Assembly: GCF_016758255.1 (NCBI RefSeq)
Contig: NZ_QYAD01000001.1
Location: 1,054,001-1,118,000, forward strand
Length of the DNA: 64,000 nucleotides
Direction of reading: 5' to 3'
Source of the DNA: Leucobacter chromiireducens subsp. chromiireducens
Lineage (GTDB): Bacteria > Actinomycetota > Actinomycetes > Actinomycetales > Microbacteriaceae
The notes under the pieces are model-generated. The model made no database searches. It saw nothing but the letters and a program-made list of their open reading frames with translations, and was not told the origin of the DNA. Both the position numbers and the translations under genes were made by a program. Of this stretch, positions 1-64,000 are shown piece after piece; the first letter of the stretch is position 1; every line of letters starts with the position of its first letter.

Positions 1-1
1 A

Positions 2-865
2 ATGCCCGCGGACGCGCACCCGATGGATCTCGTTCGTACGGCAGTGAGTCAGCTCGGCGCATTCGATGGGACGCTGCACGAGGCGAACGGCTGGACGGAC
101 CGCACGCTCGATCTCGGTCGTGCGGAGTACCTGTTCGCACAACTGCCCACCATCGTCGCGGCCGTGCAGCGTCGCCGACGCGGACTCCCACTGATCGCCC
201 CACGGGATGATCTCGATTACTCGCGGAACTTTCTCTGGATGACCTTTGGTGAGTTGCCGTCGGATGCGGCGGTCGACGTGTTCCGGGTGTCACTCGTGCT
301 GTACGCCGAGCATTCGTTCAACGCATCAACATTCACTGCACGTGTGATTGCCTCAACGACCTCGGATATGTATTCCGCGGTGGTCGGTGCGGTCGGCGCG
401 CTAAAGGGGCCCCTCCACGGTGGCGCCAACGAAGCAGTGATGCACGTGCTGGAGGAAATCGGTCGCGCTGAGAACGTCGTGCCGTGGTTGGACGCCGCGA
501 TCGCAGAGAAGCGCAAGATCATGGGCTTCGGCCACCGAGTCTACAAACACGGAGACTCTCGGGTACCCACCATGCACGCCGCACTGCAGGTGCTGCTCGA
601 GGAGAGCGGTCGAAGAGACTTGGCGGACTTGTATGCAGTACTCGAGGCCGAGTTCGTCGCACGCAAGGGGATCTACCCGAACCTGGACTACCCATCCGGT
701 CCGGCGTACCATCTGCTGGGTTTCGACACCGAGATCTTCACCCCGATCTTTGTGGCCGCGCGCGTGACCGGATGGACCGCGCACATCATGGAGCAGTCAG
801 CCTCGAACGCGCTGATCCGCCCACTCTCCGCATACAACGGCGCGGAGGAGCGTCATGTTCCGTGA
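2..865 (+). CDS. prpC: 2-methylcitrate synthase / citrate synthase, 5'-truncated by window edge
   Basis: This is the C-terminal 287 residues of a citrate synthase-fold enzyme that condenses propionyl-CoA or acetyl-CoA with oxaloacetate. The active-site blocks are visible: GPLHGGANEA and MGFGHRVYK each carry a catalytic histidine, and YPNLDYPSG carries the catalytic aspartate. The family is about 370-390 residues, so roughly 90 N-terminal residues lie before the window, and the in-frame ATG at position 2 is probably internal. HPMDLVRTAVSQLG near the beginning and the LDYPSGPAYHLLGF block favour methylcitrate synthase over the house-keeping enzyme, which is encoded separately at 9014. A prpD/prpB context cannot be checked because the upstream DNA is missing. 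Confidence 0.85.
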   Translation: MPADAHPMDLVRTAVSQLGAFDGTLHEANGWTDRTLDLGRAEYLFAQLPTIVAAVQRRRRGLPLIAPRDDLDYSRNFLWMTFGELPSDAAVDVFRVSLVLYAEHSFNASTFTARVIASTTSDMYSAVVGAVGALKGPLHGGANEAVMHVLEEIGRAENVVPWLDAAIAEKRKIMGFGHRVYKHGDSRVPTMHAALQVLLEESGRRDLADLYAVLEAEFVARKGIYPNLDYPSGPAYHLLGFDTEIFTPIFVAARVTGWTAHIMEQSASNALIRPLSAYNGAEERHVP

Positions 866-1012
866 GACGCTTCACCGCAGCCACGTCGCACTGCCGCCGC
901 GCGGCGGAGTGTGCGCGGTTGCGCTGCGGGCGCGGGCGTGAACTTGTAGCGTGGAGGCACACCCAGCGCGGGGTACCACTGTGGCCCCTGGTCCCGAGAG
1001 AAGGCGAATTCC

Positions 1013-1813
1013 ATGACTCAGACTTCGATCCCCGAGAACTCCGACGACCGCGTAATCCTCACCGAGGTGCGCGGACGCGTCGGCTGGATCACACTGAACC
1101 GGCCCGCTGCGTTGAACGCGTTGAACGGTCAGCTGGTTGGCGAGCTCATCGACGCCGCGCTCGCGTTTGACGCTTCACCTGAGATTGGTTGCATCGTGAT
1201 CACCGGTTCCGAGCGTGCGTTCGCCGCTGGGGCCGACATCAAGGAGATGGCGGAGCACGGGTTCTCAGACATGTTCTTGAACAGCGCGTTCCCCAGCTGG
1301 GAGGGTTTCGAGCGGATGCGCACGCCGGTCGTGGCCGCGGTCTCCGGCTTTGCGCTGGGTGGCGGGTGCGAGCTTGCCATGATGTGCGACATCATTCTTG
1401 CCGCTGATTCAGCGAAGTTCGGTCAGCCGGAGATCAACCTCGGTGTCCTTCCCGGTTTCGGTGGCTCGCAGCGACTGCCGAGAGCGATCGGCAAGTACAA
1501 GGCTGCCGAGATGGTCTTGACGGGACGGATGATGGGAGCTGAGGAGGCTGAGCGCTCGGGCCTCGTGTCACGCGTGGTGCCGGCTGCGGAGCTGTTGGAT
1601 GAGGCAACCTCGCTCTCGGAGACCATCGCTTCGAAGTCGCTGCCAGCGCTCTACGCCGCAAAGAACGCGCTGCAGGCAGCGCAAGAAGTTCCGCTCTCTG
1701 AAGGTCTCCGTCTTGAGCGGCTCGCGTTCGCTGCGGCGTTCGCAACGGACGATCAGAAGGAGGGCATGCGCGCCTTCGCAGAGAAGCGCGAGGCGAATTT
1801 CACGCATCGGTAG
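1013..1813 (+). CDS. Enoyl-CoA hydratase (crotonase family)
   Basis: This 266-residue protein hydrates trans-2-enoyl-CoA in fatty-acid or branched-chain amino-acid degradation. It has the complete crotonase core: the GADIKEM oxyanion-hole segment, [14 protein letters not shown] with glutamate E120, and [16 protein letters not shown] with glutamate E140, the two acids that activate water in true hydratases. The length matches short-chain EchA proteins. The ATG at 1013 follows AGAGAAGGCGAATTCC, which contains a reasonable ribosome-binding site. The gene lies 147 bp after the synthase. Its last 14 bp overlap the 3' end of the convergent HNH gene. Both catalytic acids are present, so isomerase-only activity is unlikely; the physiological substrate is unknown. 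Confidence 0.92.
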
Positions 1814-3239
1814 GCGCGACGGGTGGCTCCCTCTTGGGCTCGGGAATCGCCTGGCCTCGCGGGAGCCGAGCAAAGCGAACACGGCTTGGTGGCGGCTCAG
1901 AATACTCGCGTCGAGTCGGGGTCACCCAAGTAAGCGTGCCGTTGCTCTGCTGAGTACTGTGCCAGTCGCCATGATGCTTCACAGAATGGTGACCACGGCA
2001 GAGGTGCGCGAGATTCTCACGTGACGTGCTCCCGCCCTTCGCGAACGCGACCGTGTGATCGAGGTCGCAGCGGTGCACCGGAACGCGGCACCCAGGGAAT
2101 CGACAGTGGAGATCTCTCACACGGAGGAAGCGCCGCAGTGCGGCACTGGGCCGGTAGCGATCGATCTCGGAAATGTCGCCGATACTTGTCGTGGTGACTC
2201 GCTCCCACCAGTCTGTGTGCAGCAGAAATCTGGTCGCGGTGGCCATGTCGATTGTGCCGTGGCCCGCGACTTCAGCAGGCGGGGGCAATGAGCCCTCGGG
2301 TTTGGTGCTCGACGCGGGAACAACAAGGTGAATCCGAGCTCGAACAGCCTCCTCAGGTGTGCCCGCGGTCAATGTTGTGGGGGATGCGGCGAGCAGCAGG
2401 TCGATGAGTGCGTCGACTCGGGTCTGCTCAAGTGTGCGTGCGTCGCGGGATGCCCCGGTGGCCTGGCCCTTACGGGGTGAATCGGTGCGCGTGCCTGTGT
2501 GCGCAAGCTTGGCGATGCGCGTGAGGCGGGCATGAATCGCGTGCGCTTCGACGAGCGGGAGGTGAGCGATGAGATCTGCCATACCGTGTGCTCGGTGAAT
2601 CAGTCGCACGCTCCGTAGACCCCGTGCGACGCGGTGTTGTTCTGCGTGTGAGCGTGGTGAGACCTGCGTCGCGATTCGTGTGGCCAGAGGTCGCAGTCGA
2701 CTCGGCGTCGTCTGTCTGGCTTCCGCCAGTATCGCTGTCTCGTAGGTGGCGCGTTGTGCTGTGGTGTCGGGATCTTCGTCCGTACCGATCATCGAAGCCG
2801 CAGCAGTGATGACTGCGGCGTGGCCGAGCCCAATCTCACCCGCTTGAAGTGCCGTGTGCGTGCGGGTGAACTGCGTCGCCAATGCGCGAGCGGTCGCCAA
2901 ATCGCCTTCCACCTGTCGCTCGCTCTGCTGGAGGGTGGCCGCGATCTCGGCGCGGAGCGATCGTATCTGCAGCTCTCGCTCAGCGTGAGTGTCGCGCGGC
3001 TGAGCGCGCTCTGGTCCGCCTCCGTCTTTTGGGGCGTGGGGAGGTCCTGGAACCTCGGGCGCTCGTGGCTTCAGCGCGTCCGTGAGTGCCGCTGCGAGCA
3101 ACGACATCCGCTCCGCGTCGCGAGCGCGTTGCTCCTGCTCGAGCGTCTCGAGGCGTCCAAGAATCTGGGCTCGATCCGCGAAGGAGCCGGTCGTCGAAAA
3201 TGCGGTGCTGAGAGACATGCACCCATTGAGCCAGACCAT
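1800..3239 (-). CDS. DUF222 domain / HNH endonuclease protein
   Basis: This is a 479-residue protein of the DUF222-HNH family, which occurs in many copies in Microbacteriaceae and related actinobacteria and has no settled role. The N-terminal two thirds are charged and helical (DUF222-like). The C-terminal part contains an HNH nuclease core: CRFPGC, then a DLDH segment followed by [18 protein letters not shown]. The open frame extends further upstream, but the ATG at 3239 is preceded by GGAGAGGAGA and leaves argC (3369, opposite strand) clear. A second ATG at 3218 is possible. The 3' end overlaps the convergent enoyl-CoA hydratase by 14 bp. The family looks like a mobile or domesticated nuclease, but nothing here proves mobility. 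Confidence 0.85.
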
Positions 3240-3368
3240 TCTCCTCTCCGCAGAAGCTATCCACAGACAGCTCGGGATCCTCCCGGACCCCACCGTGGCT
3301 GTGGAGAACTGTCCGTGGGTCGCCCACGAAGTGCCAGAATAGGGGGAGCGCAATCGAAAGGAGCGTCG

Positions 3369-4418
3369 ATGACGTACAGCGTGGCGGTAGCGGGGGCATC
3401 GGGGTATGCCGGAGGTGAGATCCTGCGCCTGCTCGCCGGGCATCCGGAATTCGACGTGCGAACGGTCACCGGGCACTCGACCGCCGGCCAGCCGCTCATC
3501 GCTTCACAGCCCCACCTGCGTTCGCTTGCTCATCTCACGCTTCAGCCCACCACCCCCGAGGTGCTCGACGGCCATGACATTGTGTTCTTCGCTCTCCCGC
3601 ACGGTGCGTCCGGTGAGCTCACCGCGCAGCTCACCAATGTGCGGCTCGCGGTTGACTGCGGCGCAGACCACCGCCTGACCAGCGCAGAGGATTGGGCGGC
3701 GTTCTATGGTGGCGAACATCACAAGGCCTGGACGTATGGTGTGCCTGAGCTGCTTGTCGCTGGGGCTGGGAAGCAACGTGACGCGCTCGTGGGGACGAAC
3801 CGTATCGCGGCGCCCGGGTGCAATGCTTCGACGGTCGCGCTTTCGCTCGCGCCGGGAATCGCTGCGGGTGTGATCGAGGCGGGCGATATCGTGTCTGTGC
3901 TTGCTGTTGGGCCTTCCGGCGCAGGGAAGGCCGCGAAGACCCACCTGCTCGGAGCCGAACTCATGGGGACGGCCAACCCGTACGCTGTGGGCGGCACGCA
4001 TCGGCACATCCCCGAGATCCAGCAGGCCCTCCGTGGAGCAGGTGCTCGTGCCGAGGTGAAACTGAGCTTCACTCCGGTGCTTGTTCCAATGAGTCGCGGA
4101 ATTCTCGCAACCTCGACCGCCCGCATCGTGCCTGGTGTGACGGCCGCTGAGGTGCGAGCAGCCTGGGAGGACGCATACGCTGACGAGACGTTTGTGCACG
4201 TGCTGCCAGAGGGCGTGTTCCCGCGCACCGCTGACACGTTGGGGGCCAACACCTGCCTCATGGGCATCGCTATCGACGAGGCCGCGGGACGCGTCGTTGT
4301 CGTCGCGGCGCTCGACAATCTCGCAAAGGGCACAGCGGGGGCCGCGATTCAGTCGGCGAATATCGCGCTCGGTCTTCCTGAGTCGACGGGATTGAGCGTG
4401 AACGGCGTCGCGCCGTAG
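3369..4418 (+). CDS. argC: N-acetyl-gamma-glutamyl-phosphate reductase
   Basis: This 349-residue enzyme carries out the NADPH-dependent reduction of N-acetylglutamyl phosphate, the third step of arginine synthesis. The N-terminus [18 protein letters not shown] is the Rossmann nucleotide-binding loop. [15 protein letters not shown] contains the catalytic cysteine, and [11 protein letters not shown] is the conserved histidine block. The open frame runs about 200 codons upstream, but the ATG at 3369 has AAAGGAG at the right distance and begins where the family begins. It opens the argC-argJ-argB cluster. No convincing ArgR operator was recognised in the 129 bp between this gene and the HNH gene. 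Confidence 0.96.
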
Positions 4419-4541
4419 TACCCCAGCGCCGTGCGCTGGAACGCCGCCGCACTGCACTGACCTCCGAGCGCGACCCTGCGCACCACTGACGAGACTTTCC
4501 ACCCAACACACGCCGCCGTTGCGCGGCACCAAGGAGACACC

Positions 4542-5702
4542 GTGACCGTCACCACCCCAGCTGGTTTCCGTTCCGCAGGCATTGCGGTCGGTCTGAAAAG
4601 CACGGGTAAGCCCGATCTCGCCCTTGTTGTGAACGATGGCCCCGCGCCCGCGAGCGCTGTGGTGTTCACGAGCAATCGAGCACAGGCGAACCCGATTCTG
4701 TGGAGCCGCAAGGTCGCGGACAACGGTCCGGCGCGCGCGATCATTCTGAACTCTGGCGGAGCCAACTGCTTCACGGGCGACTTTGGGTACGAGACCACCC
4801 GGCTCACTGCCGAGGCGGTTGCTGCGCAACTTGGCGAGGCCGACGCGGCTGAGCGGGTTCTCGTGTGCTCGACGGGCCTCATCGGCACGGGCGATCAGAG
4901 CTTCCGCGACAAGATCGTGAACAACGTTCCGGAGCTTGTCGCGCGCCTCGCCGCGGACGATACAACGGCGCCCGCCGCGATCCTCACCACCGACTCAGTC
5001 GAAAAGACCGCCGTGCACACAGGGGAGGGGTGGACCATCGGCGCAATGGCGAAGGGTGCGGGAATGCTTGCGCCCGGCCTTGCCACGATGCTCGTCGTCA
5101 TCACCACTGATGCCATGCTCGACGACGCTGCGCTCGATCGCGCCCTGCGCGGAGCAACGGCACCGAGCTTCGATCGACTGGACTCCGACGGTTGCATGTC
5201 GACGAATGACCAGGTCACCCTGCTCGCAAGCGGTGCGTCGGGCGTCACTCCCGATGAGGCAGAATTCGCGGCGGCGCTCGTGCAGGTGTGCGATAGCCTC
5301 GCTGCCCAGCTTCAAGCTGACGCGGAGGGGGCAAGCCACGACATTGACATCGAGGTTCGTGGGGCCGCGAGCGAGGCCGACGCGGTTGAGGTCGGCCGCT
5401 CGGTTGCACGGAACAACCTGTTCAAGGCTGCGATCTTCGGCAACGACCCGAACTGGGGCCGCGTGCTCGCCGCCATCGGCACGACCGATGCCGCATTTGA
5501 TCCGTACCAGGTCGACGTGTCCTTCAACGGAGTGCGACTCTGCCACGCCGGTGCGCCTGACCGTCCGGTGAGCGAGTGCGACCTCACTCCGCGTCGCACT
5601 CACGTCGAGATCGACCTGTTCGCGGGGGCGCACACTGCCACCATCCGGACAAACGACCTCACGCACGACTACGTGCACGAGAACAGCGCGTACTCGAGCT
5701 AG
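4542..5702 (+). CDS. argJ: Bifunctional glutamate N-acetyltransferase / amino-acid acetyltransferase
   Basis: ArgJ transfers the acetyl group from N-acetylornithine to glutamate, recycling acetyl groups in the cyclic arginine pathway. In many organisms it can also use acetyl-CoA. The 386-residue precursor contains the autocleavage block AKGAGMLAPGLATML, in which threonine about 182 becomes the N-terminal nucleophile of the beta chain. The conserved NSGGANC and SDGCMSTNDQV segments are present. It starts with GTG at 4542 after AAGGAGACACC. It lies 123 bp after argC and 9 bp before argB, in the usual actinobacterial order. Whether it is mono- or bifunctional cannot be read from the sequence. 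Confidence 0.96.
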   Translation: MTVTTPAGFRSAGIAVGLKSTGKPDLALVVNDGPAPASAVVFTSNRAQANPILWSRKVADNGPARAIILNSGGANCFTGDFGYETTRLTAEAVAAQLGEADAAERVLVCSTGLIGTGDQSFRDKIVNNVPELVARLAADDTTAPAAILTTDSVEKTAVHTGEGWTIGAMAKGAGMLAPGLATMLVVITTDAMLDDAALDRALRGATAPSFDRLDSDGCMSTNDQVTLLASGASGVTPDEAEFAAALVQVCDSLAAQLQADAEGASHDIDIEVRGAASEADAVEVGRSVARNNLFKAAIFGNDPNWGRVLAAIGTTDAAFDPYQVDVSFNGVRLCHAGAPDRPVSECDLTPRRTHVEIDLFAGAHTATIRTNDLTHDYVHENSAYSS

Positions 5703-5711
5703 GGGCGAGCG

Positions 5712-6617
5712 ATGACCACAACGCTGGGTCCCATGGACCACACTGAGGCTGCCGAAAAAGCGCAGGTACTGATCGAATCACTCCCGTGGCTGAAGAAGTT
5801 CCGCGACGCGATCATGGTGATCAAGTTTGGCGGGAACGCCATGGTCGATGACGCGCTCCTCGCGGCCTTCGCCGAGGACGTCGTGTATCTCCGCCACACC
5901 GGCATCAGGCCCGTCGTGGTGCACGGCGGCGGCCCCCAGATCAATGCGATGCTCGCGCGGCTCGGCATTGAGAGCGAGTTTCAGGGCGGCTACCGAGTGA
6001 CGACCCCGGAAACCATGGACGTCGTACGCATGGTCCTGACCGGCAAGGTGAACCCCGAACTCGTTGACGAGATCAATGCGCATGGCCCGCTCGCTGCAGG
6101 CACCACGGGTGAGGACGCCGGCCTCTTTGTTGGTCGTCGTCGCCCGCCCATCGAGGTGGACGGTGAGCTCGTTGACCTCGGACTCGTCGGCGATGTGGTG
6201 GACGTGCGCGTCGAGCCCGTGCTCGCGCTGTTGGAAGCCGGACTGATCCCCGTCGTCTCATCGATCGCGCCGGACGCCGACCGGCCTGGCGACTCGCTGA
6301 ACATCAACGCCGACGCTGCGGCGGGCGCGCTCGCCGCAGCGCTCGGCGCAGAGAAACTTGTGATTCTCACCGACGTCGCGGGTCTGTATGCAAACTGGCC
6401 GGATCGAGACTCACTGGTCTCTTCCATCTCCGCCTCCGAGCTTGAAGACATGCTTCCGTCGCTCGAATCAGGGATGATTCCCAAGATGCGCGCATGCCTT
6501 GAGGCTGTTCGTGGTGGTGTGTCGAAGGCAGCAATTATCGACGGTCGCGAGCCGCACTCGGTGCTGCTGGAGATCTTCACCGAGCGGGGGATCGGTACGG
6601 AAGTGACGCCCGAGTAG
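5712..6617 (+). CDS. argB: Acetylglutamate kinase
   Basis: This 301-residue amino-acid kinase phosphorylates N-acetylglutamate, the committed and often arginine-inhibited step. It has the family landmarks: IKFGGNAM (phosphate loop), [11 protein letters not shown] (substrate loop), the [13 protein letters not shown] region and ILTDVAGLY. The N-terminal helix of about 25 residues before the kinase core is the part that mediates hexamer formation and arginine inhibition in sensitive enzymes, so feedback inhibition is likely. The ATG at 5712 lies 9 bp after argJ. In many actinobacteria argD, argF, argR, argG and argH follow, but here a prepilin peptidase gene follows, so the cluster is shortened. 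Confidence 0.96.
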
Positions 6618-6643
6618 TGTCTGGTCGGCGAGGGGGAGCCGCA

Positions 6644-7282
6644 GTGCGCGGCCTCCTCGCCGAGTTGCGGGCGCTCCCCGCATGGTCACGTGGGGTCGTC
6701 TCGGTGGCCGTCTTCGTGGTCGGGCTGCTCGCCGCCACGGGGGCCCTCGACTGGCCCGGGACGAAGCGCGGCGGCGCATTCGTGCTCTGGGTGAGCGCAC
6801 TCGGTGCTGCGGGCGCCTGGAGCGTGGTGCTCAGCATCATCGATGTTCGTGAGCACCGGCTCCCGAACCCTGTGCTGGGTGCGGCTGCGCTCAGCGTCGT
6901 GCCCCCAGTGTTCGCCGCGTGGGCGTGGAGCGGTGAACCGCGGCATGCGTTCTTCCTCGCAGGAGTTGCAGTCGGTGCGGCCTTGCTCGGAGCGAGCGTG
7001 TGGGCCGCGTTCAGTGCAGGCGAGGCAAGACATCGCCCACCCCCGATCGGTGCGGGAGACGTGAAGCTGCTGCCCATTGCGGTGATCATCGCTGGCGCGA
7101 GTTCGGTGCGTGATGCGGTCGAACTGTTTCCATTCGCGCTCGCGGGGTGCATTACGGTCGCGGCGTGCGCGTCCGTGCTCCGGGGCCGCGGCCAGGTGCC
7201 GATCGGGCCAGCAATTCTCGCGGCGAGCTGGCTCGCGCCGCTCGCGGGAGGCGCACTTCGCGCCGGGACGCTGGCGGGGTAG
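6644..7282 (+). CDS. A24 family prepilin peptidase-like membrane protein
   Basis: This polytopic protein of 212 residues resembles the catalytic part of type IV prepilin leader peptidases. The two aspartate motifs of the A24 family are present: SIIDVREHRLPN and IGAGDVKLLPIA (the GxGDxK signature). There are about six membrane segments and no N-terminal methyltransferase domain, as in the TadV/CpaA type. No pilin or tad genes are nearby, so the substrate is unknown. A GTG at 6617 overlaps the argB stop by one base and would give 221 residues. The GTG at 6644 was chosen because AGGGGGAG lies seven bases before it. Confidence 0.78.
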   Translation: MRGLLAELRALPAWSRGVVSVAVFVVGLLAATGALDWPGTKRGGAFVLWVSALGAAGAWSVVLSIIDVREHRLPNPVLGAAALSVVPPVFAAWAWSGEPRHAFFLAGVAVGAALLGASVWAAFSAGEARHRPPPIGAGDVKLLPIAVIIAGASSVRDAVELFPFALAGCITVAACASVLRGRGQVPIGPAILAASWLAPLAGGALRAGTLAG

Positions 7283-7338
7283 CAACGCGAGAAGCGCCCC
7301 GCCGAAGCAGGCGGCAAACGGAGCGGTGCGCACAGCGG

Positions 7339-7344
7339 TAGACT
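7339..7344 (+). promoter_or_regulatory. Probable -10 box for the ferredoxin gene
   Basis: TAGACT lies 38 bp before the GTG of fdxA and fits the TANNNT actinobacterial -10 consensus. It would give a leader of about 30 nt carrying the AAAGGGGG ribosome-binding site. Inferred from sequence only. Confidence 0.4.
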
Positions 7345-7382
7345 GGAGCTGTTTTTCGTAGTGCCGAGTGAAAGGGGGCGAC

Positions 7383-7703
7383 GTGACCTACGTCATCGCT
7401 CTGCCGTGCGTCGATGTCAAGGATCGCGCCTGTGTGGACGAGTGTCCCGTTGACTGCATCTACGAGGGCGAACGCATGCTCTACATCCACCCGGATGAAT
7501 GCGTGGACTGCGGCGCCTGCGAGCCCGTCTGCCCCGTCGAAGCGATCTACTATGAAGACGATCTGCCGAGCGAGTGGTCGGACTACTACAAGGCCAACGT
7601 CGAGTTCTTCGACGAGATCGGCTCTCCCGGTGGCGCGGCCAAGGTCGGGGTCTACGACTTCGACCACCCCGTCGTCGCGGCGCTGCCGCCCCAGGGCGAG
7701 TAA
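7383..7703 (+). CDS. fdxA: Seven-iron ferredoxin (4Fe-4S/3Fe-4S)
   Basis: This 106-residue soluble electron carrier has the two clusters typical of actinobacterial FdxA. The N-terminal block [20 protein letters not shown] and the second block [19 protein letters not shown] supply the cysteines; one site has the seven-iron arrangement. The short acidic C-terminal extension ([19 protein letters not shown]) is characteristic of this family. The GTG at 7383 follows AAAGGGGGCGAC. An in-frame start five codons upstream lacks such a site. The dapC gene begins 3 bp after the stop. This fdxA-dapC pairing is common in actinobacteria and implies co-transcription, without showing any biochemical coupling. 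Confidence 0.95.
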
Positions 7704-7706
7704 GTC

Positions 7707-8807
7707 GTGCGGGGACCGCTGCCCGACTATCCCTGGGACGCGATGGCGCCGTACGCCGCACAGGCGGCACGGCATCCCGAGGGCGCACTGAATCTTTCGG
7801 TCGGCTCTCCCGTCGATCCGAGCCCCGCAAGCGTGCGTGAGGCGCTTGCGAACGCGACCGACGCGCACGCTTACCCTGCAACCGCGGGGTCACCGAAGCT
7901 GCGCGAGGCGATTGCCGAATGGTTCCTGCGCCGCCGCGGCGTCACCGTCGCACCGAACGCGGTGCTCCCGACTGTCGGATCGAAGGAACTGGTAGCGCTG
8001 CTTCCGTTCCTGCTCGGCATCGGCGCGGGCGAGGCCGTCGTGTTCCCCCGAATCGCTTACCCGAGCTACGCAATGGGCGCCGCTCTCGTGGGCGCGGACG
8101 CGATCGCGGCTGACGACCCTGCTGAATGGCCGGAGAACACCCGTCTCGTGTGGGTCAACTCGCCGTCCAACCCCGACGGGCGGGTGCTCGATGCGGGCCG
8201 GCTTCGCGCTGCCGTTGAGCGCGCGCGAGAACTGGGCGCGGTCATCGCGGGAGACGAGTGCTACGCCGAGTTTGCGTGGGACGCGCCGTGGGACGAGCAG
8301 CGGATCCCCTCGATTCTCGATCCTGCTGTGGTGGGCGCGGACCACCGAGATGTGCTCAGCGTGTATTCGCTGAGCAAGCAATCGAACCTCGCTGGCTACC
8401 GGGCGGCGTTCCTGGCTGGCGATCCCGAGCTCGTGGAGCGCCTGCTCACGGTGCGGAAGCACGCGGGTCTCATGCTTCCCGCTCCCGTGCAGGCGGCAAT
8501 GATCGCCGCGCTCGCGGACGAGGCACACGTGGCCGAGCAGCGGGAGCTGTACCGGGCTCGGCGTGCAGTGCTACTCCCCGCGCTCGAGGCCGCCGGCTTC
8601 CGCATTGAGGGGAGTGAGGCTGGACTCTATCTCTGGGCGACGCGCGGAGCGGATGCCTGGGACAGTGTCTCTGAGTTCGCGCAGCTCGGGATCGTGGTAG
8701 GCCCCGGCCACTTCTACGGCGACCACTCGCCGCAGCATGTGCGGTTGGCGCTGACCGCGAGCGACGCTGATATCGCTACGGCCGCACGCCGAATCCGCGG
8801 CGCCTGA
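7707..8807 (+). CDS. dapC: Succinyldiaminopimelate transaminase
   Basis: This 366-residue class I/II PLP aminotransferase transfers an amino group to N-succinyl-2-amino-6-ketopimelate in the diaminopimelate/lysine pathway. Visible motifs are the N-terminal LNLSVGSPVDP, the NSPSNPDG substrate/PLP region, the GDECYAEF aspartate-tyrosine block and SLSKQSNLAGYR with the Schiff-base lysine. The GTG at 7707 lies 3 bp after fdxA. The assignment as dapC, not a generic aspartate aminotransferase, rests on the family sequence and on fdxA next to it. The partner genes dapD and dapE lie at 15.3-17.4 kb, separated by citrate synthase, an ABC exporter and a surface-protein gene. Confidence 0.9.
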   Translation: MRGPLPDYPWDAMAPYAAQAARHPEGALNLSVGSPVDPSPASVREALANATDAHAYPATAGSPKLREAIAEWFLRRRGVTVAPNAVLPTVGSKELVALLPFLLGIGAGEAVVFPRIAYPSYAMGAALVGADAIAADDPAEWPENTRLVWVNSPSNPDGRVLDAGRLRAAVERARELGAVIAGDECYAEFAWDAPWDEQRIPSILDPAVVGADHRDVLSVYSLSKQSNLAGYRAAFLAGDPELVERLLTVRKHAGLMLPAPVQAAMIAALADEAHVAEQRELYRARRAVLLPALEAAGFRIEGSEAGLYLWATRGADAWDSVSEFAQLGIVVGPGHFYGDHSPQHVRLALTASDADIATAARRIRGA

Positions 8808-9013
8808 GCGTGTTCCGAGTGCCTCGCGTGGATCCGCGGGGTGTGGGCCTGCTGGCGGCGACGAATCGACTTTTTGTTCGACGTCAAGATACTCTGAGGG
8901 AGTGCGCACGATCTGCGTTGCGCCACTCGGCTCTGCACTGAGCCGATAAGGTGTAGGAATGGCGGCGTCGCACCCGACGCCCAGCCACACATGAGACCCC
9001 ACGAGGAGACGAC

Positions 9014-10312
9014 GTGACCGAATCGACTCAGGGCCTGGGCTCGGCCTCAGCGAAACTGACCTTCCCCGGCGGATCGGCGGAGTTGCCGATCCGTGAGGCG
9101 GTCAACGGCCACCCCGCCATCGACGTCAGCACGCTCACCCGCCAGAGCGGCTACACCGCGCTCGACTATGGCTTTGTGAACACTGCTTCAACCAAGTCCG
9201 CAATCACCTACATCGACGGCGATGAGGGAATTCTGCGCTACCGCGGCTACCCGATTGAGGAGCTGGCCCGCCACTCGACCTTCCTCGAGGTGGCGTATCT
9301 GCTCATCTACGGTGAGCTGCCCGCAGCGGACGAGCTCGCGGCGTTTGACGACGAGATCCGCCGGCACACCCTGCTCCACGAGGACATGCGCTACTACTTT
9401 GAGGGAGTGCCGCACACCGCACACCCCATGGCGGTGCTCTCGGGCGGACTGCAGACCATGTCGACCTACTACGAGAACTCGCTGGACACCACGGATCCCG
9501 AGTTCGTCGAGGTGAACACGATTCGCCTGCTCGCGAAGCTCCCCGTGCTCGCGGCCTACGCCCACAAGAAGTCGATTGGGCAGGCGTTCCTGTACCCGGA
9601 CAACAATCTCGGCTTCGTGGAGAACTTCCTGCGCCTCAACTTCGGTAACAAGGCCGAGAAGTACGAGATGAACCCCGTGCTCGTCGACGCGCTCGACAAG
9701 CTGCTGATTCTGCACGCGGACCACGAGCAGAACGCGTCGACCTCGACGGTGCGTCTGGTCGGCTCGACCGGAGCGAACATGTTCTCGTCTATCTCTGCGG
9801 GCATCAACGCCCTCTCGGGCCCGCTCCACGGCGGCGCCAACGAGGCCGTGCTCGACATGCTCGCGCAGATCCGCGACTCCGGCCAGAGCGTTGAGACCTT
9901 CGTTGAGAAGGTGAAGCGCAAGGAAGACGGGGTGAAGCTCATGGGCTTCGGGCACCGCGTGTACAAGAACTACGACCCGCGTGCGCGCATCGTGCGTGAG
10001 AGCGCCGGCAAGGTACTCGAGGAGCTCGGCGTGAACGATCCGCTGCTCGGCCTCGCGCAGGAGCTCGAGCAGATTGCGCTGGAGGACGACTACTTCAAGG
10101 AGCGCAAGCTCTACCCGAACGTCGATTTCTACACCGGTGTGATCTACAAGGCCATGGGCTTCCCGACCCGCATGTTCACCGTGCTGTTCGCGATTGGACG
10201 TCTGCCGGGCTGGATCGCGCAGTGGCGTGAGGCGCGCGAGGATCCGCAGACGAAGATCGGCCGCCCGCAGCAGCTCTACATCGGCTCGCCCGAGCGGCAC
10301 CTCGACCGTTAA
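9014..10312 (+). CDS. gltA: Citrate synthase (type II, hexameric-type length)
   Basis: This 432-residue enzyme condenses acetyl-CoA and oxaloacetate at the entry of the TCA cycle. The long N-terminal domain (LTFPGGSAELPI, then DVSTLTRQSGYTALDYGFVNT) is typical of the larger Gram-negative/actinobacterial enzymes, which can be NADH-sensitive. Active-site blocks are SGPLHGGANEA, MGFGHRVYKNYDPRA and YPNVDFYTG. The GTG at 9014 follows GAGGAGACGAC. It is the second citrate synthase-fold gene in the window, which supports reading the gene at the left edge as a methylcitrate synthase. A GC-rich 7-bp stem directly after the stop could end transcription. Confidence 0.96.
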   Translation: MTESTQGLGSASAKLTFPGGSAELPIREAVNGHPAIDVSTLTRQSGYTALDYGFVNTASTKSAITYIDGDEGILRYRGYPIEELARHSTFLEVAYLLIYGELPAADELAAFDDEIRRHTLLHEDMRYYFEGVPHTAHPMAVLSGGLQTMSTYYENSLDTTDPEFVEVNTIRLLAKLPVLAAYAHKKSIGQAFLYPDNNLGFVENFLRLNFGNKAEKYEMNPVLVDALDKLLILHADHEQNASTSTVRLVGSTGANMFSSISAGINALSGPLHGGANEAVLDMLAQIRDSGQSVETFVEKVKRKEDGVKLMGFGHRVYKNYDPRARIVRESAGKVLEELGVNDPLLGLAQELEQIALEDDYFKERKLYPNVDFYTGVIYKAMGFPTRMFTVLFAIGRLPGWIAQWREAREDPQTKIGRPQQLYIGSPERHLDR

Positions 10313-10314
10313 AT

Positions 10315-10332
10315 CTCCCCCTGTAGGGGGAG
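10315..10332. terminator. Hairpin after gltA
   Basis: There is a perfect 7-bp inverted repeat, CTCCCCC / GGGGGAG, with loop TGTA, 2 bp after the citrate synthase stop. No T-run follows. It may be a weak intrinsic terminator or RNA 3'-end stabiliser. Confidence 0.45.
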
Positions 10333-10354
10333 GGGCCGCGCCTGGCGCGCTCGG

Positions 10355-10360
10355 TAGGGT
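10355..10360 (+). promoter_or_regulatory. -10 box for a leaderless ABC-transporter mRNA
   Basis: TAGGGT lies 6 nt before the ATG at 10367 with no ribosome-binding site between. The spacing places the transcription start at or very near the A of the ATG, as in leaderless actinobacterial genes. Confidence 0.5.
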
Positions 10361-10366
10361 GGCAGT

Positions 10367-11137
10367 ATGGAAACTGCCACCCACCCGGCCGCGCTCGAAC
10401 TCCGCGGCCTTGCCAAACGCTTCGGCGAGAAGATCGCCGTGAACGGGATCTCGCTGACCATTCCGACCGGCTCCTGCTACGGTCTCGTCGGCCCGAACGG
10501 TGCGGGAAAGACGACCACGCTGTCGATGGCCACGGGCCTGTTGCGGCCCGAGTTTGGTCAGGCGCTCATCCACGGTGTCGACGTGTGGGCGCAACCGACG
10601 GAGGCGAAGCAGCTGGTTGGCGTCCTCGCCGACGGCGTGAAACTGTTCGATCGCCTGACCGGCGAGCAGCTCATCACGTACAACGGCCTGCTGTCCGGGC
10701 TTGACGCCGAGACGGTGGCGCGACGTTGCGCGGATCTCCTGACCATGCTCGACCTGAATGACGCGGGGAACACGCTCGTGGTCGACTACTCCGCCGGCAT
10801 GACGAAGAAGATCGCGCTTGCCTGCGCGCTCGTGCACGCGCCGCGCGTGCTGGTCCTCGATGAGCCGTTTGAGTCGGTCGACCCGGTCTCGGCGGCGAAC
10901 ATTCGCGACATTCTGCAGGGCTTCGTGCGCGGTGGGGGCACGGTGATCGTGTCGAGCCACTCGATGGATCTGGTGCAGCGCATGTGCGATCACGTCGCGG
11001 TCATCGCAAACGGTCGGGTGCTTGCCGCAGGAACCGTCGACGAAGTGCGCGGCAGCTCCACGCTCGAGGACCGCTTTGTCGAGCTCGTGGGCGGGCGTCA
11101 GCACCTGGAGGGCCCGTCATGGCTGAATCAGGCGTAG
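10367..11137 (+). CDS. ABC transporter ATP-binding protein
   Basis: This 256-residue nucleotide-binding subunit of an ABC exporter has Walker A GPNGAGKTT, a Walker B ending VLVLDEPF, and H-loop VSSHSM. The signature motif reads YSAGM, not LSGGQ, as in several Gram-positive export ATPases of the CcmA/multidrug type. The ATG at 10367 is probably leaderless. Its last 19 bp overlap the start of the membrane subunit gene at 11119, so the two are translationally coupled. The substrate is unknown. The next gene downstream encodes a secreted surface protein, which makes a lipid or envelope substrate possible, but that is conjecture. Confidence 0.9.
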   Translation: METATHPAALELRGLAKRFGEKIAVNGISLTIPTGSCYGLVGPNGAGKTTTLSMATGLLRPEFGQALIHGVDVWAQPTEAKQLVGVLADGVKLFDRLTGEQLITYNGLLSGLDAETVARRCADLLTMLDLNDAGNTLVVDYSAGMTKKIALACALVHAPRVLVLDEPFESVDPVSAANIRDILQGFVRGGGTVIVSSHSMDLVQRMCDHVAVIANGRVLAAGTVDEVRGSSTLEDRFVELVGGRQHLEGPSWLNQA

Positions 11138-12771
11138 CCCCGGCGGCGGCCCGCATGGTGCCCCTGATCGGCACGGCACAGCCGCGCACGGGGGCGCTCG
11201 CTCGCGTGCGCGTGCTGGTGCGTCTGCGCTTCCGCGTGCTATGGAACACACTGACCCGGCACCCGTGGCAGCTGGTGGGCGCGATCATCGGCGTCCTGTA
11301 CGGGCTCGGGGTGCTCGGTATGGTCGTCGTGGGCCTCGTCGCGGCCTCGGGCCTCGATCCGCAGCTCGCCCGCACCTCGCTGATCTTTGGTGGTGCCGCA
11401 CTGATCCTGGGTTGGATGCTCGGCCCCATCGTCTCCTCCGGGATGGACCGTACCCTCGATCCCGCGCGACTGGTGATGTTCCCCATGAGCGCGGGCACCC
11501 AGCTGAGTGGGATCGTGGCCGCGAGCCTTCTCGGTGTGCCCGGCATCGTGACGCTGCTTGTCTCAGCAGCGACCGCGGCAACTTGGTTCCGCTCGCCGGC
11601 GGCAGTGATCGCCGCGATCCTCCTCGCGCCGGTCGCCGCGCTCACGTGCGTGCTGGCCTGCCAGCTGATGGTCACCGCGCTGTCGCGCGCCACAGCAAGC
11701 CGCCGCTTCCGCGAGATCATCGGCGGCATCGTGATCCTCTTGCTCGTCTGCGCGGGTCCGCTCATCGCGGGCATTGGCTCGGGCGCCGCAGCGCTCGCGG
11801 AGCGCCTGCCGGCGATTGCCGACGGGATCTCATGGTCGCCACTCGGTGCGGTGTGGGCCGTGCCCGCGGAACTCGCCCGCGGTGCGTGGGGAGTTGCCGT
11901 GGCGAAATTGCTCATCGCACTCGCCACTCCGGTGCTGCTGTTTTTCGCTTGGCGGCCGCTCTACCTCTCGAATCTCGGCGCGATGACCGAAGGCTCGCGT
12001 GCCACCGCGAAGCGCGGCGCCGGCTGGTTCGCGCGCTTCCCGGATACGCCGCGCGGCGCGGTCGCCGCCCGCGCGTTCACCTACTGGCTGCGCGACCCGC
12101 GCTACCTACAGAGCCTCCTCGTGGTGCTCGTCATGCCGGTGATCTTCGCGTTCGTGTCGGGCAGCTCGGGTGCGCCGATCCTGCTCCCGGGCTCCACCGT
12201 CATGGTCGCGGTGATGCTCTCGCTCAGTACCTTCACCGACATCTCGTACGATGGCACGGCGTTCAGCACGCACATCCTGCGCGGGGTGCGAGGAATTGAC
12301 GACCGCGTGGGGCGCATCTGGGCAAACGCGTTGCTTGCGATCCCGAGCGTGATCATCGTCGCGGTGGTCACCACGGCGATCGTGGGTCGCTTCGACCAGC
12401 TGCCGACGCTCCTCGGTCTGACGGCGGCCGTGACGCTTGGCGGGTTCGGGGTGTCGAGCGTGTGCTCGGCGCTCTTCATCATGCCGGTGCCGCAGTCTGG
12501 GGAGAACCCCTTCGTGTCGAAGCCCGGCGCAGGCATGCTCAGCCTCATTGGGATGGCCGGTTCGTACGGATCGCTCGCGGTGATCGCGCTGCCCACGATC
12601 GGTCTCACGATCGCCGCGGCGATTACCGAGCAGCCGCTCTACATTTGGTTGACCTTCGCGGTCGGACTACTGAGTGGCGCACTCGTCTGCTGGTTCGGGG
12701 TGCGGTGGGGTGCGGCGATCTACGATCGCAAGGCACCCGAGCTGCTCGCCCGAGTGGTCGCGCAGGGCTAG
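11119..12771 (+). CDS. ABC exporter membrane protein
   Basis: This 550-residue polytopic membrane protein has about twelve hydrophobic segments, for example LVGAIIGVLYGLGVLGMVVV and the stretch around VIILLLVCAGPLIAGIG. It has no ATPase domain. The ATG at 11119 overlaps the ATPase gene by 19 bp, and the open frame upstream of it is only the out-of-frame reading of that gene. A central cytosolic loop carries DPRYLQSLLVVLV, a pattern seen in ABC-2-type permeases. Together with the preceding gene it forms a two-component exporter. I recognise no family-specific name; the substrate cannot be predicted from sequence alone. Confidence 0.8.
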   Translation: MAESGVAPAAARMVPLIGTAQPRTGALARVRVLVRLRFRVLWNTLTRHPWQLVGAIIGVLYGLGVLGMVVVGLVAASGLDPQLARTSLIFGGAALILGWMLGPIVSSGMDRTLDPARLVMFPMSAGTQLSGIVAASLLGVPGIVTLLVSAATAATWFRSPAAVIAAILLAPVAALTCVLACQLMVTALSRATASRRFREIIGGIVILLLVCAGPLIAGIGSGAAALAERLPAIADGISWSPLGAVWAVPAELARGAWGVAVAKLLIALATPVLLFFAWRPLYLSNLGAMTEGSRATAKRGAGWFARFPDTPRGAVAARAFTYWLRDPRYLQSLLVVLVMPVIFAFVSGSSGAPILLPGSTVMVAVMLSLSTFTDISYDGTAFSTHILRGVRGIDDRVGRIWANALLAIPSVIIVAVVTTAIVGRFDQLPTLLGLTAAVTLGGFGVSSVCSALFIMPVPQSGENPFVSKPGAGMLSLIGMAGSYGSLAVIALPTIGLTIAAAITEQPLYIWLTFAVGLLSGALVCWFGVRWGAAIYDRKAPELLARVVAQG

Positions 12772-12779
12772 ATTCCGCG

Positions 12780-12811
12780 GGCGGACACCGTGCGTTTGCG
12801 CGGTGTTCGCC
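12780..12811. terminator. Hairpin after the ABC exporter operon
   Basis: An 11-bp stem with one G-T pair (GGCGGACACCG / CGGTGTTCGCC) and a 10-nt loop starts 8 bp after the permease stop. It lacks a T-run. Probable transcription terminator before the surface-protein gene. Confidence 0.5.
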
Positions 12812-12866
12812 ACTCGGCAACCCCCGACTGATGCGATGGTTTCGCACCATCCATCACGAAGGAGTT

Positions 12867-15161
12867 ATGTTGCCCAGAACCGTCCGACCGTTCGCCGCGC
12901 TTGCCGCCGGCGCTATCGGAGTTACCTGCCTCACCCTTTCCCCGGTGGGCGCCGCGCTCGCCGTGCCCGCACCACCCACCGCGGCCCCCGCGGGGCTGCA
13001 GCTGTCCGAGATTGAGTCGAACGGCGGCACACCGGGCGACTGGGTCGAGTTCCGCAATGCGGGCACCGCCGCCGTGGACCTCGGCGGGTTCAGCGTGCGT
13101 GATAGCGAGGACACGCATGAGTTTGTGATTCCCGCGGGCACACTGGTGGAGCCAGGCGCATTCTTCGTGCTCGACGAGTTTGACAAGAAGACCGGCCTCG
13201 GCCAGTTCGACTTCGGCCTCGGCAAGGCGGACGAGGTGCGTCTCTTCGATCCCGCGGGGGAGCTTGTCGATCAGGTGAGCTGGTCCGCGCACGCAGAACA
13301 CACGCTGGGCCGCACGGCTGCGGGTGACTGGGCGGAGACCTCCGAGGCCACGAAGGGCGCCGAGAACCGATTCGCCGAGACCACTGAACCGGAGCCCGTC
13401 TCGCCGCTGCGACTCAGCGAGGTTGACTCGCAGCCGGCGGACTGGGTGGAGCTCGTCAACACCGGAACCGAGGAGTTTGCGCTTGCGGGCTTCGAGCTGC
13501 GCGACAACTCCGATGATCACAGCTGGAAGTTCCCGGCGGGGGCGACCCTCGCGCCCGGCGCGTACCTCGTTGTTGACGAGAACTCGCTCGGCATCGTGGG
13601 CACGCAGGATGGTCTCTTCCGGGAAGCGATTGGGATCGGGAGTGCCGATCAGATCCGTTTGTTCGATCCCTCGGGCGCGCTGATCGACGACACGGGTGCG
13701 TGGACTGCGCACGCTGCAATCGATGGGGACCCGGCGCTCGCGACGCTTGCGCGCTGCAGCGTAGGGACGGGGCCGTTCGTGCTTGCTCACCCGACGCCCG
13801 GCGCCGCGAACCGCTGCGTGACCGACGGCGGCGGTGACGGTGGCACGGGCGGCGAGACACCGAGCTACGAGAACCTCGCATGGCCGGGCGCAGCCGCGGT
13901 GACGAAGGTGGATGCCTCGCGCATGTTCCTCGAGGACAGCTCGGGGCTCGACACGCAGGTCACCGAGGATGGCGTGGTGCTGTGGGCGGTCGACAACGGT
14001 GAGGGCCGGTTCTGGAAGCTCGACGTGCAGGCGGACGGCTCCGCGCGCTTCGCGGAGGGCTGGGCTGAGGGAAAGCGAGCTCGCTTCCAGAAGGATGCCG
14101 ACAACCCGCGCGCGGCCGGTCCGGACACGGAGGGCATCACGGCCGCGAACGACGGCTTCATCTACCTTGCGTCCGAGCGTGACAACAGTGCGAAGGGCGT
14201 CAACTACAACGTCGTGCTGCAGATTGATCCTGAGTCCGCCGGCCCGGATGTTGTCGCGAGCACGGAGTGGGATCTGACCGCGCTGCTGCCGCAGGTCAGC
14301 GCGAACCTGGGGATCGAGGCGGTCGAGTGGGTCGCGGATAAGGATCTCGCCGGTGCACTCATCGACGCGAACACGGGCCTGGGCTACAACCCAGCTGACT
14401 ACCCGCTGCACGGCGACGGACTCTTCTTTGTTGCGGTAGAGGACGGTGGCCAGGTGTTTGCCTTCGCCCTGAACACTGACGGGAGCGCCACACGCGTTGC
14501 TGAGGTGAAGCCGGGGCTCGGCGGCGTCATGGCGCTCGACTGGGATACCGTGCTTGGCGGTCTGTGGGCCGTGTGCGATGACGGGTGCAACGGGGATGCG
14601 GCGTTCATCACGCTGAATGGAACGGCGACGCCCGAGGTGACGCACTACGCGCGTCCCGCGGAGCTGCCGAACACGAACAACGAGGGATTCGCGACCGCGC
14701 CGGCCGAGCTGAGTGGCGCCGTGGGCGCTGCTGCCGCGCGGGCTGGTGAGGCCGTCGCTGTGCGCGCAGCCGACCCTGCGCTGTCGCGTCCGGCCTGGTG
14801 GTTCACTGACGGTGTGAAGACGGGGGCGCTGCACGCGGGAACGCTCTCGGTGGCGGGCGAGCCGGGTGGTGAGAACCCTGGCGGTGAGAACCCCGGTGGC
14901 GAAAACCCCGGTGGCGAAAACCCCGGTGGCGAAAACCCCGACTCCGGGACCGGAACCGAGACCACGCCCGATACCGGCGCGCAGCCGAAGCCGCAGGTTG
15001 CGCAGGGGACGAGTGATCAGCTCGCGCAGACCGGATCTGGATCCGGTGCGCTCGTGCTCTTTGGCGCCGCGGTGCTTGCCCTCGTGGGCGCGGCAGCACT
15101 CGTGTTCGGTCGCCGCGGAACGCGTGCGACGACGAGTGCGCTGCCCGTGATTGGCGAGTAG
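12867..15161 (+). CDS. Secreted lamin-tail / beta-propeller surface protein with LAxTG sortase signal
   Basis: This is a 764-residue exported protein. Residues 1-35 form a signal peptide ending near ALAVPAPP. Two lamin-tail-like domains follow at about 45-145 and 170-290; each contains a DWVEF or DWVEL segment and a DEVRLFDPAG or DQIRLFDPSG block. Residues about 320-650 look like a beta-propeller of the SdiA-regulated/phytase-esterase-like type (TEGITAANDGFIYLASERD). Five GGENP repeats form a spacer at about 667-691. LAQTG at 719-723 plus a hydrophobic helix and arginines is a class E sortase anchor. The ATG at 12867 follows GAAGGAG; the longer open frame upstream is a shadow. The function is unknown; extracellular DNA or phosphate-ester turnover is one possibility. 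Confidence 0.85.
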   Translation: MLPRTVRPFAALAAGAIGVTCLTLSPVGAALAVPAPPTAAPAGLQLSEIESNGGTPGDWVEFRNAGTAAVDLGGFSVRDSEDTHEFVIPAGTLVEPGAFFVLDEFDKKTGLGQFDFGLGKADEVRLFDPAGELVDQVSWSAHAEHTLGRTAAGDWAETSEATKGAENRFAETTEPEPVSPLRLSEVDSQPADWVELVNTGTEEFALAGFELRDNSDDHSWKFPAGATLAPGAYLVVDENSLGIVGTQDGLFREAIGIGSADQIRLFDPSGALIDDTGAWTAHAAIDGDPALATLARCSVGTGPFVLAHPTPGAANRCVTDGGGDGGTGGETPSYENLAWPGAAAVTKVDASRMFLEDSSGLDTQVTEDGVVLWAVDNGEGRFWKLDVQADGSARFAEGWAEGKRARFQKDADNPRAAGPDTEGITAANDGFIYLASERDNSAKGVNYNVVLQIDPESAGPDVVASTEWDLTALLPQVSANLGIEAVEWVADKDLAGALIDANTGLGYNPADYPLHGDGLFFVAVEDGGQVFAFALNTDGSATRVAEVKPGLGGVMALDWDTVLGGLWAVCDDGCNGDAAFITLNGTATPEVTHYARPAELPNTNNEGFATAPAELSGAVGAAAARAGEAVAVRAADPALSRPAWWFTDGVKTGALHAGTLSVAGEPGGENPGGENPGGENPGGENPGGENPDSGTGTETTPDTGAQPKPQVAQGTSDQLAQTGSGSGALVLFGAAVLALVGAAALVFGRRGTRATTSALPVIGE
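14865..14939 (+). repeat. Five 15-bp tandem repeats encoding GGENP
   Basis: Five in-frame 15-bp units encode GGENP in the wall-spanning linker of the surface protein. The last three units are identical in DNA, and the first two differ only at silent positions, suggesting recent expansion by slippage. Confidence 0.9.
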
Positions 15162-15191
15162 CCACACAACTGAGTTCAACACAACACAGCA

Positions 15192-15248
15192 CCGCCCCGG
15201 CCGGGCCACTACGCGGAAGAGTTGCGCGGGTGGCTTCGGCCGGGGCGG
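15192..15248. terminator. Bidirectional hairpin between surface protein and dapD
   Basis: A perfect 12-bp stem, CCGCCCCGGCCG / CGGCCGGGGCGG, with a 33-nt loop lies between two convergent genes. It may terminate both. No T-run. Confidence 0.45.
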
Positions 15249-15285
15249 GGCGGTGTGGCGGAGCGCTGAGAACGTCCGGCGAGGA

Positions 15286-16242
15286 CTACGCGTGCAGCGC
15301 GGCGTTCAGCACAATGCCAGAGCCCTCGCGCGGCAGCGCCTCCACGGCGCCCGTGCGTGAATTCCGGCGGAAGAGCAACTGGGCAACGCCGGAAAGTTCG
15401 ACGGCCTTGACCTCAACAGGCTCGCCCGCTGAATCTGCGGTGCCCTGCGGCAAGACAACCTTGGTGCCAGCGGTGACGTAGAGCCCGGCCTCGACAACGC
15501 TGTCGTCGCCCACCGAGATCCCGACGCCCGAGTTTGCGCCGAGCAGCGCGCGTTCGCCGATCGTAATGCGCTGCGTGCCGCCCCCGGAGAGGGTGCCCAT
15601 GATGGACGCGCCGCCGCCGATGTCGGAGCCGTCGCCGACGACCACGCCCTGCGAGATGCGGCCCTCCACCATGGATGCGCCGAGCGTGCCGGCGTTGAAG
15701 TTGACGAAGCCCTCATGCATCACGGTGGTGCCCGGCGCAAGGTGCGCGCCGAGGCGGACACGCGATGCGTCAGCGATGCGCACGCCCGCGGGGACCACGT
15801 AGTCGGTGAGGCGCGGGAACTTGTCGAGACCCACTGCGGTGATGCCCGCGCGCTTCAACTGGGGGAGACGCGCCGCGTACTCTTCGGGGAGCATGGGGCC
15901 CGCGCTCGTCCAGGCAATGTTCGGCAGCTTGCCGAAAATGCCGTCGAGGTTCAGCGAGTTCGGCAGTGCGAGGCAGTGCGAAAGGAGATGCAGCCGCAGG
16001 TACGCGTCCTCGGTGGTTGCCGGCGCCGCGTCAAGATCGATCTCAACGTTGACGAAGCGCAGTTCGACCCCGCGTGCGTCATCGGTTCCGGTGAGTCCGG
16101 CAAGCTCAGCGGGAGCGATCCACGGATCGCGGTCCTCCGGGCGCTTGCCGAGTGCGGGGGCGGGGAACCAGGCGTCGAGGGTGGAGCCGTCGGCGGCGAT
16201 CGTCGCGATTCCGGCGGCCCAGGCGTAGCGGGTCTCAGTCAT
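15286..16242 (-). CDS. dapD: 2,3,4,5-tetrahydropyridine-2,6-dicarboxylate N-succinyltransferase
   Basis: This 318-residue left-handed beta-helix acyltransferase transfers succinyl from succinyl-CoA to tetrahydrodipicolinate, the first step of the succinylase branch of diaminopimelate synthesis. Hexapeptide-repeat sequence is visible from [27 protein letters not shown] through [23 protein letters not shown]. The N-terminal domain is the actinobacterial form. The open frame continues far upstream over dapE, but the ATG at 16242 starts the family-typical [15 protein letters not shown]. It is divergent from dapE with only 63 bp between start codons, and TAGCAT 7 nt before the ATG indicates a leaderless transcript. 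Confidence 0.94.
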
Positions 16243-16249
16243 ACACTCA

Positions 16250-16299
16250 ATGCTAGCGAAGCCTGCGGCTCGCGGGCGCCGCTGCGAACCGCCTAGGCT
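16250..16299. promoter_or_regulatory. Divergent dapD/dapE promoters, both apparently leaderless
   Basis: On the minus strand, TAGCAT (16250-16255) lies 7 nt before the dapD ATG. On the plus strand, TAGGCT (16294-16299) lies 6 nt before the dapE GTG. Neither gene has a ribosome-binding site. The two RNA polymerase sites are back to back within 63 bp, so a regulator bound between them could affect both. Confidence 0.55.
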
Positions 16300-16305
16300 G
16301 GTCGG

Positions 16306-17427
16306 GTGAGCACCCAGGAGAACCCGCGCCCCGTCTTCCGCCTCGATCCCGCATCCGGTCCTGTTGCGCTGACCCGTCAGCTGTGCGACATCCCGTCGGT
16401 GTCGGGCGACGAGCTCGCCATCGCTGATGCGGTGGCCGCGATGCTTGCGGAGCACGCCCCCCACCTCAGCGTCACGCGTGATGGGGACACGATCATCGCC
16501 CGCACCGAGCTGGGGCGCGATCGCCGCGTCGCGATCGCTGGTCATCTCGACACCGTGCCGATCAACGACAACCTGCCCGTGCGCGACATGGTGGAGCCAG
16601 ACACCGGTGAGGCCATGATCTGGGGACGCGGCACCGTCGACATGAAGGCGGGCGTCGCCGTGCAGCTTGCGCTCGCGGTCGAGCTGGTTGACCCCTCCGT
16701 CGACCTCACCTGGGTCTGGTACGACCACGAGGAGGTCGCCTCCGATCTGAGTGGGCTGGGCCGCGCGATGCGCAACCACCCCGAGCTTTTCACCGCGGAC
16801 TTCGCGATTCTGGGGGAGCCCTCCAACGGCACGATCGAGGGCGGCTGTAACGGGACCCTGCGGGCCCGCGTCGCGCTCACAGGAAAGCGTGCGCACTCGG
16901 CGCGGAGCTGGATGGGCGTGAACGCGATCCACCGTGCTGGCGCGCTGCTGGCCCGGCTCGAGGCGTATGAGGCCGAGCGTGTGGTGGTCGATGGCCTCGA
17001 GTACCGAGAAGGCCTCAACGCGGTGCGTGTGGAGGGTGGCGTTGCGGGCAACGTGATTCCGGATCGCTGCGTCATCGAGGTGAACTACCGGTTTGCGCCG
17101 AGCCGCTCGGGGGATGACGCCGTGGCGTTTGTGCGCGAGTTCTTCGCCGACGCTGATGACGTGGAGATCGTCGACCTGTCGCCGGGCGCGCGCCCGGGCC
17201 TCGACGCGCCGCTCGCGCAGCGCTTCGTCGCGGCGGTGGGGCAGGAGCCCAGCGCAAAGCTCGGCTGGACCGATGTGTCTCGCTTTTCTGCGCTCGGGAT
17301 CCCCGCGGTGAACTTCGGGCCGGGGAACGCGTTGCTCGCCCACGCGGACGACGAGCGGGTGCCGGTCGCCCAGATTGAGCACGGCTATGCGGCGCTCAAG
17401 AGCTGGCTTTCTGGTCCTGTGGCGTAG
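16306..17427 (+). CDS. dapE: Succinyl-diaminopimelate desuccinylase
   Basis: This 373-residue M20 zinc peptidase-family enzyme removes succinate from N-succinyl-LL-diaminopimelate, giving LL-diaminopimelate for peptidoglycan and lysine. Metal-ligand blocks are visible: [18 protein letters not shown], the DHEEVAS glutamate pair and [14 protein letters not shown]. The dimerisation-domain histidine is in [12 protein letters not shown]. The GTG at 16306 has no ribosome-binding site and sits 6 nt after TAGGCT. The length and N-terminus match actinobacterial DapE. Divergence from dapD keeps the two consecutive pathway steps under one short control region. Confidence 0.94.
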
Positions 17428-17575
17428 CCTCGGAACGCTTCTGGGGGCTCTGCGATCCCGATCTGCTGGGCGTCACTTTCCGCCGCGCCCGTCATCTGGC
17501 GCAGTCTGAGTTCGCCTTGGCGGTCAGCGGACCGATAAAATGGATGCGAACCACCAAACTATGCGAGGAGGCGTC

Positions 17576-17746
17576 ATGGCTGCAATGAAACCGAGGACTG
17601 GGGATGGACCCATGGAGGCGGTGCGTGAAAGCAGGCTGATCGTCGTGCGTGTTCCGCTTGAAGGCGGAGGACGTCTCGTGGTGTCGGTGAATGACCAGGA
17701 AGCCGCCGAGCTGCGTGACGTGCTCGCTGGCGTGCTCGACGGCTAA
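17576..17746 (+). CDS. DUF3117 domain-containing small protein
   Basis: This 56-residue protein begins MAAMKPRTGDGPMEAV and contains RVPLEGGGRLVVSVN, which closely matches the actinobacterial DUF3117 family. The function of the family is unknown. The ATG at 17576 follows GCGAGGAG with good spacing. An ATG 12 codons upstream lacks a ribosome-binding site and is not part of the family. The gene lies alone between dapE and a strong hairpin, with a TAAAAT that may be its -10 box at 17536-17541. It is a useful marker of the actinobacterial chromosome core. Confidence 0.88.
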   Translation: MAAMKPRTGDGPMEAVRESRLIVVRVPLEGGGRLVVSVNDQEAAELRDVLAGVLDG

Positions 17747-18075
17747 CCACACCCGTACGCGCCGGCTCGGCGCACATGCGACAGGCCCCGCTCCTCATCC
17801 GAGGAGCGGGGCCTGTCGCATGTGTGGCGCGGAACGCGGCGCTCAGTGGCGAGGCTGCGAACTCTGTGGCTGCGCGGTTTGCTGGCAGTGCCTCACTCGC
17901 AGACGATTTCCAAGTTGTGTGGACAACTGAACGCCGCGTGACGCGGTGAGGAAGCTTCCGTGACGCTCGCGCGTGTCCCTGACGCCCGGATTCGCAGTGC
18001 GCAGACTGGATTTCGGCGCGACCGGAGCGGTCGCGACGATCCACCACTTCTCAAGACATCTTGGAGCGAGTCACT
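17747..18075. other. 329-bp gene-free stretch
   Basis: The stretch between the DUF3117 gene and the phosphodiesterase gene holds the 24-bp-stem hairpin at 17773-17824 and a small palindrome GTTGTGTGGACAAC around 17914. I see no convincing coding region or RNA gene; the short open frames over it have no family character. Confidence 0.6.
17773..17824. terminator. Hairpin with a perfect 24-bp stem
   Basis: The left arm at 17773-17796 and right arm at 17801-17824 are perfectly complementary over 24 bp, with loop ATCC. It starts 26 bp after the DUF3117 stop. It almost certainly ends that transcript, but the stem is far longer than needed and no T-run follows. Confidence 0.75.
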
Positions 18076-20160
18076 GTGAGGAAACACACCATTGCCGCGT
18101 CGATCGGCGCGCTCGCGCTGGGCGTGACCGGCGTCTGTGCGGGCGTTGCCCCTGCCGCCCTGGCGGCGCCGAGCGAAGGCACCACCCCGAAGACGCTGGT
18201 GATCGGCGTCGACGGCGCCGCGTTCGACATCATGGCGGAGACCGAGCTGCCCAACGTGCGTGCACTGCAGGCCGGCGGGCTGACCGCGGCGAGCAACTTG
18301 CCCGGCAACCCGATGGCTCCCACCGTCTCCGGCGCTGGCTGGTCAACGATCGCGACCGGCGTGTGGCCCGACAAGCACAACGTTGTCGACAATAACTTCA
18401 CCGCGCCAAAGTACGATCAGTACCCCGACTACCTGACTCGCATCGAGGCGGCGCAGCCCGAGCGCAGCACCTCCGCAATTGGGACCTGGGGTCCGATCTC
18501 CACCACCGTGTTCGGTGCAGCAGTTGACACGCGGGTGAAGGGCGCGGGCGACAAGGATACGACGGCACAGGTCGTCGCGAAGCTTGCGGAGCCCGCGACG
18601 GACGACGTCTTCGTTCACCTCGACGAGGTGGACGGTGCGGGCCACAGCAGCGGCTCGAGCTCGCAGGCGTATCGCGATGCGCTCGTGGTTGCCGACCGAC
18701 AGATTGGCGAGATGATCGCCGCGGTGCAGTCGCGACCGAGCTACGCCTCGGAAGACTGGCTCATCATGCTGACTTCGGATCACGGCCACACGCCGAAGGG
18801 CGGACACGGCGGTTCCACGAAGCTCGAGCGGAAGACGCACGTGATCGCGCAGGGCGCCGAGTTTGCCCCGGGCTCCGTGCGTCACGACGTGAAGATCTCG
18901 GACATCGCGCCGACCGTGCTCGCCCACAACGGGATTGCGCGTGACGCGGGCTGGGATCTCGATGGCGCCGCCGTGAACGATCTCGTCGCCGACGACTTCG
19001 ACACGCTCCGCCCGCAGCTGCGCGTCGCCGCGCAGGAGACTGGCCCGGGCCAGCTGCTGGGCTGGACCGATGTTGCACCCGAGGGGTGGATGGTTGACAA
19101 CTCGAAGATGCCCTCGGGTGGCGCCCCCGAATTCCGCGGCTGGACGTTCATGACCGACGATTTCTTCTCGAACGTCGAGCTTGGACAGCACCGCGAGAAC
19201 AATGTCCGCTCGCGTGACGTGTTCGCGGTCGCGGATTCGGACGAGTGGGCTGACGTGTCGCCGCGCGGCGGCAACATGTTTGATTCGACGCTCGTCACCC
19301 CGGCGTACGAGCTGAACGGCGCGGCAACGGCCGATGTGTCGTTCGTCTCCGACTACGCGGTTGACGGCCCGCAGGGCGCCAGCGTGTGGGTGGTGTTTGA
19401 CGAGGAATCGGGTGCTCCGCGCCAGAAGCTGATCGACTACCCGGCAGACGGCACCCGTGCGAACCCAGTGAACACGGTTGAACGGCACACGATTGAGCTG
19501 CCGCGTGATGCGGCCGGCGCCCTTCCGAAGACGCTCAGCCTGCAGTTCTCGTACTCGGGCAACAACAGCGCATTCTGGGCGATCGACCAGGTGCGCTTCG
19601 GTCAGCCCGACGCCCCGATCGTTCCGGCCGAGATTGCACTGTCGGTGGAACAGGTCACCGCGGGCGAGCGCGTGAGCGTCACCGGCACCGGGTTCGTGGC
19701 GGGCGAGGAACTGAGCCTCGAGCTGCGCTCCGCACCGCAACTGCTGGGAACGGCGACAGCTGGTGCGGACGGCGCGCTGGCCACCGAGGTTGAGATCCCC
19801 GCGACCACCCCGGCTGGCGCGCACAGCCTCGTGGTCGTGCGTGCCGATGGAACCGAGCTCGCCCTGCCGCTCGCGGTCATCGCGGCAGACACCGGTACCG
19901 ATCCGGAGCCTGAGCCGAAGCCTGAGCCGAAGCCCGAGCCGAAGCCCGATCCGAAGCCGGGCACCGACGCGGGCGCCGGGACGACGCAGCCCGGCGAATC
20001 CGGTGGGTCACCGCTTCCCTCGGGTGAGCTCGCAGTCACCGGTGGATCCGTGCCTGCCCTGCTCGTCGGCGGTGCAGTCGCTGCTGCGCTGCTCGGTGGC
20101 GGCGTGCTGCTCGCGGTGCGCTCACGCCGAGGAGCCTCGGACGCAGGTCCGCTCGCCTAG
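18076..20160 (+). CDS. Secreted phosphodiesterase/nucleotide pyrophosphatase-like protein with LAxTG sortase signal
   Basis: This is a 694-residue exported protein of the alkaline-phosphatase superfamily. A signal peptide (residues 1-30, ending AALA) is followed by the catalytic domain. VIGVDGAAFD supplies a metal aspartate, SGAGWSTIATGV is the nucleophile region, VHLDEVDGAGHSSG gives D and H, and TSDHGHTPKGGHGG gives DH and H. Two beta-sandwich domains follow (about 330-500 and 520-600), then four EPKP-type repeats, LAVTG at 652-656, a membrane helix and RSRRG: a class E sortase signal. The GTG at 18076 follows GGAGCGAG; a TTG five codons earlier is less likely. The substrate, perhaps nucleotides or phosphodiesters outside the cell, is inferred from the fold. 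Confidence 0.82.
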   Translation: MRKHTIAASIGALALGVTGVCAGVAPAALAAPSEGTTPKTLVIGVDGAAFDIMAETELPNVRALQAGGLTAASNLPGNPMAPTVSGAGWSTIATGVWPDKHNVVDNNFTAPKYDQYPDYLTRIEAAQPERSTSAIGTWGPISTTVFGAAVDTRVKGAGDKDTTAQVVAKLAEPATDDVFVHLDEVDGAGHSSGSSSQAYRDALVVADRQIGEMIAAVQSRPSYASEDWLIMLTSDHGHTPKGGHGGSTKLERKTHVIAQGAEFAPGSVRHDVKISDIAPTVLAHNGIARDAGWDLDGAAVNDLVADDFDTLRPQLRVAAQETGPGQLLGWTDVAPEGWMVDNSKMPSGGAPEFRGWTFMTDDFFSNVELGQHRENNVRSRDVFAVADSDEWADVSPRGGNMFDSTLVTPAYELNGAATADVSFVSDYAVDGPQGASVWVVFDEESGAPRQKLIDYPADGTRANPVNTVERHTIELPRDAAGALPKTLSLQFSYSGNNSAFWAIDQVRFGQPDAPIVPAEIALSVEQVTAGERVSVTGTGFVAGEELSLELRSAPQLLGTATAGADGALATEVEIPATTPAGAHSLVVVRADGTELALPLAVIAADTGTDPEPEPKPEPKPEPKPDPKPGTDAGAGTTQPGESGGSPLPSGELAVTGGSVPALLVGGAVAAALLGGGVLLAVRSRRGASDAGPLA
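19909..19956 (+). repeat. Four 12-bp tandem repeats encoding PEPK/PDPK
   Basis: Four in-frame 12-bp units encode PEPK (last unit PDPK) in the proline-rich wall linker just before the LAVTG sorting signal of the phosphodiesterase-like protein. Confidence 0.85.
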
Positions 20161-20219
20161 GCGAGGAGGGTGAGGGCGGGCGTCGCCCCGTTCTCACCCA
20201 CCGTGCGCAAGACGCACAG

Positions 20220-20250
20220 AACGGGCCCGGCCAATGTGGCCGGGCCCGTT
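20220..20250. terminator. Hairpin between phosphodiesterase and O-methyltransferase genes
   Basis: A perfect 14-bp stem, AACGGGCCCGGCCA / TGGCCGGGCCCGTT, with loop ATG lies between convergent genes. Likely bidirectional terminator; no T-run. Confidence 0.7.
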
Positions 20251-20273
20251 GCATTGATGGCGTGGTCTGGGAA

Positions 20274-20906
20274 CTAGCCGTCGAGGCGCACGAGCGTGAG
20301 GAGACCGTCACCCTCGGGAGAGAGCATTGGCGCGATCGCCGACGACTCTGCGACGAGGGTCAGGAGATCGCGCACCGCCTGAGTTTCCGCGTCGCGCGCC
20401 GCGGGGTCTGGCACTCGACCGTGGGCGAAGGCGCCCGGCACGATGATGCAGCCTCCTTGCCGGACGATGCCCAGCGCGTACTCGAAGTGCTCAAGGAGCT
20501 GCGCCGGGTCCGCGTCAAGCAGCACCATGTCGTAGGAATCGAGATTCAGCCGGGGCATGACGTGGCGTGCGTCGCCCTCAATCGCACGGAGACGCGCGGC
20601 GGGGATACCTGCTTCAGAAAACATCGTGCGTGCCTCGCGCAGGTGCTCCGGCTCGATCTCGATGGTGGTGAGCGTTGCATCGTGTGCGTGGCGGAGCAGC
20701 GAGAGTCCGCTCACGCCGACACCGGTTCCCACCTCGCAGATCGCCTGCGCGCGAGTCAGGACCGCGAGTCCGGAGAGCTGCGCTCCGATGGAGCGGCTCA
20801 CGGGCTCAATGCCCAGTTCGAGCGAGAGGCGTCGAGCCCGGACGAGCGCGTCGGTTTCCCCCGGGTACTGTTCGGCGTACTGCCAATTGCGTTCGAGCTT
20901 GCTCAC
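20274..20906 (-). CDS. O-methyltransferase family protein (SAM-dependent)
   Basis: This 210-residue class I SAM methyltransferase resembles the catechol/caffeoyl-CoA O-methyltransferase type that is conserved near tat and mrp genes in actinobacteria. The SAM-binding motif I is CEVGTGVGVSGLSLL, followed by TIEIEPEHLREAR, the GDARHVMPRL segment and VLLDADPAQ with a likely metal-binding aspartate. The GTG at 20906 follows GGAGGG with 4-nt spacing, and the first residues SKLERNWQYAEQY fit the family; the open frame upstream is not coding. It converges on the phosphodiesterase gene across a hairpin. The natural substrate is unknown. Confidence 0.85.
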   Translation of the reverse strand: MSKLERNWQYAEQYPGETDALVRARRLSLELGIEPVSRSIGAQLSGLAVLTRAQAICEVGTGVGVSGLSLLRHAHDATLTTIEIEPEHLREARTMFSEAGIPAARLRAIEGDARHVMPRLNLDSYDMVLLDADPAQLLEHFEYALGIVRQGGCIIVPGAFAHGRVPDPAARDAETQAVRDLLTLVAESSAIAPMLSPEGDGLLTLVRLDG

Positions 20907-21096
20907 GTTTCCCTCCGAAAATGTTGCGCGCGAGCCCCGTGGAGCACGCATCTCTGCGGGCGCTGGCCACACGCTGTCTCTAGCGTAGGGCCACGGGTGG
21001 CGTGTGGTGGTGTCCCACGCTGCGAACGGGGCGAGGCGAGTACTCAGCGGGCAGAGAACGGGGGCGTCGCCACCTCGTTGGAGCGGGAATCAGCGC

Positions 21097-21102
21097 TACG
21101 AT
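21097..21102 (+). promoter_or_regulatory. -10 box for the tatB-like gene
   Basis: TACGAT lies 8 nt before the ATG at 21111, with no ribosome-binding site, so translation is probably leaderless or nearly so. Confidence 0.4.
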
Positions 21103-21110
21103 AGAGGCTT

Positions 21111-21485
21111 ATGGGACTCACGTTCGAGAAGATGCTGGTGATCTTGGTGATCGCACTCTTCGTGGTGGGACCCGACCGGCTGCCGATGTACGCGAAGAAG
21201 CTCGGTGATCTCGTACGCAACATCAAGCGAATGGCTGATGGTGCCAAGGATCGTCTCCGTGACGAGATGGGCCCCGAGTTCGACGAGGTCGACTGGAAGC
21301 AGCTCGATCCCAGGCAGTACGACCCGCGTCGCATTATTCGCGATGCGCTCGTCGAAGATGAGCGAGAAGCGCGCGTCGCGGCTCGCCGCGCCCGAGTGGA
21401 TGAGGCCGCCGAGAAGCGCGCGGCCGCCGCATCTCTTGCGGAACCTCCAGCGGGCGGCATATTCTTCGACGAGGAGGCAACATGA
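21111..21485 (+). CDS. tatB: Sec-independent translocase TatA/TatB-type protein
   Basis: This 124-residue single-span membrane protein belongs to the twin-arginine translocation system. The N-terminus [21 protein letters not shown] is the TatA/B transmembrane helix with the conserved GP hinge. The amphipathic helix [19 protein letters not shown] follows, then a long charged, coiled-coil-like tail ending GIFFDEEAT. The glutamate at position 6 and the GPDRLP hinge point to TatB more than TatA. The ATG at 21111 is preceded by a TANNNT box, not by a ribosome-binding site. No tatC is in the window. It is followed 16 bp later by the PAS-GGDEF-EAL gene, possibly co-transcribed. Confidence 0.85.
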
Positions 21486-21501
21486 TGAACCACGGTTCCG
21501 C

Positions 21502-23310
21502 ATGACCTCCCCTGTCGAAGCGGGGGAGCCCCGCGACTGGAGGCGCCCGCTCGGGGCCGACCAGATCGCTCCTCGCCAGGTGCTCGATGAGCTCATGTAC
21601 GCGCTCGATACGACCTCAATCGTTGCGATCACGGATCGGCGCGGCATCATCACCTACGTGAATGATCGCTTCTGCGAGATCTCCCGCTACTCGCGCGAGG
21701 AACTGATCGGCCAGACCCACCGCATCGTGAACTCCGGGCGACAGCCGAAAGAGTTCTTCAAAGAGATGTGGCGTGTGATTGGCCGCGGTGAGGTCTGGAA
21801 AGACGAGATCTGTAACCGCGCAAAGGACGGCACGGAATACTGGGTCGACACCACGATCATTCCGCTGCTCGATGAGCGCGGCAAGCCGGAACGATATGTC
21901 GCGATCCGCACGGAGGAGACCGCCCGGCACCAGGCCGAGGAGCAGGTGCGCCGCCTGGCCTACACCGACTCCGTGACGGGGCTGGTGAACCGCGAGTCGA
22001 TGCTCCGCACCATCTCCTCCGCGGTCGAGACGGGATCGGCGAAGGATTTCAGCGGGTTCGTGTCCATCAGCGTGGACGAGTTGTCGGTTGTGAACGACGC
22101 GTTTGGCTTTGAGGCGGGCGATCGCCTGCTGCTCGAGGCCTCCAAGCGGCTGCACGGGCTCGAAGGCGAGCGGGCGCACGTTGGCCGAATTGGCTCGAAC
22201 ACGTTCGGCATCCTGCTGCCCAACTTCGGGGCGGACTGCCGCGAGGCTGAGCGTGCGTGCCTCGACCTCATCGAGCGGGTGCTTGAGGTGCTCGCGGGAC
22301 CGGTGCAACTGGGTTCAGGCGTGGTGATCGACGCGTCGGCGAGCGTGGGGTACGTGCTGTGGACGAGCCCGGGCCGGAAGGCCATGAACGACTCGCCGAG
22401 TGCGGAGGCATGCCCCGCAAACGAGTACATCGTGACGGATGATCCGCACGAGGTGGTGAAGTGCTCCGAGATCGCCCGCAAGCGTGCGCGTCGCGAGGGT
22501 GGCCCGCGCAGGCTGCGGCAGTTCCAGCAGCGCATGCTGCACGAGGCGCGCGATCGTGTGCGGCTCATCTCGGAGCTGCACCGCGGCATGGAGAAGGGCG
22601 AGCTGCAGCTGTTCGCGCAGCCGATCGTGGATCGAAACCGTCGCGTCATCGGCGAGGAGGGCCTCATCCGTTGGTTCTCGAGTGAGCTCGGCACAGTCGC
22701 GCCGGACGAGTTCATTCCGCTCGCCGAGCAGACCGGGGTGATCGTCGAGATCGGCGATTGGGTGCTCGAGGAAGCCTGCCGCACGCTGGCGCGGTGGAGC
22801 GTCGATCCCGAGCGCGAAAACCTCACTTTCTCGGTCAATCTCAGCGAACGGCAGCTCCGCGTCGATGGCTTTGCAGACCGCGTGCGCGAGGCCATCACCC
22901 GTCACCGGGTGCCGCCCGGGCGCCTCACCCTCGAACTCACGGAAAGCGTGCTGCACACCGACCTCGAACGCACCGTCGGGATGCTTGCCGTGCTGCGCAC
23001 GCAGGGCGTGCAGTCCTCCCTCGATGACTTCGGCACGGGGTACTCGTCGCTCAGCTACCTGCAGCAGCTGCCCGTGCAGCAGCTCAAGATCGACCGCTCG
23101 TTCGTTTCTTCGGTGGTGGATGATGTGCAGGCCGCCGCGATCGCGCAGACGATCGTGTGGCTCGGCCGCACCTTCAACCTGCAGATCGTCGCTGAGGGCG
23201 TCGAGACCGAAGAACAGTTCGACAAGCTGCGCGAGATCGGGGTCGACGCGTTCCAGGGCTACCTCTTCGGCCGCCCGCGCCCGGTGCGCGAAAGCCTCGT
23301 CGCGGTCTAA
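21502..23310 (+). CDS. PAS-GGDEF-EAL protein, degenerate GGDEF, likely c-di-GMP phosphodiesterase
   Basis: This is a 602-residue signalling protein. A PAS domain (about 25-140) contains [28 protein letters not shown] domain (about 150-290) has its signature changed to GSNTF at 231-235, so cyclase activity is unlikely. The EAL domain (about 350-600) keeps the catalytic set: EGL at 386-388, ELTES near 478-482, [15 protein letters not shown] and EGVETE. The protein should therefore hydrolyse c-di-GMP in response to a PAS signal. The ATG at 21502 is the first that gives a sensible N-terminus; the open frame above it overlaps tatB. There is no membrane segment, so it is cytoplasmic. The ribosome-binding site is weak, suggesting low or coupled expression. 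Confidence 0.88.
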
Positions 23311-23373
23311 CGCGCCGGTTGATGCGCGACCTGACGCTGAGCTGAGCTGGTTCGCAGCGGAGCCGAGCGGGTC

Positions 23374-24576
23374 CTAGCCGACGCTGAGCCCGAGCGAGCG
23401 CCCGGCGAGCCCGCGCCCGCGTGAGGCGATCGCGCGGGCCACGCTGATCACTGCTGCCGCGGCTGGATCCTTCGGATCAGAAAGCACCGCGGGATCGCCC
23501 GCATCGCCGCCCGCGCGGAAGGCGGGGCTGAGGGGCACGCTGCCGAGGAGGGGCACCTCGCCGTGCTCGTCGTCGCTCAACCGCTCTGCAACGAGTGCGC
23601 CGCCCCCGGAGCCGAACACGTCGATCACGGAGCCGTCCGGTTGCACGAGGCCCGCCATGTTCTCGACCACGCCGATGACGCGTTGCCCGGTCTGCCGGGC
23701 GACGAGGGCGCTCCGCACCGCGACGTCTGCCGCCGCCTCCTGCGGAGTCGTGACGACGAGCACCTCGGCATGGGGGAGCAGTTGGCCCACGCTGATTGCG
23801 ATGTCGCCCGTGCCGGGCGGCAGGTCGAGGAGGAGCACATCGAGGTCGCCGAACCACACGTCGCGCAGGAACTGCTCGATGGTGCGGTGCAGCATGGGGC
23901 CGCGCCACGATACGGCGGTGGTGCGCGGGTCAGCGTCGCCGAGGAACATGCCGATCGAGATGACCTTCACCCCGTGCGCGACGGGAGGCAAGATCATGTC
24001 GTCGACGCGCGTGGGCTGTTCGACGCGCCCGTCACGGCTGAGCCCGAGGATGCCCGGAATCGAGAACCCGAAGACGTCGGCATCGATGAGTCCGACGGCG
24101 AGACCCTGCTCCGCAAGCGCGACCGCGAGCCCAGCAGTGAGTGACGACTTGCCAACCCCGCCCTTCCCGCTCGTCACCGCGATGACCCGCGTCAGCGAGT
24201 CGGGGCCAAACTGCACAGGGCGAGTGCCGCCCGGGCCGCGCACGCGGTCGGTGAACGCGCGGCGCTCCGCCGGCGTCATCACGCCCACGTGCACGGTCGC
24301 CGCTGCGACACCGCTCGCCGCGGCTGCTGCCGCCTGTGTGTCCGCCTCGATCCTGCGTGCTGCAGGACACCCGGCGATCGTGAGCAGGATCGACACGTCC
24401 GCGTTCCCCGCCTCGTCCACTCGAACCTCACGCACCATGCCGAGCTCGGTGATGGGGCGCAAGATTTCGGGATCGCGCACGCGCCCGAGCTCGCTCCACA
24501 CCGCGCGCTCGGCCGCACTCGCGTCGTCCGGGGCGCCGGTGAGGGCGTCTCCCTCCGAATGGTCGTCGGCCGTCAC
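23374..24576 (-). CDS. mrp: Mrp/ApbC-family P-loop ATPase (iron-sulfur carrier)
   Basis: This 400-residue protein of the Mrp/NBP35 family carries and inserts Fe-S clusters. An N-terminal MIP18-like domain (about 20-100) contains GRVRDPEILRPITELGMV and the GCPAARRIE cysteine. The ATPase domain has the deviant Walker A SGKGGVGKSS, IDADVFGFSIPG and LLLDLPPGTGD. The usual CPxC cluster-binding motif after VVENM is not evident here (NMAGLVQPDG), which resembles other actinobacterial homologues and makes the Fe-S role less certain. The GTG at 24576 overlaps the DUF1003 stop by four bases (GTGA). It is the last gene of a three-gene coupled operon. Confidence 0.9.
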   Translation of the reverse strand: MTADDHSEGDALTGAPDDASAAERAVWSELGRVRDPEILRPITELGMVREVRVDEAGNADVSILLTIAGCPAARRIEADTQAAAAAASGVAAATVHVGVMTPAERRAFTDRVRGPGGTRPVQFGPDSLTRVIAVTSGKGGVGKSSLTAGLAVALAEQGLAVGLIDADVFGFSIPGILGLSRDGRVEQPTRVDDMILPPVAHGVKVISIGMFLGDADPRTTAVSWRGPMLHRTIEQFLRDVWFGDLDVLLLDLPPGTGDIAISVGQLLPHAEVLVVTTPQEAAADVAVRSALVARQTGQRVIGVVENMAGLVQPDGSVIDVFGSGGGALVAERLSDDEHGEVPLLGSVPLSPAFRAGGDAGDPAVLSDPKDPAAAAVISVARAIASRGRGLAGRSLGLSVG

Positions 24577-25196
24577 TTCTCGGTCTCCTCAGGGTCAGTC
24601 TCAGGCTCCAGTTCAGGCATCCGTTCGGGAACCGGGGCCGATTCGGCAGCCGGCGTCTGCTCGGGAACTGGGGTCTGCTCGGGGGCTGGCTCATCCTGCT
24701 CAAGCTCGGCGAGGAGCGCGCGCAGCTCGGCACGCAAGAACTCGCGGTCCGGCAAGTCCTTCATCGCCAGGCGCAGCGCGACGACCTCGCGGGCGAGGAA
24801 CTCGGTGTCGGCGAGGGCACGCTCGGAACGCTGCCGATCCTGCTCGATCTGCACGCGGTCACGGTCGTCCTGGCGATTCTGCGCGAGCAGGATCATTGGG
24901 GCTGCATACGACGCCTGCAGCGACAGGATGAGCGTCAGTGCGGTGAATCCGAGGGCGGCGGAATCGAAGCGCACGTGCTCGGGGCCGAAGGTGTTCCACG
25001 CGAGCCACGCGATGCAGAACAGCGTGAGGATGAGCAGGAACCACGGCGTGCCCATGCCGCGAGCAATGCTCTCGGTCCAGCGGCCGAAGCGCTCATTGCC
25101 GCTTACCCGAGCGGCGTCTCCGCCACCGCTTCGTGCCGCACGGGAGCCGGCCTGTCGGGGCGCGTCCAGACCCGGGTCCCGGCCGAACAGCCTCAT
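24573..25196 (-). CDS. DUF1003 membrane protein
   Basis: This 207-residue protein has the DUF1003 core: an N-terminal cytosolic part with RFGRWTESIARGMGTPWFL, two membrane helices (FLLILTLFCIAWLAWN and LGFTALTLILSLQASYAAPMILL) and the following conserved QNRQDDRDRVQIEQDRQRSERAL coiled-coil-like helix. The tail is rich in proline and glutamate. The role of the family is unknown. The ATG at 25196 overlaps the stop of the MgtE-like gene (ATGA) and the 3' end overlaps mrp (GTGA), so all three are translationally coupled. The conserved coupling to an MgtE-like regulator hints at a role in cation homeostasis; that is inference. Confidence 0.88.
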   Translation of the reverse strand: MRLFGRDPGLDAPRQAGSRAARSGGGDAARVSGNERFGRWTESIARGMGTPWFLLILTLFCIAWLAWNTFGPEHVRFDSAALGFTALTLILSLQASYAAPMILLAQNRQDDRDRVQIEQDRQRSERALADTEFLAREVVALRLAMKDLPDREFLRAELRALLAELEQDEPAPEQTPVPEQTPAAESAPVPERMPELEPETDPEETEK

Positions 25197-26461
25197 CGCT
25201 CTGCTCCCGGCGCGATGACCTCGTCGTCGGCGTGCCGCCAATCATCGGGCAGCAGGTGGTCGAGCACGTCGTCAACGGTCACTACGCCCACCAGGCGGTT
25301 CTGGTCGTCTACGACGGGCAACGCCACGAGGTCGTAGCTCGCGAGCCGGCGCGACACTTCGGCCGCGCTCGCGTGCACGGTGACGGCCTCGATCTCGGTA
25401 TCGACGAGCGCGACGAGACGCTCGTGCGGCGGGAAGCGGAGCATCCGCTGGAAGTGCGCCATGCCAAGGTACTCGCCCGTGGGCGTCTCGTATGGCGGGT
25501 GCGTCACATACACGGCCGAGGCCATCGCCGGGGGAATCTCGGCACGACGGATCATCGCGAGCCCCTCCGCCACGCTCGACTCCGCGGAGAGCACGATCGG
25601 CGATGGGCTCATCAGACCGCCCGCCGTGTCGGCGTCGTACTCGAGGAGCCGGCGCACGTCTTCGGCCTCCTCCGGTTCCATGAGGTCGAGAAGCTCCTCG
25701 CCCTTCGCTGCGGGCAGCGCGGAAATGAGGTCGGCGGCGTCGTCCGGCTCCATCCGGTCGAGCACATCGGCGGTGCGGTCGGGGCGCAGATTTGCGAGCA
25801 GCGCGAGCTGATCGGGTTCGCTCATCTCCTCGAGCGCGTCGGCCACGCGGGCGTCGGGCAGCTCGCCCACCACCTCGATCATGCGCGCCTGGGGAAGCTC
25901 GAGCAGCGCCTCCGCGAGGTCGGCGGGCTTCAGATCGACCATGGTCTGAATGAAGAGCTCAGCGGACTGCGCGCCCGCGGCCGGCAGCCGGATCTCAGAC
26001 CAGCGGACGGTCTTCGCATCGCCACGGCTGAACGGCGCGGCCGGCTTCGGGAGTCGCACAAACACCTCGGATACGAGCCACTCGCCCGAGCGTGAGCGCT
26101 CGATCGCGGCATCCTCGATGCGCGCGGTCACCGGCACGGCTCCCGCGGTCTCGGCCGCGAGTTGCACATCGCGGCCGATGAGCTCCGCGATCATGCGGGT
26201 CTCCCCGCCGCGCTGCTCGAACCGGCGCACGTTGATGAGGCCGGTCGTGATGACCTGCCCGGAGCCGATCGAGGTGACCCGGCTGATCGGCACAAACACG
26301 CGGCGTTTGCCCGGGATCTCGACGATCAGACCGACCACGCGCGGCGCTCCCGCCGCGCGGAACACGACGAGCAGATCGCGCACCTTGCCGATGCGGTCGC
26401 CCACCGGATCGAACACGCTGCGTCCAGCGAGCCGCCCCACGAATACCCTCGATGTCCTCAC
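25193..26461 (-). CDS. MgtE N-domain / CBS protein without a channel domain
   Basis: This 422-residue soluble protein has three parts. Residues 1-130 contain a PRC-barrel-like segment (GDRIGKVRDLLVVF). Residues about 160-280 match the helical MgtE intracellular N domain (DLAEALLELPQ, ELLDLMEPEEAEDVRRLLEYDADTAGGLM). Residues 280-410 form a CBS pair ending VVDDQNRLVGVVTVDDVLDHLL. The transmembrane Mg2+ channel of real MgtE is missing, and no hydrophobic segment occurs. It is therefore likely a Mg2+/nucleotide sensor that acts on a partner, perhaps the coupled DUF1003 membrane protein. It starts with GTG at 26461, leaderless after TAGCGT. It is often annotated as a magnesium transporter, which would be misleading. 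Confidence 0.85.
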   Translation of the reverse strand: MRTSRVFVGRLAGRSVFDPVGDRIGKVRDLLVVFRAAGAPRVVGLIVEIPGKRRVFVPISRVTSIGSGQVITTGLINVRRFEQRGGETRMIAELIGRDVQLAAETAGAVPVTARIEDAAIERSRSGEWLVSEVFVRLPKPAAPFSRGDAKTVRWSEIRLPAAGAQSAELFIQTMVDLKPADLAEALLELPQARMIEVVGELPDARVADALEEMSEPDQLALLANLRPDRTADVLDRMEPDDAADLISALPAAKGEELLDLMEPEEAEDVRRLLEYDADTAGGLMSPSPIVLSAESSVAEGLAMIRRAEIPPAMASAVYVTHPPYETPTGEYLGMAHFQRMLRFPPHERLVALVDTEIEAVTVHASAAEVSRRLASYDLVALPVVDDQNRLVGVVTVDDVLDHLLPDDWRHADDEVIAPGAER

Positions 26462-26467
26462 ACCACT

Positions 26468-26473
26468 ACGCTA
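26468..26473 (-). promoter_or_regulatory. -10 box for the leaderless MgtE-like/DUF1003/mrp operon
   Basis: TAGCGT on the minus strand lies 6 nt before the GTG at 26461, with no ribosome-binding site. Confidence 0.5.
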
Positions 26474-26620
26474 GCGCGCTCACCTGTGTTCGCGCGCGTG
26501 AACTCGTGCGTGGCTCGATCGGGATCGTGGCCGCGCGAGCCCCAGGCCCCCGCGTGCCGCCGCGCGGTGAGTTCCCCGGTCTGGAGCCGCTGCTCAGCCG
26601 GGATCAGGCACACTGAGCGC

Positions 26621-27808
26621 ATGGCCCCCAACTCGAGCGCACACGTCAGCCGCAGGCTTCTCCTCGCGCTGCCCGCGGTCGCGGCGCTGGGCCTCGTGGC
26701 CTGCGCACCCGAGCCCGGCGGCGCGGGGAGCGGAGCGGCGCCCGGCGCCGGCGCGGATCCCGAGCCGATTCCCACCGCTGAGCCGGAGCCGAGCCCCGCC
26801 CCCGCGCAGCTGCTGGTCGCCTCGCTGGCGCACAGCGACGAGATTGCCGTGATTGATCCGGCCCGGGAGAACGACGCGGTGACGCAGCGCATCCGGGTGG
26901 GGGCAGCGCCGTGGGGCGTCGGAGCGCACACGGACGCTGCGGGCGCGACGACCGTGTATGCGGCAACCGCGGAGGGCCTTGCGGTCGTCGACCTCGGGGC
27001 CGGCGAGCGCGTGGCACTCGTCCCGTATGCACACCCGGCCCCGCGCATTGCGCAGGGGGAGTACCGCCCTGGTGGGCTGGGGCTCGCTGTATCGCCCGAC
27101 GGTTCCCGCGTGTACGTCGCGGTGACCCTGGGCGAGGGGCCGGCCTGGCTCGAAGTCGTGGACACCGCGAGCCGCAGCGTGATCGAGAGCGTGCCCGTTG
27201 GGGTGCGCCCGTTCGACGTGCTCATCGCCCCCGACGGTGCGTGGGTCGCGTCGATCGACCACGACAGCTTCTCGGTGACCGTGGTGGATACCAGCTCGTT
27301 CGCTGCGACCACGCACGAGGTGGCGCCGTTCGGCACGGAGGGCGGGCTCGCATCTTGGGAGAAGGTGCACTACGGGGCGGTCGCCCCCGACGGCACGATC
27401 CTCCTCCCCGTGCAGGGACTCACCGTGGTGCGGCTCAACCCGAAGACGGGGGAGAGCACCGCGCTTGCGAGTTCGGCAAACTCGCACTCGCACGGCGCCG
27501 CGCTTGCTGACACCACGCTGCTCACCGTGGGAACCGGGGCGTTCGGCAACGCGGACGGGGGCGCGAACCTCTCGATCCTCGACACCTCGAGTGGCGCCGA
27601 GCGCATCGTGCCGCTCGACGTGCCCCACGAGACGGTCGCCGTGTGGCGTGCGGCGGACGGCGCGCAATTTGCCGCGGTCGCGGGCGGGAACACCCGTGAT
27701 CTGGGGTGGGACGGCGTGACGCTCGTGGTGCTCAGCGCCGACGACGCTGCCACACCGCGCGAGATCCCCGTGCCCGGATACCCTCAGGCGATCATCGCGA
27801 TTCCGTGA
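26621..27808 (+). CDS. Beta-propeller lipoprotein
   Basis: This 395-residue exported lipoprotein has an N-terminus with RR, then LLLALPAVAALGLVAC, where LVAC is a lipobox with the lipidated cysteine. A proline/glutamate-rich spacer follows. The rest is a YVTN/surface-layer-type beta-propeller with repeats such as LAVSPDGSRVYVAV, DVLIAPDGAWVASI and GAVAPDGTILLPV. Such proteins bind ligands or act as extracytoplasmic scaffolds; no enzymatic motif is evident. The ATG at 26621 has no clear ribosome-binding site, but it begins the signal peptide; the long open frame upstream is antisense shadow over the MgtE-like gene. The arginine pair before the hydrophobic segment suggests possible Tat export. 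Confidence 0.82.
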   Translation: MAPNSSAHVSRRLLLALPAVAALGLVACAPEPGGAGSGAAPGAGADPEPIPTAEPEPSPAPAQLLVASLAHSDEIAVIDPARENDAVTQRIRVGAAPWGVGAHTDAAGATTVYAATAEGLAVVDLGAGERVALVPYAHPAPRIAQGEYRPGGLGLAVSPDGSRVYVAVTLGEGPAWLEVVDTASRSVIESVPVGVRPFDVLIAPDGAWVASIDHDSFSVTVVDTSSFAATTHEVAPFGTEGGLASWEKVHYGAVAPDGTILLPVQGLTVVRLNPKTGESTALASSANSHSHGAALADTTLLTVGTGAFGNADGGANLSILDTSSGAERIVPLDVPHETVAVWRAADGAQFAAVAGGNTRDLGWDGVTLVVLSADDAATPREIPVPGYPQAIIAIP

Positions 27809-27894
27809 GCACGGCCCCGATCCCGATCGCGCAAGAAATGCGCCGCACGCGAAAGAATCGTGCGAATCACCGCATCAGGTGGGAGAATCGGGAC

Positions 27895-28398
27895 ATGAGC
27901 ACACCAGGCCCCATGTCATCCTCGCGCCTCCCGCTGATGCCGGAGATCCCGAAGGGCGACATCGTCTCCACCTACGATCGCTACGAGGACGCGAAGCACG
28001 CGGTCGACGTGCTTGCGCGCGCCAGCTTCCCCGTGCAGCGCATCAGCATCGTCGGCAACGATGTGCGCAGCGTCGAGCGCGTCACAGGCCGACTGACGTA
28101 CGGCCGCATCGCGCTCATGGGAGCGCTGTCGGGCGCGTACCTCGGTCTGTTCCTTGGCCTGCTGCTCTTCATCTTCCAGCCCGACAACTCGGCGATCCTG
28201 GGGGTGTTCCTCTCCGCCGTGGTGATCGGCGCGGGCTTCGGCATGCTCTTCGGTGTGTTGTCGTACGCGATGAACCGCAACCGCCGCGACTTCTCCTCCG
28301 TGATGCAGATGGTCGCCACGCGCTACGACCTGATCACTGAGCCGGAGCTTGTGCACCAGGCGCGTCAGGTCCTCACGGACTCGGTGCAGCAGCAGTAG
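27895..28398 (+). CDS. General stress protein 17M-like membrane protein
   Basis: This 167-residue protein has an N-terminal segment of the general stress protein 17M type (STYDRYEDAKHAVDVLARASFPVQRISIVGNDVRSVERVTGRLTYG, in two parts around ALMGAL). Two membrane helices follow (GAYLGLFLGLLLFIF and GVFLSAVVIGAGFGMLFGVL), then a short C-terminal soluble end. The function is unknown; homologues are widespread in actinobacteria. The ATG at 27895 was chosen because it starts the conserved part; GGGAGAAT before it could serve either as a ribosome-binding site or as an imperfect -10 box. Confidence 0.78.
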   Translation: MSTPGPMSSSRLPLMPEIPKGDIVSTYDRYEDAKHAVDVLARASFPVQRISIVGNDVRSVERVTGRLTYGRIALMGALSGAYLGLFLGLLLFIFQPDNSAILGVFLSAVVIGAGFGMLFGVLSYAMNRNRRDFSSVMQMVATRYDLITEPELVHQARQVLTDSVQQQ

Positions 28399-28461
28399 CG
28401 CGCGACCGCGCTGCCCCGCGGCTGTGGGACAGCGCATCGCACCACCCGGAGTGACGCAGAG

Positions 28462-28884
28462 ATGGATCTCGAGATTGGCCGCGGGCTGACGATTCCCGCG
28501 GCGGAACTGCGTTGGCGCTTCTCGCGCTCCTCCGGGCCGGGCGGTCAGCACGTCAACACCTCAGACAGCAGGGTTGAGCTGTTCTGGAGCGTCACCGATT
28601 CCGCTGCGCTGAGCGACGCACAGCGCGCTCGGCTTACCGAGCGCTTGGGCGCCCGCCTCGTGGGCGGCGTGCTCACGGTCGCGGCCTCGGAACGGCGGTC
28701 GCAGCTGCGCAATCGACAATCAGCGCGGGATCGCCTCGCGGGAATCATCGCCGATGCGCTCGCACCCGATGGGCCCGCGCGGCGCGCAACGAAGCCGACC
28801 CGGGGATCGCAGCGCCGCAGACTCGACGAGAAGGGGCGTCGCTCGCAGACAAAGCAGCAGCGCCGCCGGCCCACCGCCGAGTAA
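28462..28884 (+). CDS. arfB: Alternative ribosome-rescue factor ArfB (peptidyl-tRNA hydrolase, YaeJ-like)
   Basis: This 140-residue class I release factor-like protein hydrolyses peptidyl-tRNA on ribosomes stalled at an mRNA end. The catalytic GGQ lies in SRSSGPGGQHVNTSDSRVEL. The basic C-terminal tail (RGSQRRRLDEKGRRSQTKQQRRR) is the part that enters the empty mRNA channel. It lacks the stop-codon recognition domain of RF1 and RF2. The ATG at 28462 follows CGGAGTGACGCAGAG, an acceptable ribosome-binding site. The length is typical. It stands alone before the pseudouridine synthase gene, which is also linked to ribosome or tRNA function. Confidence 0.93.
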   Translation: MDLEIGRGLTIPAAELRWRFSRSSGPGGQHVNTSDSRVELFWSVTDSAALSDAQRARLTERLGARLVGGVLTVAASERRSQLRNRQSARDRLAGIIADALAPDGPARRATKPTRGSQRRRLDEKGRRSQTKQQRRRPTAE

Positions 28885-28898
28885 GCGCCGCTGCGCGG

Positions 28899-28904
28899 TA
28901 GAAT
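28899..28904 (+). promoter_or_regulatory. -10 box for the leaderless pseudouridine synthase gene
   Basis: TAGAAT lies 6 nt before the ATG at 28911 without a ribosome-binding site. Confidence 0.5.
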
Positions 28905-28910
28905 CGCCTG

Positions 28911-29888
28911 ATGCCTCCGCGTTCTCCTCTGCCGCAACGTCTCGGCCTGGATGCGGCCTGGATGCGCACGCCCGACTTCGATGCGACGAACCCGCAGCCG
29001 TGGCCCACCATGCGCGCGTGGCTCGTATCCCGGCTCGCGCAGCACATCGATGTCGACGCGTTTCTGGCGGACGAGCGCTTCGTGCGCCAATCTGGGGAAC
29101 CGTTCTTCGCGGATGCCGAGTACCGGCCCAACACGTTCGTGTGGTTTTACCGGGATCTGCCCGAGGAGGCGCCGGTGCCGGGCGAGATCCGCGTGGTGCA
29201 CCGCGACGAACGGATCGTGGTGATCGACAAGCCGCCGTTCCTCTCCTCGATTCCGCGCGGGAAGCACATTCGCGAGAGCGTCGTCGTGCGAATGCGCGAT
29301 GAGTTGGGCCTCCCCGAACTCACTCCGATGCACCGGCTCGATCGGGTGACCTCTGGCCTGCTGCTCCTCGCCACCGAGAAGCGGTGGCGCGGGGCATACC
29401 AGAGCATGTTCATGCGCGGCGAGGTCGCGAAGACCTACCGTGCCGCTGCCGCGCTGCGGCCCGAGCTCGAACTACCGACCACGGTGGTGAACCACCTGCG
29501 CAAGGAGCACGGGACGTGGCAGGGCATGGTGGTTCCCGGTGCGGAGCCGAACGCGGAGTCGCTCGTCGAGCTCGAGCGCGAACTCGTGCCCGAGGAGGTG
29601 CACGCCGACTGGGGGAGCTCCCCGTCGGGCCGCTGGGGCGCCTACCGGCTGACGCCGCGCACCGGGAAGACGCACCAGTTGCGCCTGCACCTTTTGGGGC
29701 TCGGCATTCCGATGGCGGGCGATCCGCTCTACCCGGATGTGCTCGATGTCGCGGTGGACGACTTCAGTACCCCGCTGCAGTTGCTCGCGAGCGAGCTGAC
29801 GTTCACCGACCCGGTGGACGGCACAGCCCGGGAGTTTACGAGCGACCGGCCATTCCCGCTCGCCCCGTCGTCTGCTCAAAGCCATTGA
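28911..29888 (+). CDS. RluA-family pseudouridine synthase
   Basis: This 325-residue enzyme converts uridine to pseudouridine in rRNA or tRNA. The catalytic block MHRLDRVTSGLLLLA holds the essential aspartate after HRL. IRVVHRDERIVVIDKPPFLSS is the conserved first strand, and YRLTPRTGKTHQLRLHL and GIPMAGDPLYPD are the C-terminal RluA motifs. There is no S4 domain; the N-terminal 100 residues are an actinobacterial extension. The ATG at 28911 is leaderless. Its last 53 bp overlap the end of the convergent Lrp-type gene. Which RNA and position it modifies cannot be told. Confidence 0.9.
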   Translation: MPPRSPLPQRLGLDAAWMRTPDFDATNPQPWPTMRAWLVSRLAQHIDVDAFLADERFVRQSGEPFFADAEYRPNTFVWFYRDLPEEAPVPGEIRVVHRDERIVVIDKPPFLSSIPRGKHIRESVVVRMRDELGLPELTPMHRLDRVTSGLLLLATEKRWRGAYQSMFMRGEVAKTYRAAAALRPELELPTTVVNHLRKEHGTWQGMVVPGAEPNAESLVELERELVPEEVHADWGSSPSGRWGAYRLTPRTGKTHQLRLHLLGLGIPMAGDPLYPDVLDVAVDDFSTPLQLLASELTFTDPVDGTAREFTSDRPFPLAPSSAQSH

Positions 29889-30843
29889 CCTCGCGCCCGA
29901 GGTGCCGGTAGAGCCGCAGCATGGTCATGCGGTTCGTCACCGCGAGCTCGGGCACCAGCTGGGAGAGCGCGATCTCGGCGGTGACAAGGCCGCGCCGGTC
30001 GCGCGCACCGATCGCAACGATCGCGTTCGCCGGGCCCGTGGAGCTCGCGGCGAACTGCACGGCCGGCACCGAGACGAAGGCCTCGAGAGCGTCAGCGAGG
30101 CGGGGCGCGGGGAGCTGCAGAAACAACCAATTCACCGCAGGGTAGGGGTTGAACCGCTCCGACATGTCTGCGCGAAGCTGCAGCTGCCCCTGCTGGCGGA
30201 GCCGCGCGAGCGCGTCGGCGGCGCGCTGCCCGCTGACGCCCACGCGCGCGCCCAACTCGGTGACGGGCATGCGCACATCGTTCTGCAGGGCCTCCCGGAT
30301 CGCCGTGGCGAGCGCAGGGTCAATTCGCTTCGCGGATGCCTCGCGTGCTGGTCGGGGTGCCGGAATGCGCGCGCACTGTGCCGCGCTGAGCGCCTGAATA
30401 GTCCAGTCCGAGCCCTCTTTCGCCACATCGCTCACGAGGTGCGAACGAACCGCGCGAATCTCGGGGATCGTGCCGATCTCCTCGAGGAGGAACCGGGCGA
30501 GCGCGTCTTCGTCGCGCGCAAACAGCGTGATGAAGAGATCGCACGCGCCCGTGGCGAGTTCGATCGAGGCCACCCCGGGGAGCTCCGCGATCGCTTGTGC
30601 CGCGGCGATGACCTGTCCGGGGAAGCTATCCACCTCGATGAGCGCGAGCGCGTCCAAGCGCTTGATGCCTTGCATGGCGCTCAGCCAGACCGCACCGCCA
30701 TCGACGAGGCGCTGCCACCTGCGCGCCAGGGTGTGCGCGTCGACGCCGAGCACGCCGGAGAGCGCATTCCAACGCACGCGCGGGTCAATCTGTAGCGCGT
30801 GAATTATCTGGAAATCTAACTCATCAAGAGAAATATCTGTCAT
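29836..30843 (-). CDS. Tandem Lrp/AsnC-type transcription regulator
   Basis: This 335-residue regulator contains two Lrp units in one chain, where typical Lrp proteins have about 150 residues. Unit 1: helix-turn-helix at about 4-60 (LDELDFQIIHALQIDPRVRWNALSGVLGV) and a RAM-like domain at 65-150. Unit 2: helix-turn-helix at about 170-225 (VTELGARVGVSGQRAADALARL) and a second RAM-like domain at 235-320. It is divergent from an MFS transporter and M20 hydrolase operon and probably controls that operon and itself in response to a small amino-acid-like ligand. The ATG at 30843 follows TGGAGGG; a longer reading from 30924 is unlikely. The 3' end overlaps the pseudouridine synthase gene by 53 bp. 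Confidence 0.85.
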   Translation of the reverse strand: MTDISLDELDFQIIHALQIDPRVRWNALSGVLGVDAHTLARRWQRLVDGGAVWLSAMQGIKRLDALALIEVDSFPGQVIAAAQAIAELPGVASIELATGACDLFITLFARDEDALARFLLEEIGTIPEIRAVRSHLVSDVAKEGSDWTIQALSAAQCARIPAPRPAREASAKRIDPALATAIREALQNDVRMPVTELGARVGVSGQRAADALARLRQQGQLQLRADMSERFNPYPAVNWLFLQLPAPRLADALEAFVSVPAVQFAASSTGPANAIVAIGARDRRGLVTAEIALSQLVPELAVTNRMTMLRLYRHLGREVNGFEQTTGRAGMAGRS

Positions 30844-30855
30844 CTGCGACCCTCC

Positions 30856-30908
30856 AAATGCAGAGTACGCGCATTTCATCCAAAATCCTGCACGCTCTGT
30901 CAGAGTAC
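30856..30908. promoter_or_regulatory. Candidate operator region for the tandem Lrp regulator
   Basis: The 109-bp divergent region contains an inverted repeat AAATGC-9-GCATTT (30856-30876). It also has a direct repeat CAGAGTAC at 30861-30868 and 30901-30908, exactly 40 bp apart, or about four helical turns. This suits a multimeric Lrp-like protein. Purely a sequence inference. Confidence 0.35.
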
Positions 30909-30952
30909 CGATCCGTTCCCTCATTCACCACTGCACGTCAGGAAACGACCAC

Positions 30953-32428
30953 ATGACCATCGACAGCGCCGTCACCACCCACCTCCGCCTCGAGGGCAGA
31001 GCGCGGCTCCTCGTTCCCACGTTCCTCGCCGTCGAACTCTTCGCCGGACTCATCCAGGGCTGGATCATGCCGCTGCTCGGTGAGATCGCCCGTTTCCACG
31101 GGGTGCCAGCTGGCTCGATCAGCCTCTACTTCATGATCACGATGCTCACCTCGGCGATGTGTGTCCCGTTCTTCTCGATGCTCGCCGACCGCTACGGGAA
31201 GCGCGCCCTGCTCGTCATCGCGATCGCGCTCACCGCAGTCGGCAGCGCGATGATCGCCTTCGCGCCCTCGTTCGCATTCGTGCTGATCGGGGCCGCGGTG
31301 CAGGGACCGGTCGCCGCGTTCCTGCCCATCGAGATGGGAATCCTGAAGGAGCAGCGCCCCGCACAGGCGAACCGCATCGTGAGCGCCCTTGTGGGCACGC
31401 TGACGCTCGGCATCGCGCTCGGGAGCCTCTTGAGCGGCGCAATCATGGACGCAACGGGAGACCTTGCACTCACGCAGGCGATCCCCGCGATCCCACTCTT
31501 TCTGCTCGCCGCCGCCGTGCATTTCTGCCTGCCGCGCGACACCGGCAACCCCGAGAACACCGTCGACTGGCTCGGCGCAATTCTCTTCAGCGGCTCGCTC
31601 GGCGCACTCATGTACGGGCTCACCGCGGGCACCGAGCTCGGCTGGCTGCACCCCGTAACGCTCGCCGCGCTCATCGGCGGCGTGATCGGCGCGATCATCT
31701 TTGTCCTCGTGGAGTCCCGGGTGGCGTCGCCCCTGCTCGACTTCACCGTGCTGCGGCGCGTCAAGCTCGGCATCCCCATGATCCTCGGCTTCCTCATCGC
31801 CCTCACCGCGTTCGGCATGTCGACGCCCACGACGCTCTACCTCACCGCCCACCCGGGTGAGGTCGGCTACGGCACCGGCATGAGCACGGGGAACGCTGGC
31901 CTCATCGTCTCGCTCGTGTTCCTGTGCTCGAGTCTCGGCGCATTCGTCGCCCCACTCGCCGTCCGCGCGCTCGGCACCTCCCGCGCCGTTGCCGCGGCCG
32001 CATTCGTTTCGGCTGCGGCCCTCCTCCTCATGCTCACGGCCCCGGCATCGCCCGTGATCGTCACTCTGCTCCTCGCGCTGAACTCGTTCGCCTCATGGGT
32101 GGCGCTCGGCATCCTGCCCGGCGTGATCGTCGCGCGCGCCCCGCTCAACGTCGCGACCACCCTGTCAGGCCTCTACAACTGCCTGCGCTCGCTCGGCGGC
32201 TCGGTTGCGGGGGCGCTGGTTGCGGCGATCATGGCGACACTCGTGCTCGCCGAACAGAACGCGGACGGGGTGGCTGTGCCCGCGCTGAGCTCGTTCCAGG
32301 TGACGTGGGCGGTGTTCGCGGGCTGCCTGCTCCTCTCCGCCGCGCTCGCGCTCTTCCTCAGCCGCCGCCAGTCGGACCGCACCGAGGCCGTGATGACCGC
32401 GCCCGCAGAGCCGCTCGTCACGCCCTAG
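30953..32428 (+). CDS. MFS transporter, 14-helix DHA2-like
   Basis: This 491-residue major facilitator has about 14 hydrophobic segments. It carries MFS motif A as LADRYGKRALLVI after the second helix and ends with a short basic tail. The 14-helix layout suggests proton-driven drug or metabolite export, but some members import. The ATG at 30953 follows CAGGAAACGACCAC. It lies 80 bp before the M20 hydrolase gene and opposite the Lrp-type regulator. The trio suggests transport and hydrolysis of an acylated or peptide-like amino-acid compound. Confidence 0.88.
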   Translation: MTIDSAVTTHLRLEGRARLLVPTFLAVELFAGLIQGWIMPLLGEIARFHGVPAGSISLYFMITMLTSAMCVPFFSMLADRYGKRALLVIAIALTAVGSAMIAFAPSFAFVLIGAAVQGPVAAFLPIEMGILKEQRPAQANRIVSALVGTLTLGIALGSLLSGAIMDATGDLALTQAIPAIPLFLLAAAVHFCLPRDTGNPENTVDWLGAILFSGSLGALMYGLTAGTELGWLHPVTLAALIGGVIGAIIFVLVESRVASPLLDFTVLRRVKLGIPMILGFLIALTAFGMSTPTTLYLTAHPGEVGYGTGMSTGNAGLIVSLVFLCSSLGAFVAPLAVRALGTSRAVAAAAFVSAAALLLMLTAPASPVIVTLLLALNSFASWVALGILPGVIVARAPLNVATTLSGLYNCLRSLGGSVAGALVAAIMATLVLAEQNADGVAVPALSSFQVTWAVFAGCLLLSAALALFLSRRQSDRTEAVMTAPAEPLVTP

Positions 32429-32508
32429 CGTTCGCGCAGCAGACCCCACTCCACCCGCGGGCCGGCGGCCGCCCCGTCGCCGGCCTGCCCACACCAGAAG
32501 GCAGCACC

Positions 32509-33735
32509 ATGACCACCGCTTCATCCACCCAGCAGCGCGCAGAGCAAACAATCCGCCAGGCAAGCGACGCGCTCCTCGAACTCAGCCACGCGATCGGGGC
32601 GGACCCGGAACCCGGGTTCCAGGAGCACCGCGCGGCGGCGCGAGTCGCTGCCGCACTCGCCGAGGTCGGGTTCGATGTGCAGCTCGGCGCCTACGAGCTG
32701 CCCACCGCCATCCGCGCAAGCTACGGCACGGGCGAGGTGACGATCGCGGTGGTGGGCGAGTACGATGCCCTGCCCGGGGTGGGGCACGCCTGCGGCCACA
32801 ACATCATCGCCGCGGCGGGTGTGGGGGCCGCGCTCGGCCTGCGCGAGGTCGCGGACGAGCTCGGCTGCCGCATCGTGTTCCTCGGCACCCCCGCGGAGGA
32901 GAACGGCGGCGGCAAAGTCATCATGCTCGAGCGGGGCGCCTGGGACGACGCGACGTTCTCCCTCATGGTGCACGCGGCCGGCGCAGGCCAGATCCGCACC
33001 GCGGGCGGCAGCAGCCAGGCGCTCGACTACTGCGAGGTCACGTTCCACGGCAAGCCCGCGCACGCCGCCTTCGCCCCGCAGGAGGGCATCAACGCGGGCA
33101 GCGCCGTGACACTCACTGAGGTGGGAATCGGGCTCCTCCGCCAGCACATGCCGAGCGATGTGGTCATCTCCTCGATCGCCACGACGGGCTCTGCGGTGAA
33201 CGTCATTCCCGAGACCGCGACGATGCAGCTCGAAATCCGCGGCAACACCGCCGAGTCGTGGGACACCGCGAAGTCCCGGGTGCGCCAGGTCGTCGAGGGC
33301 GCTGCGCTCGCCGCAGGCTGCTCCGTCGATATCGCAGTGCCGACGCCGGGCTACGCGCCACTCCTGCAGGATCCCGATCTGTCGGAGTTCTTCGACGGCG
33401 CGCTCGCGGAGCTTCGCGGCGAGGACGCGACCGCGTGGGGCCCCGGGATGACGCTCGGCTCGACCGACATGGGTGACGTGTCGCGCTACCTGCCCGCGAT
33501 CCACCCGATGATCGCGCTCGACGGCACCACCGCGACGCCGCACCAGCACGAGTTCGCGGCCGCAGTGGTATCGCCCGCGGGCGATGCTGCGGTGCTCAAC
33601 GGTGCGATCGCGCTCGCGCGCACCGCGATCGCTGCGGTGGAGGATACCGAGGTGCGGGATCGGCTGCTCTCCACGCAGCGCGACCGCGCGCCCCACCCGC
33701 GCGGCCACTGGGCCGATGCGCCGCTGCCCGTGTAG
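32509..33735 (+). CDS. M20 family amidohydrolase (M20D, aminoacylase/AbgB-like)
   Basis: This 408-residue di-metal amidohydrolase has metal and catalytic blocks VVGEYDALPGVGHACGHN, FLGTPAEENGGGK (general-base glutamate) and the dimerisation-domain block FHGKPAHAAFAPQEGINA. The terminal metal histidine is in TATPHQHEFA. It resembles the M20D group that hydrolyses N-acyl amino acids, p-aminobenzoyl-glutamate or amino-acid conjugates. The ATG at 32509 follows AGAAGGCAGCACC, and the long frame above it overlaps the MFS gene. The context (Lrp-type regulator, transporter) supports use of an imported amino-acid conjugate. The substrate is unproven. Confidence 0.88.
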   Translation: MTTASSTQQRAEQTIRQASDALLELSHAIGADPEPGFQEHRAAARVAAALAEVGFDVQLGAYELPTAIRASYGTGEVTIAVVGEYDALPGVGHACGHNIIAAAGVGAALGLREVADELGCRIVFLGTPAEENGGGKVIMLERGAWDDATFSLMVHAAGAGQIRTAGGSSQALDYCEVTFHGKPAHAAFAPQEGINAGSAVTLTEVGIGLLRQHMPSDVVISSIATTGSAVNVIPETATMQLEIRGNTAESWDTAKSRVRQVVEGAALAAGCSVDIAVPTPGYAPLLQDPDLSEFFDGALAELRGEDATAWGPGMTLGSTDMGDVSRYLPAIHPMIALDGTTATPHQHEFAAAVVSPAGDAAVLNGAIALARTAIAAVEDTEVRDRLLSTQRDRAPHPRGHWADAPLPV

Positions 33736-33753
33736 GGGGATGGCGCGCACCGG

Positions 33754-33784
33754 AAGGTGCTCGCGGCTAGCCCGCGAGCACCTT
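33754..33784. terminator. Hairpin whose loop holds the hrpA stop codon
   Basis: A perfect 13-bp stem, AAGGTGCTCGCGG / CCGCGAGCACCTT, has loop CTAGC. The loop contains the TAG stop of hrpA (minus strand), and one arm is its last four codons. The same hairpin lies 18 bp after the M20 hydrolase stop, so it can terminate both convergent transcripts. Confidence 0.65.
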
Positions 33785-36700
33785 CATGATGCGCTGCGCA
33801 GACACGGCCTCCGCGGTGCGCAACTGCTGCGCGAAGAGACTGACGCGCAGCTCCTCGATCAGCCAGCGCGCACGCACGAGGTGTTCCGGGGCATCCTCGG
33901 GGAGTGGGATCTTGCCGCCCGCCTGCGTGAACGCGCCGCGCACACGGTCCACCTCGTTCTGCCAGGCGCGATCCCGCCCCGGGTTTTCCGTGAGCGCGCG
34001 CATGCGCTGCTGGATGGCCTCGAGGTACACCGGAAGCCGCTCGAGCCGGTCGAGCCCCGTGTGCGACACGAAGCCGATCGTGTTCGTCGCCCACACGAGG
34101 CCATCGATCTGCTGCGCAGCATCGGCAACCTGACCGAGCACCTGGATCGACTTTGCCTGATCGATGGCCTTGCGCGCGAGCCTCGCACCGTCGAGCACGC
34201 GCGCCGTGAGTGCGATCGCCGCGTAGATGTCATCGATGAGCGTGCGCGCGTAGTCGTTCGCGAGCGAGTCGAAGATCTCCGCGCGCCACACGAGACCGTC
34301 GGGAGCGTGCCGGCGAATCACCCGGTCGGCTGCGGCGAGCGACACATCGGCGATGGCCTGGTCGAGCGAGCGGTAGGGCCCCGCACCCAGCAGCAGCTTC
34401 TCGTGGTTCGACAGGTGCGAGCGAATATAGCTGGCGGGCGAGGGCGAGCTGAGCGCGAGTAGCCGGCGGATGCCGCGTCGCGAGAGCCTCGCCTGCTCGG
34501 CCTCGTCGGCGACGAGCACCAGATCGACGCTCGTGCGCCGATCCACGATCGCGGGGTAGGCGCGCACCACGCCAGCTCCGCCCGCGCGGCCCTTCGCGTA
34601 CGCGGTGTCGACGTGGCGGGGGAGGTCCCCGAACTCCCACGCCGTTGCACCGGTCTTTTCGAGTTCACTCTTCGGGAGCGCGGCCGCGGCGACCTTCGCG
34701 ACGCCCTGCGTGGCGCGGTCCTTGTGCGCCGCCTGCAGCTCTGCGAGATCCTTCCCTGAGCCGATCGTGCGGCCGCGGGCATCGATCACGCGGAACGTGG
34801 GGGTGAGGTGCGCAGGCAGGCGCGATGGGTCGAAATCGGCGGCTGACACGGGCACGCTCGTGCGGCGGCGAATTTCGGTCGCGAGGAGCGCGGTGAGCTG
34901 CGGTGCCTCCCCGCCCGCGGGCACGGGCGCGTCGAGCTGGGGGGCCACGGTAGCGAGCAGGGTGCGCGCCCAGTCTGCCGCGGGCACCACGTGCTTGCGG
35001 ATCGCCTTCGGGAGCGTCTTGATCAGCGCGGTGACGAGTTCGTGCCGGAGACCCGGAACCAGTTTCTCGAAGTCCGTTCCGTCGAGCCGGGGGAGGAGTG
35101 GCAGCGGCACGTTGACCGTCACCCCGTCATCCTCAGCCGTGGGGTCGAATCGGTAGCGCAGTTTCAGCGACTGGTCACCGTGCTGCCACTGGCGCGGATA
35201 CTCGGCCTCATCGACCTCCTCGGCCTCATCCTCGATGAGATCGGTGCGGCTGAGGTGCAGGAAGTTCGGCTCGTGTCGACGCTTCTCCTTCCACCACCCC
35301 TCGAAATCCCGGGTGGAGGCGATGTCTGCAGGGATGCGCGCGTCGTAGAACTCGAACACGGCCTCGTCGTCGCCCACGATGTCGCGGCGGCGCGTGCGCT
35401 CCTCCAATTGCTCAAGTTCGCGGCGCAGCTGCCGGTTGGCGCGGTCGAAGGCCTGCGGTGAATCCCACTCGCCCTCGACGAGTGCATGCCTGATGAAGAG
35501 TTCTCGCGCGTGCGGTGCGTCGAAGCGCGACAGCTGCACGCGGCGCCGGTCCACGATCGGCACCCCGTAGAGCGTCACCCGCTCGTAGGCGACCGCCGCG
35601 CCCTGCTTCTTCTCCCAGTGGGGCTCGGACAGCTGCCGCTTCGCGAGCGGGCCAGCGAGCTCCTCGGCCCAGGCCGGATCCACCACCGCGTTCGAGCGCG
35701 CGAACAGCCGCGACGTCTCGACGAGCTCGACGCTCATCACCACCTCGGGCGGACGCTTCGACAGCACCGAACCCGGATACAGCACGAAGCGCGTGCCGCG
35801 GGAGCCCACGTACTCCTGTGCGGGCTTTCGCTTCACCGCGCCTGCGACGCCGCGGCCCTGCGGCACGGCGCGATCCTGTCGATCGTCGCGCACCCCGAGC
35901 TGCGAGAGCAGACCAGCGAGCACGGCGCGGTGGATCGCCTCGCTCGAGCCGCCCGTGACGCTTTGCGCGGCAGCGTCGGCATCGCTGCGCTTCACCCCGG
36001 CGATGCGCGCGATCTGCCGGTACAGATCCATCCACTCACGCACGCGCAGGAAGTTCAGGTACTCCGCCTTGCACATGCGGCGGAAGGCGCTCGACGAGCG
36101 CTCCCGCTGCTCCTTCTGCAGGTAGTTCCATAGGTTCAGCAGGGTCATCAGATCGCCCTGCGGATCAGTGAAGCGCGCGTGCAACTCATCCGCCCGCCCG
36201 CGTTCCGCCTGCGGGCGCTCGCGCACATCCTGAATCGTGAGCCCGGCGACAATGGCGAGCACCTCGGCGACCACGTCGTGACGCCGCGCCTCAACCACCA
36301 TGCGCGCAAAGCGCGGTTCGATCGGTAGCCGCGCAAGCTCGCGCCCCACCTTCGTGATGCGGTGGGTGGCGCCCGAACGTTTCCCCTTCGCGCCGCGGCC
36401 GCGCTCGCCGCCGGTGTTCGCGGTGACCGCGCCGAGCTCAGTGAGGAGCCCCAAGCCATCGGCGATCCCGCGCTGGTCTGGGGGAGTGAGGAAGGGGAAC
36501 CGGGCGATGTCCCCGAGGCCCAGTGAGAGCATCTGCAGGATCACCGAGGCGAGGCCGGTGCGCCGGATCTCGGGCTCCGTGAACTCGGGGCGACTCGCGA
36601 AGTCCTCTTCGCTGTAGAGCCGGATCGCGATGCCCGGGCTCGTACGGCCGGAGCGGCCGGATCGCTGGTTCGCGCTCGCCTGAGAGACCGCCTCGATGGG

Positions 36701-37735
36701 CAGGCGCTGCACCTTGCTCCGCGCGCTGTACCGCGAGATGCGCGCGGTGCCCGCGTCGACGACGTAGCGAATCCCGGGCACGGTGAGCGAGGTCTCGGCC
36801 ACATTCGTTGCGAGCACGATGCGGCGGGCACCCGCGTGTGCGCCACTCGGCCGCTCGAACACGCGGTGCTGCTCGGCGGCGCTCAGCCGGCCGTACAGCG
36901 GCAGGATCTCGGTGCGTGCGGCGCGGCCAGACGCGCGCACGCGCCCGCCAAGCGCATCAGCGGCGTCGCGGATCTCTGCCTCTCCGGAGAGGAAGACGAG
37001 CACGTCGCCCGGCGGCTCCTTCGCGAGTTCGTCGACCGCATCGCCAATGGCGTCGAACAGATCGCGTTCAATCGTGCGGACCTTCGGAGCCCCGCCCTTC
37101 GGCTCGGGGACTTCGATTTGCTCGACGAGCGGCCGGTAGCGCAGCTCAACGGGGTAGGTGCGTCCCGACACCTCGATGATGGGGGCGGGCTGCTTCGTGC
37201 GCACGTCAGCGAAGTGCTTCGCAAACGATTCGGGATCAATCGTTGCTGAGGTGATGATCACCTTGAGGTCGGGTCTGCGCGGCAGCAGCGTCTGCAGGTA
37301 GCCGAGCAGAAAGTCGATGTTCAGGCTGCGCTCGTGCGCCTCATCAATGATGATCGTGTCGTAGGCAGAGAGATCTCGATCCCGATGGATCGCATTCAGC
37401 AGGATGCCGTCGGTCATGAGGCGGATCCGCGTGTCCGCTGAGACCTTATCCGTGAAGCGCACCTGGTAGCCGACGAGCCCGCCGAGCTCGGAACCGAGCT
37501 CCTCCGCGATGCGCTCAGCAATGGTGCGCGCGGCGATGCGGCGCGGCTGCGTGTGCGCGATCCGTTCACGGCCGAGCGCGAGCGCGATCTTGGGGAGCTG
37601 CGTGGTCTTACCGGAGCCCGTTTCGCCCGCGACAATGACCACCTGATGATCGCGGATCGCAGCCTCGATCTCGTCGCGCATTTGCGAGACCGGCAGATCC
37701 TCGGGGAAGTCGATGCGAAGCGCAGGAAGTGTCAT
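33767..37735 (-). CDS. hrpA: ATP-dependent RNA helicase HrpA (DEAH box)
   Basis: This 1322-residue DEAH/RHA-type helicase has motif I AGETGSGKTTQLP, motif Ia THTQPRRIAART-like, motif II DEAHERSLN, motif III SATIDPESF, motif V TNVAETSLTVPG and motif VI QRSGRSGR. The helicase-associated and OB-fold domains follow, then the long C-terminal DUF3418 region typical of bacterial HrpA. The length matches the family. HrpA acts in mRNA processing and, as shown in other bacteria, in resolving collided ribosomes. The ATG at 37735 was chosen; a GTG two codons earlier is possible. The 3' end lies in a hairpin shared with the convergent M20 gene. Confidence 0.95.
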   Translation of the reverse strand: MTLPALRIDFPEDLPVSQMRDEIEAAIRDHQVVIVAGETGSGKTTQLPKIALALGRERIAHTQPRRIAARTIAERIAEELGSELGGLVGYQVRFTDKVSADTRIRLMTDGILLNAIHRDRDLSAYDTIIIDEAHERSLNIDFLLGYLQTLLPRRPDLKVIITSATIDPESFAKHFADVRTKQPAPIIEVSGRTYPVELRYRPLVEQIEVPEPKGGAPKVRTIERDLFDAIGDAVDELAKEPPGDVLVFLSGEAEIRDAADALGGRVRASGRAARTEILPLYGRLSAAEQHRVFERPSGAHAGARRIVLATNVAETSLTVPGIRYVVDAGTARISRYSARSKVQRLPIEAVSQASANQRSGRSGRTSPGIAIRLYSEEDFASRPEFTEPEIRRTGLASVILQMLSLGLGDIARFPFLTPPDQRGIADGLGLLTELGAVTANTGGERGRGAKGKRSGATHRITKVGRELARLPIEPRFARMVVEARRHDVVAEVLAIVAGLTIQDVRERPQAERGRADELHARFTDPQGDLMTLLNLWNYLQKEQRERSSSAFRRMCKAEYLNFLRVREWMDLYRQIARIAGVKRSDADAAAQSVTGGSSEAIHRAVLAGLLSQLGVRDDRQDRAVPQGRGVAGAVKRKPAQEYVGSRGTRFVLYPGSVLSKRPPEVVMSVELVETSRLFARSNAVVDPAWAEELAGPLAKRQLSEPHWEKKQGAAVAYERVTLYGVPIVDRRRVQLSRFDAPHARELFIRHALVEGEWDSPQAFDRANRQLRRELEQLEERTRRRDIVGDDEAVFEFYDARIPADIASTRDFEGWWKEKRRHEPNFLHLSRTDLIEDEAEEVDEAEYPRQWQHGDQSLKLRYRFDPTAEDDGVTVNVPLPLLPRLDGTDFEKLVPGLRHELVTALIKTLPKAIRKHVVPAADWARTLLATVAPQLDAPVPAGGEAPQLTALLATEIRRRTSVPVSAADFDPSRLPAHLTPTFRVIDARGRTIGSGKDLAELQAAHKDRATQGVAKVAAAALPKSELEKTGATAWEFGDLPRHVDTAYAKGRAGGAGVVRAYPAIVDRRTSVDLVLVADEAEQARLSRRGIRRLLALSSPSPASYIRSHLSNHEKLLLGAGPYRSLDQAIADVSLAAADRVIRRHAPDGLVWRAEIFDSLANDYARTLIDDIYAAIALTARVLDGARLARKAIDQAKSIQVLGQVADAAQQIDGLVWATNTIGFVSHTGLDRLERLPVYLEAIQQRMRALTENPGRDRAWQNEVDRVRGAFTQAGGKIPLPEDAPEHLVRARWLIEELRVSLFAQQLRTAEAVSAQRIMKVLAG

Positions 37736-37821
37736 GATCACACCATTATTTCAGGCCCAGCCTGCGGGTGGCTCCCCGGGCGTAGACTGCCGCATGTACG
37801 CATCACCGGATGGGAGATTTG

Positions 37822-39710
<1,889 letters not shown>

Positions 39711-39719
39711 CTCCGAACA

Positions 39720-39755
39720 GGATCGTGCGGGCGAGCCTATTCGCCCGCACGATCC
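39720..39755. terminator. Hairpin after mdh
   Basis: A perfect 15-bp stem, GGATCGTGCGGGCGA / TCGCCCGCACGATCC, with loop GCCTAT starts 10 bp after the mdh stop. Probable terminator; no T-run. Confidence 0.7.
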
Positions 39756-39841
39756 ACCGTTCTGCCCCCGCGAGGGGCTGCCGTTCCGAGAAAAGCCGCC
39801 TCTGGGCCACCGTCTCGTACTTCCTGGCCTCGCGCGCGCCC

Positions 39842-41275
<1,434 letters not shown>

Positions 41276-41310
41276 GCACCCCGGCCCGGAATTCGGGCCG
41301 ACCTGGGCAT

Positions 41311-41350
41311 CGAAGCGCCCCCGCACTATTCTTGGTGCGGGGGCGCTTCG
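41311..41350. terminator. Hairpin after argG
   Basis: A perfect 16-bp stem, CGAAGCGCCCCCGCAC / GTGCGGGGGCGCTTCG, with loop TATTCTTG lies 35 bp after the argG stop. A smaller 7-bp stem (CGGCCCG / CGGGCCG) precedes it. Strong terminator candidate. Confidence 0.7.
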
Positions 41351-41395
41351 CTGTGTGCAGCGCGCCCATGCCCGCGACACCGAGATTTGAGAGCC

Positions 41396-41746
41396 GTGAC
41401 CCCCATGACTACGTTGAGCGCGTTGACTGAATTGGCCGTCGTCCCTGCGGCCGTCATGTCCGAGACACCGAGCCCGAACCCGCTGCTGCCGACGGGGTAC
41501 GACATCGCGTTCTCGGCTATCGCGGTGGCGTTCCTCAGCCTCGCGGTGTGGGCGCTCGTGCTGCTCGTGAAGCGGCAGGACGAGGTGTCGCTCACGGAGT
41601 TCTTCCTATGGATTGCCGTGATCCTGATGTTCCCGTTCTTTGGTGCCGGCGTGTACCTGCTCGCGCGCGGACGCCGGCGTCGCGAGGCCCCGGCGCAGCA
41701 GGCCGAGCCCGCGCTCGCCGAGCCCACCACTTCCGCGCAAGGGTAG
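41396..41746 (+). CDS. Small membrane protein with phospholipase D-nuclease N-terminal-like region
   Basis: This protein of about 116 residues has two membrane helices: IAFSAIAVAFLSLAVWALVLLVK and FFLWIAVILMFPFFGAGVYLLARGRRRR. The second helix with the FPFFGAGVYLLAR pattern resembles the PLDc_N (phospholipase D-nuclease N-terminal) two-helix domain found alone in many actinobacterial proteins. No catalytic HKD motif is present, so it is not a phospholipase. The tail is alanine/proline-rich. Start choice is uncertain: GTG 41396 is used; ATG 41405 and TTG 41387 are alternatives. Confidence 0.65.
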   Translation: MTPMTTLSALTELAVVPAAVMSETPSPNPLLPTGYDIAFSAIAVAFLSLAVWALVLLVKRQDEVSLTEFFLWIAVILMFPFFGAGVYLLARGRRRREAPAQQAEPALAEPTTSAQG

Positions 41747-41875
41747 CTTCGCTGCGCGCGGGTAGGGCACACCGTGAAGTTCCCTGCCCCCGTCCAGGGA
41801 AGCCAACCGTGTCGCCGCGCTGATCACGCTGTGGGGCCGGTAGCGCCGTAGAGCTGTCGTTGAGCAGCCGTGGAA

Positions 41876-41922
41876 ACGCAGCAGGTCCCGGCACTCCGAG
41901 GGAGTACCGGGACCTGCTGCGT
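41876..41922. terminator. Long hairpin upstream of the whiB 3' end
   Basis: The arms ACGCAGCAGGTCCCGG / CCGGGACCTGCTGCGT pair over 16 bp. They are extended, after one C/A mismatch, by ACTCC / GGAGT around loop GAG. It lies between the small membrane protein gene and the convergent whiB gene, so it can serve both strands. Confidence 0.65.
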
Positions 41923-41956
41923 GCAGCGCGGGGCTGCGAGTCTCGCGCGCTGAAGG

Positions 41957-42205
41957 CTAGGAGGCGCGGCGTGCGCGAGCAGCGCGGCGCTTCAGCGCGC
42001 GACGCTCATCCTCGCTCAGGCCACCCCACACGCCGGAATCCTGGCCGGTGTCCATGGCGTACTGGAGGCACATCTCGGTGACGGTGCAGCGGGCGCAGAC
42101 CGACTTGGCGCGCTCGATCTGCTCAACTGCCGGGCCAGTGTTTCCGACCGGGAAGAAAAGCTCGGGGTCCACTGTGAGGCACGCGGCCTGTTCACGCCAA
42201 TCCAT
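41957..42205 (-). CDS. whiB1: WhiB-family iron-sulfur transcription regulator (WhiB1-like)
   Basis: This 82-residue regulator carries a [4Fe-4S] cluster on four cysteines: C9 in AACL and C37, C40 and C46 in VCARCTVTEMC. The WhiB turn GVWGGLSEDERR is followed by the basic DNA-binding tail ALKRRAARARRAS. The N-terminus MDWREQAACLTVDPELFFPVGN closely resembles WhiB1, the essential NO-sensitive member in mycobacteria. The ATG at 42205 follows AAGGAG. It is transcribed away from an AT-rich intergenic region. In mycobacteria whiB1 is also close to sigH, rsgA and aroA, as here. Confidence 0.93.
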   Translation of the reverse strand: MDWREQAACLTVDPELFFPVGNTGPAVEQIERAKSVCARCTVTEMCLQYAMDTGQDSGVWGGLSEDERRALKRRAARARRAS

Positions 42206-42401
42206 GATGATCTCCTTATGTGCAACGCTGGGCGCACGAATTCGAAAGAGACCGGATAGCCTAGAATTCGCGCCACCGTAACCTGAATACGTGGCTGAGA
42301 ATGCTCACGTCGGTGTGCGCGAAACTCGACGGAATATATAGTTCCACGGAAATGAATGCAAATCAATAGTCAATTTGCAATCACTGAGAAAGAGAGCCGA
42401 A
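42206..42401. promoter_or_regulatory. AT-rich divergent region between whiB and a small membrane protein gene
   Basis: This 196-bp region is clearly richer in A and T than the surroundings. It contains a near-palindrome at 42331-42345 (GGAA, TATATAG, TTCC) and several TA-rich elements suitable as -10 boxes. It probably holds the promoters for whiB and the gene at 42402. I cannot name a regulator. Confidence 0.4.
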
Positions 42402-42815
42402 ATGAACGCGACACCCGCTGATCACCTCCCGACACGGGCCGGGTGGGTCGCGCTCCGAATTGTGCTGCTGCTCGAGGTGGTGGGTGGCGCCTGGCTGCTC
42501 TGGAACGTCGTCGTTGGGTTCTTTGCGTCGGCGGGAGAACCGCTCGGCAGCCGGCTCAGCCTGCTTCTCGCGGTCGTGATCTGGTGGGTGTGGATCGCGG
42601 CGACCGCGTGGGGTGCGTGGAAGCACCGCGCGAGCTGGGTGCGCGGCTCTGCCATCACCATTCATGTGCTGTTGTTCGCAGCGGCGACGGGCATCCTCCA
42701 GGGGCTGCTCGGACCGCAGACGGTGCTCGGCCTCGAATTGCTGGTGCTTGCGCTCGCCGGATTCGTTGCCGCGGTGCTCGCAAAGCCAGACGCCCCCGCT
42801 GAGCCGCAGGGCTAG
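42402..42815 (+). CDS. Four-helix membrane protein of unknown function
   Basis: This 137-residue membrane protein has four predicted helices: ALRIVLLLEVVGGAWLLWNVVVGFF, LSLLLAVVIWWVWIAATAWGAW, SAITIHVLLFAAATGILQGLL and TVLGLELLVLALAGFVAAVLA. I recognise no catalytic motif. The ATG at 42402 follows GAAAGAGAGCC, a modest ribosome-binding site. Similar small proteins occur in Microbacteriaceae with no function assigned. It is divergent from whiB and 31 bp upstream of the convergent peroxiredoxin gene. Confidence 0.65.
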   Translation: MNATPADHLPTRAGWVALRIVLLLEVVGGAWLLWNVVVGFFASAGEPLGSRLSLLLAVVIWWVWIAATAWGAWKHRASWVRGSAITIHVLLFAAATGILQGLLGPQTVLGLELLVLALAGFVAAVLAKPDAPAEPQG

Positions 42816-42846
42816 CGAGGGCGTCACGCCGGCGGGAGCGCCGCGG

Positions 42847-43329
42847 TTAGGCCGCGGTGATCCCGAGCAGCTTGAGCACACGGGCGACGTGCCCGGTTGC
42901 CTTGATGTTGTAGAGCGCGTGCTCGATGCGTCCCTGCTCGTCGATGACGAAGGTGGAGCGAATCACACCCTCGATGATGCGGCCGTAGCTGTTCTTCTCC
43001 CCGTATGCGCCGTACGCGCGGTGCACGCTCGTGTCGGGGTCGCTGAGCAGCGGGTACTCGAGGCCATCGCGATCCGCGAAGCGACGCTGGCGCTCGACCT
43101 CGTCGCGTGACAGGCCGAGCACCCGGTAGCCGGCCGAGGCGAGCGGGGCAACGGACTCCTGGAACTCGCACGCCTCCCTCGTGCACGCGGGGGTCATCGC
43201 CTGCGGATACACGAAGAGCACGACCTTCTCGCCGCGGTAGTCGGCGAGGGAGCGGGTCACCCCATCTTGGTCAGGGAGTGCGAAGTCGGGTGCGGGCTGG
43301 CCGGGCTCGAGGATCACGCGTTCAGTCAT
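42847..43329 (-). CDS. bcp: Thioredoxin-dependent peroxiredoxin, BCP type
   Basis: This 160-residue thiol peroxidase reduces hydrogen peroxide and organic peroxides. The peroxidatic cysteine C49 lies in QAMTPACTREACEF and the resolving cysteine C54 is five residues later, the spacing of alpha-type BCP enzymes. The usual TPGCT reads TPACT. The C-terminal FVIDEQGRIEHALYNIKATGHVARVLKLL is typical. The ATG at 43329 precedes MTERVILEPGQPAPDFALPD, the family start. It lies 17 bp after rsgA in the same direction, near sigH-rsrA and whiB, so a redox-stress neighbourhood is evident. Confidence 0.93.
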   Translation of the reverse strand: MTERVILEPGQPAPDFALPDQDGVTRSLADYRGEKVVLFVYPQAMTPACTREACEFQESVAPLASAGYRVLGLSRDEVERQRRFADRDGLEYPLLSDPDTSVHRAYGAYGEKNSYGRIIEGVIRSTFVIDEQGRIEHALYNIKATGHVARVLKLLGITAA

Positions 43330-43346
43330 GTCCCCAGCCTAGCGAG

Positions 43347-44405
43347 CTACTTCAGGAGGCGGCGGAGTGACTCCACGCGCAGCGCACCGAGCTCGTCGAG
43401 ACGGCCGTCGGCGATTGCCGCGTCGAGCTCGCAGTCGGGGGCGTCCTCCTGGTGCGTGCAGCCGCGCGGGCAGCGCTCGATGAGCTCCGCGAGATCGGTG
43501 AAGCCGCGCAGAATGCCGTCGCTCGTCACGTGCCCGAGCCCGAACGAGCGCACACCCGGGGTGTCGATGACCCAGCCGGTCTCGCCCCCCGCTGCGCCCG
43601 GAGTCGCCGCACGCAGCGCCACCGACGACGACGAGGTATGCCGACCGCGCCCCGTGACCTCGTTGACGTGACCGGTCGCGCGCTCTGCCTCCGGCACGAG
43701 CGCGTTGATGAGGGTTGACTTGCCGACCCCCGAGTGGCCCACGAATACGGTGGTCTTCCCTGCAAGCTCCGCGCGAATCTCGGCGAGTGGCTCAGCGCCG
43801 CGAGCGGAGCGGAAGACGGGAACCTCCAGCGCGGCGAAGTGCGCGAGAAACGGATCGGGATCCGCGAGGTCCACCTTCGTGATGCACAGGAGCGGCTGAA
43901 TCCCAGCATCGTAGGCAGCGACGAGGTAGCGATCCACGAGACGCACACGCGGTTCTGGGTTCGCGGCGGCGATGACGATGAGCATCTGGTCGGCGTTCGC
44001 GACCATGACCCGCTCAACGGTGTCGCTGTCGTCTGCGCTTCTGCGGAGGAGAGTGCGGCGCTCGTCAAGGCCGACGATGCGCGCAAGGCTGCCCTCGTCC
44101 CCACTCGTGTCACCGACAAGTTGCGCGCGATCGCCGATGACGATCGGGGTGCGGCGGAGCTCACGCGCCCGCGCGGCCACGATCTCGCGCTCGCGCGGGT
44201 CTTCGGGGTCGGCGCCCGCGGGCACGAGCACCGCGTAGCGACCGCGGTCCACGCCCGTCACCATGCCGACGATCGCGTCGTCGTGGTCGGGTCGACGCTT
44301 GGTGCGCGGCCGATTCGCTTTCGGATTTGGGCGTTCACGCACACGGTGGTCTGCGTACTCGCCGTACGGCACATCCTCGTCGTCGTCAGGGAGCAACCAG
44401 CTCAC
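43347..44405 (-). CDS. rsgA: Ribosome small subunit biogenesis GTPase RsgA
   Basis: This 352-residue circularly permuted GTPase matures the 30S subunit. The OB-fold (about 45-120) precedes the G domain. TKVDLADPDPF is the G4 motif and comes before GHSGVGKSTLINAL (G1) and DTPGVRSFGL (G3), the permuted order. The C-terminal zinc-binding module is in RCPRGCTHQEDAPDC. The N-terminal 40 residues are basic. The GTG at 44405 lies two bases after the aroA stop, so rsgA is read with aroA; the longer frame above it overlaps aroA. The aroA-rsgA pair opposite sigH-rsrA is a common actinobacterial order. Confidence 0.94.
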   Translation of the reverse strand: MSWLLPDDDEDVPYGEYADHRVRERPNPKANRPRTKRRPDHDDAIVGMVTGVDRGRYAVLVPAGADPEDPREREIVAARARELRRTPIVIGDRAQLVGDTSGDEGSLARIVGLDERRTLLRRSADDSDTVERVMVANADQMLIVIAAANPEPRVRLVDRYLVAAYDAGIQPLLCITKVDLADPDPFLAHFAALEVPVFRSARGAEPLAEIRAELAGKTTVFVGHSGVGKSTLINALVPEAERATGHVNEVTGRGRHTSSSSVALRAATPGAAGGETGWVIDTPGVRSFGLGHVTSDGILRGFTDLAELIERCPRGCTHQEDAPDCELDAAIADGRLDELGALRVESLRRLLK

Positions 44406-44407
44406 GT

Positions 44408-45916
44408 CTATAGCCCCTCGAGGAAGGAGCGCGCGGCGCGGCCGAGCCCACCGAGGAGTGGACTCGCGGCCTGCACTCCCTCGACACCCATCACCGCGAC
44501 CGCGTCGATCATCTCGCCCTCGGTGGCGGCGCCGATGCCGAGCATGCGCTGCCAGAGTTCCGGGAATTCGGGCAGCGTCTTGCTCGTGCACGCAATGTCT
44601 TCGACCTCGACACCCGGAACACGCAGCCCGATCAGCGCGCCCGTCGTCGCCATGCGGTGGTCGGCGTAGCTCTGCCAGACGCCACCGTGCAGCGCGGCGG
44701 GGGAGACCCGAATGCCATCGGGCAGCTCTTCGGCGTCGCCGCCGAGCCCACGGATTTCCGCAACGAGCGCCGCAATGCGGTCGGTCTCATGATGCCGGAT
44801 GTGCCCGATGCCCGTGATCTCGCTCGCGACACCGTCGGTGCCGTCGCTGCCGTGTGCGGCGAGCGCGGCAAGACCGATCAGCGTAGGGGCGAGCTCGCCG
44901 GCCTCGGGAATGTCGAGGTGCACGCCGCGCAGCACGCCGTCGCCGTGCGCCGTCACCGCACCATCGGCGGCGACCGTGATCTCCGCACCGAACGCGGGGA
45001 GCAGCGTGCGGAGCTGGTCGCCCACCTGCGTGGTCGAAGCAGGCCAATCCGAGATGGTCACGCGGCCACCCGTGACGAGCGCGGCCGCGAGGAACGGCGC
45101 GGCGTTCGAGAGGTCTGGTTCAATCGTCGTGTCAAGCGCGCCGATCGGTCCGGGCGCCACTCGCCACTCGCCGGGAGCTGGGGACGAGGCGTCGACGCCG
45201 CGTGCTCGAAGCGCGGCGAGGGTCATCTCGATGTGCGGCACGCTCGGCAGCCGCTCACCCGTGTGCACCACGTGCACACCCTCGGTGAAACGAGGGCCCG
45301 CGAGGAGCAGCGCGGAGACGAACTGGCTGGAGAGTGAGGCGTCGATCTCCACCCGGCCGCCGTGCAGCGCGCCTGCGCCGTGCACGGTGAAGGGCAGCGC
45401 ACCGCGCCCCTCGTCGGCAACGTCCGCGCCCAGCGCGCGCAGCGCGTCAAGCAGTGGCCGCATGGGACGCTTGCGCGCGTACGGATCGCCGTCGAACGCG
45501 ACGGGGCCGAGCGCGAGCGCAGCGAGCGGGGGAACGAACCGCATCACGGTGCCGGCGAGGCCGCACTCGATGCTCGTCGAGCCGGTCAACTCGGGCGCGG
45601 GAACCACTCGGAAGTCTGCACCGAAGGGGTTCTTGCTCGGCAGCTCTGTGATCTCGGTGCCGAGCGCGCGAAGCGCCTCGACCATCAGCGCGGAGTCGCG
45701 GGAATGCAGCGGCGCGCGCAGCGTGCCGGGACCGTCCGCGAGCGCTGCGAGAATCAGCTCGCGCCCGGTGAGCGACTTCGAGCCGGGCAGCGCGAAGTGC
45801 GCGTTCAGCGCGTTCGTGCCGTGCGGGGCGGGCCAGTGCGGGATTGTCTCCGGCAGGGCATCGCCGGAGCGCGCCTCATCGCCGTCCTTGCCCGGGTTCA
45901 TCTTTCCTATCAGCAT
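44408..45916 (-). CDS. aroA: 3-phosphoshikimate 1-carboxyvinyltransferase (EPSP synthase)
   Basis: This 502-residue enzyme joins phosphoenolpyruvate to shikimate 3-phosphate in aromatic amino-acid synthesis. Substrate motifs are present: LPGSKSLTGRELILAALADGP, CGLAGTVMRFVPPLAAL, DGDPYARKRPMRPLLDAL, DASLSSQFVSALLLAG, EPDLSNAAPFLAAALVTGG and SYADHRMATTGALIGL. The protein is about 50 residues longer than the usual 430-450, with extra sequence at both ends. The C-terminal tail after the FPEL block is an actinobacterial feature. The ATG at 45916 is preceded by TAGACT at 8 nt; ATG 45901 is an alternative. Glyphosate sensitivity class is not assigned. Confidence 0.95.
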   Translation of the reverse strand: MLIGKMNPGKDGDEARSGDALPETIPHWPAPHGTNALNAHFALPGSKSLTGRELILAALADGPGTLRAPLHSRDSALMVEALRALGTEITELPSKNPFGADFRVVPAPELTGSTSIECGLAGTVMRFVPPLAALALGPVAFDGDPYARKRPMRPLLDALRALGADVADEGRGALPFTVHGAGALHGGRVEIDASLSSQFVSALLLAGPRFTEGVHVVHTGERLPSVPHIEMTLAALRARGVDASSPAPGEWRVAPGPIGALDTTIEPDLSNAAPFLAAALVTGGRVTISDWPASTTQVGDQLRTLLPAFGAEITVAADGAVTAHGDGVLRGVHLDIPEAGELAPTLIGLAALAAHGSDGTDGVASEITGIGHIRHHETDRIAALVAEIRGLGGDAEELPDGIRVSPAALHGGVWQSYADHRMATTGALIGLRVPGVEVEDIACTSKTLPEFPELWQRMLGIGAATEGEMIDAVAVMGVEGVQAASPLLGGLGRAARSFLEGL

Positions 45917-45924
45917 CCCCACCG

Positions 45925-45991
45925 AGTCTACCCGGCTGCGCTGGGCGGGTGGCGCGGGATCCCCGATGCTTTGAGCTTGCCCCGCTAGGAT
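45925..45991. promoter_or_regulatory. Divergent aroA / sigH promoters
   Basis: On the minus strand, TAGACT (45925-45930) lies 8 nt before the aroA ATG. On the plus strand, TAGGAT (45986-45991) lies 7 nt before the sigH GTG. Both look leaderless. I could not recognise a clear SigH-type GGAAT-GTT autoregulatory promoter in the 82-bp gap. Confidence 0.45.
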
Positions 45992-45998
45992 CGGGAAC

Positions 45999-46631
45999 GT
46001 GACTGATACCGGATCCCAGGCGAAGCTCGAGCAGCGCTTCACCGACGAGGCGCTCCCGCTGCTGGACCAGCTGTATGGGGCCGCCATGAAGATGACGCGC
46101 AACCCGCCGGACGCGCAGGATCTCGTGCAGGAGACCTTCGCGAAAGCGTTTGCGGCGTTCGCGTCGTTCGAAGAGGGAACGAACCTCAAGGCCTGGCTGT
46201 ACCGGATCATGACGAACGCGTACATCAACACGTACCGGAAGAAGCAGCGCGAGCCGCACCTCGGTGTCGTTGAAGAGCTCGAAGACTGGCAACTGGGCGG
46301 CGCTGAATCGACCACGGCCATGTCGTCGCGCTCCGCTGAGGCTGAGGCGATAGACCGCACACCCGACACCGTGGTCACCGATGCGCTGAACGCGCTGCCC
46401 GAGGATTTTCGCATGGCGGTCTACCTCGCGGACGTTGAGGGCTTCAGCTACCAGGAGATCGCGGACATCGCTGCGGTGCCGATCGGCACCGTGATGAGCC
46501 GGCTTCATCGCGGCCGCGCGCGACTGCGAAAGTCGCTGGGGGAATACGCACGCGAGCAAGGCGTTGGACTCAATACGAAGCCTGCGAAGAAGACCACTGC
46601 GGCAACAACAGCGAAGGGAGACGCGTCATGA
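45999..46631 (+). CDS. sigH: ECF sigma factor SigH/SigR (thiol-oxidative stress)
   Basis: This 210-residue group IV sigma factor has region 2 ([36 protein letters not shown], split here around FEEG) and region 4 ([45 protein letters not shown], likewise in two parts). The short linker and the match to SigR/SigH point to the disulfide-stress sigma factor that controls thioredoxin and mycothiol genes. A lysine/threonine-rich tail follows. The GTG at 45999 is leaderless. The stop overlaps the anti-sigma gene (ATGA), the standard arrangement for paired synthesis. Confidence 0.93.
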
Positions 46632-46870
46632 GCGACTGCGGTTGCGAGAAGGCGAAGGCGAACCTCTACGAGCTGCTCCGCGGTGAGCTGTGCGCGGAGG
46701 AGTCCGCGCCGATCCGTGAGCACATCGAGACGTGCGCCGGCTGCCAGAACGAGCAGAGCGTGTGCCTCCGCCTGACCGAGGTCGTCCGTCGTGCCTGCGA
46801 GGAAGAGCGCGAGAACGCGGCTCCCGTCGATTTGCGGAATGCGATCCTGCAGGGGCTCCGCGCGGAGTAG
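46628..46870 (+). CDS. rsrA: Zinc-binding anti-sigma factor RsrA/RshA (mycothiol system)
   Basis: This 80-residue anti-sigma factor has the zinc-binding HxxxCxxC motif in [10 protein letters not shown] (H32, C36, C39) and an additional N-terminal cysteine pair (DCGCEK). In the family, zinc and the reduced cysteines hold the sigma factor; oxidation forms a disulfide and releases it. The ATG at 46628 overlaps the sigH stop, and an AAGGGAGA ribosome-binding site lies inside the end of sigH. The length is typical of the mycothiol-system anti-sigma group. Confidence 0.92.
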
Positions 46871-46925
46871 CGACAGAGGCGTCGGGGGGCGTTCGACGAA
46901 GCGGCGCCAGGTGCGATGCCGCTGC

Positions 46926-48527
46926 CTAGTGCGCGGCGACCGTCACGCCGGCAAGGTTGATGCGCGCGTTTGTGTTGGCGGCGGGGAAGCCTGAGACCTG
47001 TCGCGCGATCACGTTCGTCGGGGTGTAGTTGTACAGCCACTTCGCCGGCGCGTCTTGGGCGACGCGTTCCGCCGCCTCAGCGCGAAGCCGGGCGGCCTCC
47101 GCCGCATCGGTTGTCGCGGCGGAAGCGGCGAAGCGATCCTGCACGAACGCACTGTCGTACCCGAGGTATGAATCGGGCTTCGCGTAGCTCGCGAGCGTGT
47201 CGACCTCCGCGTGATCGACGTAGCTCAGCTGGTAGTCGTGGTTCGTGTAGACCTGCTCGAGCCACGTGGGAAAATCGAGCTGTTGCACGGTGAGCGCGAC
47301 CCCGACGGCGGAGAACTGGCTCTTCAGAAGATCGAGCGGTGCCGCGTCGTAGTGCGCGGGAACCGCGAGCGTCAGGTTTAAATTCTCTTGCCCGGCTTCG
47401 CTGAGCAGCTGCTTCGCCGACGACGGATCGTACGCGTTGATTGCGGTGAGGTCGGCGTAGCCGGGCTCGCCCGCGGAGATGGGGCCGCCGAGCGGCGCAC
47501 CGTCCCCGTTTTGGGACGCGATGATCGCGTCGGTGTTGATTGCTCGGCTGAGCGCGGTGCGCACCCGCGGATCTGAGAGTGGCGCCTTCGCCGAGTTGAA
47601 CGCGAGGGTGAACACGTCGGGGCCCGCGGCCCGCGCCAGCGTGAACTCCGGATTTCCCGCGAACTCTTCGCGCAGCGAGGGGAGCAAAGCCGTGTGCACG
47701 TCGACCTCGCCCGACTTCAGAGCCTGCACCGCGTCGCGTCCCTGCGTGAGGAAGCGGAACTCGGCCGTGTCGAGGGTGGCGGGCTCGCCCCAGTAGCTGG
47801 CGTTTTTGGTGAGGGTCAGGTGATCGCCGCGCTGCCATTCGCCGAGGCGATACGGCCCCGTGCCATTGGCGGTGCTCGTCACGTCTTCGGTGCTGCTCCC
47901 AGGATCTTGCGGGCCGGTCTCCTCCGCGCGCACGATGACCCCGGGCGCCCCCGCGAGTGCGCGCATGAGCTCCCGATTCGGCTCGGCGAGCGTGATCTTG
48001 ACGGTGCGCTTGCCGAGCCGAGCGATCTCCCGGGGCGTGAAGCCGACCTGCTCGGTCGTGAGCGTCTCGCGGAGCGATGCCACGACATCATCCGCGGTGA
48101 GGGTGTCGCCCGAGTGAAAACGGACGCCGCGGTGCAGGGTGAAGGTGTATTCGCGGCCGTCGGCGCTCACCTCGGGGAGCGCGGTCGCGAGCACGGGAAC
48201 GATCTCGGACACTGATCCGGATCGCACCCCAACAAGTCCCTGGTACACGTTGTCGATGAGCAACTGCCCGCTCGCCACCCCGGGGGTGCGTCGCACATCG
48301 AGGCTGGTCGGCTCAAGGATCACGCCGATGTGCGCTGCCGCGGTTGCAGCGCCGCTCGGGCGCGCGAGCGCGAACGCCCCCATCCCGATGGCGCCGAGGC
48401 CCAGTGCGAGAACCAGCGCTCCGGCAAGGCCGCGGCCGCGCGTGCGACGCCGCGCTCGCGTCGTCGTGCGCGTGCCGGCGCGCTCGTGCGCGGGCACGGC
48501 AGCATCGGGCAAAGGGCTTTCAGGCAC
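46926..48527 (-). CDS. ABC transporter substrate-binding protein, family 5 (peptide/nickel type), orphan
   Basis: This 533-residue SBP_bac_5 protein binds peptides, nickel or other solutes outside the cell. The N-terminus has a basic stretch (TRARRRTRGRG) and a hydrophobic segment (GLAGALVLALGLGAIGMGAFAL), but no lipobox cysteine, so it is secreted or membrane-anchored and not a lipoprotein. Family blocks include LIDNVYQGLV, YTFTLHRGVRFHSGDTLTADDV, NGTGPYRLGEWQRGDHLTL and DPRVRTALSRAINTDAI. No permease or ATPase genes are adjacent. It starts with GTG at 48527 after GAGGAG. It converges on rsrA. The ligand is unknown; the QNGDGAPLGGPI region is the usual place for ligand specificity. Confidence 0.88.
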   Translation of the reverse strand: MPESPLPDAAVPAHERAGTRTTTRARRRTRGRGLAGALVLALGLGAIGMGAFALARPSGAATAAAHIGVILEPTSLDVRRTPGVASGQLLIDNVYQGLVGVRSGSVSEIVPVLATALPEVSADGREYTFTLHRGVRFHSGDTLTADDVVASLRETLTTEQVGFTPREIARLGKRTVKITLAEPNRELMRALAGAPGVIVRAEETGPQDPGSSTEDVTSTANGTGPYRLGEWQRGDHLTLTKNASYWGEPATLDTAEFRFLTQGRDAVQALKSGEVDVHTALLPSLREEFAGNPEFTLARAAGPDVFTLAFNSAKAPLSDPRVRTALSRAINTDAIIASQNGDGAPLGGPISAGEPGYADLTAINAYDPSSAKQLLSEAGQENLNLTLAVPAHYDAAPLDLLKSQFSAVGVALTVQQLDFPTWLEQVYTNHDYQLSYVDHAEVDTLASYAKPDSYLGYDSAFVQDRFAASAATTDAAEAARLRAEAAERVAQDAPAKWLYNYTPTNVIARQVSGFPAANTNARINLAGVTVAAH

Positions 48528-48670
48528 GGGAGGGACTCCTCAGGTCAAACACGCGGGGTCGCGGCACAACAGACGGCGATTCCACGCGCGGCCCTGCGCG
48601 AGCATCGGTGACCGAGACTACGCCGCGGCCCGCACCGACTCCACCTGAGACGAGCCTTGTTGCAGGGTTG

Positions 48671-49618
48671 TTACCTCGGGCCGCTCTGCGCGGCGGCAGC
48701 AGACTCACGCAGCACCGGCGCGACCACCGCGGCAAGCTCGGTCGGTGCGGCCTCGTGCAGATTGTGCGGACCGGACACCGTCGTGACACGAGCATCGGGC
48801 AGCTGTTCCTGCCATTCGGCCTCGAGCGCGGGGGAAATCAGGCCGTGCGACGCGCGAACGAGCAGGATCGGAACGTTCACGGTCTGCAGCGACGCCCAGA
48901 TCGGTGCGTACGGCTGGGGGTCTTCGAGCGCGGGGTCCCCGGGCATCAGCTCCGGCAGGTGCGCGAGGTGGTGCGTCCACTCGAGCCGGCCGTCAGCGCG
49001 CGTCCGGGTGTTCAGGGTCACCCCGCGCGTCAGTGCGGTGCGATCGGAGCCAATGCCGAACGCGATGGCGCGGTCGACGATCTCCTCAACGCTCCCGAAG
49101 TCGCGCTGCCCGCGAATAAACTCGGTGATGCTGCCCGCGTCGCGCTGCGGTGAGACTTCCGGGGTGATGTCCACGATGACGAGGGCGCGCACGAGCTCAG
49201 GCCGGGCCGCGGCAACCAGCGCGGCGGTGAGCCCGCCCAGCGAGTGGCCGAGCAGCACGACCGGCGCGGGGGCGAGCTGTTCGAGTGCCGCCTCGACGTC
49301 GCCGGCGAGGTGATCTGGGCGGTAGTCGCCGTCCGCGCGCCAATCGCTGCGCCCGTGGCCGGGCAGGTCCAGGGCGAGCGCGGGCACGCCGAGCGCGAGG
49401 AACAAGGGGTCAAAACTGTGCGCGTTGAGCCCGGCGCCGTGCAACGCCACGAGCTCGGGGGGAGATGGGGCATCGAACGACAGCGCGCTCAGTGTGCGCT
49501 CCTCGCTCACGCGTGCGGACACCCGAGCGACGGTAGGCAGCGCCGACGTGCGGCCCACGCGTGCTGCGTCGCCCGGGAGGAAGCGGAACTCGGGATCCTG
49601 AGCTGCGGTGGTCGTCAT
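48671..49618 (-). CDS. Alpha/beta hydrolase
   Basis: This 315-residue alpha/beta-hydrolase has the oxyanion segment VALHGAGLNAHSFDPL, the nucleophile elbow VLLGHSLGGLTAALV with the catalytic serine, an acidic residue in the DITPEV region and the histidine in SGPHNLHEAAP. There is no signal peptide, so it is cytosolic. The substrate cannot be predicted; esterase, lactonase and C-C hydrolase activities all fit. The ATG at 49618 is leaderless, 6 nt after TAGACT; the GTG two codons earlier would overlap that spacer. It stands alone. Confidence 0.86.
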   Translation of the reverse strand: MTTTAAQDPEFRFLPGDAARVGRTSALPTVARVSARVSEERTLSALSFDAPSPPELVALHGAGLNAHSFDPLFLALGVPALALDLPGHGRSDWRADGDYRPDHLAGDVEAALEQLAPAPVVLLGHSLGGLTAALVAAARPELVRALVIVDITPEVSPQRDAGSITEFIRGQRDFGSVEEIVDRAIAFGIGSDRTALTRGVTLNTRTRADGRLEWTHHLAHLPELMPGDPALEDPQPYAPIWASLQTVNVPILLVRASHGLISPALEAEWQEQLPDARVTTVSGPHNLHEAAPTELAAVVAPVLRESAAAAQSGPR

Positions 49619-49624
49619 GGGCAC

Positions 49625-49630
49625 AGTCTA
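49625..49630 (-). promoter_or_regulatory. -10 box for the leaderless alpha/beta hydrolase gene
   Basis: TAGACT on the minus strand lies 6 nt before the ATG at 49618, with no ribosome-binding site. Confidence 0.5.
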
Positions 49631-49661
49631 CGAGCCACGTGGTGTCTGTCCCGGGTGAGTG

Positions 49662-50015
49662 TCAGCGGATGTAGCCGCCGTCGCGCAGCCCGGCTTCCAC
49701 CTCGAAGCGGTTGTGCAGGGGATCGCGCCCCGCGAGCGCATACAGGAACGGCAGCGCCAGCCCGTAGTGGCGCCACTGCTCGCGGTGCACGAGCTCGTGG
49801 CGCAGCACCGCGGGGCGCGTGTTCCGGTCGGTGAGGTAGCACGAGCCCACGCAGACCCCGCCGCGGCCAAAGGTCCACTTCGGCATTCCGGAGAACACCC
49901 AGAGCCCCTCGTAACGCTCGATCTTGCCGGTGCTCCAAATGAGTCCCCACACAAAGCCGACGGCGGTTGCGTACGCGTGGCCGAGCCGCGCGAAGGGGAG
50001 CGGGCGGCGGCTCAT
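49662..50015 (-). CDS. Small HExxH protein, putative zinc-dependent peptidase-like
   Basis: This 117-residue protein has one hydrophobic N-terminal segment (ATAVGFVWGLIW) and the motif RHELVHREQWRHYG, a zinc-binding HExxH with flanking residues like those in minimal metallopeptidases. A downstream glutamate in NRFEVEAGL could be the third zinc ligand. Family members in Microbacteriaceae are sometimes labelled Fe-S oxidoreductase; I see no cysteine cluster that supports that. The ATG at 50015 overlaps the stop of the arginase-family gene (ATGA), so the two are translationally coupled. A proteolytic role is a prediction from one motif. Confidence 0.6.
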   Translation of the reverse strand: MSRRPLPFARLGHAYATAVGFVWGLIWSTGKIERYEGLWVFSGMPKWTFGRGGVCVGSCYLTDRNTRPAVLRHELVHREQWRHYGLALPFLYALAGRDPLHNRFEVEAGLRDGGYIR

Positions 50016-50881
50016 GCGGCGCCCCGCGGAAGCGCTGAGGTGAGCGCCCCCAGCACGCGCAGCACGCTCGGCAGGTCTGCCGCGGCGGCGTCGCGGGACG
50101 CCGGCGCGAACTCACAGATTGCAGCGCCCGCGAGTGGCACGGCCGCCACCGCTGCGCGAATTCCCGCGGTCAGTTGCGCGAGGGTGAGGCCGAACGGCAC
50201 GGGTGTGTGCACGGACGCGAACTCGGCCGGGTCGAGGACGTCCAGATCGATGTGCACATAGAGCCGGGTGGCGCCATCGACCGCGGCGACGAGTTGCTCC
50301 GCGAAGGCTGCGGGATCCGCGTCTGGGGTGAGCCTGCGAATGCTGCGCGCCTCCGCCTCGGCAAACTCCTCGGGATCGAAGGCGCGAGCGCCGACGAGGT
50401 GCACCGAAGCGGATGGGATGGGCTCCGGGAGCGCGAGGTCGGGTGCGCCGTCACCGAGCGCGTGCCTGAGCGTCATCCCCGACGCGGCGCCCGAAGGCGA
50501 AGTGCTCGGGTGCTGCAGGTCGGGATGGGCGTCAAACCACAGCACTGCGAGCCGCTCATCTGTGGCGCGCTGCGCGGTCGCGTGCTCGAGCCCCGCGAGG
50601 GAAGACGCGCAGTCGCCGCCGAGCAGGATCGGCGTGCCAAATCCGCGCGCCGAACTCGCGGTGATGGCCTCGCGCGCCGCGGCGCGCGCCTGCACGAGGC
50701 TGCTGAGTCGCGCGATGGGGGTGCCGAGTGCGTCGCCCGCCTCGAGCGGAACGGGGACGTCGACGCGCGCGCTCGGCGGCAAGTCCTCCCGGAGTAGTTC
50801 CGCACCCTCGACGAGGCGCATGGCGCGTGACGAGGGCGAGCCCTGCCACTGCGGGATCACAAGAAATGCTGGCTTGGACAC
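50012..50881 (-). CDS. Arginase/ureohydrolase-family protein with GGDC in place of GGDH
   Basis: This 289-residue ureohydrolase-fold protein shows three Mn-binding blocks: GGDC at 88-91, DAHPD at 117-121 and DLDVLDP at 212-218. The first block normally reads GGDH, where the histidine is a metal ligand; here it is cysteine C91, which should change metal use or activity. The overall layout and VPFGLTLAQL region resemble arginase more than agmatinase. It starts with ATG at 50881 and overlaps the HExxH-protein gene. Arginase, a relative acting on another guanidino substrate, and a non-catalytic protein are all possible. Confidence 0.8.
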   Translation of the reverse strand: MSKPAFLVIPQWQGSPSSRAMRLVEGAELLREDLPPSARVDVPVPLEAGDALGTPIARLSSLVQARAAAREAITASSARGFGTPILLGGDCASSLAGLEHATAQRATDERLAVLWFDAHPDLQHPSTSPSGAASGMTLRHALGDGAPDLALPEPIPSASVHLVGARAFDPEEFAEAEARSIRRLTPDADPAAFAEQLVAAVDGATRLYVHIDLDVLDPAEFASVHTPVPFGLTLAQLTAGIRAAVAAVPLAGAAICEFAPASRDAAAADLPSVLRVLGALTSALPRGAA

Positions 50882-50991
50882 CGGGGACCTCCTGCACGTG
50901 CGTGGAATCTCATGGTAATCCCGTGGCGTGTGCGCGTGCCGTGTGTTCGCGCACGGGGGACGCGACGCGCCGGTGGCGTGGTCTCCCGGGC

Positions 50992-51828
50992 CTAGCCCAC
51001 CGTCACAAAGTCGATGAGGTGCTCAACGCGGCCAACGAGTTCCGGTTCCAGATCTCGGAAGTTGCGCACGCGACCGCGGATGCGTGACCACGCCTCCGCG
51101 ATGTCGGCCGGCTCGTCCGACGGCCAGCCGAGGGCGCGGCAGATGCCCGCCTTCCACTCGATCGAGCGGGGGATCACGGGCCACTCGGTGAGCCCCACCC
51201 GGGCCGGCTTCACCGCCTGCCAGATGTCGACGAACGGGTGGCCGACGATGAGCACGTGCTGGCCGTGCGGGCCGCGCGCGATCTGCTCGGCAATGCGCGT
51301 TTCCTTGCTGCCCTTCACGAGGTGGTCGAGCAGCACCCCGGCGCGACGCTCGGGCCCCGGCCCAAACTCAGCGAGGACGTCCTGCAAATTGTCGGCGCCC
51401 TGTAGCAGCTCGACCACGACGCCCTCAACACGCAAGTCGTCGCCCCACACCTGCTCAACGAGTTCGGCGTCGTGTTTGCCCTCGACGAAGATGCGGCTGG
51501 GCATTGCCACGCGCGCACGCTGCGGCGCGGTGGCGAACGAGCCGGAGGCGGTGCGCTTGCGGCCTGCGGGCTGCCGCGTCGGCAGCACGAGGCGCACGGG
51601 CTCGCCGTCGATGAGGAAACCGTCGCTCAGGGGAAACGCGCGCACCTGGCCACGGAAGTCCTCGAGCTGCACCAGTCCCTCGCGGGCCCCAACCACGGCG
51701 CCGCACCACTCGGATTCGCTGTGCTCCACCACCAGGTTCTTGGCGAGCACGACTTCGCGGCGCTGCACGGGCCCGCGGCGGGGTTTCATTCGGGCGAGGG
51801 GATCCCCGTCGTAACGTTCGTCGAACAC
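50992..51828 (-). CDS. DUF3097 family protein
   Basis: This 278-residue actinobacterial protein of the DUF3097 family contains SRIFVEGKHDAELVEQVWGDDLR, which resembles a TOPRIM-like acidic patch (E and DAE). VLLDHLVKGSKETRIAEQI and HVLIVGHPFVDIWQAVKP are the most conserved blocks, and the C-terminus is EWKAGICRALGWP. The function is unknown; the TOPRIM-like pattern suggests a nucleic-acid role, which I infer only weakly. The GTG at 51828 is leaderless, 7 nt after TAGGCT. The gene is divergent from an MFS transporter gene. Confidence 0.82.
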   Translation of the reverse strand: MFDERYDGDPLARMKPRRGPVQRREVVLAKNLVVEHSESEWCGAVVGAREGLVQLEDFRGQVRAFPLSDGFLIDGEPVRLVLPTRQPAGRKRTASGSFATAPQRARVAMPSRIFVEGKHDAELVEQVWGDDLRVEGVVVELLQGADNLQDVLAEFGPGPERRAGVLLDHLVKGSKETRIAEQIARGPHGQHVLIVGHPFVDIWQAVKPARVGLTEWPVIPRSIEWKAGICRALGWPSDEPADIAEAWSRIRGRVRNFRDLEPELVGRVEHLIDFVTVG

Positions 51829-51835
51829 GTCCCCG

Positions 51836-51876
51836 AGCCTATCGGCCGCGTGTCTGTCGGGAGTGCCTGATAGCGT
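51836..51876. promoter_or_regulatory. Divergent DUF3097 / MFS promoters
   Basis: On the minus strand, TAGGCT (51836-51841) is 7 nt before the DUF3097 GTG. On the plus strand, TAGCGT (51871-51876) is 6 nt before the MFS GTG. Both genes lack a ribosome-binding site. The two -10 boxes are only 29 bp apart, so the promoters overlap back to back and could compete. Confidence 0.5.
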
Positions 51877-51882
51877 GCTTCG

Positions 51883-53202
51883 GTGACCTCCGATGAACGG
51901 CAGCCGCGCCGTCGCCTCCGCTCTCTGCTCGTTGATGTCACCCCGCTGCGCGCCAGCCCGGCGTTCGCGAAGCTCTGGGTGGGCACTTCCGTGGCGCAGA
52001 TCGGCGCGCAGATCACGATCGTCGCGGTGGGGCTGCACGTGTACGCACTGACGCAGTCGACGCTCGCGGTCTCATTCGTTGCGCTGTGGGCGCTCGGCCC
52101 CATGATTCTCGCCGGCTTCGTGGGCGGTGCGCTTGCCGACACTTTCGACCGTCGTCTCGTCTCGCTCATCACCGCGCTCATCGCCTGGGGCAGCATCGGC
52201 ACGATGACGGTGATTGCGTTTCTTGGGGTCTCGGAGACCTGGCCGTACTACCTGCTCGCCGCAGTGAACGCGGCTTCGGCGACGATTCTGGGTGCGACGC
52301 GCGGCGCGATCCTGCCCCGCTTGCTCTCGCCGCAGCTCTTGCCCGCTGCCGCGGCGCTCAGTGGCATCACGATGGGGCTCGCGATCACCGTCGGCCCCGC
52401 GGTGGCCGGTGTGCTCGTCGCGAGCGTTGGCTTCCCGTGGACGTACCTCCTCGACGCGGTGCTGTTTACCGCCGCCTTCCTCGGCATTCTCAGCCTGCCG
52501 TCGATGGTGCCCGAGGGGGAGCGCGCGCGGGTGGGGCTCGGCTCCGTGATCGAAAGTCTGCGCTTCCTGCGTTCGGCGCCGAATGTGCGCGCCACGTTCG
52601 TGTGGGATCTCGTGGCGATGACCCTCGGTTCCCCGCGTGTGGTGTTCCCCGCGGCGGGCGCGCTCGTGCTCGGCGGCGGACCCGTGACCGTCGGCGTGCT
52701 CACCGCCTCGTTTGCGGTAGGCGCACTGCTCAGCGGACTCTTCTCTGGTCCCCTCGGCGCGGTGCGACGGCAGGGCCGAGCCGTGACGCTCGCCATCGCA
52801 GCGTTCGGGGCGTTCACGGCGCTCTTCGGGCTTGTGCTCCTCATCACCGGCATCGTGGGTGGCGGCCGGGCGCCGGACAGCCCCGTGATTCCCGCGATCG
52901 TGCTCGGCGGGATCGCGCTCGCCGGCACCGGTGCGGCAGACAACGTGAGCGCCGTGTTCCGCACGACGATCCTGCAAACTGCGGCGCCAGACGATGTGCG
53001 TGGGCGCATGCAGGGGCTCTTCTACGTGGTGGTGGCTGGCGGCCCGCGCGTGGGCGACCTCATCGCGGGCGGGCTTGCCACGCTGATCGCGCTCTGGGCG
53101 CCGCCACTCCTCGGCGGCCTCGTCATTCTCGGGGTCATGCTCGTGCTCATGCGCACTGCGCGCGGTTTCATGCACTACGACGGGCTGTACCCCACCCCGT
53201 AG
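51883..53202 (+). CDS. MFS transporter (MFS_3/EntS-like)
   Basis: This 439-residue 12-helix major facilitator is of the EntS/MefA-like group. VGTSVAQIGAQITIVAVGLHVYALTQS is the first helix pair, GGALADTFDRRLVSLITA is motif A, and ILGATRGAILPRLL and SVGFPWTYLLDAVLFTAAFLGI follow. GRMQGLFYVVVAGGPRVGDLIAG is the conserved seventh-to-tenth helix signature of this group. Members export siderophores, macrolides and other compounds. It starts with GTG at 51883, leaderless. No siderophore genes are nearby, so the substrate is open. Confidence 0.88.
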   Translation: MTSDERQPRRRLRSLLVDVTPLRASPAFAKLWVGTSVAQIGAQITIVAVGLHVYALTQSTLAVSFVALWALGPMILAGFVGGALADTFDRRLVSLITALIAWGSIGTMTVIAFLGVSETWPYYLLAAVNAASATILGATRGAILPRLLSPQLLPAAAALSGITMGLAITVGPAVAGVLVASVGFPWTYLLDAVLFTAAFLGILSLPSMVPEGERARVGLGSVIESLRFLRSAPNVRATFVWDLVAMTLGSPRVVFPAAGALVLGGGPVTVGVLTASFAVGALLSGLFSGPLGAVRRQGRAVTLAIAAFGAFTALFGLVLLITGIVGGGRAPDSPVIPAIVLGGIALAGTGAADNVSAVFRTTILQTAAPDDVRGRMQGLFYVVVAGGPRVGDLIAGGLATLIALWAPPLLGGLVILGVMLVLMRTARGFMHYDGLYPTP

Positions 53203-53234
53203 CGGCGGCTCGCGCTCGCGCCACCCGCGGCTGC

Positions 53235-53240
53235 TACGGT
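53235..53240 (+). promoter_or_regulatory. -10 box for the leaderless 3-hydroxyisobutyryl-CoA hydrolase gene
   Basis: TACGGT lies 6 nt before the ATG at 53247, with no ribosome-binding site. Confidence 0.5.
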
Positions 53241-53246
53241 GCTGCC

Positions 53247-54395
53247 ATGAGCAATGTTGCCGCGACCCCGAGCTCGGACACCGCCGAGCCCCTTGTCCTC
53301 GTGCGGCGCGATGGCGCGATCACGCACATCACGCTGAACCGCCCGCGCGCCATCAACGCGCTCTCGAATGAGATGTTCGGCATCCTCGCTCGCGCGCTTC
53401 GCGATGCGCGCGAGAGCACCGGCACTCCGGAAGCGCCCCGCGCAATCGTGCTCGACGGAGCAGGTGAACGCGGCTTTTGCGGTGGCGGCGACATCAAGGA
53501 GATCTCCGGCAAGGATCCACGCAGCATCCTGGCGCTCGAGTACGCCGTCGACCACTGGGTGGCGCACTCGCCAATTCCCGTCGTCGCGATCATGGACGGC
53601 ATCGCCATGGGCGGCGGAATCGGGCTCGGCGGGCACGCCGCGCAGCGAGTCGTGACGGAGCGCAGTCGGCTCGCCATGCCTGAGGCGCGGATTGGGATCG
53701 CGCCCGATGTCGGCGGGCACCTGCTCCTCGCGCGTGCGCCCGGCAGGCTCGGCGAGCTCCTCGCCATCACCGCCGGCGAATTCGGCGCCGCCGACGCCAT
53801 CGAACTCGGGTTCGCCGACTGGTTTGTGCCGTCCGAGCGGCTGCCGGAGTTGCGCGCTGCGCTCGCCGCAGGTGAGTCACCGGCAGCCGCGTGCGCGAAG
53901 TTTGCGGAGACGCCTCCCGAGACGGGCAGCGTCATGGCCGCGGCGGCATGGTGGGATCCGATCGCAGAGTTCGCGCTTGGTCAGCATCACGCCCCCGCAG
54001 CAGACGCCCCCGTCGCGGGAGACGCCATCGGCGCCGCACTGCGACTGCTTGCGGCGCTTGATGCGAGCCCCGTCCCCGCCGCTGCCGAGGTTGCCGCGAC
54101 GGTGCGGGGCATGTGCCCGGCATCAATCGTGGTGACGCTCGCGCAGCTGGATCGCACCCGGCGCCTGGGCCTCGATCTCGCGGCGGTGCTCACCGACGAT
54201 CTGCGGGTGCTCGGCCGGCTCGGCGCTCGTCCCGACTTTGCGGAGGGCGTGCGCGCGCAGGTGATCGACAAGGATCGGAACCCGGCGTGGCGCCCCGCGA
54301 CCATCAGCGAGCTCGACCCGGCGGAGGTCGCGGGACTCCTCGATCCCGATCTGCATGCGAGGGAGTGGCCGCTCGATCTCGAGCCTGAGATTTAG
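53247..54395 (+). CDS. 3-hydroxyisobutyryl-CoA hydrolase (crotonase superfamily)
   Basis: This 382-residue crotonase-fold enzyme is of the HIBCH type, which releases CoA from 3-hydroxyisobutyryl-CoA in valine degradation. ITLNRPRAINALSNEM, FCGGGDIKEISGKD (the GGGDIK oxyanion loop), PVVAIMDGIAMGGGIGL and MPEARIGIAPDVGG with the catalytic glutamate are the family blocks. The C-terminal 120 residues form the extended HIBCH domain (CPASIVVTLAQLDRTRRLGLDLAAV). The ATG at 53247 is leaderless; the much longer open frame is a shadow of the MFS gene. The 3' end overlaps the convergent ybaK gene by 4 bp. Confidence 0.9.
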   Translation: MSNVAATPSSDTAEPLVLVRRDGAITHITLNRPRAINALSNEMFGILARALRDARESTGTPEAPRAIVLDGAGERGFCGGGDIKEISGKDPRSILALEYAVDHWVAHSPIPVVAIMDGIAMGGGIGLGGHAAQRVVTERSRLAMPEARIGIAPDVGGHLLLARAPGRLGELLAITAGEFGAADAIELGFADWFVPSERLPELRAALAAGESPAAACAKFAETPPETGSVMAAAAWWDPIAEFALGQHHAPAADAPVAGDAIGAALRLLAALDASPVPAAAEVAATVRGMCPASIVVTLAQLDRTRRLGLDLAAVLTDDLRVLGRLGARPDFAEGVRAQVIDKDRNPAWRPATISELDPAEVAGLLDPDLHAREWPLDLEPEI

Positions 54396-54883
54396 ACCTC
54401 GTCAGGCTGCCAGCCGAGGGTCACGTCGACCCAGCCCTCCGCGCCCGTGAGCTCGACGAGCCGCTCGACGGGGATCTCGACGGCACTCGTCGCGGTTCCC
54501 GCCGCGGGAAACACGGTCGCGAAGCGGCGCAGCGAGGCGTCGAGGAACACGCGCGCGCCGGGGGCGGGAGCGAACGGGCAGACGCCACCAATCGGGTAGC
54601 CCGTGAGCTCGAGCACGGCCTCGCCCTGTAGCATGCGCGGCTTCGCGCCGAACTCCCGTTTGAACCGGCCGCCGTTGACCCGGGCGTCGCCCGCTGCGAC
54701 GACCAGCACGGCGCGCTCGGTGTCGTCTGGATCGGTGAAGCCGAGCGTCTTCGCGATGCGGGCGGGCTCGGTGCCGACTTTCTCGGCGGCCAGCTCGACC
54801 GTGGCGCTCGATTCGGCGAACTCCAAGATCTCGCCGGTGAAGCCGAGGGATGCGAGGTGTTCGCGCACACGTGTGGTGTTCAC
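54392..54883 (-). CDS. YbaK/EbsC-type aminoacyl-tRNA deacylase
   Basis: This 163-residue YbaK/ProX-like protein hydrolyses mischarged tRNA, typically Cys-tRNA(Pro) or Ala-tRNA(Pro). The conserved lysine is in IAKTLGFTD, then VLVVAAGDARVNGGRFKREFGAKPRML and GYPIGGVCPFAPAPG, the latter with the GGxxPF block of the active site. The GTG at 54883 begins VNTTRVREHLASLGF, the family start, although its ribosome-binding site is poor (a CTCCC run). The 4-bp convergent overlap with the hydrolase gene is compact but common here. Confidence 0.88.
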   Translation of the reverse strand: MNTTRVREHLASLGFTGEILEFAESSATVELAAEKVGTEPARIAKTLGFTDPDDTERAVLVVAAGDARVNGGRFKREFGAKPRMLQGEAVLELTGYPIGGVCPFAPAPGARVFLDASLRRFATVFPAAGTATSAVEIPVERLVELTGAEGWVDVTLGWQPDEV

Positions 54884-54917
54884 AGGGAGGCTTTCGACTG
54901 GGTGGTGTGGGGCGGGC

Positions 54918-55277
54918 CTACTCGTGGGGGTCACCGATGCAGAACTCGTTGCCGTCGGGATCTGCAAACACATCCCAGGAGAAGTCCTGCTCGCCACGCA
55001 AGCCGAGGTGGCGCGCGCCCGCGGCGGTCCATTCCGCGACGACGGCTTCACGGTCGACGTCCGCCGAGCGATTGAGGTCGAGGTGCATGCGGTTCTTGCC
55101 GGGGGTGGGGTCGGCTACCTTCTGGAAACCGAGCGTCACCGGCACGCCGGGCACGCGCACCATGCTGAACCAGCCCTCCGCGTCGTACACCACCTCGCCG
55201 CCCAGTCGCTCGGCCCACCACGCAGAAAGCGTGCGGGGGTTAACCGTGTCGAGCGTGATCATTCCGAGCTCAATCAT
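54918..55277 (-). CDS. VOC superfamily (glyoxalase-like) protein
   Basis: This 119-residue protein has two beta-alpha-beta-beta-beta modules. It starts with MIELGMITLDTVNPRTLSAWWAERLGGEV. Metal-ligand candidates are the histidine in NRMHLDLN and the acidic residue in DPDGNEFCIG. It belongs to the glyoxalase/bleomycin-resistance/dioxygenase superfamily, whose members act on very varied substrates, so no reaction is assigned. The ATG at 55277 follows GAGAGGACCCTC; an earlier start at 55310 is out of the family. It is divergent from the DNA methyltransferase gene. Confidence 0.82.
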   Translation of the reverse strand: MIELGMITLDTVNPRTLSAWWAERLGGEVVYDAEGWFSMVRVPGVPVTLGFQKVADPTPGKNRMHLDLNRSADVDREAVVAEWTAAGARHLGLRGEQDFSWDVFADPDGNEFCIGDPHE

Positions 55278-55324
55278 GAGGGTCCTCTCCGTCGGGGGTG
55301 ACAGCTCCACGCTAGCGCGCCGGG

Positions 55325-55330
55325 TACGCT
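55325..55330 (+). promoter_or_regulatory. -10 box for the leaderless DNA methyltransferase gene
   Basis: TACGCT lies 6 nt before the GTG at 55337 with no ribosome-binding site. Confidence 0.5.
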
Positions 55331-55336
55331 GGTGGG

Positions 55337-56185
55337 GTGAATGAACGCTGGGATCCGGCCGGCCCCGACCAGGTCTACGAGGGCGACAACCTGCCGATCC
55401 TGCGCAGCCTGCCGGGGAGCGCGTTCGCGGCGGTGTACCTCGATCCGCCCTTCAATACGGGACGCTCCCGTCAGGCCGAGCGCGTCCGCGGCGTGCGCGC
55501 GGAGGGCGGTCGGCTCGGGTTCCGCGGGCAGGGGTACGACGTGACCCGCGAGATGACCCTCGCGTACGACGACCGATTCGTTGACTACTGGGAGTTTCTC
55601 GAACCGCGCCTCGAGGAGGCCTGGCGGGTGCTCTCCCCGGACGGCCTGCTCTACCTGCACCTCGACTACCGTGAGGTGCACTACGCGAAGGTGCTGCTCG
55701 ACGCGATGTTCGGGCCCGAGTGCTTCATCAACGAGATCATCTGGGCGTACGACTATGGCGCGCGCACCAAGCGGCGCTGGCCCGCGAAGCACGACAACAT
55801 CCTCGTGTACGCAAAGCTGCCCGATTTCTACTACTTCGATGCGGAAGCGGTGGATCGCGAACCATACATGGCGCCCGGGCTGGTAACGCCGGAACAGGCC
55901 GCACGCGGCAAGCTTCCCACCGACACCTGGTGGCACACGATTGTCTCGCCGACGGGCAGTGAGCGCACGGGGTACCCGACGCAGAAACCGGTCGGCATCC
56001 TCCGCCGAATCATCCAGGCCTCGACTCGGCCGGGCGATTGGGTGCTCGACGCGTTTGCGGGGAGTGGAACCACGGGAGCGGCGGCGGCGGAGCTGGGGCG
56101 CCGCTTCGTGCTCATTGATGACAATCCCGAGGCGACCGAAGTTATGCGGCGCCGCTTCGCGGACCGGGAGGTGCGGTTCTCGTGA
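55337..56185 (+). CDS. Orphan site-specific DNA methyltransferase (N4-cytosine or N6-adenine, beta class)
   Basis: This 282-residue amino-methyltransferase has catalytic motif IV, DPPF, at residues 36-39 in AAVYLDPPFNTG, preceding the SAM-binding motif I, FAGSGTTGAAAAELG, near residue 235. This order defines the beta class. A target-recognition region lies between (about 100-200). TQKPVGILRRIIQASTRPGDWVLD is the motif X-like C-terminal block. No restriction endonuclease lies beside it, so it is an orphan modifying enzyme. The GTG at 55337 is leaderless. The stop overlaps the regulator start by four bases (GTGA). The recognition sequence cannot be predicted. Confidence 0.9.
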   Translation: MNERWDPAGPDQVYEGDNLPILRSLPGSAFAAVYLDPPFNTGRSRQAERVRGVRAEGGRLGFRGQGYDVTREMTLAYDDRFVDYWEFLEPRLEEAWRVLSPDGLLYLHLDYREVHYAKVLLDAMFGPECFINEIIWAYDYGARTKRRWPAKHDNILVYAKLPDFYYFDAEAVDREPYMAPGLVTPEQAARGKLPTDTWWHTIVSPTGSERTGYPTQKPVGILRRIIQASTRPGDWVLDAFAGSGTTGAAAAELGRRFVLIDDNPEATEVMRRRFADREVRFS

Positions 56186-57666
56186 GTGGCGCGGGCGGTG
56201 CGAGCGGTACCTTCCCGGTGCACCTGGATCGGGGTGCGGAGGCGCCGCTGCCGGTGCAGCTTGCGGCGGCGCTGCGCGAGGCGATTGACGCAGCAACCCT
56301 GCGCCCGGGGGAGCACATCCCGGCAACACGAGAGCTCGCGCGGCGCTTGGGCGTCGCGCGCGGGGTGGTGGTTGCCGCCTATGAGCAGCTCATCGCCGAG
56401 GGGTACCTCGCGGCAACGCACGGGCGCGGCACGATGGTCAACCCCGCGCTCGAGCGCACGGAACCCGCGCAGCGTGCGGCACCCGCACCCCCGAGCGCGG
56501 AGCTCTCGGCAACACGCCCGCTCGCGGAGACTGCGCTGGCCGAGCCACTCGCACCCGGCCAGCCGATCACTGACGCGGTGGTTGGCCCGGCGTGGCGCAG
56601 CGCTTGGCGTGCTGCAGCCGCGCAGGTGGATGCGGCACCCCCAGCCCTCGGCGATTCTGCACTGCGCATCGAGATTGCCGATCACCTGCGGCGCATGCGT
56701 GGCACCGCGCGCCATGCAGGCGATGTGCTCGTCACTGCGGGCACCCGCGATGGGCTGGGCCTCTTGCTCACCGCGCTCGGCGGCACGCGGGGCCGTGAGC
56801 TCGTGGTTGGGGTGGAGGATCCCGGTCTGCCATCGCTCCGGGGCGCCGCGCAGCGGTATGGCGCGCGCATCGTCGCGCTTCCCGCGGATGGTGAGGGCCT
56901 CGACACCAGCCGGCTCCCCGACGGCATGCTCGATCTCGTGATCGTTACTCCCAGCCACCAGTACCCGCTCGGCGGCTCGCTGCCCCTGCCGCGACGACGC
57001 GCGCTGCTCGCCTGGGCGCGGCGCACGGGCGTCGTGATCGTGGAGGACGACTTCGACTCCGAGCTGCGCTACACAGGCAGTCCGCTCCCGACGCTCGCAG
57101 CGCTCGACGATCCCGAGCGCGGGTCTGTCGTGCTGCTCGGGACTTTCTCGCGCACGCTCGCCCCGGGCTTGTCTGCGGGCTACTTGCTCGCACCCGCGGG
57201 GCTGCGCGCGCTCATCGAACCGGTGCGACGTGAGCTCGGCGGTCCGGTCTCGGGGGTCGTGCAGGCGGCGCTCGCCACCTACCTCGCGAGTGGCGAGCTG
57301 CGGCGGCACACCGCGCGGATGCTGCGGCGGTATGCCGCCCGGCGCGATGCTGTCTCAGAGGTGCTCGCGGGCGCGACGGGCGTGCGCGTGCGTCCCATGG
57401 ATGGTGGGCTTCACGCGGTGCTCGAGTTCTTGCCGCGGGTGGGCTCATCGAGTGGAGATCGGGATCCGGGTGCGCCGACGCGCGAGGAAGCCGTGCTCGC
57501 TGCGGCGCGTGCCGACGGACTCGGCGTGCAGGGCCTGGCGGGCTACTGGCAGCGGGGGGAGCGTGCACCGGGCATGACCGGGCTGGTCGTCGGAATGGGC
57601 GGCGCTGATGACGCCGAGTTCGCCCGTGCGCTCGCGCGACTCCGAGCCATCCTCGACGCCAACTAG
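56182..57666 (+). CDS. MocR/PdxR-type GntR regulator with aminotransferase domain lacking the PLP lysine
   Basis: This 494-residue fusion has an N-terminal GntR winged helix (about 15-88: LPVQLAAALREAIDAATLRPGEHIPATRELARRLGVARGVVVAAYEQL, in three overlapping parts) and a class I aminotransferase-like domain (about 130-490) with EDDFDSELRY. The conserved GTFSKTLAPGL block, whose lysine forms the PLP aldimine, reads GTFSRTLAPGL here; R324 replaces the lysine. The protein therefore cannot form the normal Schiff base and may sense another ligand. The GTG at 56182 overlaps the DNA methyltransferase stop (GTGA), so the two are translationally coupled. Targets are unknown. Confidence 0.88.
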   Translation: MSGAGGASGTFPVHLDRGAEAPLPVQLAAALREAIDAATLRPGEHIPATRELARRLGVARGVVVAAYEQLIAEGYLAATHGRGTMVNPALERTEPAQRAAPAPPSAELSATRPLAETALAEPLAPGQPITDAVVGPAWRSAWRAAAAQVDAAPPALGDSALRIEIADHLRRMRGTARHAGDVLVTAGTRDGLGLLLTALGGTRGRELVVGVEDPGLPSLRGAAQRYGARIVALPADGEGLDTSRLPDGMLDLVIVTPSHQYPLGGSLPLPRRRALLAWARRTGVVIVEDDFDSELRYTGSPLPTLAALDDPERGSVVLLGTFSRTLAPGLSAGYLLAPAGLRALIEPVRRELGGPVSGVVQAALATYLASGELRRHTARMLRRYAARRDAVSEVLAGATGVRVRPMDGGLHAVLEFLPRVGSSSGDRDPGAPTREEAVLAAARADGLGVQGLAGYWQRGERAPGMTGLVVGMGGADDAEFARALARLRAILDAN

Positions 57667-57740
57667 ACGCGAGCCGCGGCGAGGCGTCACAGAGCATCTC
57701 CGGCGGCTGCCGTAGACACCTCGGAGGTGAGCTGTTACGC

Positions 57741-57760
57741 TTGCCGAAGCGTTTCGGCAA
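57741..57760. promoter_or_regulatory. LacI-type operator, box 1 (ureohydrolase promoter)
   Basis: TTGCCGAAGCGTTTCGGCAA is a 20-bp near-perfect palindrome about 82 bp before the ureohydrolase ATG. Its core AANCGTTT matches LacI-family operators and the other boxes of this cluster. A weaker palindrome, AAGCGCTT, follows at 57764-57771. Confidence 0.65.
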
Positions 57761-57783
57761 TGAAAGCGCTTGTTTGGTTTTAA

Positions 57784-57803
57784 GAATCCAAACGTTTCAG
57801 CAT
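57784..57803. promoter_or_regulatory. LacI-type operator, box 2 (ureohydrolase promoter)
   Basis: GAATCCAAACGTTTCAGCAT holds the palindrome AAACGTTT and the right half TTTCAGCA seen in the box upstream of the polyprenyl synthase. Its centre is 43 bp from box 1, about four helical turns, which would allow DNA looping or cooperative binding. Confidence 0.55.
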
Positions 57804-57842
57804 TAACGTCGCAGTGGTGCGGCGAACGTGAAATGAGGAATC

Positions 57843-58832
57843 ATGACTGAGAACTCTGCCGGCTCGTTCGACGAGACGATGTGGAATGGACTCCTGCACG
57901 GTGGGATCGGCGGAACATTCATGGGTGTTCCGCGAGTGGAGCTGAATCGTGAGGCCATCGTGGCGTCAGGCGCAAAGGCGGTGGTGTACGGGTTCCCCTT
58001 CGACGGCACGACAATCAGTCGAAGCGGTGCAAACTACGGCCCACGTGCCATTCGGGAGACTTCGGTTCAGTACACGAACTTTCAAGCGACGTTTGACTTT
58101 GACCTATTTGCGCATCTTCCACTCGCAGATGGTGGGGATTGCAACGTGGCGCTGGGCAATACGCCGAAGACGTTCGAGCGTGTCGAGGCTGACATTGCTG
58201 AGATTGTTGCCGCGGGGGCGATTCCCGTTGTCTTCGGTGGAGATCATTCGGTGAGCATTCCGGTCGGCAAGGCGGCGAAGAAGCCAGGGACAAGCCCGGG
58301 CTGGGTGCAGTTCGATACTCACCTTGACGCGGCGCCGAACGTGGGCGGGGAGGAGCTGAACCACTGCTGCACGATCACGCGTGCGGTCGACAACGGCTAT
58401 GACCCGGCGAAGATTGTGCTTGTGGGAATCAGCGGCTGGATGAACCCGAAGACGGAACTGAAATACTGCCGAGATCACGGTATCCGAGTCATTTGGCTTG
58501 AGGACATCTGGGAGAAGGGCACTCTGTGGGCCGTCGAGCAGATTCTTGAGCGAGTTGGAGAAGAGGGGTTCTACCTGACCTTCGACGTTGATGCGCTCGA
58601 TGCCGCGTTTGCGCCGGGTACCTGTGCGCCGACGCCGGGCGGAATGACGATCCGAGAAGCGCTTGAGATTGTCCGCGGGATCGCACCCGCTGGACTCATC
58701 GGAGTGGACATTGCGGAACCGGCGCCGTCTCTTGATCACTCCACTCGTACGCAGCTCATTGCGGGGCGCCTCGCACTTGAGGCTCTCGCATTCCATGCGG
58801 GCTGCCCGAGTACGCCGGTGTATGTCGGCTAG
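57843..58832 (+). CDS. Ureohydrolase of the agmatinase/guanidinobutyrase family
   Basis: This 329-residue metal-dependent hydrolase releases urea from a guanidino compound. Metal-ligand blocks are GGDHS (132-136), FDTHLD (157-162, where DAHxD is more usual) and FDVDALD (247-253, followed by A where DP is usual). The N-terminus GGTFMGVPRVE and VVYGFPFDGTTISRSGANYGPRAIRE fit agmatinase-type proteins. The substrate could be agmatine, 4-guanidinobutyrate, guanidinopropionate or guanidine; the altered DTHLD and DALDAA blocks make plain agmatine less certain. The ATG at 57843 follows GAGGAATC. LacI-type boxes lie upstream, and a T-run terminator follows. It faces a nitrilase-superfamily gene and an APC permease gene. 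Confidence 0.82.
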   Translation: MTENSAGSFDETMWNGLLHGGIGGTFMGVPRVELNREAIVASGAKAVVYGFPFDGTTISRSGANYGPRAIRETSVQYTNFQATFDFDLFAHLPLADGGDCNVALGNTPKTFERVEADIAEIVAAGAIPVVFGGDHSVSIPVGKAAKKPGTSPGWVQFDTHLDAAPNVGGEELNHCCTITRAVDNGYDPAKIVLVGISGWMNPKTELKYCRDHGIRVIWLEDIWEKGTLWAVEQILERVGEEGFYLTFDVDALDAAFAPGTCAPTPGGMTIREALEIVRGIAPAGLIGVDIAEPAPSLDHSTRTQLIAGRLALEALAFHAGCPSTPVYVG

Positions 58833-58845
58833 GTGCTGAAGTGGT

Positions 58846-58885
58846 CGTGGGGCCGGGCGGAAGCGCCTTGCCCCACGGCTTTTTT
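58846..58885. terminator. Intrinsic terminator with T-run after the ureohydrolase gene
   Basis: An 8-bp stem CGTGGGGC / GCCCCACG encloses a smaller GGCG / CGCC stem and is followed two bases later by six Ts. It is the only hairpin I saw in the window with a proper T-run on the plus strand, and it lies between two convergent genes. Confidence 0.75.
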
Positions 58886-58896
58886 GTGGCGCCTCG

Positions 58897-59670
58897 CTAG
58901 CTGTAGAGCGAGGGGCGTCGCTGTGTCAGCATGTCGGCGAACGCATCCGCCGGTGCAGCAATCGTGAAATCGACAACGAGGCTTCCTGGTGTGTGCGCAT
59001 CGAGTGCGCCGAGCATTTCGCCTGTTGGCGATACGGCGCAACTCATGCCGCAGAATGAGTGGCCAGATTCGGTACCGACTCGGTTGGCATAGGCGAGCGG
59101 AAGTCGGTTTTCGAGTGCGCGCGCCTGCGCGGCGATGCGGTGATCCCGTTCATGCGGACGCATGTTTGCGGATCCGGCGATCAGGAGCTCTGCCCCGTGT
59201 AGGGCAAGTGTTCGAGCGACCTCTGGAAATTCGAGCTCGAAGCAATTGATCACCCCGATCTGCGTGCCGCACAGGGTGATCGTATCGATGCGTTCACCTG
59301 CGCGGAAGGCGTCGCGCTCTGTGCCGAACAGGTGCGTCTTGTGAATCGCTTCGAGTGTGCGGCCATCAGTGTCGATGGCGAGGTAAGCGTCAGAGTAGCC
59401 GGTGGCGAGCGGTGAGATGAAGCCAACAAGAAGCCCGGTCTGGGTCTCCCGACAGGCTTCCCGAAGGGGGTCGAGGCGCGCGTCGTGCTCAGTCATGGCG
59501 AGTTCGTCAAGCTGCCCGGTCTGGTAGCCCGTGAGATAGAGCTCGGGGAACGCGATGAGATCGGCGGAAGACCTCACGATTGTTGTGCGCACGTGCTCGA
59601 TATTGGTTGCCAGGTCGCGCGGGGCGGGGGTCTCCTGCCGGATTTCGACGCGGAGTTGAGTCGGAGACAT
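58897..59670 (-). CDS. Carbon-nitrogen hydrolase (nitrilase superfamily amidase)
   Basis: This 257-residue amidase has the nitrilase-superfamily triad: E43 in IAFPELYLTGY, K111 in IHKTHLFGTE and C143 in GVINCFELEFPE. It resembles the aliphatic amidase/N-carbamoylputrescine amidase/omega-amidase branch more than true nitrilases. Plausible substrates in this context are 4-guanidinobutyramide, N-carbamoylputrescine or an omega-amide of an amino acid. It starts with ATG at 59670 after AAAGGGCCCCC. It is divergent from the permease gene across a region with two LacI-type boxes and convergent with the ureohydrolase gene, so all three may be controlled together. Confidence 0.85.
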   Translation of the reverse strand: MSPTQLRVEIRQETPAPRDLATNIEHVRTTIVRSSADLIAFPELYLTGYQTGQLDELAMTEHDARLDPLREACRETQTGLLVGFISPLATGYSDAYLAIDTDGRTLEAIHKTHLFGTERDAFRAGERIDTITLCGTQIGVINCFELEFPEVARTLALHGAELLIAGSANMRPHERDHRIAAQARALENRLPLAYANRVGTESGHSFCGMSCAVSPTGEMLGALDAHTPGSLVVDFTIAAPADAFADMLTQRRPSLYS

Positions 59671-59700
59671 GGGGGCCCTTTCTATGAGAGCTGATGAAGG

Positions 59701-59720
59701 TTGCTAAATCGTTTCAACCA
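59701..59720. promoter_or_regulatory. LacI-type operator, box A (nitrilase/permease divergent region)
   Basis: TTGCTAAATCGTTTCAACCA is an imperfect palindrome whose core matches box 1 upstream of the ureohydrolase gene. It lies about 30 bp before the amidase ATG. Confidence 0.6.
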
Positions 59721-59755
59721 TAATACTAGGCTGAATTCGTTATAAAAACAGAGTA

Positions 59756-59775
59756 TTGCTAAAACGTTTCGGCCA
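59756..59775. promoter_or_regulatory. LacI-type operator, box B (permease promoter)
   Basis: TTGCTAAAACGTTTCGGCCA is the best match to box 1 and lies 118 bp before the permease ATG. The centres of boxes A and B are 55 bp apart. Confidence 0.65.
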
Positions 59776-59893
59776 AGGTAGCGTGTTCGCAGAACCAAAG
59801 GCTCGCGACGTAGCGAGAGTTCTCGGAGGTTCTGGACGGGCGCGTTGAGTTCCGAGGCCACCCCGTCGTTGTTCACGAAGCAAAGGAGTTTCC

Positions 59894-61417
59894 ATGACCG
59901 CGACGTCTCCGGTGATGAAGCGTGAGTTCACAATGTTCTCCGCCCTATCGGTCGCTTTCGCTTTTGTTTCGCCCATCGTCGCGCTCTACAGCGTGCTGGG
60001 CGTTGGCCTGACAACTTCCGGCCCGGCCTTTATCTGGGGTGGCCTCATTCTCTACGCTGGTCAGTTCATCGTTGTACTCACGCTCGGGGTGCTCGCGTCG
60101 AAATGGGCTGACTCTGGTGGAATTTATCAGTGGTCTCGTCGTCTCCTGGGGCATCGTTACGGCTGGTTTGCCTCATGGACCTATATCTGGACCCTGTTGA
60201 TTACTCTCCCGGCTGTCGCATACGCGGGGGCTGTGCTGATTCCGCCAATCTTCGACATCCCCGCAGCAGATCACGGCCTGGTGACCTGGCTCGCGATCGG
60301 GGTTCTCGCGTTCAGCACGCTCGTGAATCTTGCGGGCAGAGTGTTCATCAAGATCTTGATGGTGGGGGTGATCGTAGCCGAGGCCGTTGGGTCGATCGGT
60401 GTTGCGGTGTGGCTGCTCTTCTTTGAGCGGCACCAGGGGCTCGAGTATCTGTCGCCAGCGAGCCTCGGTGACTACAGTGGCGCGTTCTTTTCCGCGCCGC
60501 TCGTCATGGCGATTGCGTTCTCGAGCTATTTTGCAATCGGGTTTGAGAGCGCGAGCTCCATCGCTGAGGAGGTGAAGCGTCCGAAGCGGGCAGTGCCTCG
60601 AGCGATGGTCGTTTCGTTCTTTGCGATCATGATCATCGTTCTACTGAGTACGCTTGCGTTCACGCTCGCGGTACCGAGCGACGCGTTCCTCCAGGACCCA
60701 GAGAACGCTGCTGACCCGGCCGTCGCGATCATCGCTGCCACCTTCCCTGAGCCAGTATTCCGAGGTATCTTGGCGCTCTTCGTGATCGCGTTCGCTGCGA
60801 GTCTCATGACGATCCAGATCACAGTCTCTCGAATCGTGTGGGCAACTGCGCGAAATGGGGAGTTGCCATTCGCTCGGTTCCTGACAAAGCTTTCAGGTGA
60901 GACTGGCCTGCCGAGGCGCGCTGTGCTCATCACTGCTGCGATTGCGGTGCTGCTCTTCTTGCCGTTCCAAAGCGAGGGAATTCAGATGGCACTGATCTCG
61001 TTCTCGTCGGTTGGGTTCTTCATTTCCTTCTTGTTCCCCGTGCTGGGGCTCGCAGTTGCTCGAATGCGCGGGACCTGGCGCGAAGATCCTTCGCTGTTCC
61101 TGGGGCGCGCAGGGAAAGCGGTGAGCGCGCTCGCGCTCGTCTGGCTCGTGTTCCAGGTGGTCAACGTCGCTTGGCCCCGTCCATCGGGTGCGGGATGGGT
61201 GACGGACTGGTCCACTGTGATTGGTGTCGCCGCAGTGGGGGTGCTCGGAGTCTTCGTTGAGGCTTGGGTCCATCGGAAGCGACTCCACGCAGCCTCGACT
61301 GGATCGACCATTGTGGTGTTCGAGCGCGATGAGTCCGCGGATGACGAGGATGAGCAGGAACCTGACCGGCTGCTGGGGACGAGCACACCGCAGTCTCGTG
61401 TTGCTGGGCCTCGCTAG
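59894..61417 (+). CDS. APC family amino acid / polyamine permease
   Basis: This 507-residue amino-acid/polyamine/organocation transporter has about twelve membrane helices. FSALSVAFAFVSPIVALYSVLGVGL is helix 1 with the unwound glycine region, and GGIYQWSRRLLGHRYGW is the conserved APC loop. FESASSIAEEVKRPKRAVPRA is the helix 6-7 motif typical of GABA permease/AAT-type members. The C-terminal 60 residues are charged and disordered (DESADDEDEQE). The ATG at 59894 follows AAAGGAG. The neighbouring ureohydrolase and amidase suggest that it imports a guanidino, amide or amino compound. Its last four bases overlap the convergent lacI-type gene. Confidence 0.88.
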   Translation: MTATSPVMKREFTMFSALSVAFAFVSPIVALYSVLGVGLTTSGPAFIWGGLILYAGQFIVVLTLGVLASKWADSGGIYQWSRRLLGHRYGWFASWTYIWTLLITLPAVAYAGAVLIPPIFDIPAADHGLVTWLAIGVLAFSTLVNLAGRVFIKILMVGVIVAEAVGSIGVAVWLLFFERHQGLEYLSPASLGDYSGAFFSAPLVMAIAFSSYFAIGFESASSIAEEVKRPKRAVPRAMVVSFFAIMIIVLLSTLAFTLAVPSDAFLQDPENAADPAVAIIAATFPEPVFRGILALFVIAFAASLMTIQITVSRIVWATARNGELPFARFLTKLSGETGLPRRAVLITAAIAVLLFLPFQSEGIQMALISFSSVGFFISFLFPVLGLAVARMRGTWREDPSLFLGRAGKAVSALALVWLVFQVVNVAWPRPSGAGWVTDWSTVIGVAAVGVLGVFVEAWVHRKRLHAASTGSTIVVFERDESADDEDEQEPDRLLGTSTPQSRVAGPR

Positions 61418-62430
61418 GAAGCGAGAGAAGAATCGCGAACAGTGAGCGTCGCCGGGACAAGTTCTCGGCGGCGTTCGCTTTTCCCCTCGATTGATTCAAG
61501 GAGGAGATCAACCGCGATTTCACCCAGGCGAACTGGAGCAAGGTCGAGCGCAGTGATCGGCATCTGGAGCCCGTAGTCGAGGTACCGGCTGTCTGAGAGG
61601 CTGAGAATCTGCAGTTCCTGCGGAATCGAAAGCCCAAGCATGTGCGCGCTGCGCTCTGTCGCGTGTGCAAGGGTGTCGAGCGTTGTCAACACCGCATCAA
61701 ACTTGCGGTCTCCTGCTGCGAGCGCCTTCTGGATGACAGGTTCGGCCTCATCGACACGAGGGCCGGGAGACCGGATGATGACGGGCTCCACTCCAACTGT
61801 GCTGCACCAATCAAGGTAGGCCGAGAGTTCATCGCGAACGTAGGAGGAACTTGTTTCACTCAGGAAGAGTGCTGGCCGAGCATCGCGCAGCTCGCTCAGG
61901 TGCGCGAGGGCTGAGGTGGTCCCCGTCGCGAAATCATTGTCCACCCAGCTCAGGTCGTCCCCGTTCCGACCGATCGTCACACATGGGAGCCCCGCCTGAA
62001 GAGCGGCACCAATGATGGGATCATCCTGGCTGGGGTCGACCACAATAAGCCCGTCCGTGGCGGCGAGGAGGCCACGGGACGGCTCGCCCGAGGGCATCAT
62101 CGAGAGGAGGAACCCTCGCTGAAACGCCTGTGCGCTCGCGCCGCTCAAGACTCGAAAGTAGTATTCAACATCCCACTCGGGCTGCATGCCGGGGGCTGCT
62201 GAGTGTGCGGCCATCGGGGAGACCGTGAGCGCGAGTGATCCGGTTCGCCCTGCATTGAGGTTCTTTGCGAGGCGATTCGCAGAGTACCCGAGTCGATCCG
62301 CCGTATCGACCACGTTCTGGCGGGTGGCAGCTGCAACCCGACCCTTCCCGTTGAGCGCTTCAGATGCGGTTGCAACTGAGACGCCCGCCTCGAGAGCGAC
62401 GTCTTTGATGGTGATCCGGCGAGATTTCAT
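61414..62430 (-). CDS. LacI family transcription regulator
   Basis: This 338-residue LacI-type repressor has the helix-turn-helix and hinge at residues 5-62 (TIKDVALEAGVSVATASEALNGKGRVAAATRQNVVDTADRLGYSANRLAK, in two parts around GRVAAA). The sugar-binding-fold effector domain includes GLPCVTIGRNGDDLSWVDNDFATG and the final LAPVRLGEIAVDLLLESI region. The effector need not be a sugar. The ATG at 62430 overlaps the polyprenyl synthase stop (ATGA). Its own operator is probably the box at 63480-63499, with further boxes at 57.7 and 59.7 kb. The 3' end overlaps the permease gene by four bases. Confidence 0.9.
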   Translation of the reverse strand: MKSRRITIKDVALEAGVSVATASEALNGKGRVAAATRQNVVDTADRLGYSANRLAKNLNAGRTGSLALTVSPMAAHSAAPGMQPEWDVEYYFRVLSGASAQAFQRGFLLSMMPSGEPSRGLLAATDGLIVVDPSQDDPIIGAALQAGLPCVTIGRNGDDLSWVDNDFATGTTSALAHLSELRDARPALFLSETSSSYVRDELSAYLDWCSTVGVEPVIIRSPGPRVDEAEPVIQKALAAGDRKFDAVLTTLDTLAHATERSAHMLGLSIPQELQILSLSDSRYLDYGLQMPITALDLAPVRLGEIAVDLLLESIEGKSERRRELVPATLTVRDSSLAS

Positions 62431-63413
62431 CTGGTGGCTGCTCCGTTCGTGGGGCGATGCGGGGGTGATACCACGGTATCGACGGAGGTCTGAAGGAAGC
62501 CGAGGCTCACGGGGGATGGAAGAATGCCGGTGGCCTCTGCGCGAAGCTGCTCGACGCGTTCCGCAACGACGGCCATGATCCCAGGAGCATCCACTGCTGA
62601 CATGAGGAGCGCCGGCGTTGGAGCGCTCTCGCCTGACGCAATGAGGCTCTGATAGGCGTGCCAGAGCGGAAAGGTTGGAATCCCATTCCTGACATCTGCT
62701 GCGGCGTCTTTGCCGAGCTCGGCTGCGTCGCTCTGAATGTCCAGGATGTCGTCGTGGAGTTGGAACGCGAGGCCGAGCAGTCGTCCTGCCTCGTCAAGGC
62801 GGTCTGTCTCATGGTCTGGAAGCCCGGCAACGTGCCCGGCAAGCGCAAAAGCGACACCAAAGAGGGCGCCGGTCTTCAGCACGCAGTACCGCTCAATGTC
62901 CTGGAGTCGGTCAGGCGCCCAGCCCAGAGACTCCTCAAGGAGCTGACCCTCGTTGAGTGCGAGGTATGCGGCGGAGAGTCTGCTCGCGGCCTCCGCGGAT
63001 TGGTGGCTTGCGCTCTGGAAAACGAGCCCAAGTAGCGAGTCACCCACGAGAATTGCGGTGCCAGCGCTGGTGGCCAAATGAAGCGTTGGCTCGCCGCGAC
63101 GCTGGGATGAAGCATCAATAATGTCGTCGTGGACGAGAGATGAGGTGTGGAGCAACTCGATCGCTGCTCCGATTTCAACGAGCGCTGCATCGTCTGTGGC
63201 GCCGTAGGCGAGTGCGGCGGCGAGAAATGCTCGCGCGCGAACGTGTTTGCCGCCACCGAGCGCGGTGAGTTGAGCCGGTGAACGGATCGCCCATTCGTGC
63301 GTGCCGAACTCGGACGCGAGAAGCGACTCAATATGAAGGCGGACGTCGCTGAGGAGCGTGTCCAGCTCCTCGGGGCTGCGGGGGAGCAGTCCGTTTGTGT
63401 GGGGGTGTGGCAC
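62427..63413 (-). CDS. Polyprenyl diphosphate synthase (all-trans)
   Basis: This 328-residue isoprenyl chain-elongating enzyme has the first aspartate-rich motif HDDIIDASSQRRGEPT and the second, FQLHDDILDIQSD, which bind Mg-diphosphate. GGGKHVRARAFLAAAL is the conserved allylic-substrate region. The residues before the first motif (ELLHTSSLVHDD) include small side chains at the chain-length positions, so products longer than farnesyl, such as geranylgeranyl or longer, are expected. It starts with GTG at 63413 after GAGGGAG. The stop overlaps the lacI-type start (ATGA), and a LacI-type box lies 67 bp upstream. No prenyltransferase or terpene cyclase is in the window, so its metabolic link is unclear. 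Confidence 0.88.
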   Translation of the reverse strand: MPHPHTNGLLPRSPEELDTLLSDVRLHIESLLASEFGTHEWAIRSPAQLTALGGGKHVRARAFLAAALAYGATDDAALVEIGAAIELLHTSSLVHDDIIDASSQRRGEPTLHLATSAGTAILVGDSLLGLVFQSASHQSAEAASRLSAAYLALNEGQLLEESLGWAPDRLQDIERYCVLKTGALFGVAFALAGHVAGLPDHETDRLDEAGRLLGLAFQLHDDILDIQSDAAELGKDAAADVRNGIPTFPLWHAYQSLIASGESAPTPALLMSAVDAPGIMAVVAERVEQLRAEATGILPSPVSLGFLQTSVDTVVSPPHRPTNGAATR

Positions 63414-63479
63414 GTGCGGCGGCTCCCTCGATGCGGTGACGTGTGATCTCCTCCCTCAGCGTAGGCCTGACGGGAGCTC

Positions 63480-63499
63480 CTGCCAAATCGATTCAGCAA
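63480..63499. promoter_or_regulatory. LacI-type operator, box C (polyprenyl synthase-lacI promoter)
   Basis: CTGCCAAATCGATTCAGCAA is an imperfect palindrome centred on AATCGATT with the same half-sites as the boxes upstream of the ureohydrolase and permease genes. It lies between the synthase and the divergent DtxR-type gene, so it may act on one or both. Confidence 0.6.
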
Positions 63500-63552
63500 C
63501 CTCAGTGTGCGGCGTGTCCCGTGTGGAAAGGGTGCAGATCAACGACGCGGGC

Positions 63553-63558
63553 TATTCT
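63553..63558 (+). promoter_or_regulatory. -10 box for the leaderless DtxR-type gene
   Basis: TATTCT lies 7 nt before the GTG at 63566, with no ribosome-binding site. Confidence 0.5.
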
Positions 63559-63565
63559 TGTCGGC

Positions 63566-64000
63566 GTGAGCGTTGACGATCTTTCGGCGAGTATGCAGAA
63601 CTACCTCAAGGTGATTTGGGGGCTGCAGGAGTGGTCAGACGCGCCCGTTTCGAACTCGGCCATCGCGGAGTCTGCCGGGGTGCGACTGTCGACCGTGTCG
63701 GATGCGCTGCGCAAGCTCTCTGAGCTCGAACTCATCAGCCACGTGCGCTATGGCAGCGTGACGCTGACCGATCTGGGGCGCGAGCACGCGGTCTCAATGA
63801 TCCGTCGTCACCGCCTCCTGGAGACTTACCTGGTGCAGGCGCTCGGCTATGAATGGGACGAAGTGCACGCCGAGGCGGACCGCCTGGAGCATGCGGTCTC
63901 TGACGAGCTGATTCACCGCGTTGATCGTGCGCTGGGCTACCCGACGCGCGACCCGCACGGTGATCCGATTCCGAGCGCTGACGGTCGCGTACACCGTCCC
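63566..64000 (+). CDS. DtxR/MntR-type metal-dependent regulator, 3' end cut by window edge
   Basis: The first 145 residues of a metalloregulator are present: an N-terminal helix (SASMQNYLKVIWGLQEWSD), a winged helix (NSAIAESAGVRLSTVSDALRKLSELELISHVRYGSVTLTDLGRE) and a dimerisation/metal-binding part with SMIRRHRLLETYLVQALGYEWDEVHAEADRLEHAVSDELIHRVDRALG. The HRLLETYL and EVHAEADRLEHAVS blocks supply the typical histidine, glutamate and cysteine/aspartate-region ligands. The sequence fits DtxR/IdeR/MntR repressors of iron or manganese genes. The GTG at 63566 is leaderless. The rest lies outside the window, so a C-terminal SH3-like domain cannot be checked. Confidence 0.88.
   Translation, partial: MSVDDLSASMQNYLKVIWGLQEWSDAPVSNSAIAESAGVRLSTVSDALRKLSELELISHVRYGSVTLTDLGREHAVSMIRRHRLLETYLVQALGYEWDEVHAEADRLEHAVSDELIHRVDRALGYPTRDPHGDPIPSADGRVHRP

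Follow-up and report, generated by a model that had tools for sequence, protein, structure and literature searches.

The window, a stretch of 64,000 nucleotides from Leucobacter chromiireducens subsp. chromiireducens, encodes a MocR-type regulator (GntR/aminotransferase) that, by its sequence, is the Leucobacter orthologue of actinobacterial PdxR. The lysine of PLP-Schiff-base MocR regulators is absent from this protein and the aspartate for the pyridine nitrogen (Asp289) is present, and the protein is best read as a B6 regulator that still works but no longer relies on the Schiff base. Our leading reading, which is tentative and falls just short of an even call, is that this lysine-less PdxR orthologue binds three-box operators of pdxST and pdxY and acts in trans, and that Arg324 fills the cofactor pocket of an aminotransferase domain fixed in an apo-like form, giving an activator that PLP would not switch off.

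The regulator gene, the domains and pocket residues of its product and the gene upstream are listed in Table 1. The regulator scores 410.8 bits against the NCBIfam PdxR equivalog NF052282 (cut-off 320), and both Pfam and the AlphaFold model give it the PdxR domain order, a GntR winged helix-turn-helix followed by an aminotransferase class I/II domain. The model, with a mean pLDDT of 86.6, matches Bacillus clausii PdxR (7pq9; Z 39.9, rmsd 2.2 over 356 residues) and GabR (6uxz; Z 39.7, rmsd 2.3 over 352 residues). The end of the methylase-like gene and the start of the regulator gene overlap by 4 bases in the window.

Table 1. Regulator gene, domains, cofactor-pocket residues and upstream gene, in window coordinates.
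Feature	Position	Strand	Basis
Regulator gene (GTG start, 494 aa)	56182..57666	+	Open reading frame; NCBIfam; tree
wHTH (GntR) DNA-binding domain, residues 26-86	56257..56439	+	Pfam PF00392, E 2.5e-13
Aminotransferase class I/II-like domain, residues 145-411	56614..57414	+	Pfam PF00155, E 5.6e-12; AlphaFold model
DNA methylase-like gene (N6_N4_Mtase), upstream of regulator	55337..56185	+	Pfam PF01555, E 6.2e-45
Arg324, codon CGC, at GabR Schiff-base Lys312	57151..57153	+	Alignment; R in 26/50 genus orthologues
Ser331, at GabR Arg319	57172..57174	+	Alignment; Arg absent in 50/50 genus orthologues, 115/116 clade rows
Leu216, at GabR ring-stacking Tyr205	56827..56829	+	Alignment; Leu in 24/24 rows of supported Arg branch
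Phe291, at GabR Tyr281	57052..57054	+	Alignment
Asp289, equal to GabR Asp279 (pyridine nitrogen partner), kept	57046..57048	+	Asp in 116/116 clade rows
Arg189, phosphate-loop segment	56746..56748	+	Arg in 116/116 clade rows, 6/21 outgroup rows

In the GabR fold, Arg319 binds the cofactor phosphate. Equivalent residues were assigned from an alignment of the window protein to two sequences, GabR (4n0b) and B. clausii PdxR (7pq9). The cofactor-site roles of GabR Asp279, Lys312, Tyr205, Tyr281 and Arg207 are described in PMC6677901. The original prediction had placed an arginine at the PLP lysine within the motif GTFSRTLAPGL, and the alignment agrees, setting R324 opposite GabR Lys312. Its proposal that the usual Schiff base is missing is supported more strongly than it was made, since the 494 residues of the window protein include no lysine at all; an internal aldimine through another side chain is thus impossible, which excludes an aldimine to a different lysine, the outcome that had been named as refuting the prediction. 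Judging from the 59 lysines in the 4338 residues of 14 other proteins (13 of the window and PdxS), 6.7 lysines would be expected in the regulator. The lysine-free state as such is not peculiar, as the family is lysine-poor (0.44 lysines per 100 residues in the lysine-bearing Leucobacter rows) and another window protein also has none, an alpha/beta hydrolase-like protein (named by eye) of 317 aa at 48671-49624 on the minus strand. Three other MocR-type paralogues in the genome of the window (L002, L003 and L004) keep the lysine.

We then consider the state of this column across the genus. Among 54 genomes a regulator match was found in 52, and four (G011, G016, G043 and G045) gave no readable state. 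The original prediction treated the protein as a single oddity and proposed an alignment of homologues; that alignment reveals instead a lineage-wide state of the PdxR orthologue, with 38 of the 50 readable genus orthologues lacking the lysine (R 26, K 12, S 9, Q 2, N 1). The nearest named relatives of the window regulator are likewise Leucobacter proteins, at 80-86% identity in the best segment. At the Arg319 column the same 50 orthologues have S (34), A (15) or G (1) and never arginine, and leucine occupies the stacking position in 25 of the 26 arginine orthologues, the exception (G010) keeping tyrosine. No lysine occurs in the available sequence of 25 of the 50 orthologues. Contig ends truncate six of the 50 (L021, L069, L070, L073, L076 and L081), so that the lysine counts of these six are minima. 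Where sequence is available, the PLP lysine is the sole lysine in 6 of the 12 lysine-bearing orthologues, three of these six being complete.

To place these states beyond the genus, a tree of 137 rows was built by a quick method with no bootstrap, and it contains long branches. Left out of it were the named Leucobacter loci L085-L099 and L106, 16 in all, which repeat unnamed ones, a fragment (L161), L002, L003, L004 and L162, and an orthologue with a frameshifted tail (L031); regions L278-L294 were left out of use. The window protein falls inside an actinobacterial PdxR clade of 116 rows (SH-aLRT 97), grouped with pdxST-linked PdxR. Lysine is present in 52 of these rows and absent in 64, counts that are not phylum frequencies since the 80 named loci were chosen as most similar to the query. 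Lysine is missing, for example, from 13 of 16 Corynebacterium rows (S or T) and, with T in its place, from Kocuria soli, K. subflava and Zimmermannella. All 24 rows of the Arg branch (support 99) combine arginine at the lysine column with leucine at the stacking column. The tree requires at least five changes between lysine and non-lysine states, and eight losses are counted by eye if lysine was never regained. The arginine of the Arg319 column, present in 21 of 21 outgroup rows, is missing from 115 of the 116 clade rows, including those with lysine, and was thus probably lost before the lysine. The Tyr281 column has tyrosine in 52 of 52 lysine-bearing rows and phenylalanine in 40 of 64 lysine-less rows; a comparison of lysine loss with loss of Tyr281 or Tyr205 had three supported independent pairs to draw on, too few for significance. 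Two orthologues of 379 aa (L043 and L044, from G103 and G172) have alanine at the lysine column, proline at the stacking position and a C-terminal part that is seemingly shortened. We consider it an evenly balanced proposition that PdxR has, time and again across the Actinobacteria, abandoned its covalent bond to PLP and kept its B6 targets, the phosphate arginine being exchanged first for one in the phosphate loop and the lysine then being lost several times. MocR regulators of this kind would form a natural class, either non-covalent readers of B6 phosphates or cofactor-free constitutive activators.

Divergence from pdxST is frequent for PdxR genes but does not define them. In 49 of the 80 named loci pdxS lies divergent from the regulator within 700 bases, and these loci comprise 26 with lysine and 23 without (12 S, 8 T, 1 N, 1 Q and 1 R). 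Five named Leucobacter loci (L086, L090, L091, L095 and L097) have the order methylase, pdxS (reverse), regulator; in the window no pdxS lies between the methylase-like gene and the regulator, and pdxS is found on another contig. The methylase-like gene lies on the same side of the regulator in 10 of the 16 named Leucobacter loci (L085-L099 and L106), some of which end nearby. Of the 54 genus genomes, 12 have pdxS linked to the regulator, 19 have it elsewhere and 23 gave no pdxS; these classes were sorted by hand from coordinates, and "elsewhere" may mean a contig break in draft genomes. G016 and G045, both with pdxS elsewhere, have no readable regulator. Among the 45 genomes with completeness of at least 90% and contamination of at most 5%, pdxS is absent from 16. 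Horizontal gain of the unlinked pdxS genes was considered and rejected, as the 30 Leucobacter rows of the PdxS tree all lie within a single half of it (SH-aLRT 97), which also contains two foreign rows on long branches.

By eye, a three-box operator is common to the regulator/pdxS intergenic regions whether the regulator is of the K, R, S, N or Q type. Scanning the genus for the pattern TGG-N9-AGRKCCA-N18-RGNCCA gave 18 exact matches, 17 of them adjoining pdxS and the other at G053:C1:1952287-1952329, away from pdxS. The sole exact match in the genome of the window, G000:C2:413113-413155, lies upstream of pdxS, at 23-65 bases from the start codon when the protein is taken to begin with MTHT. 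With at most one mismatch this genome has three matches against 14 for the reversed control, the two inexact ones being at chance level, and across the genus, at one mismatch, the reversed control usually equals or exceeds the operator in frequency; only exact or position-conserved sites therefore carry weight. With up to two mismatches the operator is found upstream of pdxS in 27 of 30 pdxS loci. No upstream operator was found at this threshold at the pdxS of G036 and G037, both Arg type, and the pdxS locus of G009, where the contig ends, was left out of the verdict. G050 has a one-mismatch site beside a partial pdxS (G050:C1:491691-492137), where the match spans only positions 3-151 of 207 and the adjacent regulator is complete. 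Beside the regulator gene in the window no operator was found, the window as a whole having 10 matches with up to three mismatches against 7.7 expected.

One-mismatch operator sites also precede pdxY, for pyridoxal kinase, in several genus genomes. The identity of pdxY is supported by the G003 protein, which scores 365 bits against NF004398 (cut-off 292), and the gene is present in 53 of the 54 genomes. In 42 of these 53 a three-box site with at most two mismatches lies about 17-59 bases before the pdxY ATG, in the same orientation as at pdxS; G053 has the weakest of these sites, owing to its poor first box. A shuffle control gave 6 in 10,600, although this control is not fully independent, since the pdxY three-box pattern was drawn after the sites had been seen. 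The site is present in 38 of 38 lysine-less genomes, that of the window among them, in 2 of 12 lysine-bearing genomes and in 2 of the 3 whose regulator could not be read, and because the 10 lysine-bearing genomes without it form one clade, this distribution represents one event and not a correlation. A readable regulator persists in 21 of the 23 genomes without pdxS; it is lysine-less in 13 of these 21, and all 13 have the pdxY site, which can explain the survival of the regulator where pdxST was lost. Seven lysine-bearing regulators come from genomes that have neither pdxS nor a pdxY site (G027, G031, G034, G035, G040, G041 and G042, with regulators L036, L073, L083, L069, L064, L081 and L082, respectively).

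In the mechanism that we favor, the regulator would bind in trans to three-box operators before pdxST, for synthesis, and before pdxY. The PLP internal aldimine cannot form, Arg324 would most likely fill the cofactor pocket, with the invariant Asp289 as its probable partner, and the aminotransferase domain would be held in a fixed apo-like state. The protein would go on binding DNA and activating in the presence of PLP. According to PMC5320631, apo-PdxR activates pdxST and PLP serves as an anti-activator, and PMC8739950 describes the Lys302His mutant of EnuR as unable to bind PLP and as a constitutive repressor. Given these precedents and the impossibility of an aldimine, the window regulator would remain DNA-binding and activating. 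The sequence state, the lysine-free chain, the orthology, the operator-like sites and the purifying selection come directly from the data. We infer the binding of the sites by the window protein, the direction of control, the pairing of arginine with aspartate and the insensitivity to PLP. An apo-like state is favored for the Arg branch because Leu216 and Arg324 appear together and are held. Against it, Asp289 and the P-loop glycine are invariant in the lysine-less rows, which suits a structural role and continued binding of a ligand equally well; Phe291 varies within the Arg branch (22 Phe and 3 Tyr in 25 Arg-type rows); and G036 and G037 pair an Arg-type regulator with a pdxS that has no operator.

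A close rival, because of the constancy of Asp289, the P-loop glycine and Arg189, is that the same regulator, with the same targets, senses a B6 phosphate (PLP, PMP or PNP) non-covalently. Asp289 would meet the pyridine nitrogen, the P-loop and Arg189 would hold the phosphate, and a salt bridge or hydrogen bond from Arg324 would replace the aldimine. We regard this as quite possible, if on the doubtful side. All three residues are present in every one of the 116 clade rows, whatever the lysine state, and Arg189 may, from the alignment, be a stand-in for Arg319: it is rare in the outgroup rows, which keep Arg319, and Arg319 is missing from lysine-bearing clade members too. The C-terminal domain is under purifying selection, and a relative, MppQ (8tn3), was solved with PMP. 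These points are countered by the loss from the window protein of the Tyr205 and Tyr281 equivalents and of the phosphate arginine, and by EnuR Lys302His, which lost PLP incorporation altogether (PMC8739950).

Re-use of the pocket for a ligand unrelated to vitamin B6 would suit the joint change of Leu216 and Arg324 on the Arg branch and their retention afterwards, but the supported sites sit at B6 genes, the one further exact match, in G053, lying away from pdxS, and we consider it unlikely. The original prediction had raised sensing of a different ligand; no positive evidence for this was obtained, and orthology and operators point to B6 genes.

It is very improbable that the gene is decaying or without function. 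Such a reading could draw on the 23 of 54 genomes in which pdxS was not found and on three damaged orthologues: that of G011 is split into two frames (G011:C1:1965775-1967228), that of G020 (L031) has its tail in another frame, as after a frameshift, and the contig-end-cut orthologue of G035 (L069) has an in-frame TAG. However, 43 of the 50 readable orthologues are whole, six of the other seven being cut by contig ends and the seventh being the G020 protein with its changed tail, and 21 of the 23 genomes without pdxS keep a readable regulator. Moreover, dN/dS is 0.058-0.110 across seven Arg-branch pairs and 0.047-0.098 for the aminotransferase domain in five such pairs, indicating purifying selection on the Arg-branch regulators; the range is 0.034-0.187 in four pairs outside the branch, and dS is 1.38, near saturation, for the pair L013/L014. 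Decay as a general reading is rejected on the dN/dS values, with G011, G020 and G035 as individual exceptions. The chance that Arg324 is a sequencing error, the other outcome named as a refutation, or that an aldimine forms through another lysine is negligible, as arginine is common to 26 genomes in four codons (CGC 20, CGA 3, CGT 2 and CGG 1) and the chain is lysine-free.

Among known systems, actinobacterial PdxR of the Corynebacterium glutamicum type resembles the window protein in domain order, NCBIfam score, tree position and the pdxS operator; the window protein differs in lacking the Schiff-base lysine, in having pdxST non-adjacent and in the additional pdxY site. Of the 16 Corynebacterium rows compared, 13 have S or T at the lysine column. 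B. clausii PdxR (7pq9, 7zla and 7zn5) has the same fold and, unlike the window protein, keeps both the lysine and the arginine (SKSLIPSVR). B. subtilis GabR (4n0b and 5t4j) also shares the fold, but its Lys312, Arg319, Tyr205 and Arg207 all differ in the window protein. EnuR Lys302His is likewise a MocR regulator without the PLP lysine, and remains a non-inducible repressor (PMC8739950); it is an artificial laboratory mutant acting on ectoine genes, unlike the natural window protein. The PLP lysine is said to be present in all MocR-like regulators (PMC2018728) and to be conserved across all three clusters (PMC6677901). No report of a lysine-less PdxR or MocR regulator was found among the titles and abstracts listed or in the consulted portions of PMC6677901, PMC5320631, PMC8739950, PMC4944035, PMC9997740, PMC6522883, PMC2018728 and PMC9484086. 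A lysine-less PdxR may already have been noticed in the C. glutamicum work (Jochmann 2011), and if C. glutamicum PdxR is also of the Ser type, a studied PdxR would need to be re-read. Within one genus, natural orthologues range over K, R, S, Q and N at the PLP site and have the same kind of operator and targets, providing ready-made proteins for testing what the covalent bond contributes to MocR signaling. The 25 of 50 orthologues that are lysine-free in the available sequence offer a clean control.

Next to the regulator, at 57843-61417 of the window, lie genes for an agmatinase, a carbon-nitrogen hydrolase and an amino acid permease, beside a LacI-type regulator (61414-62430). These look like a set for the uptake and breakdown of agmatine or a similar compound. 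The LacI-type palindrome-like sequences GAAAGCGCTTGT and AAACGTTTCA were noted by eye at 57750-57815, before the agmatinase gene.
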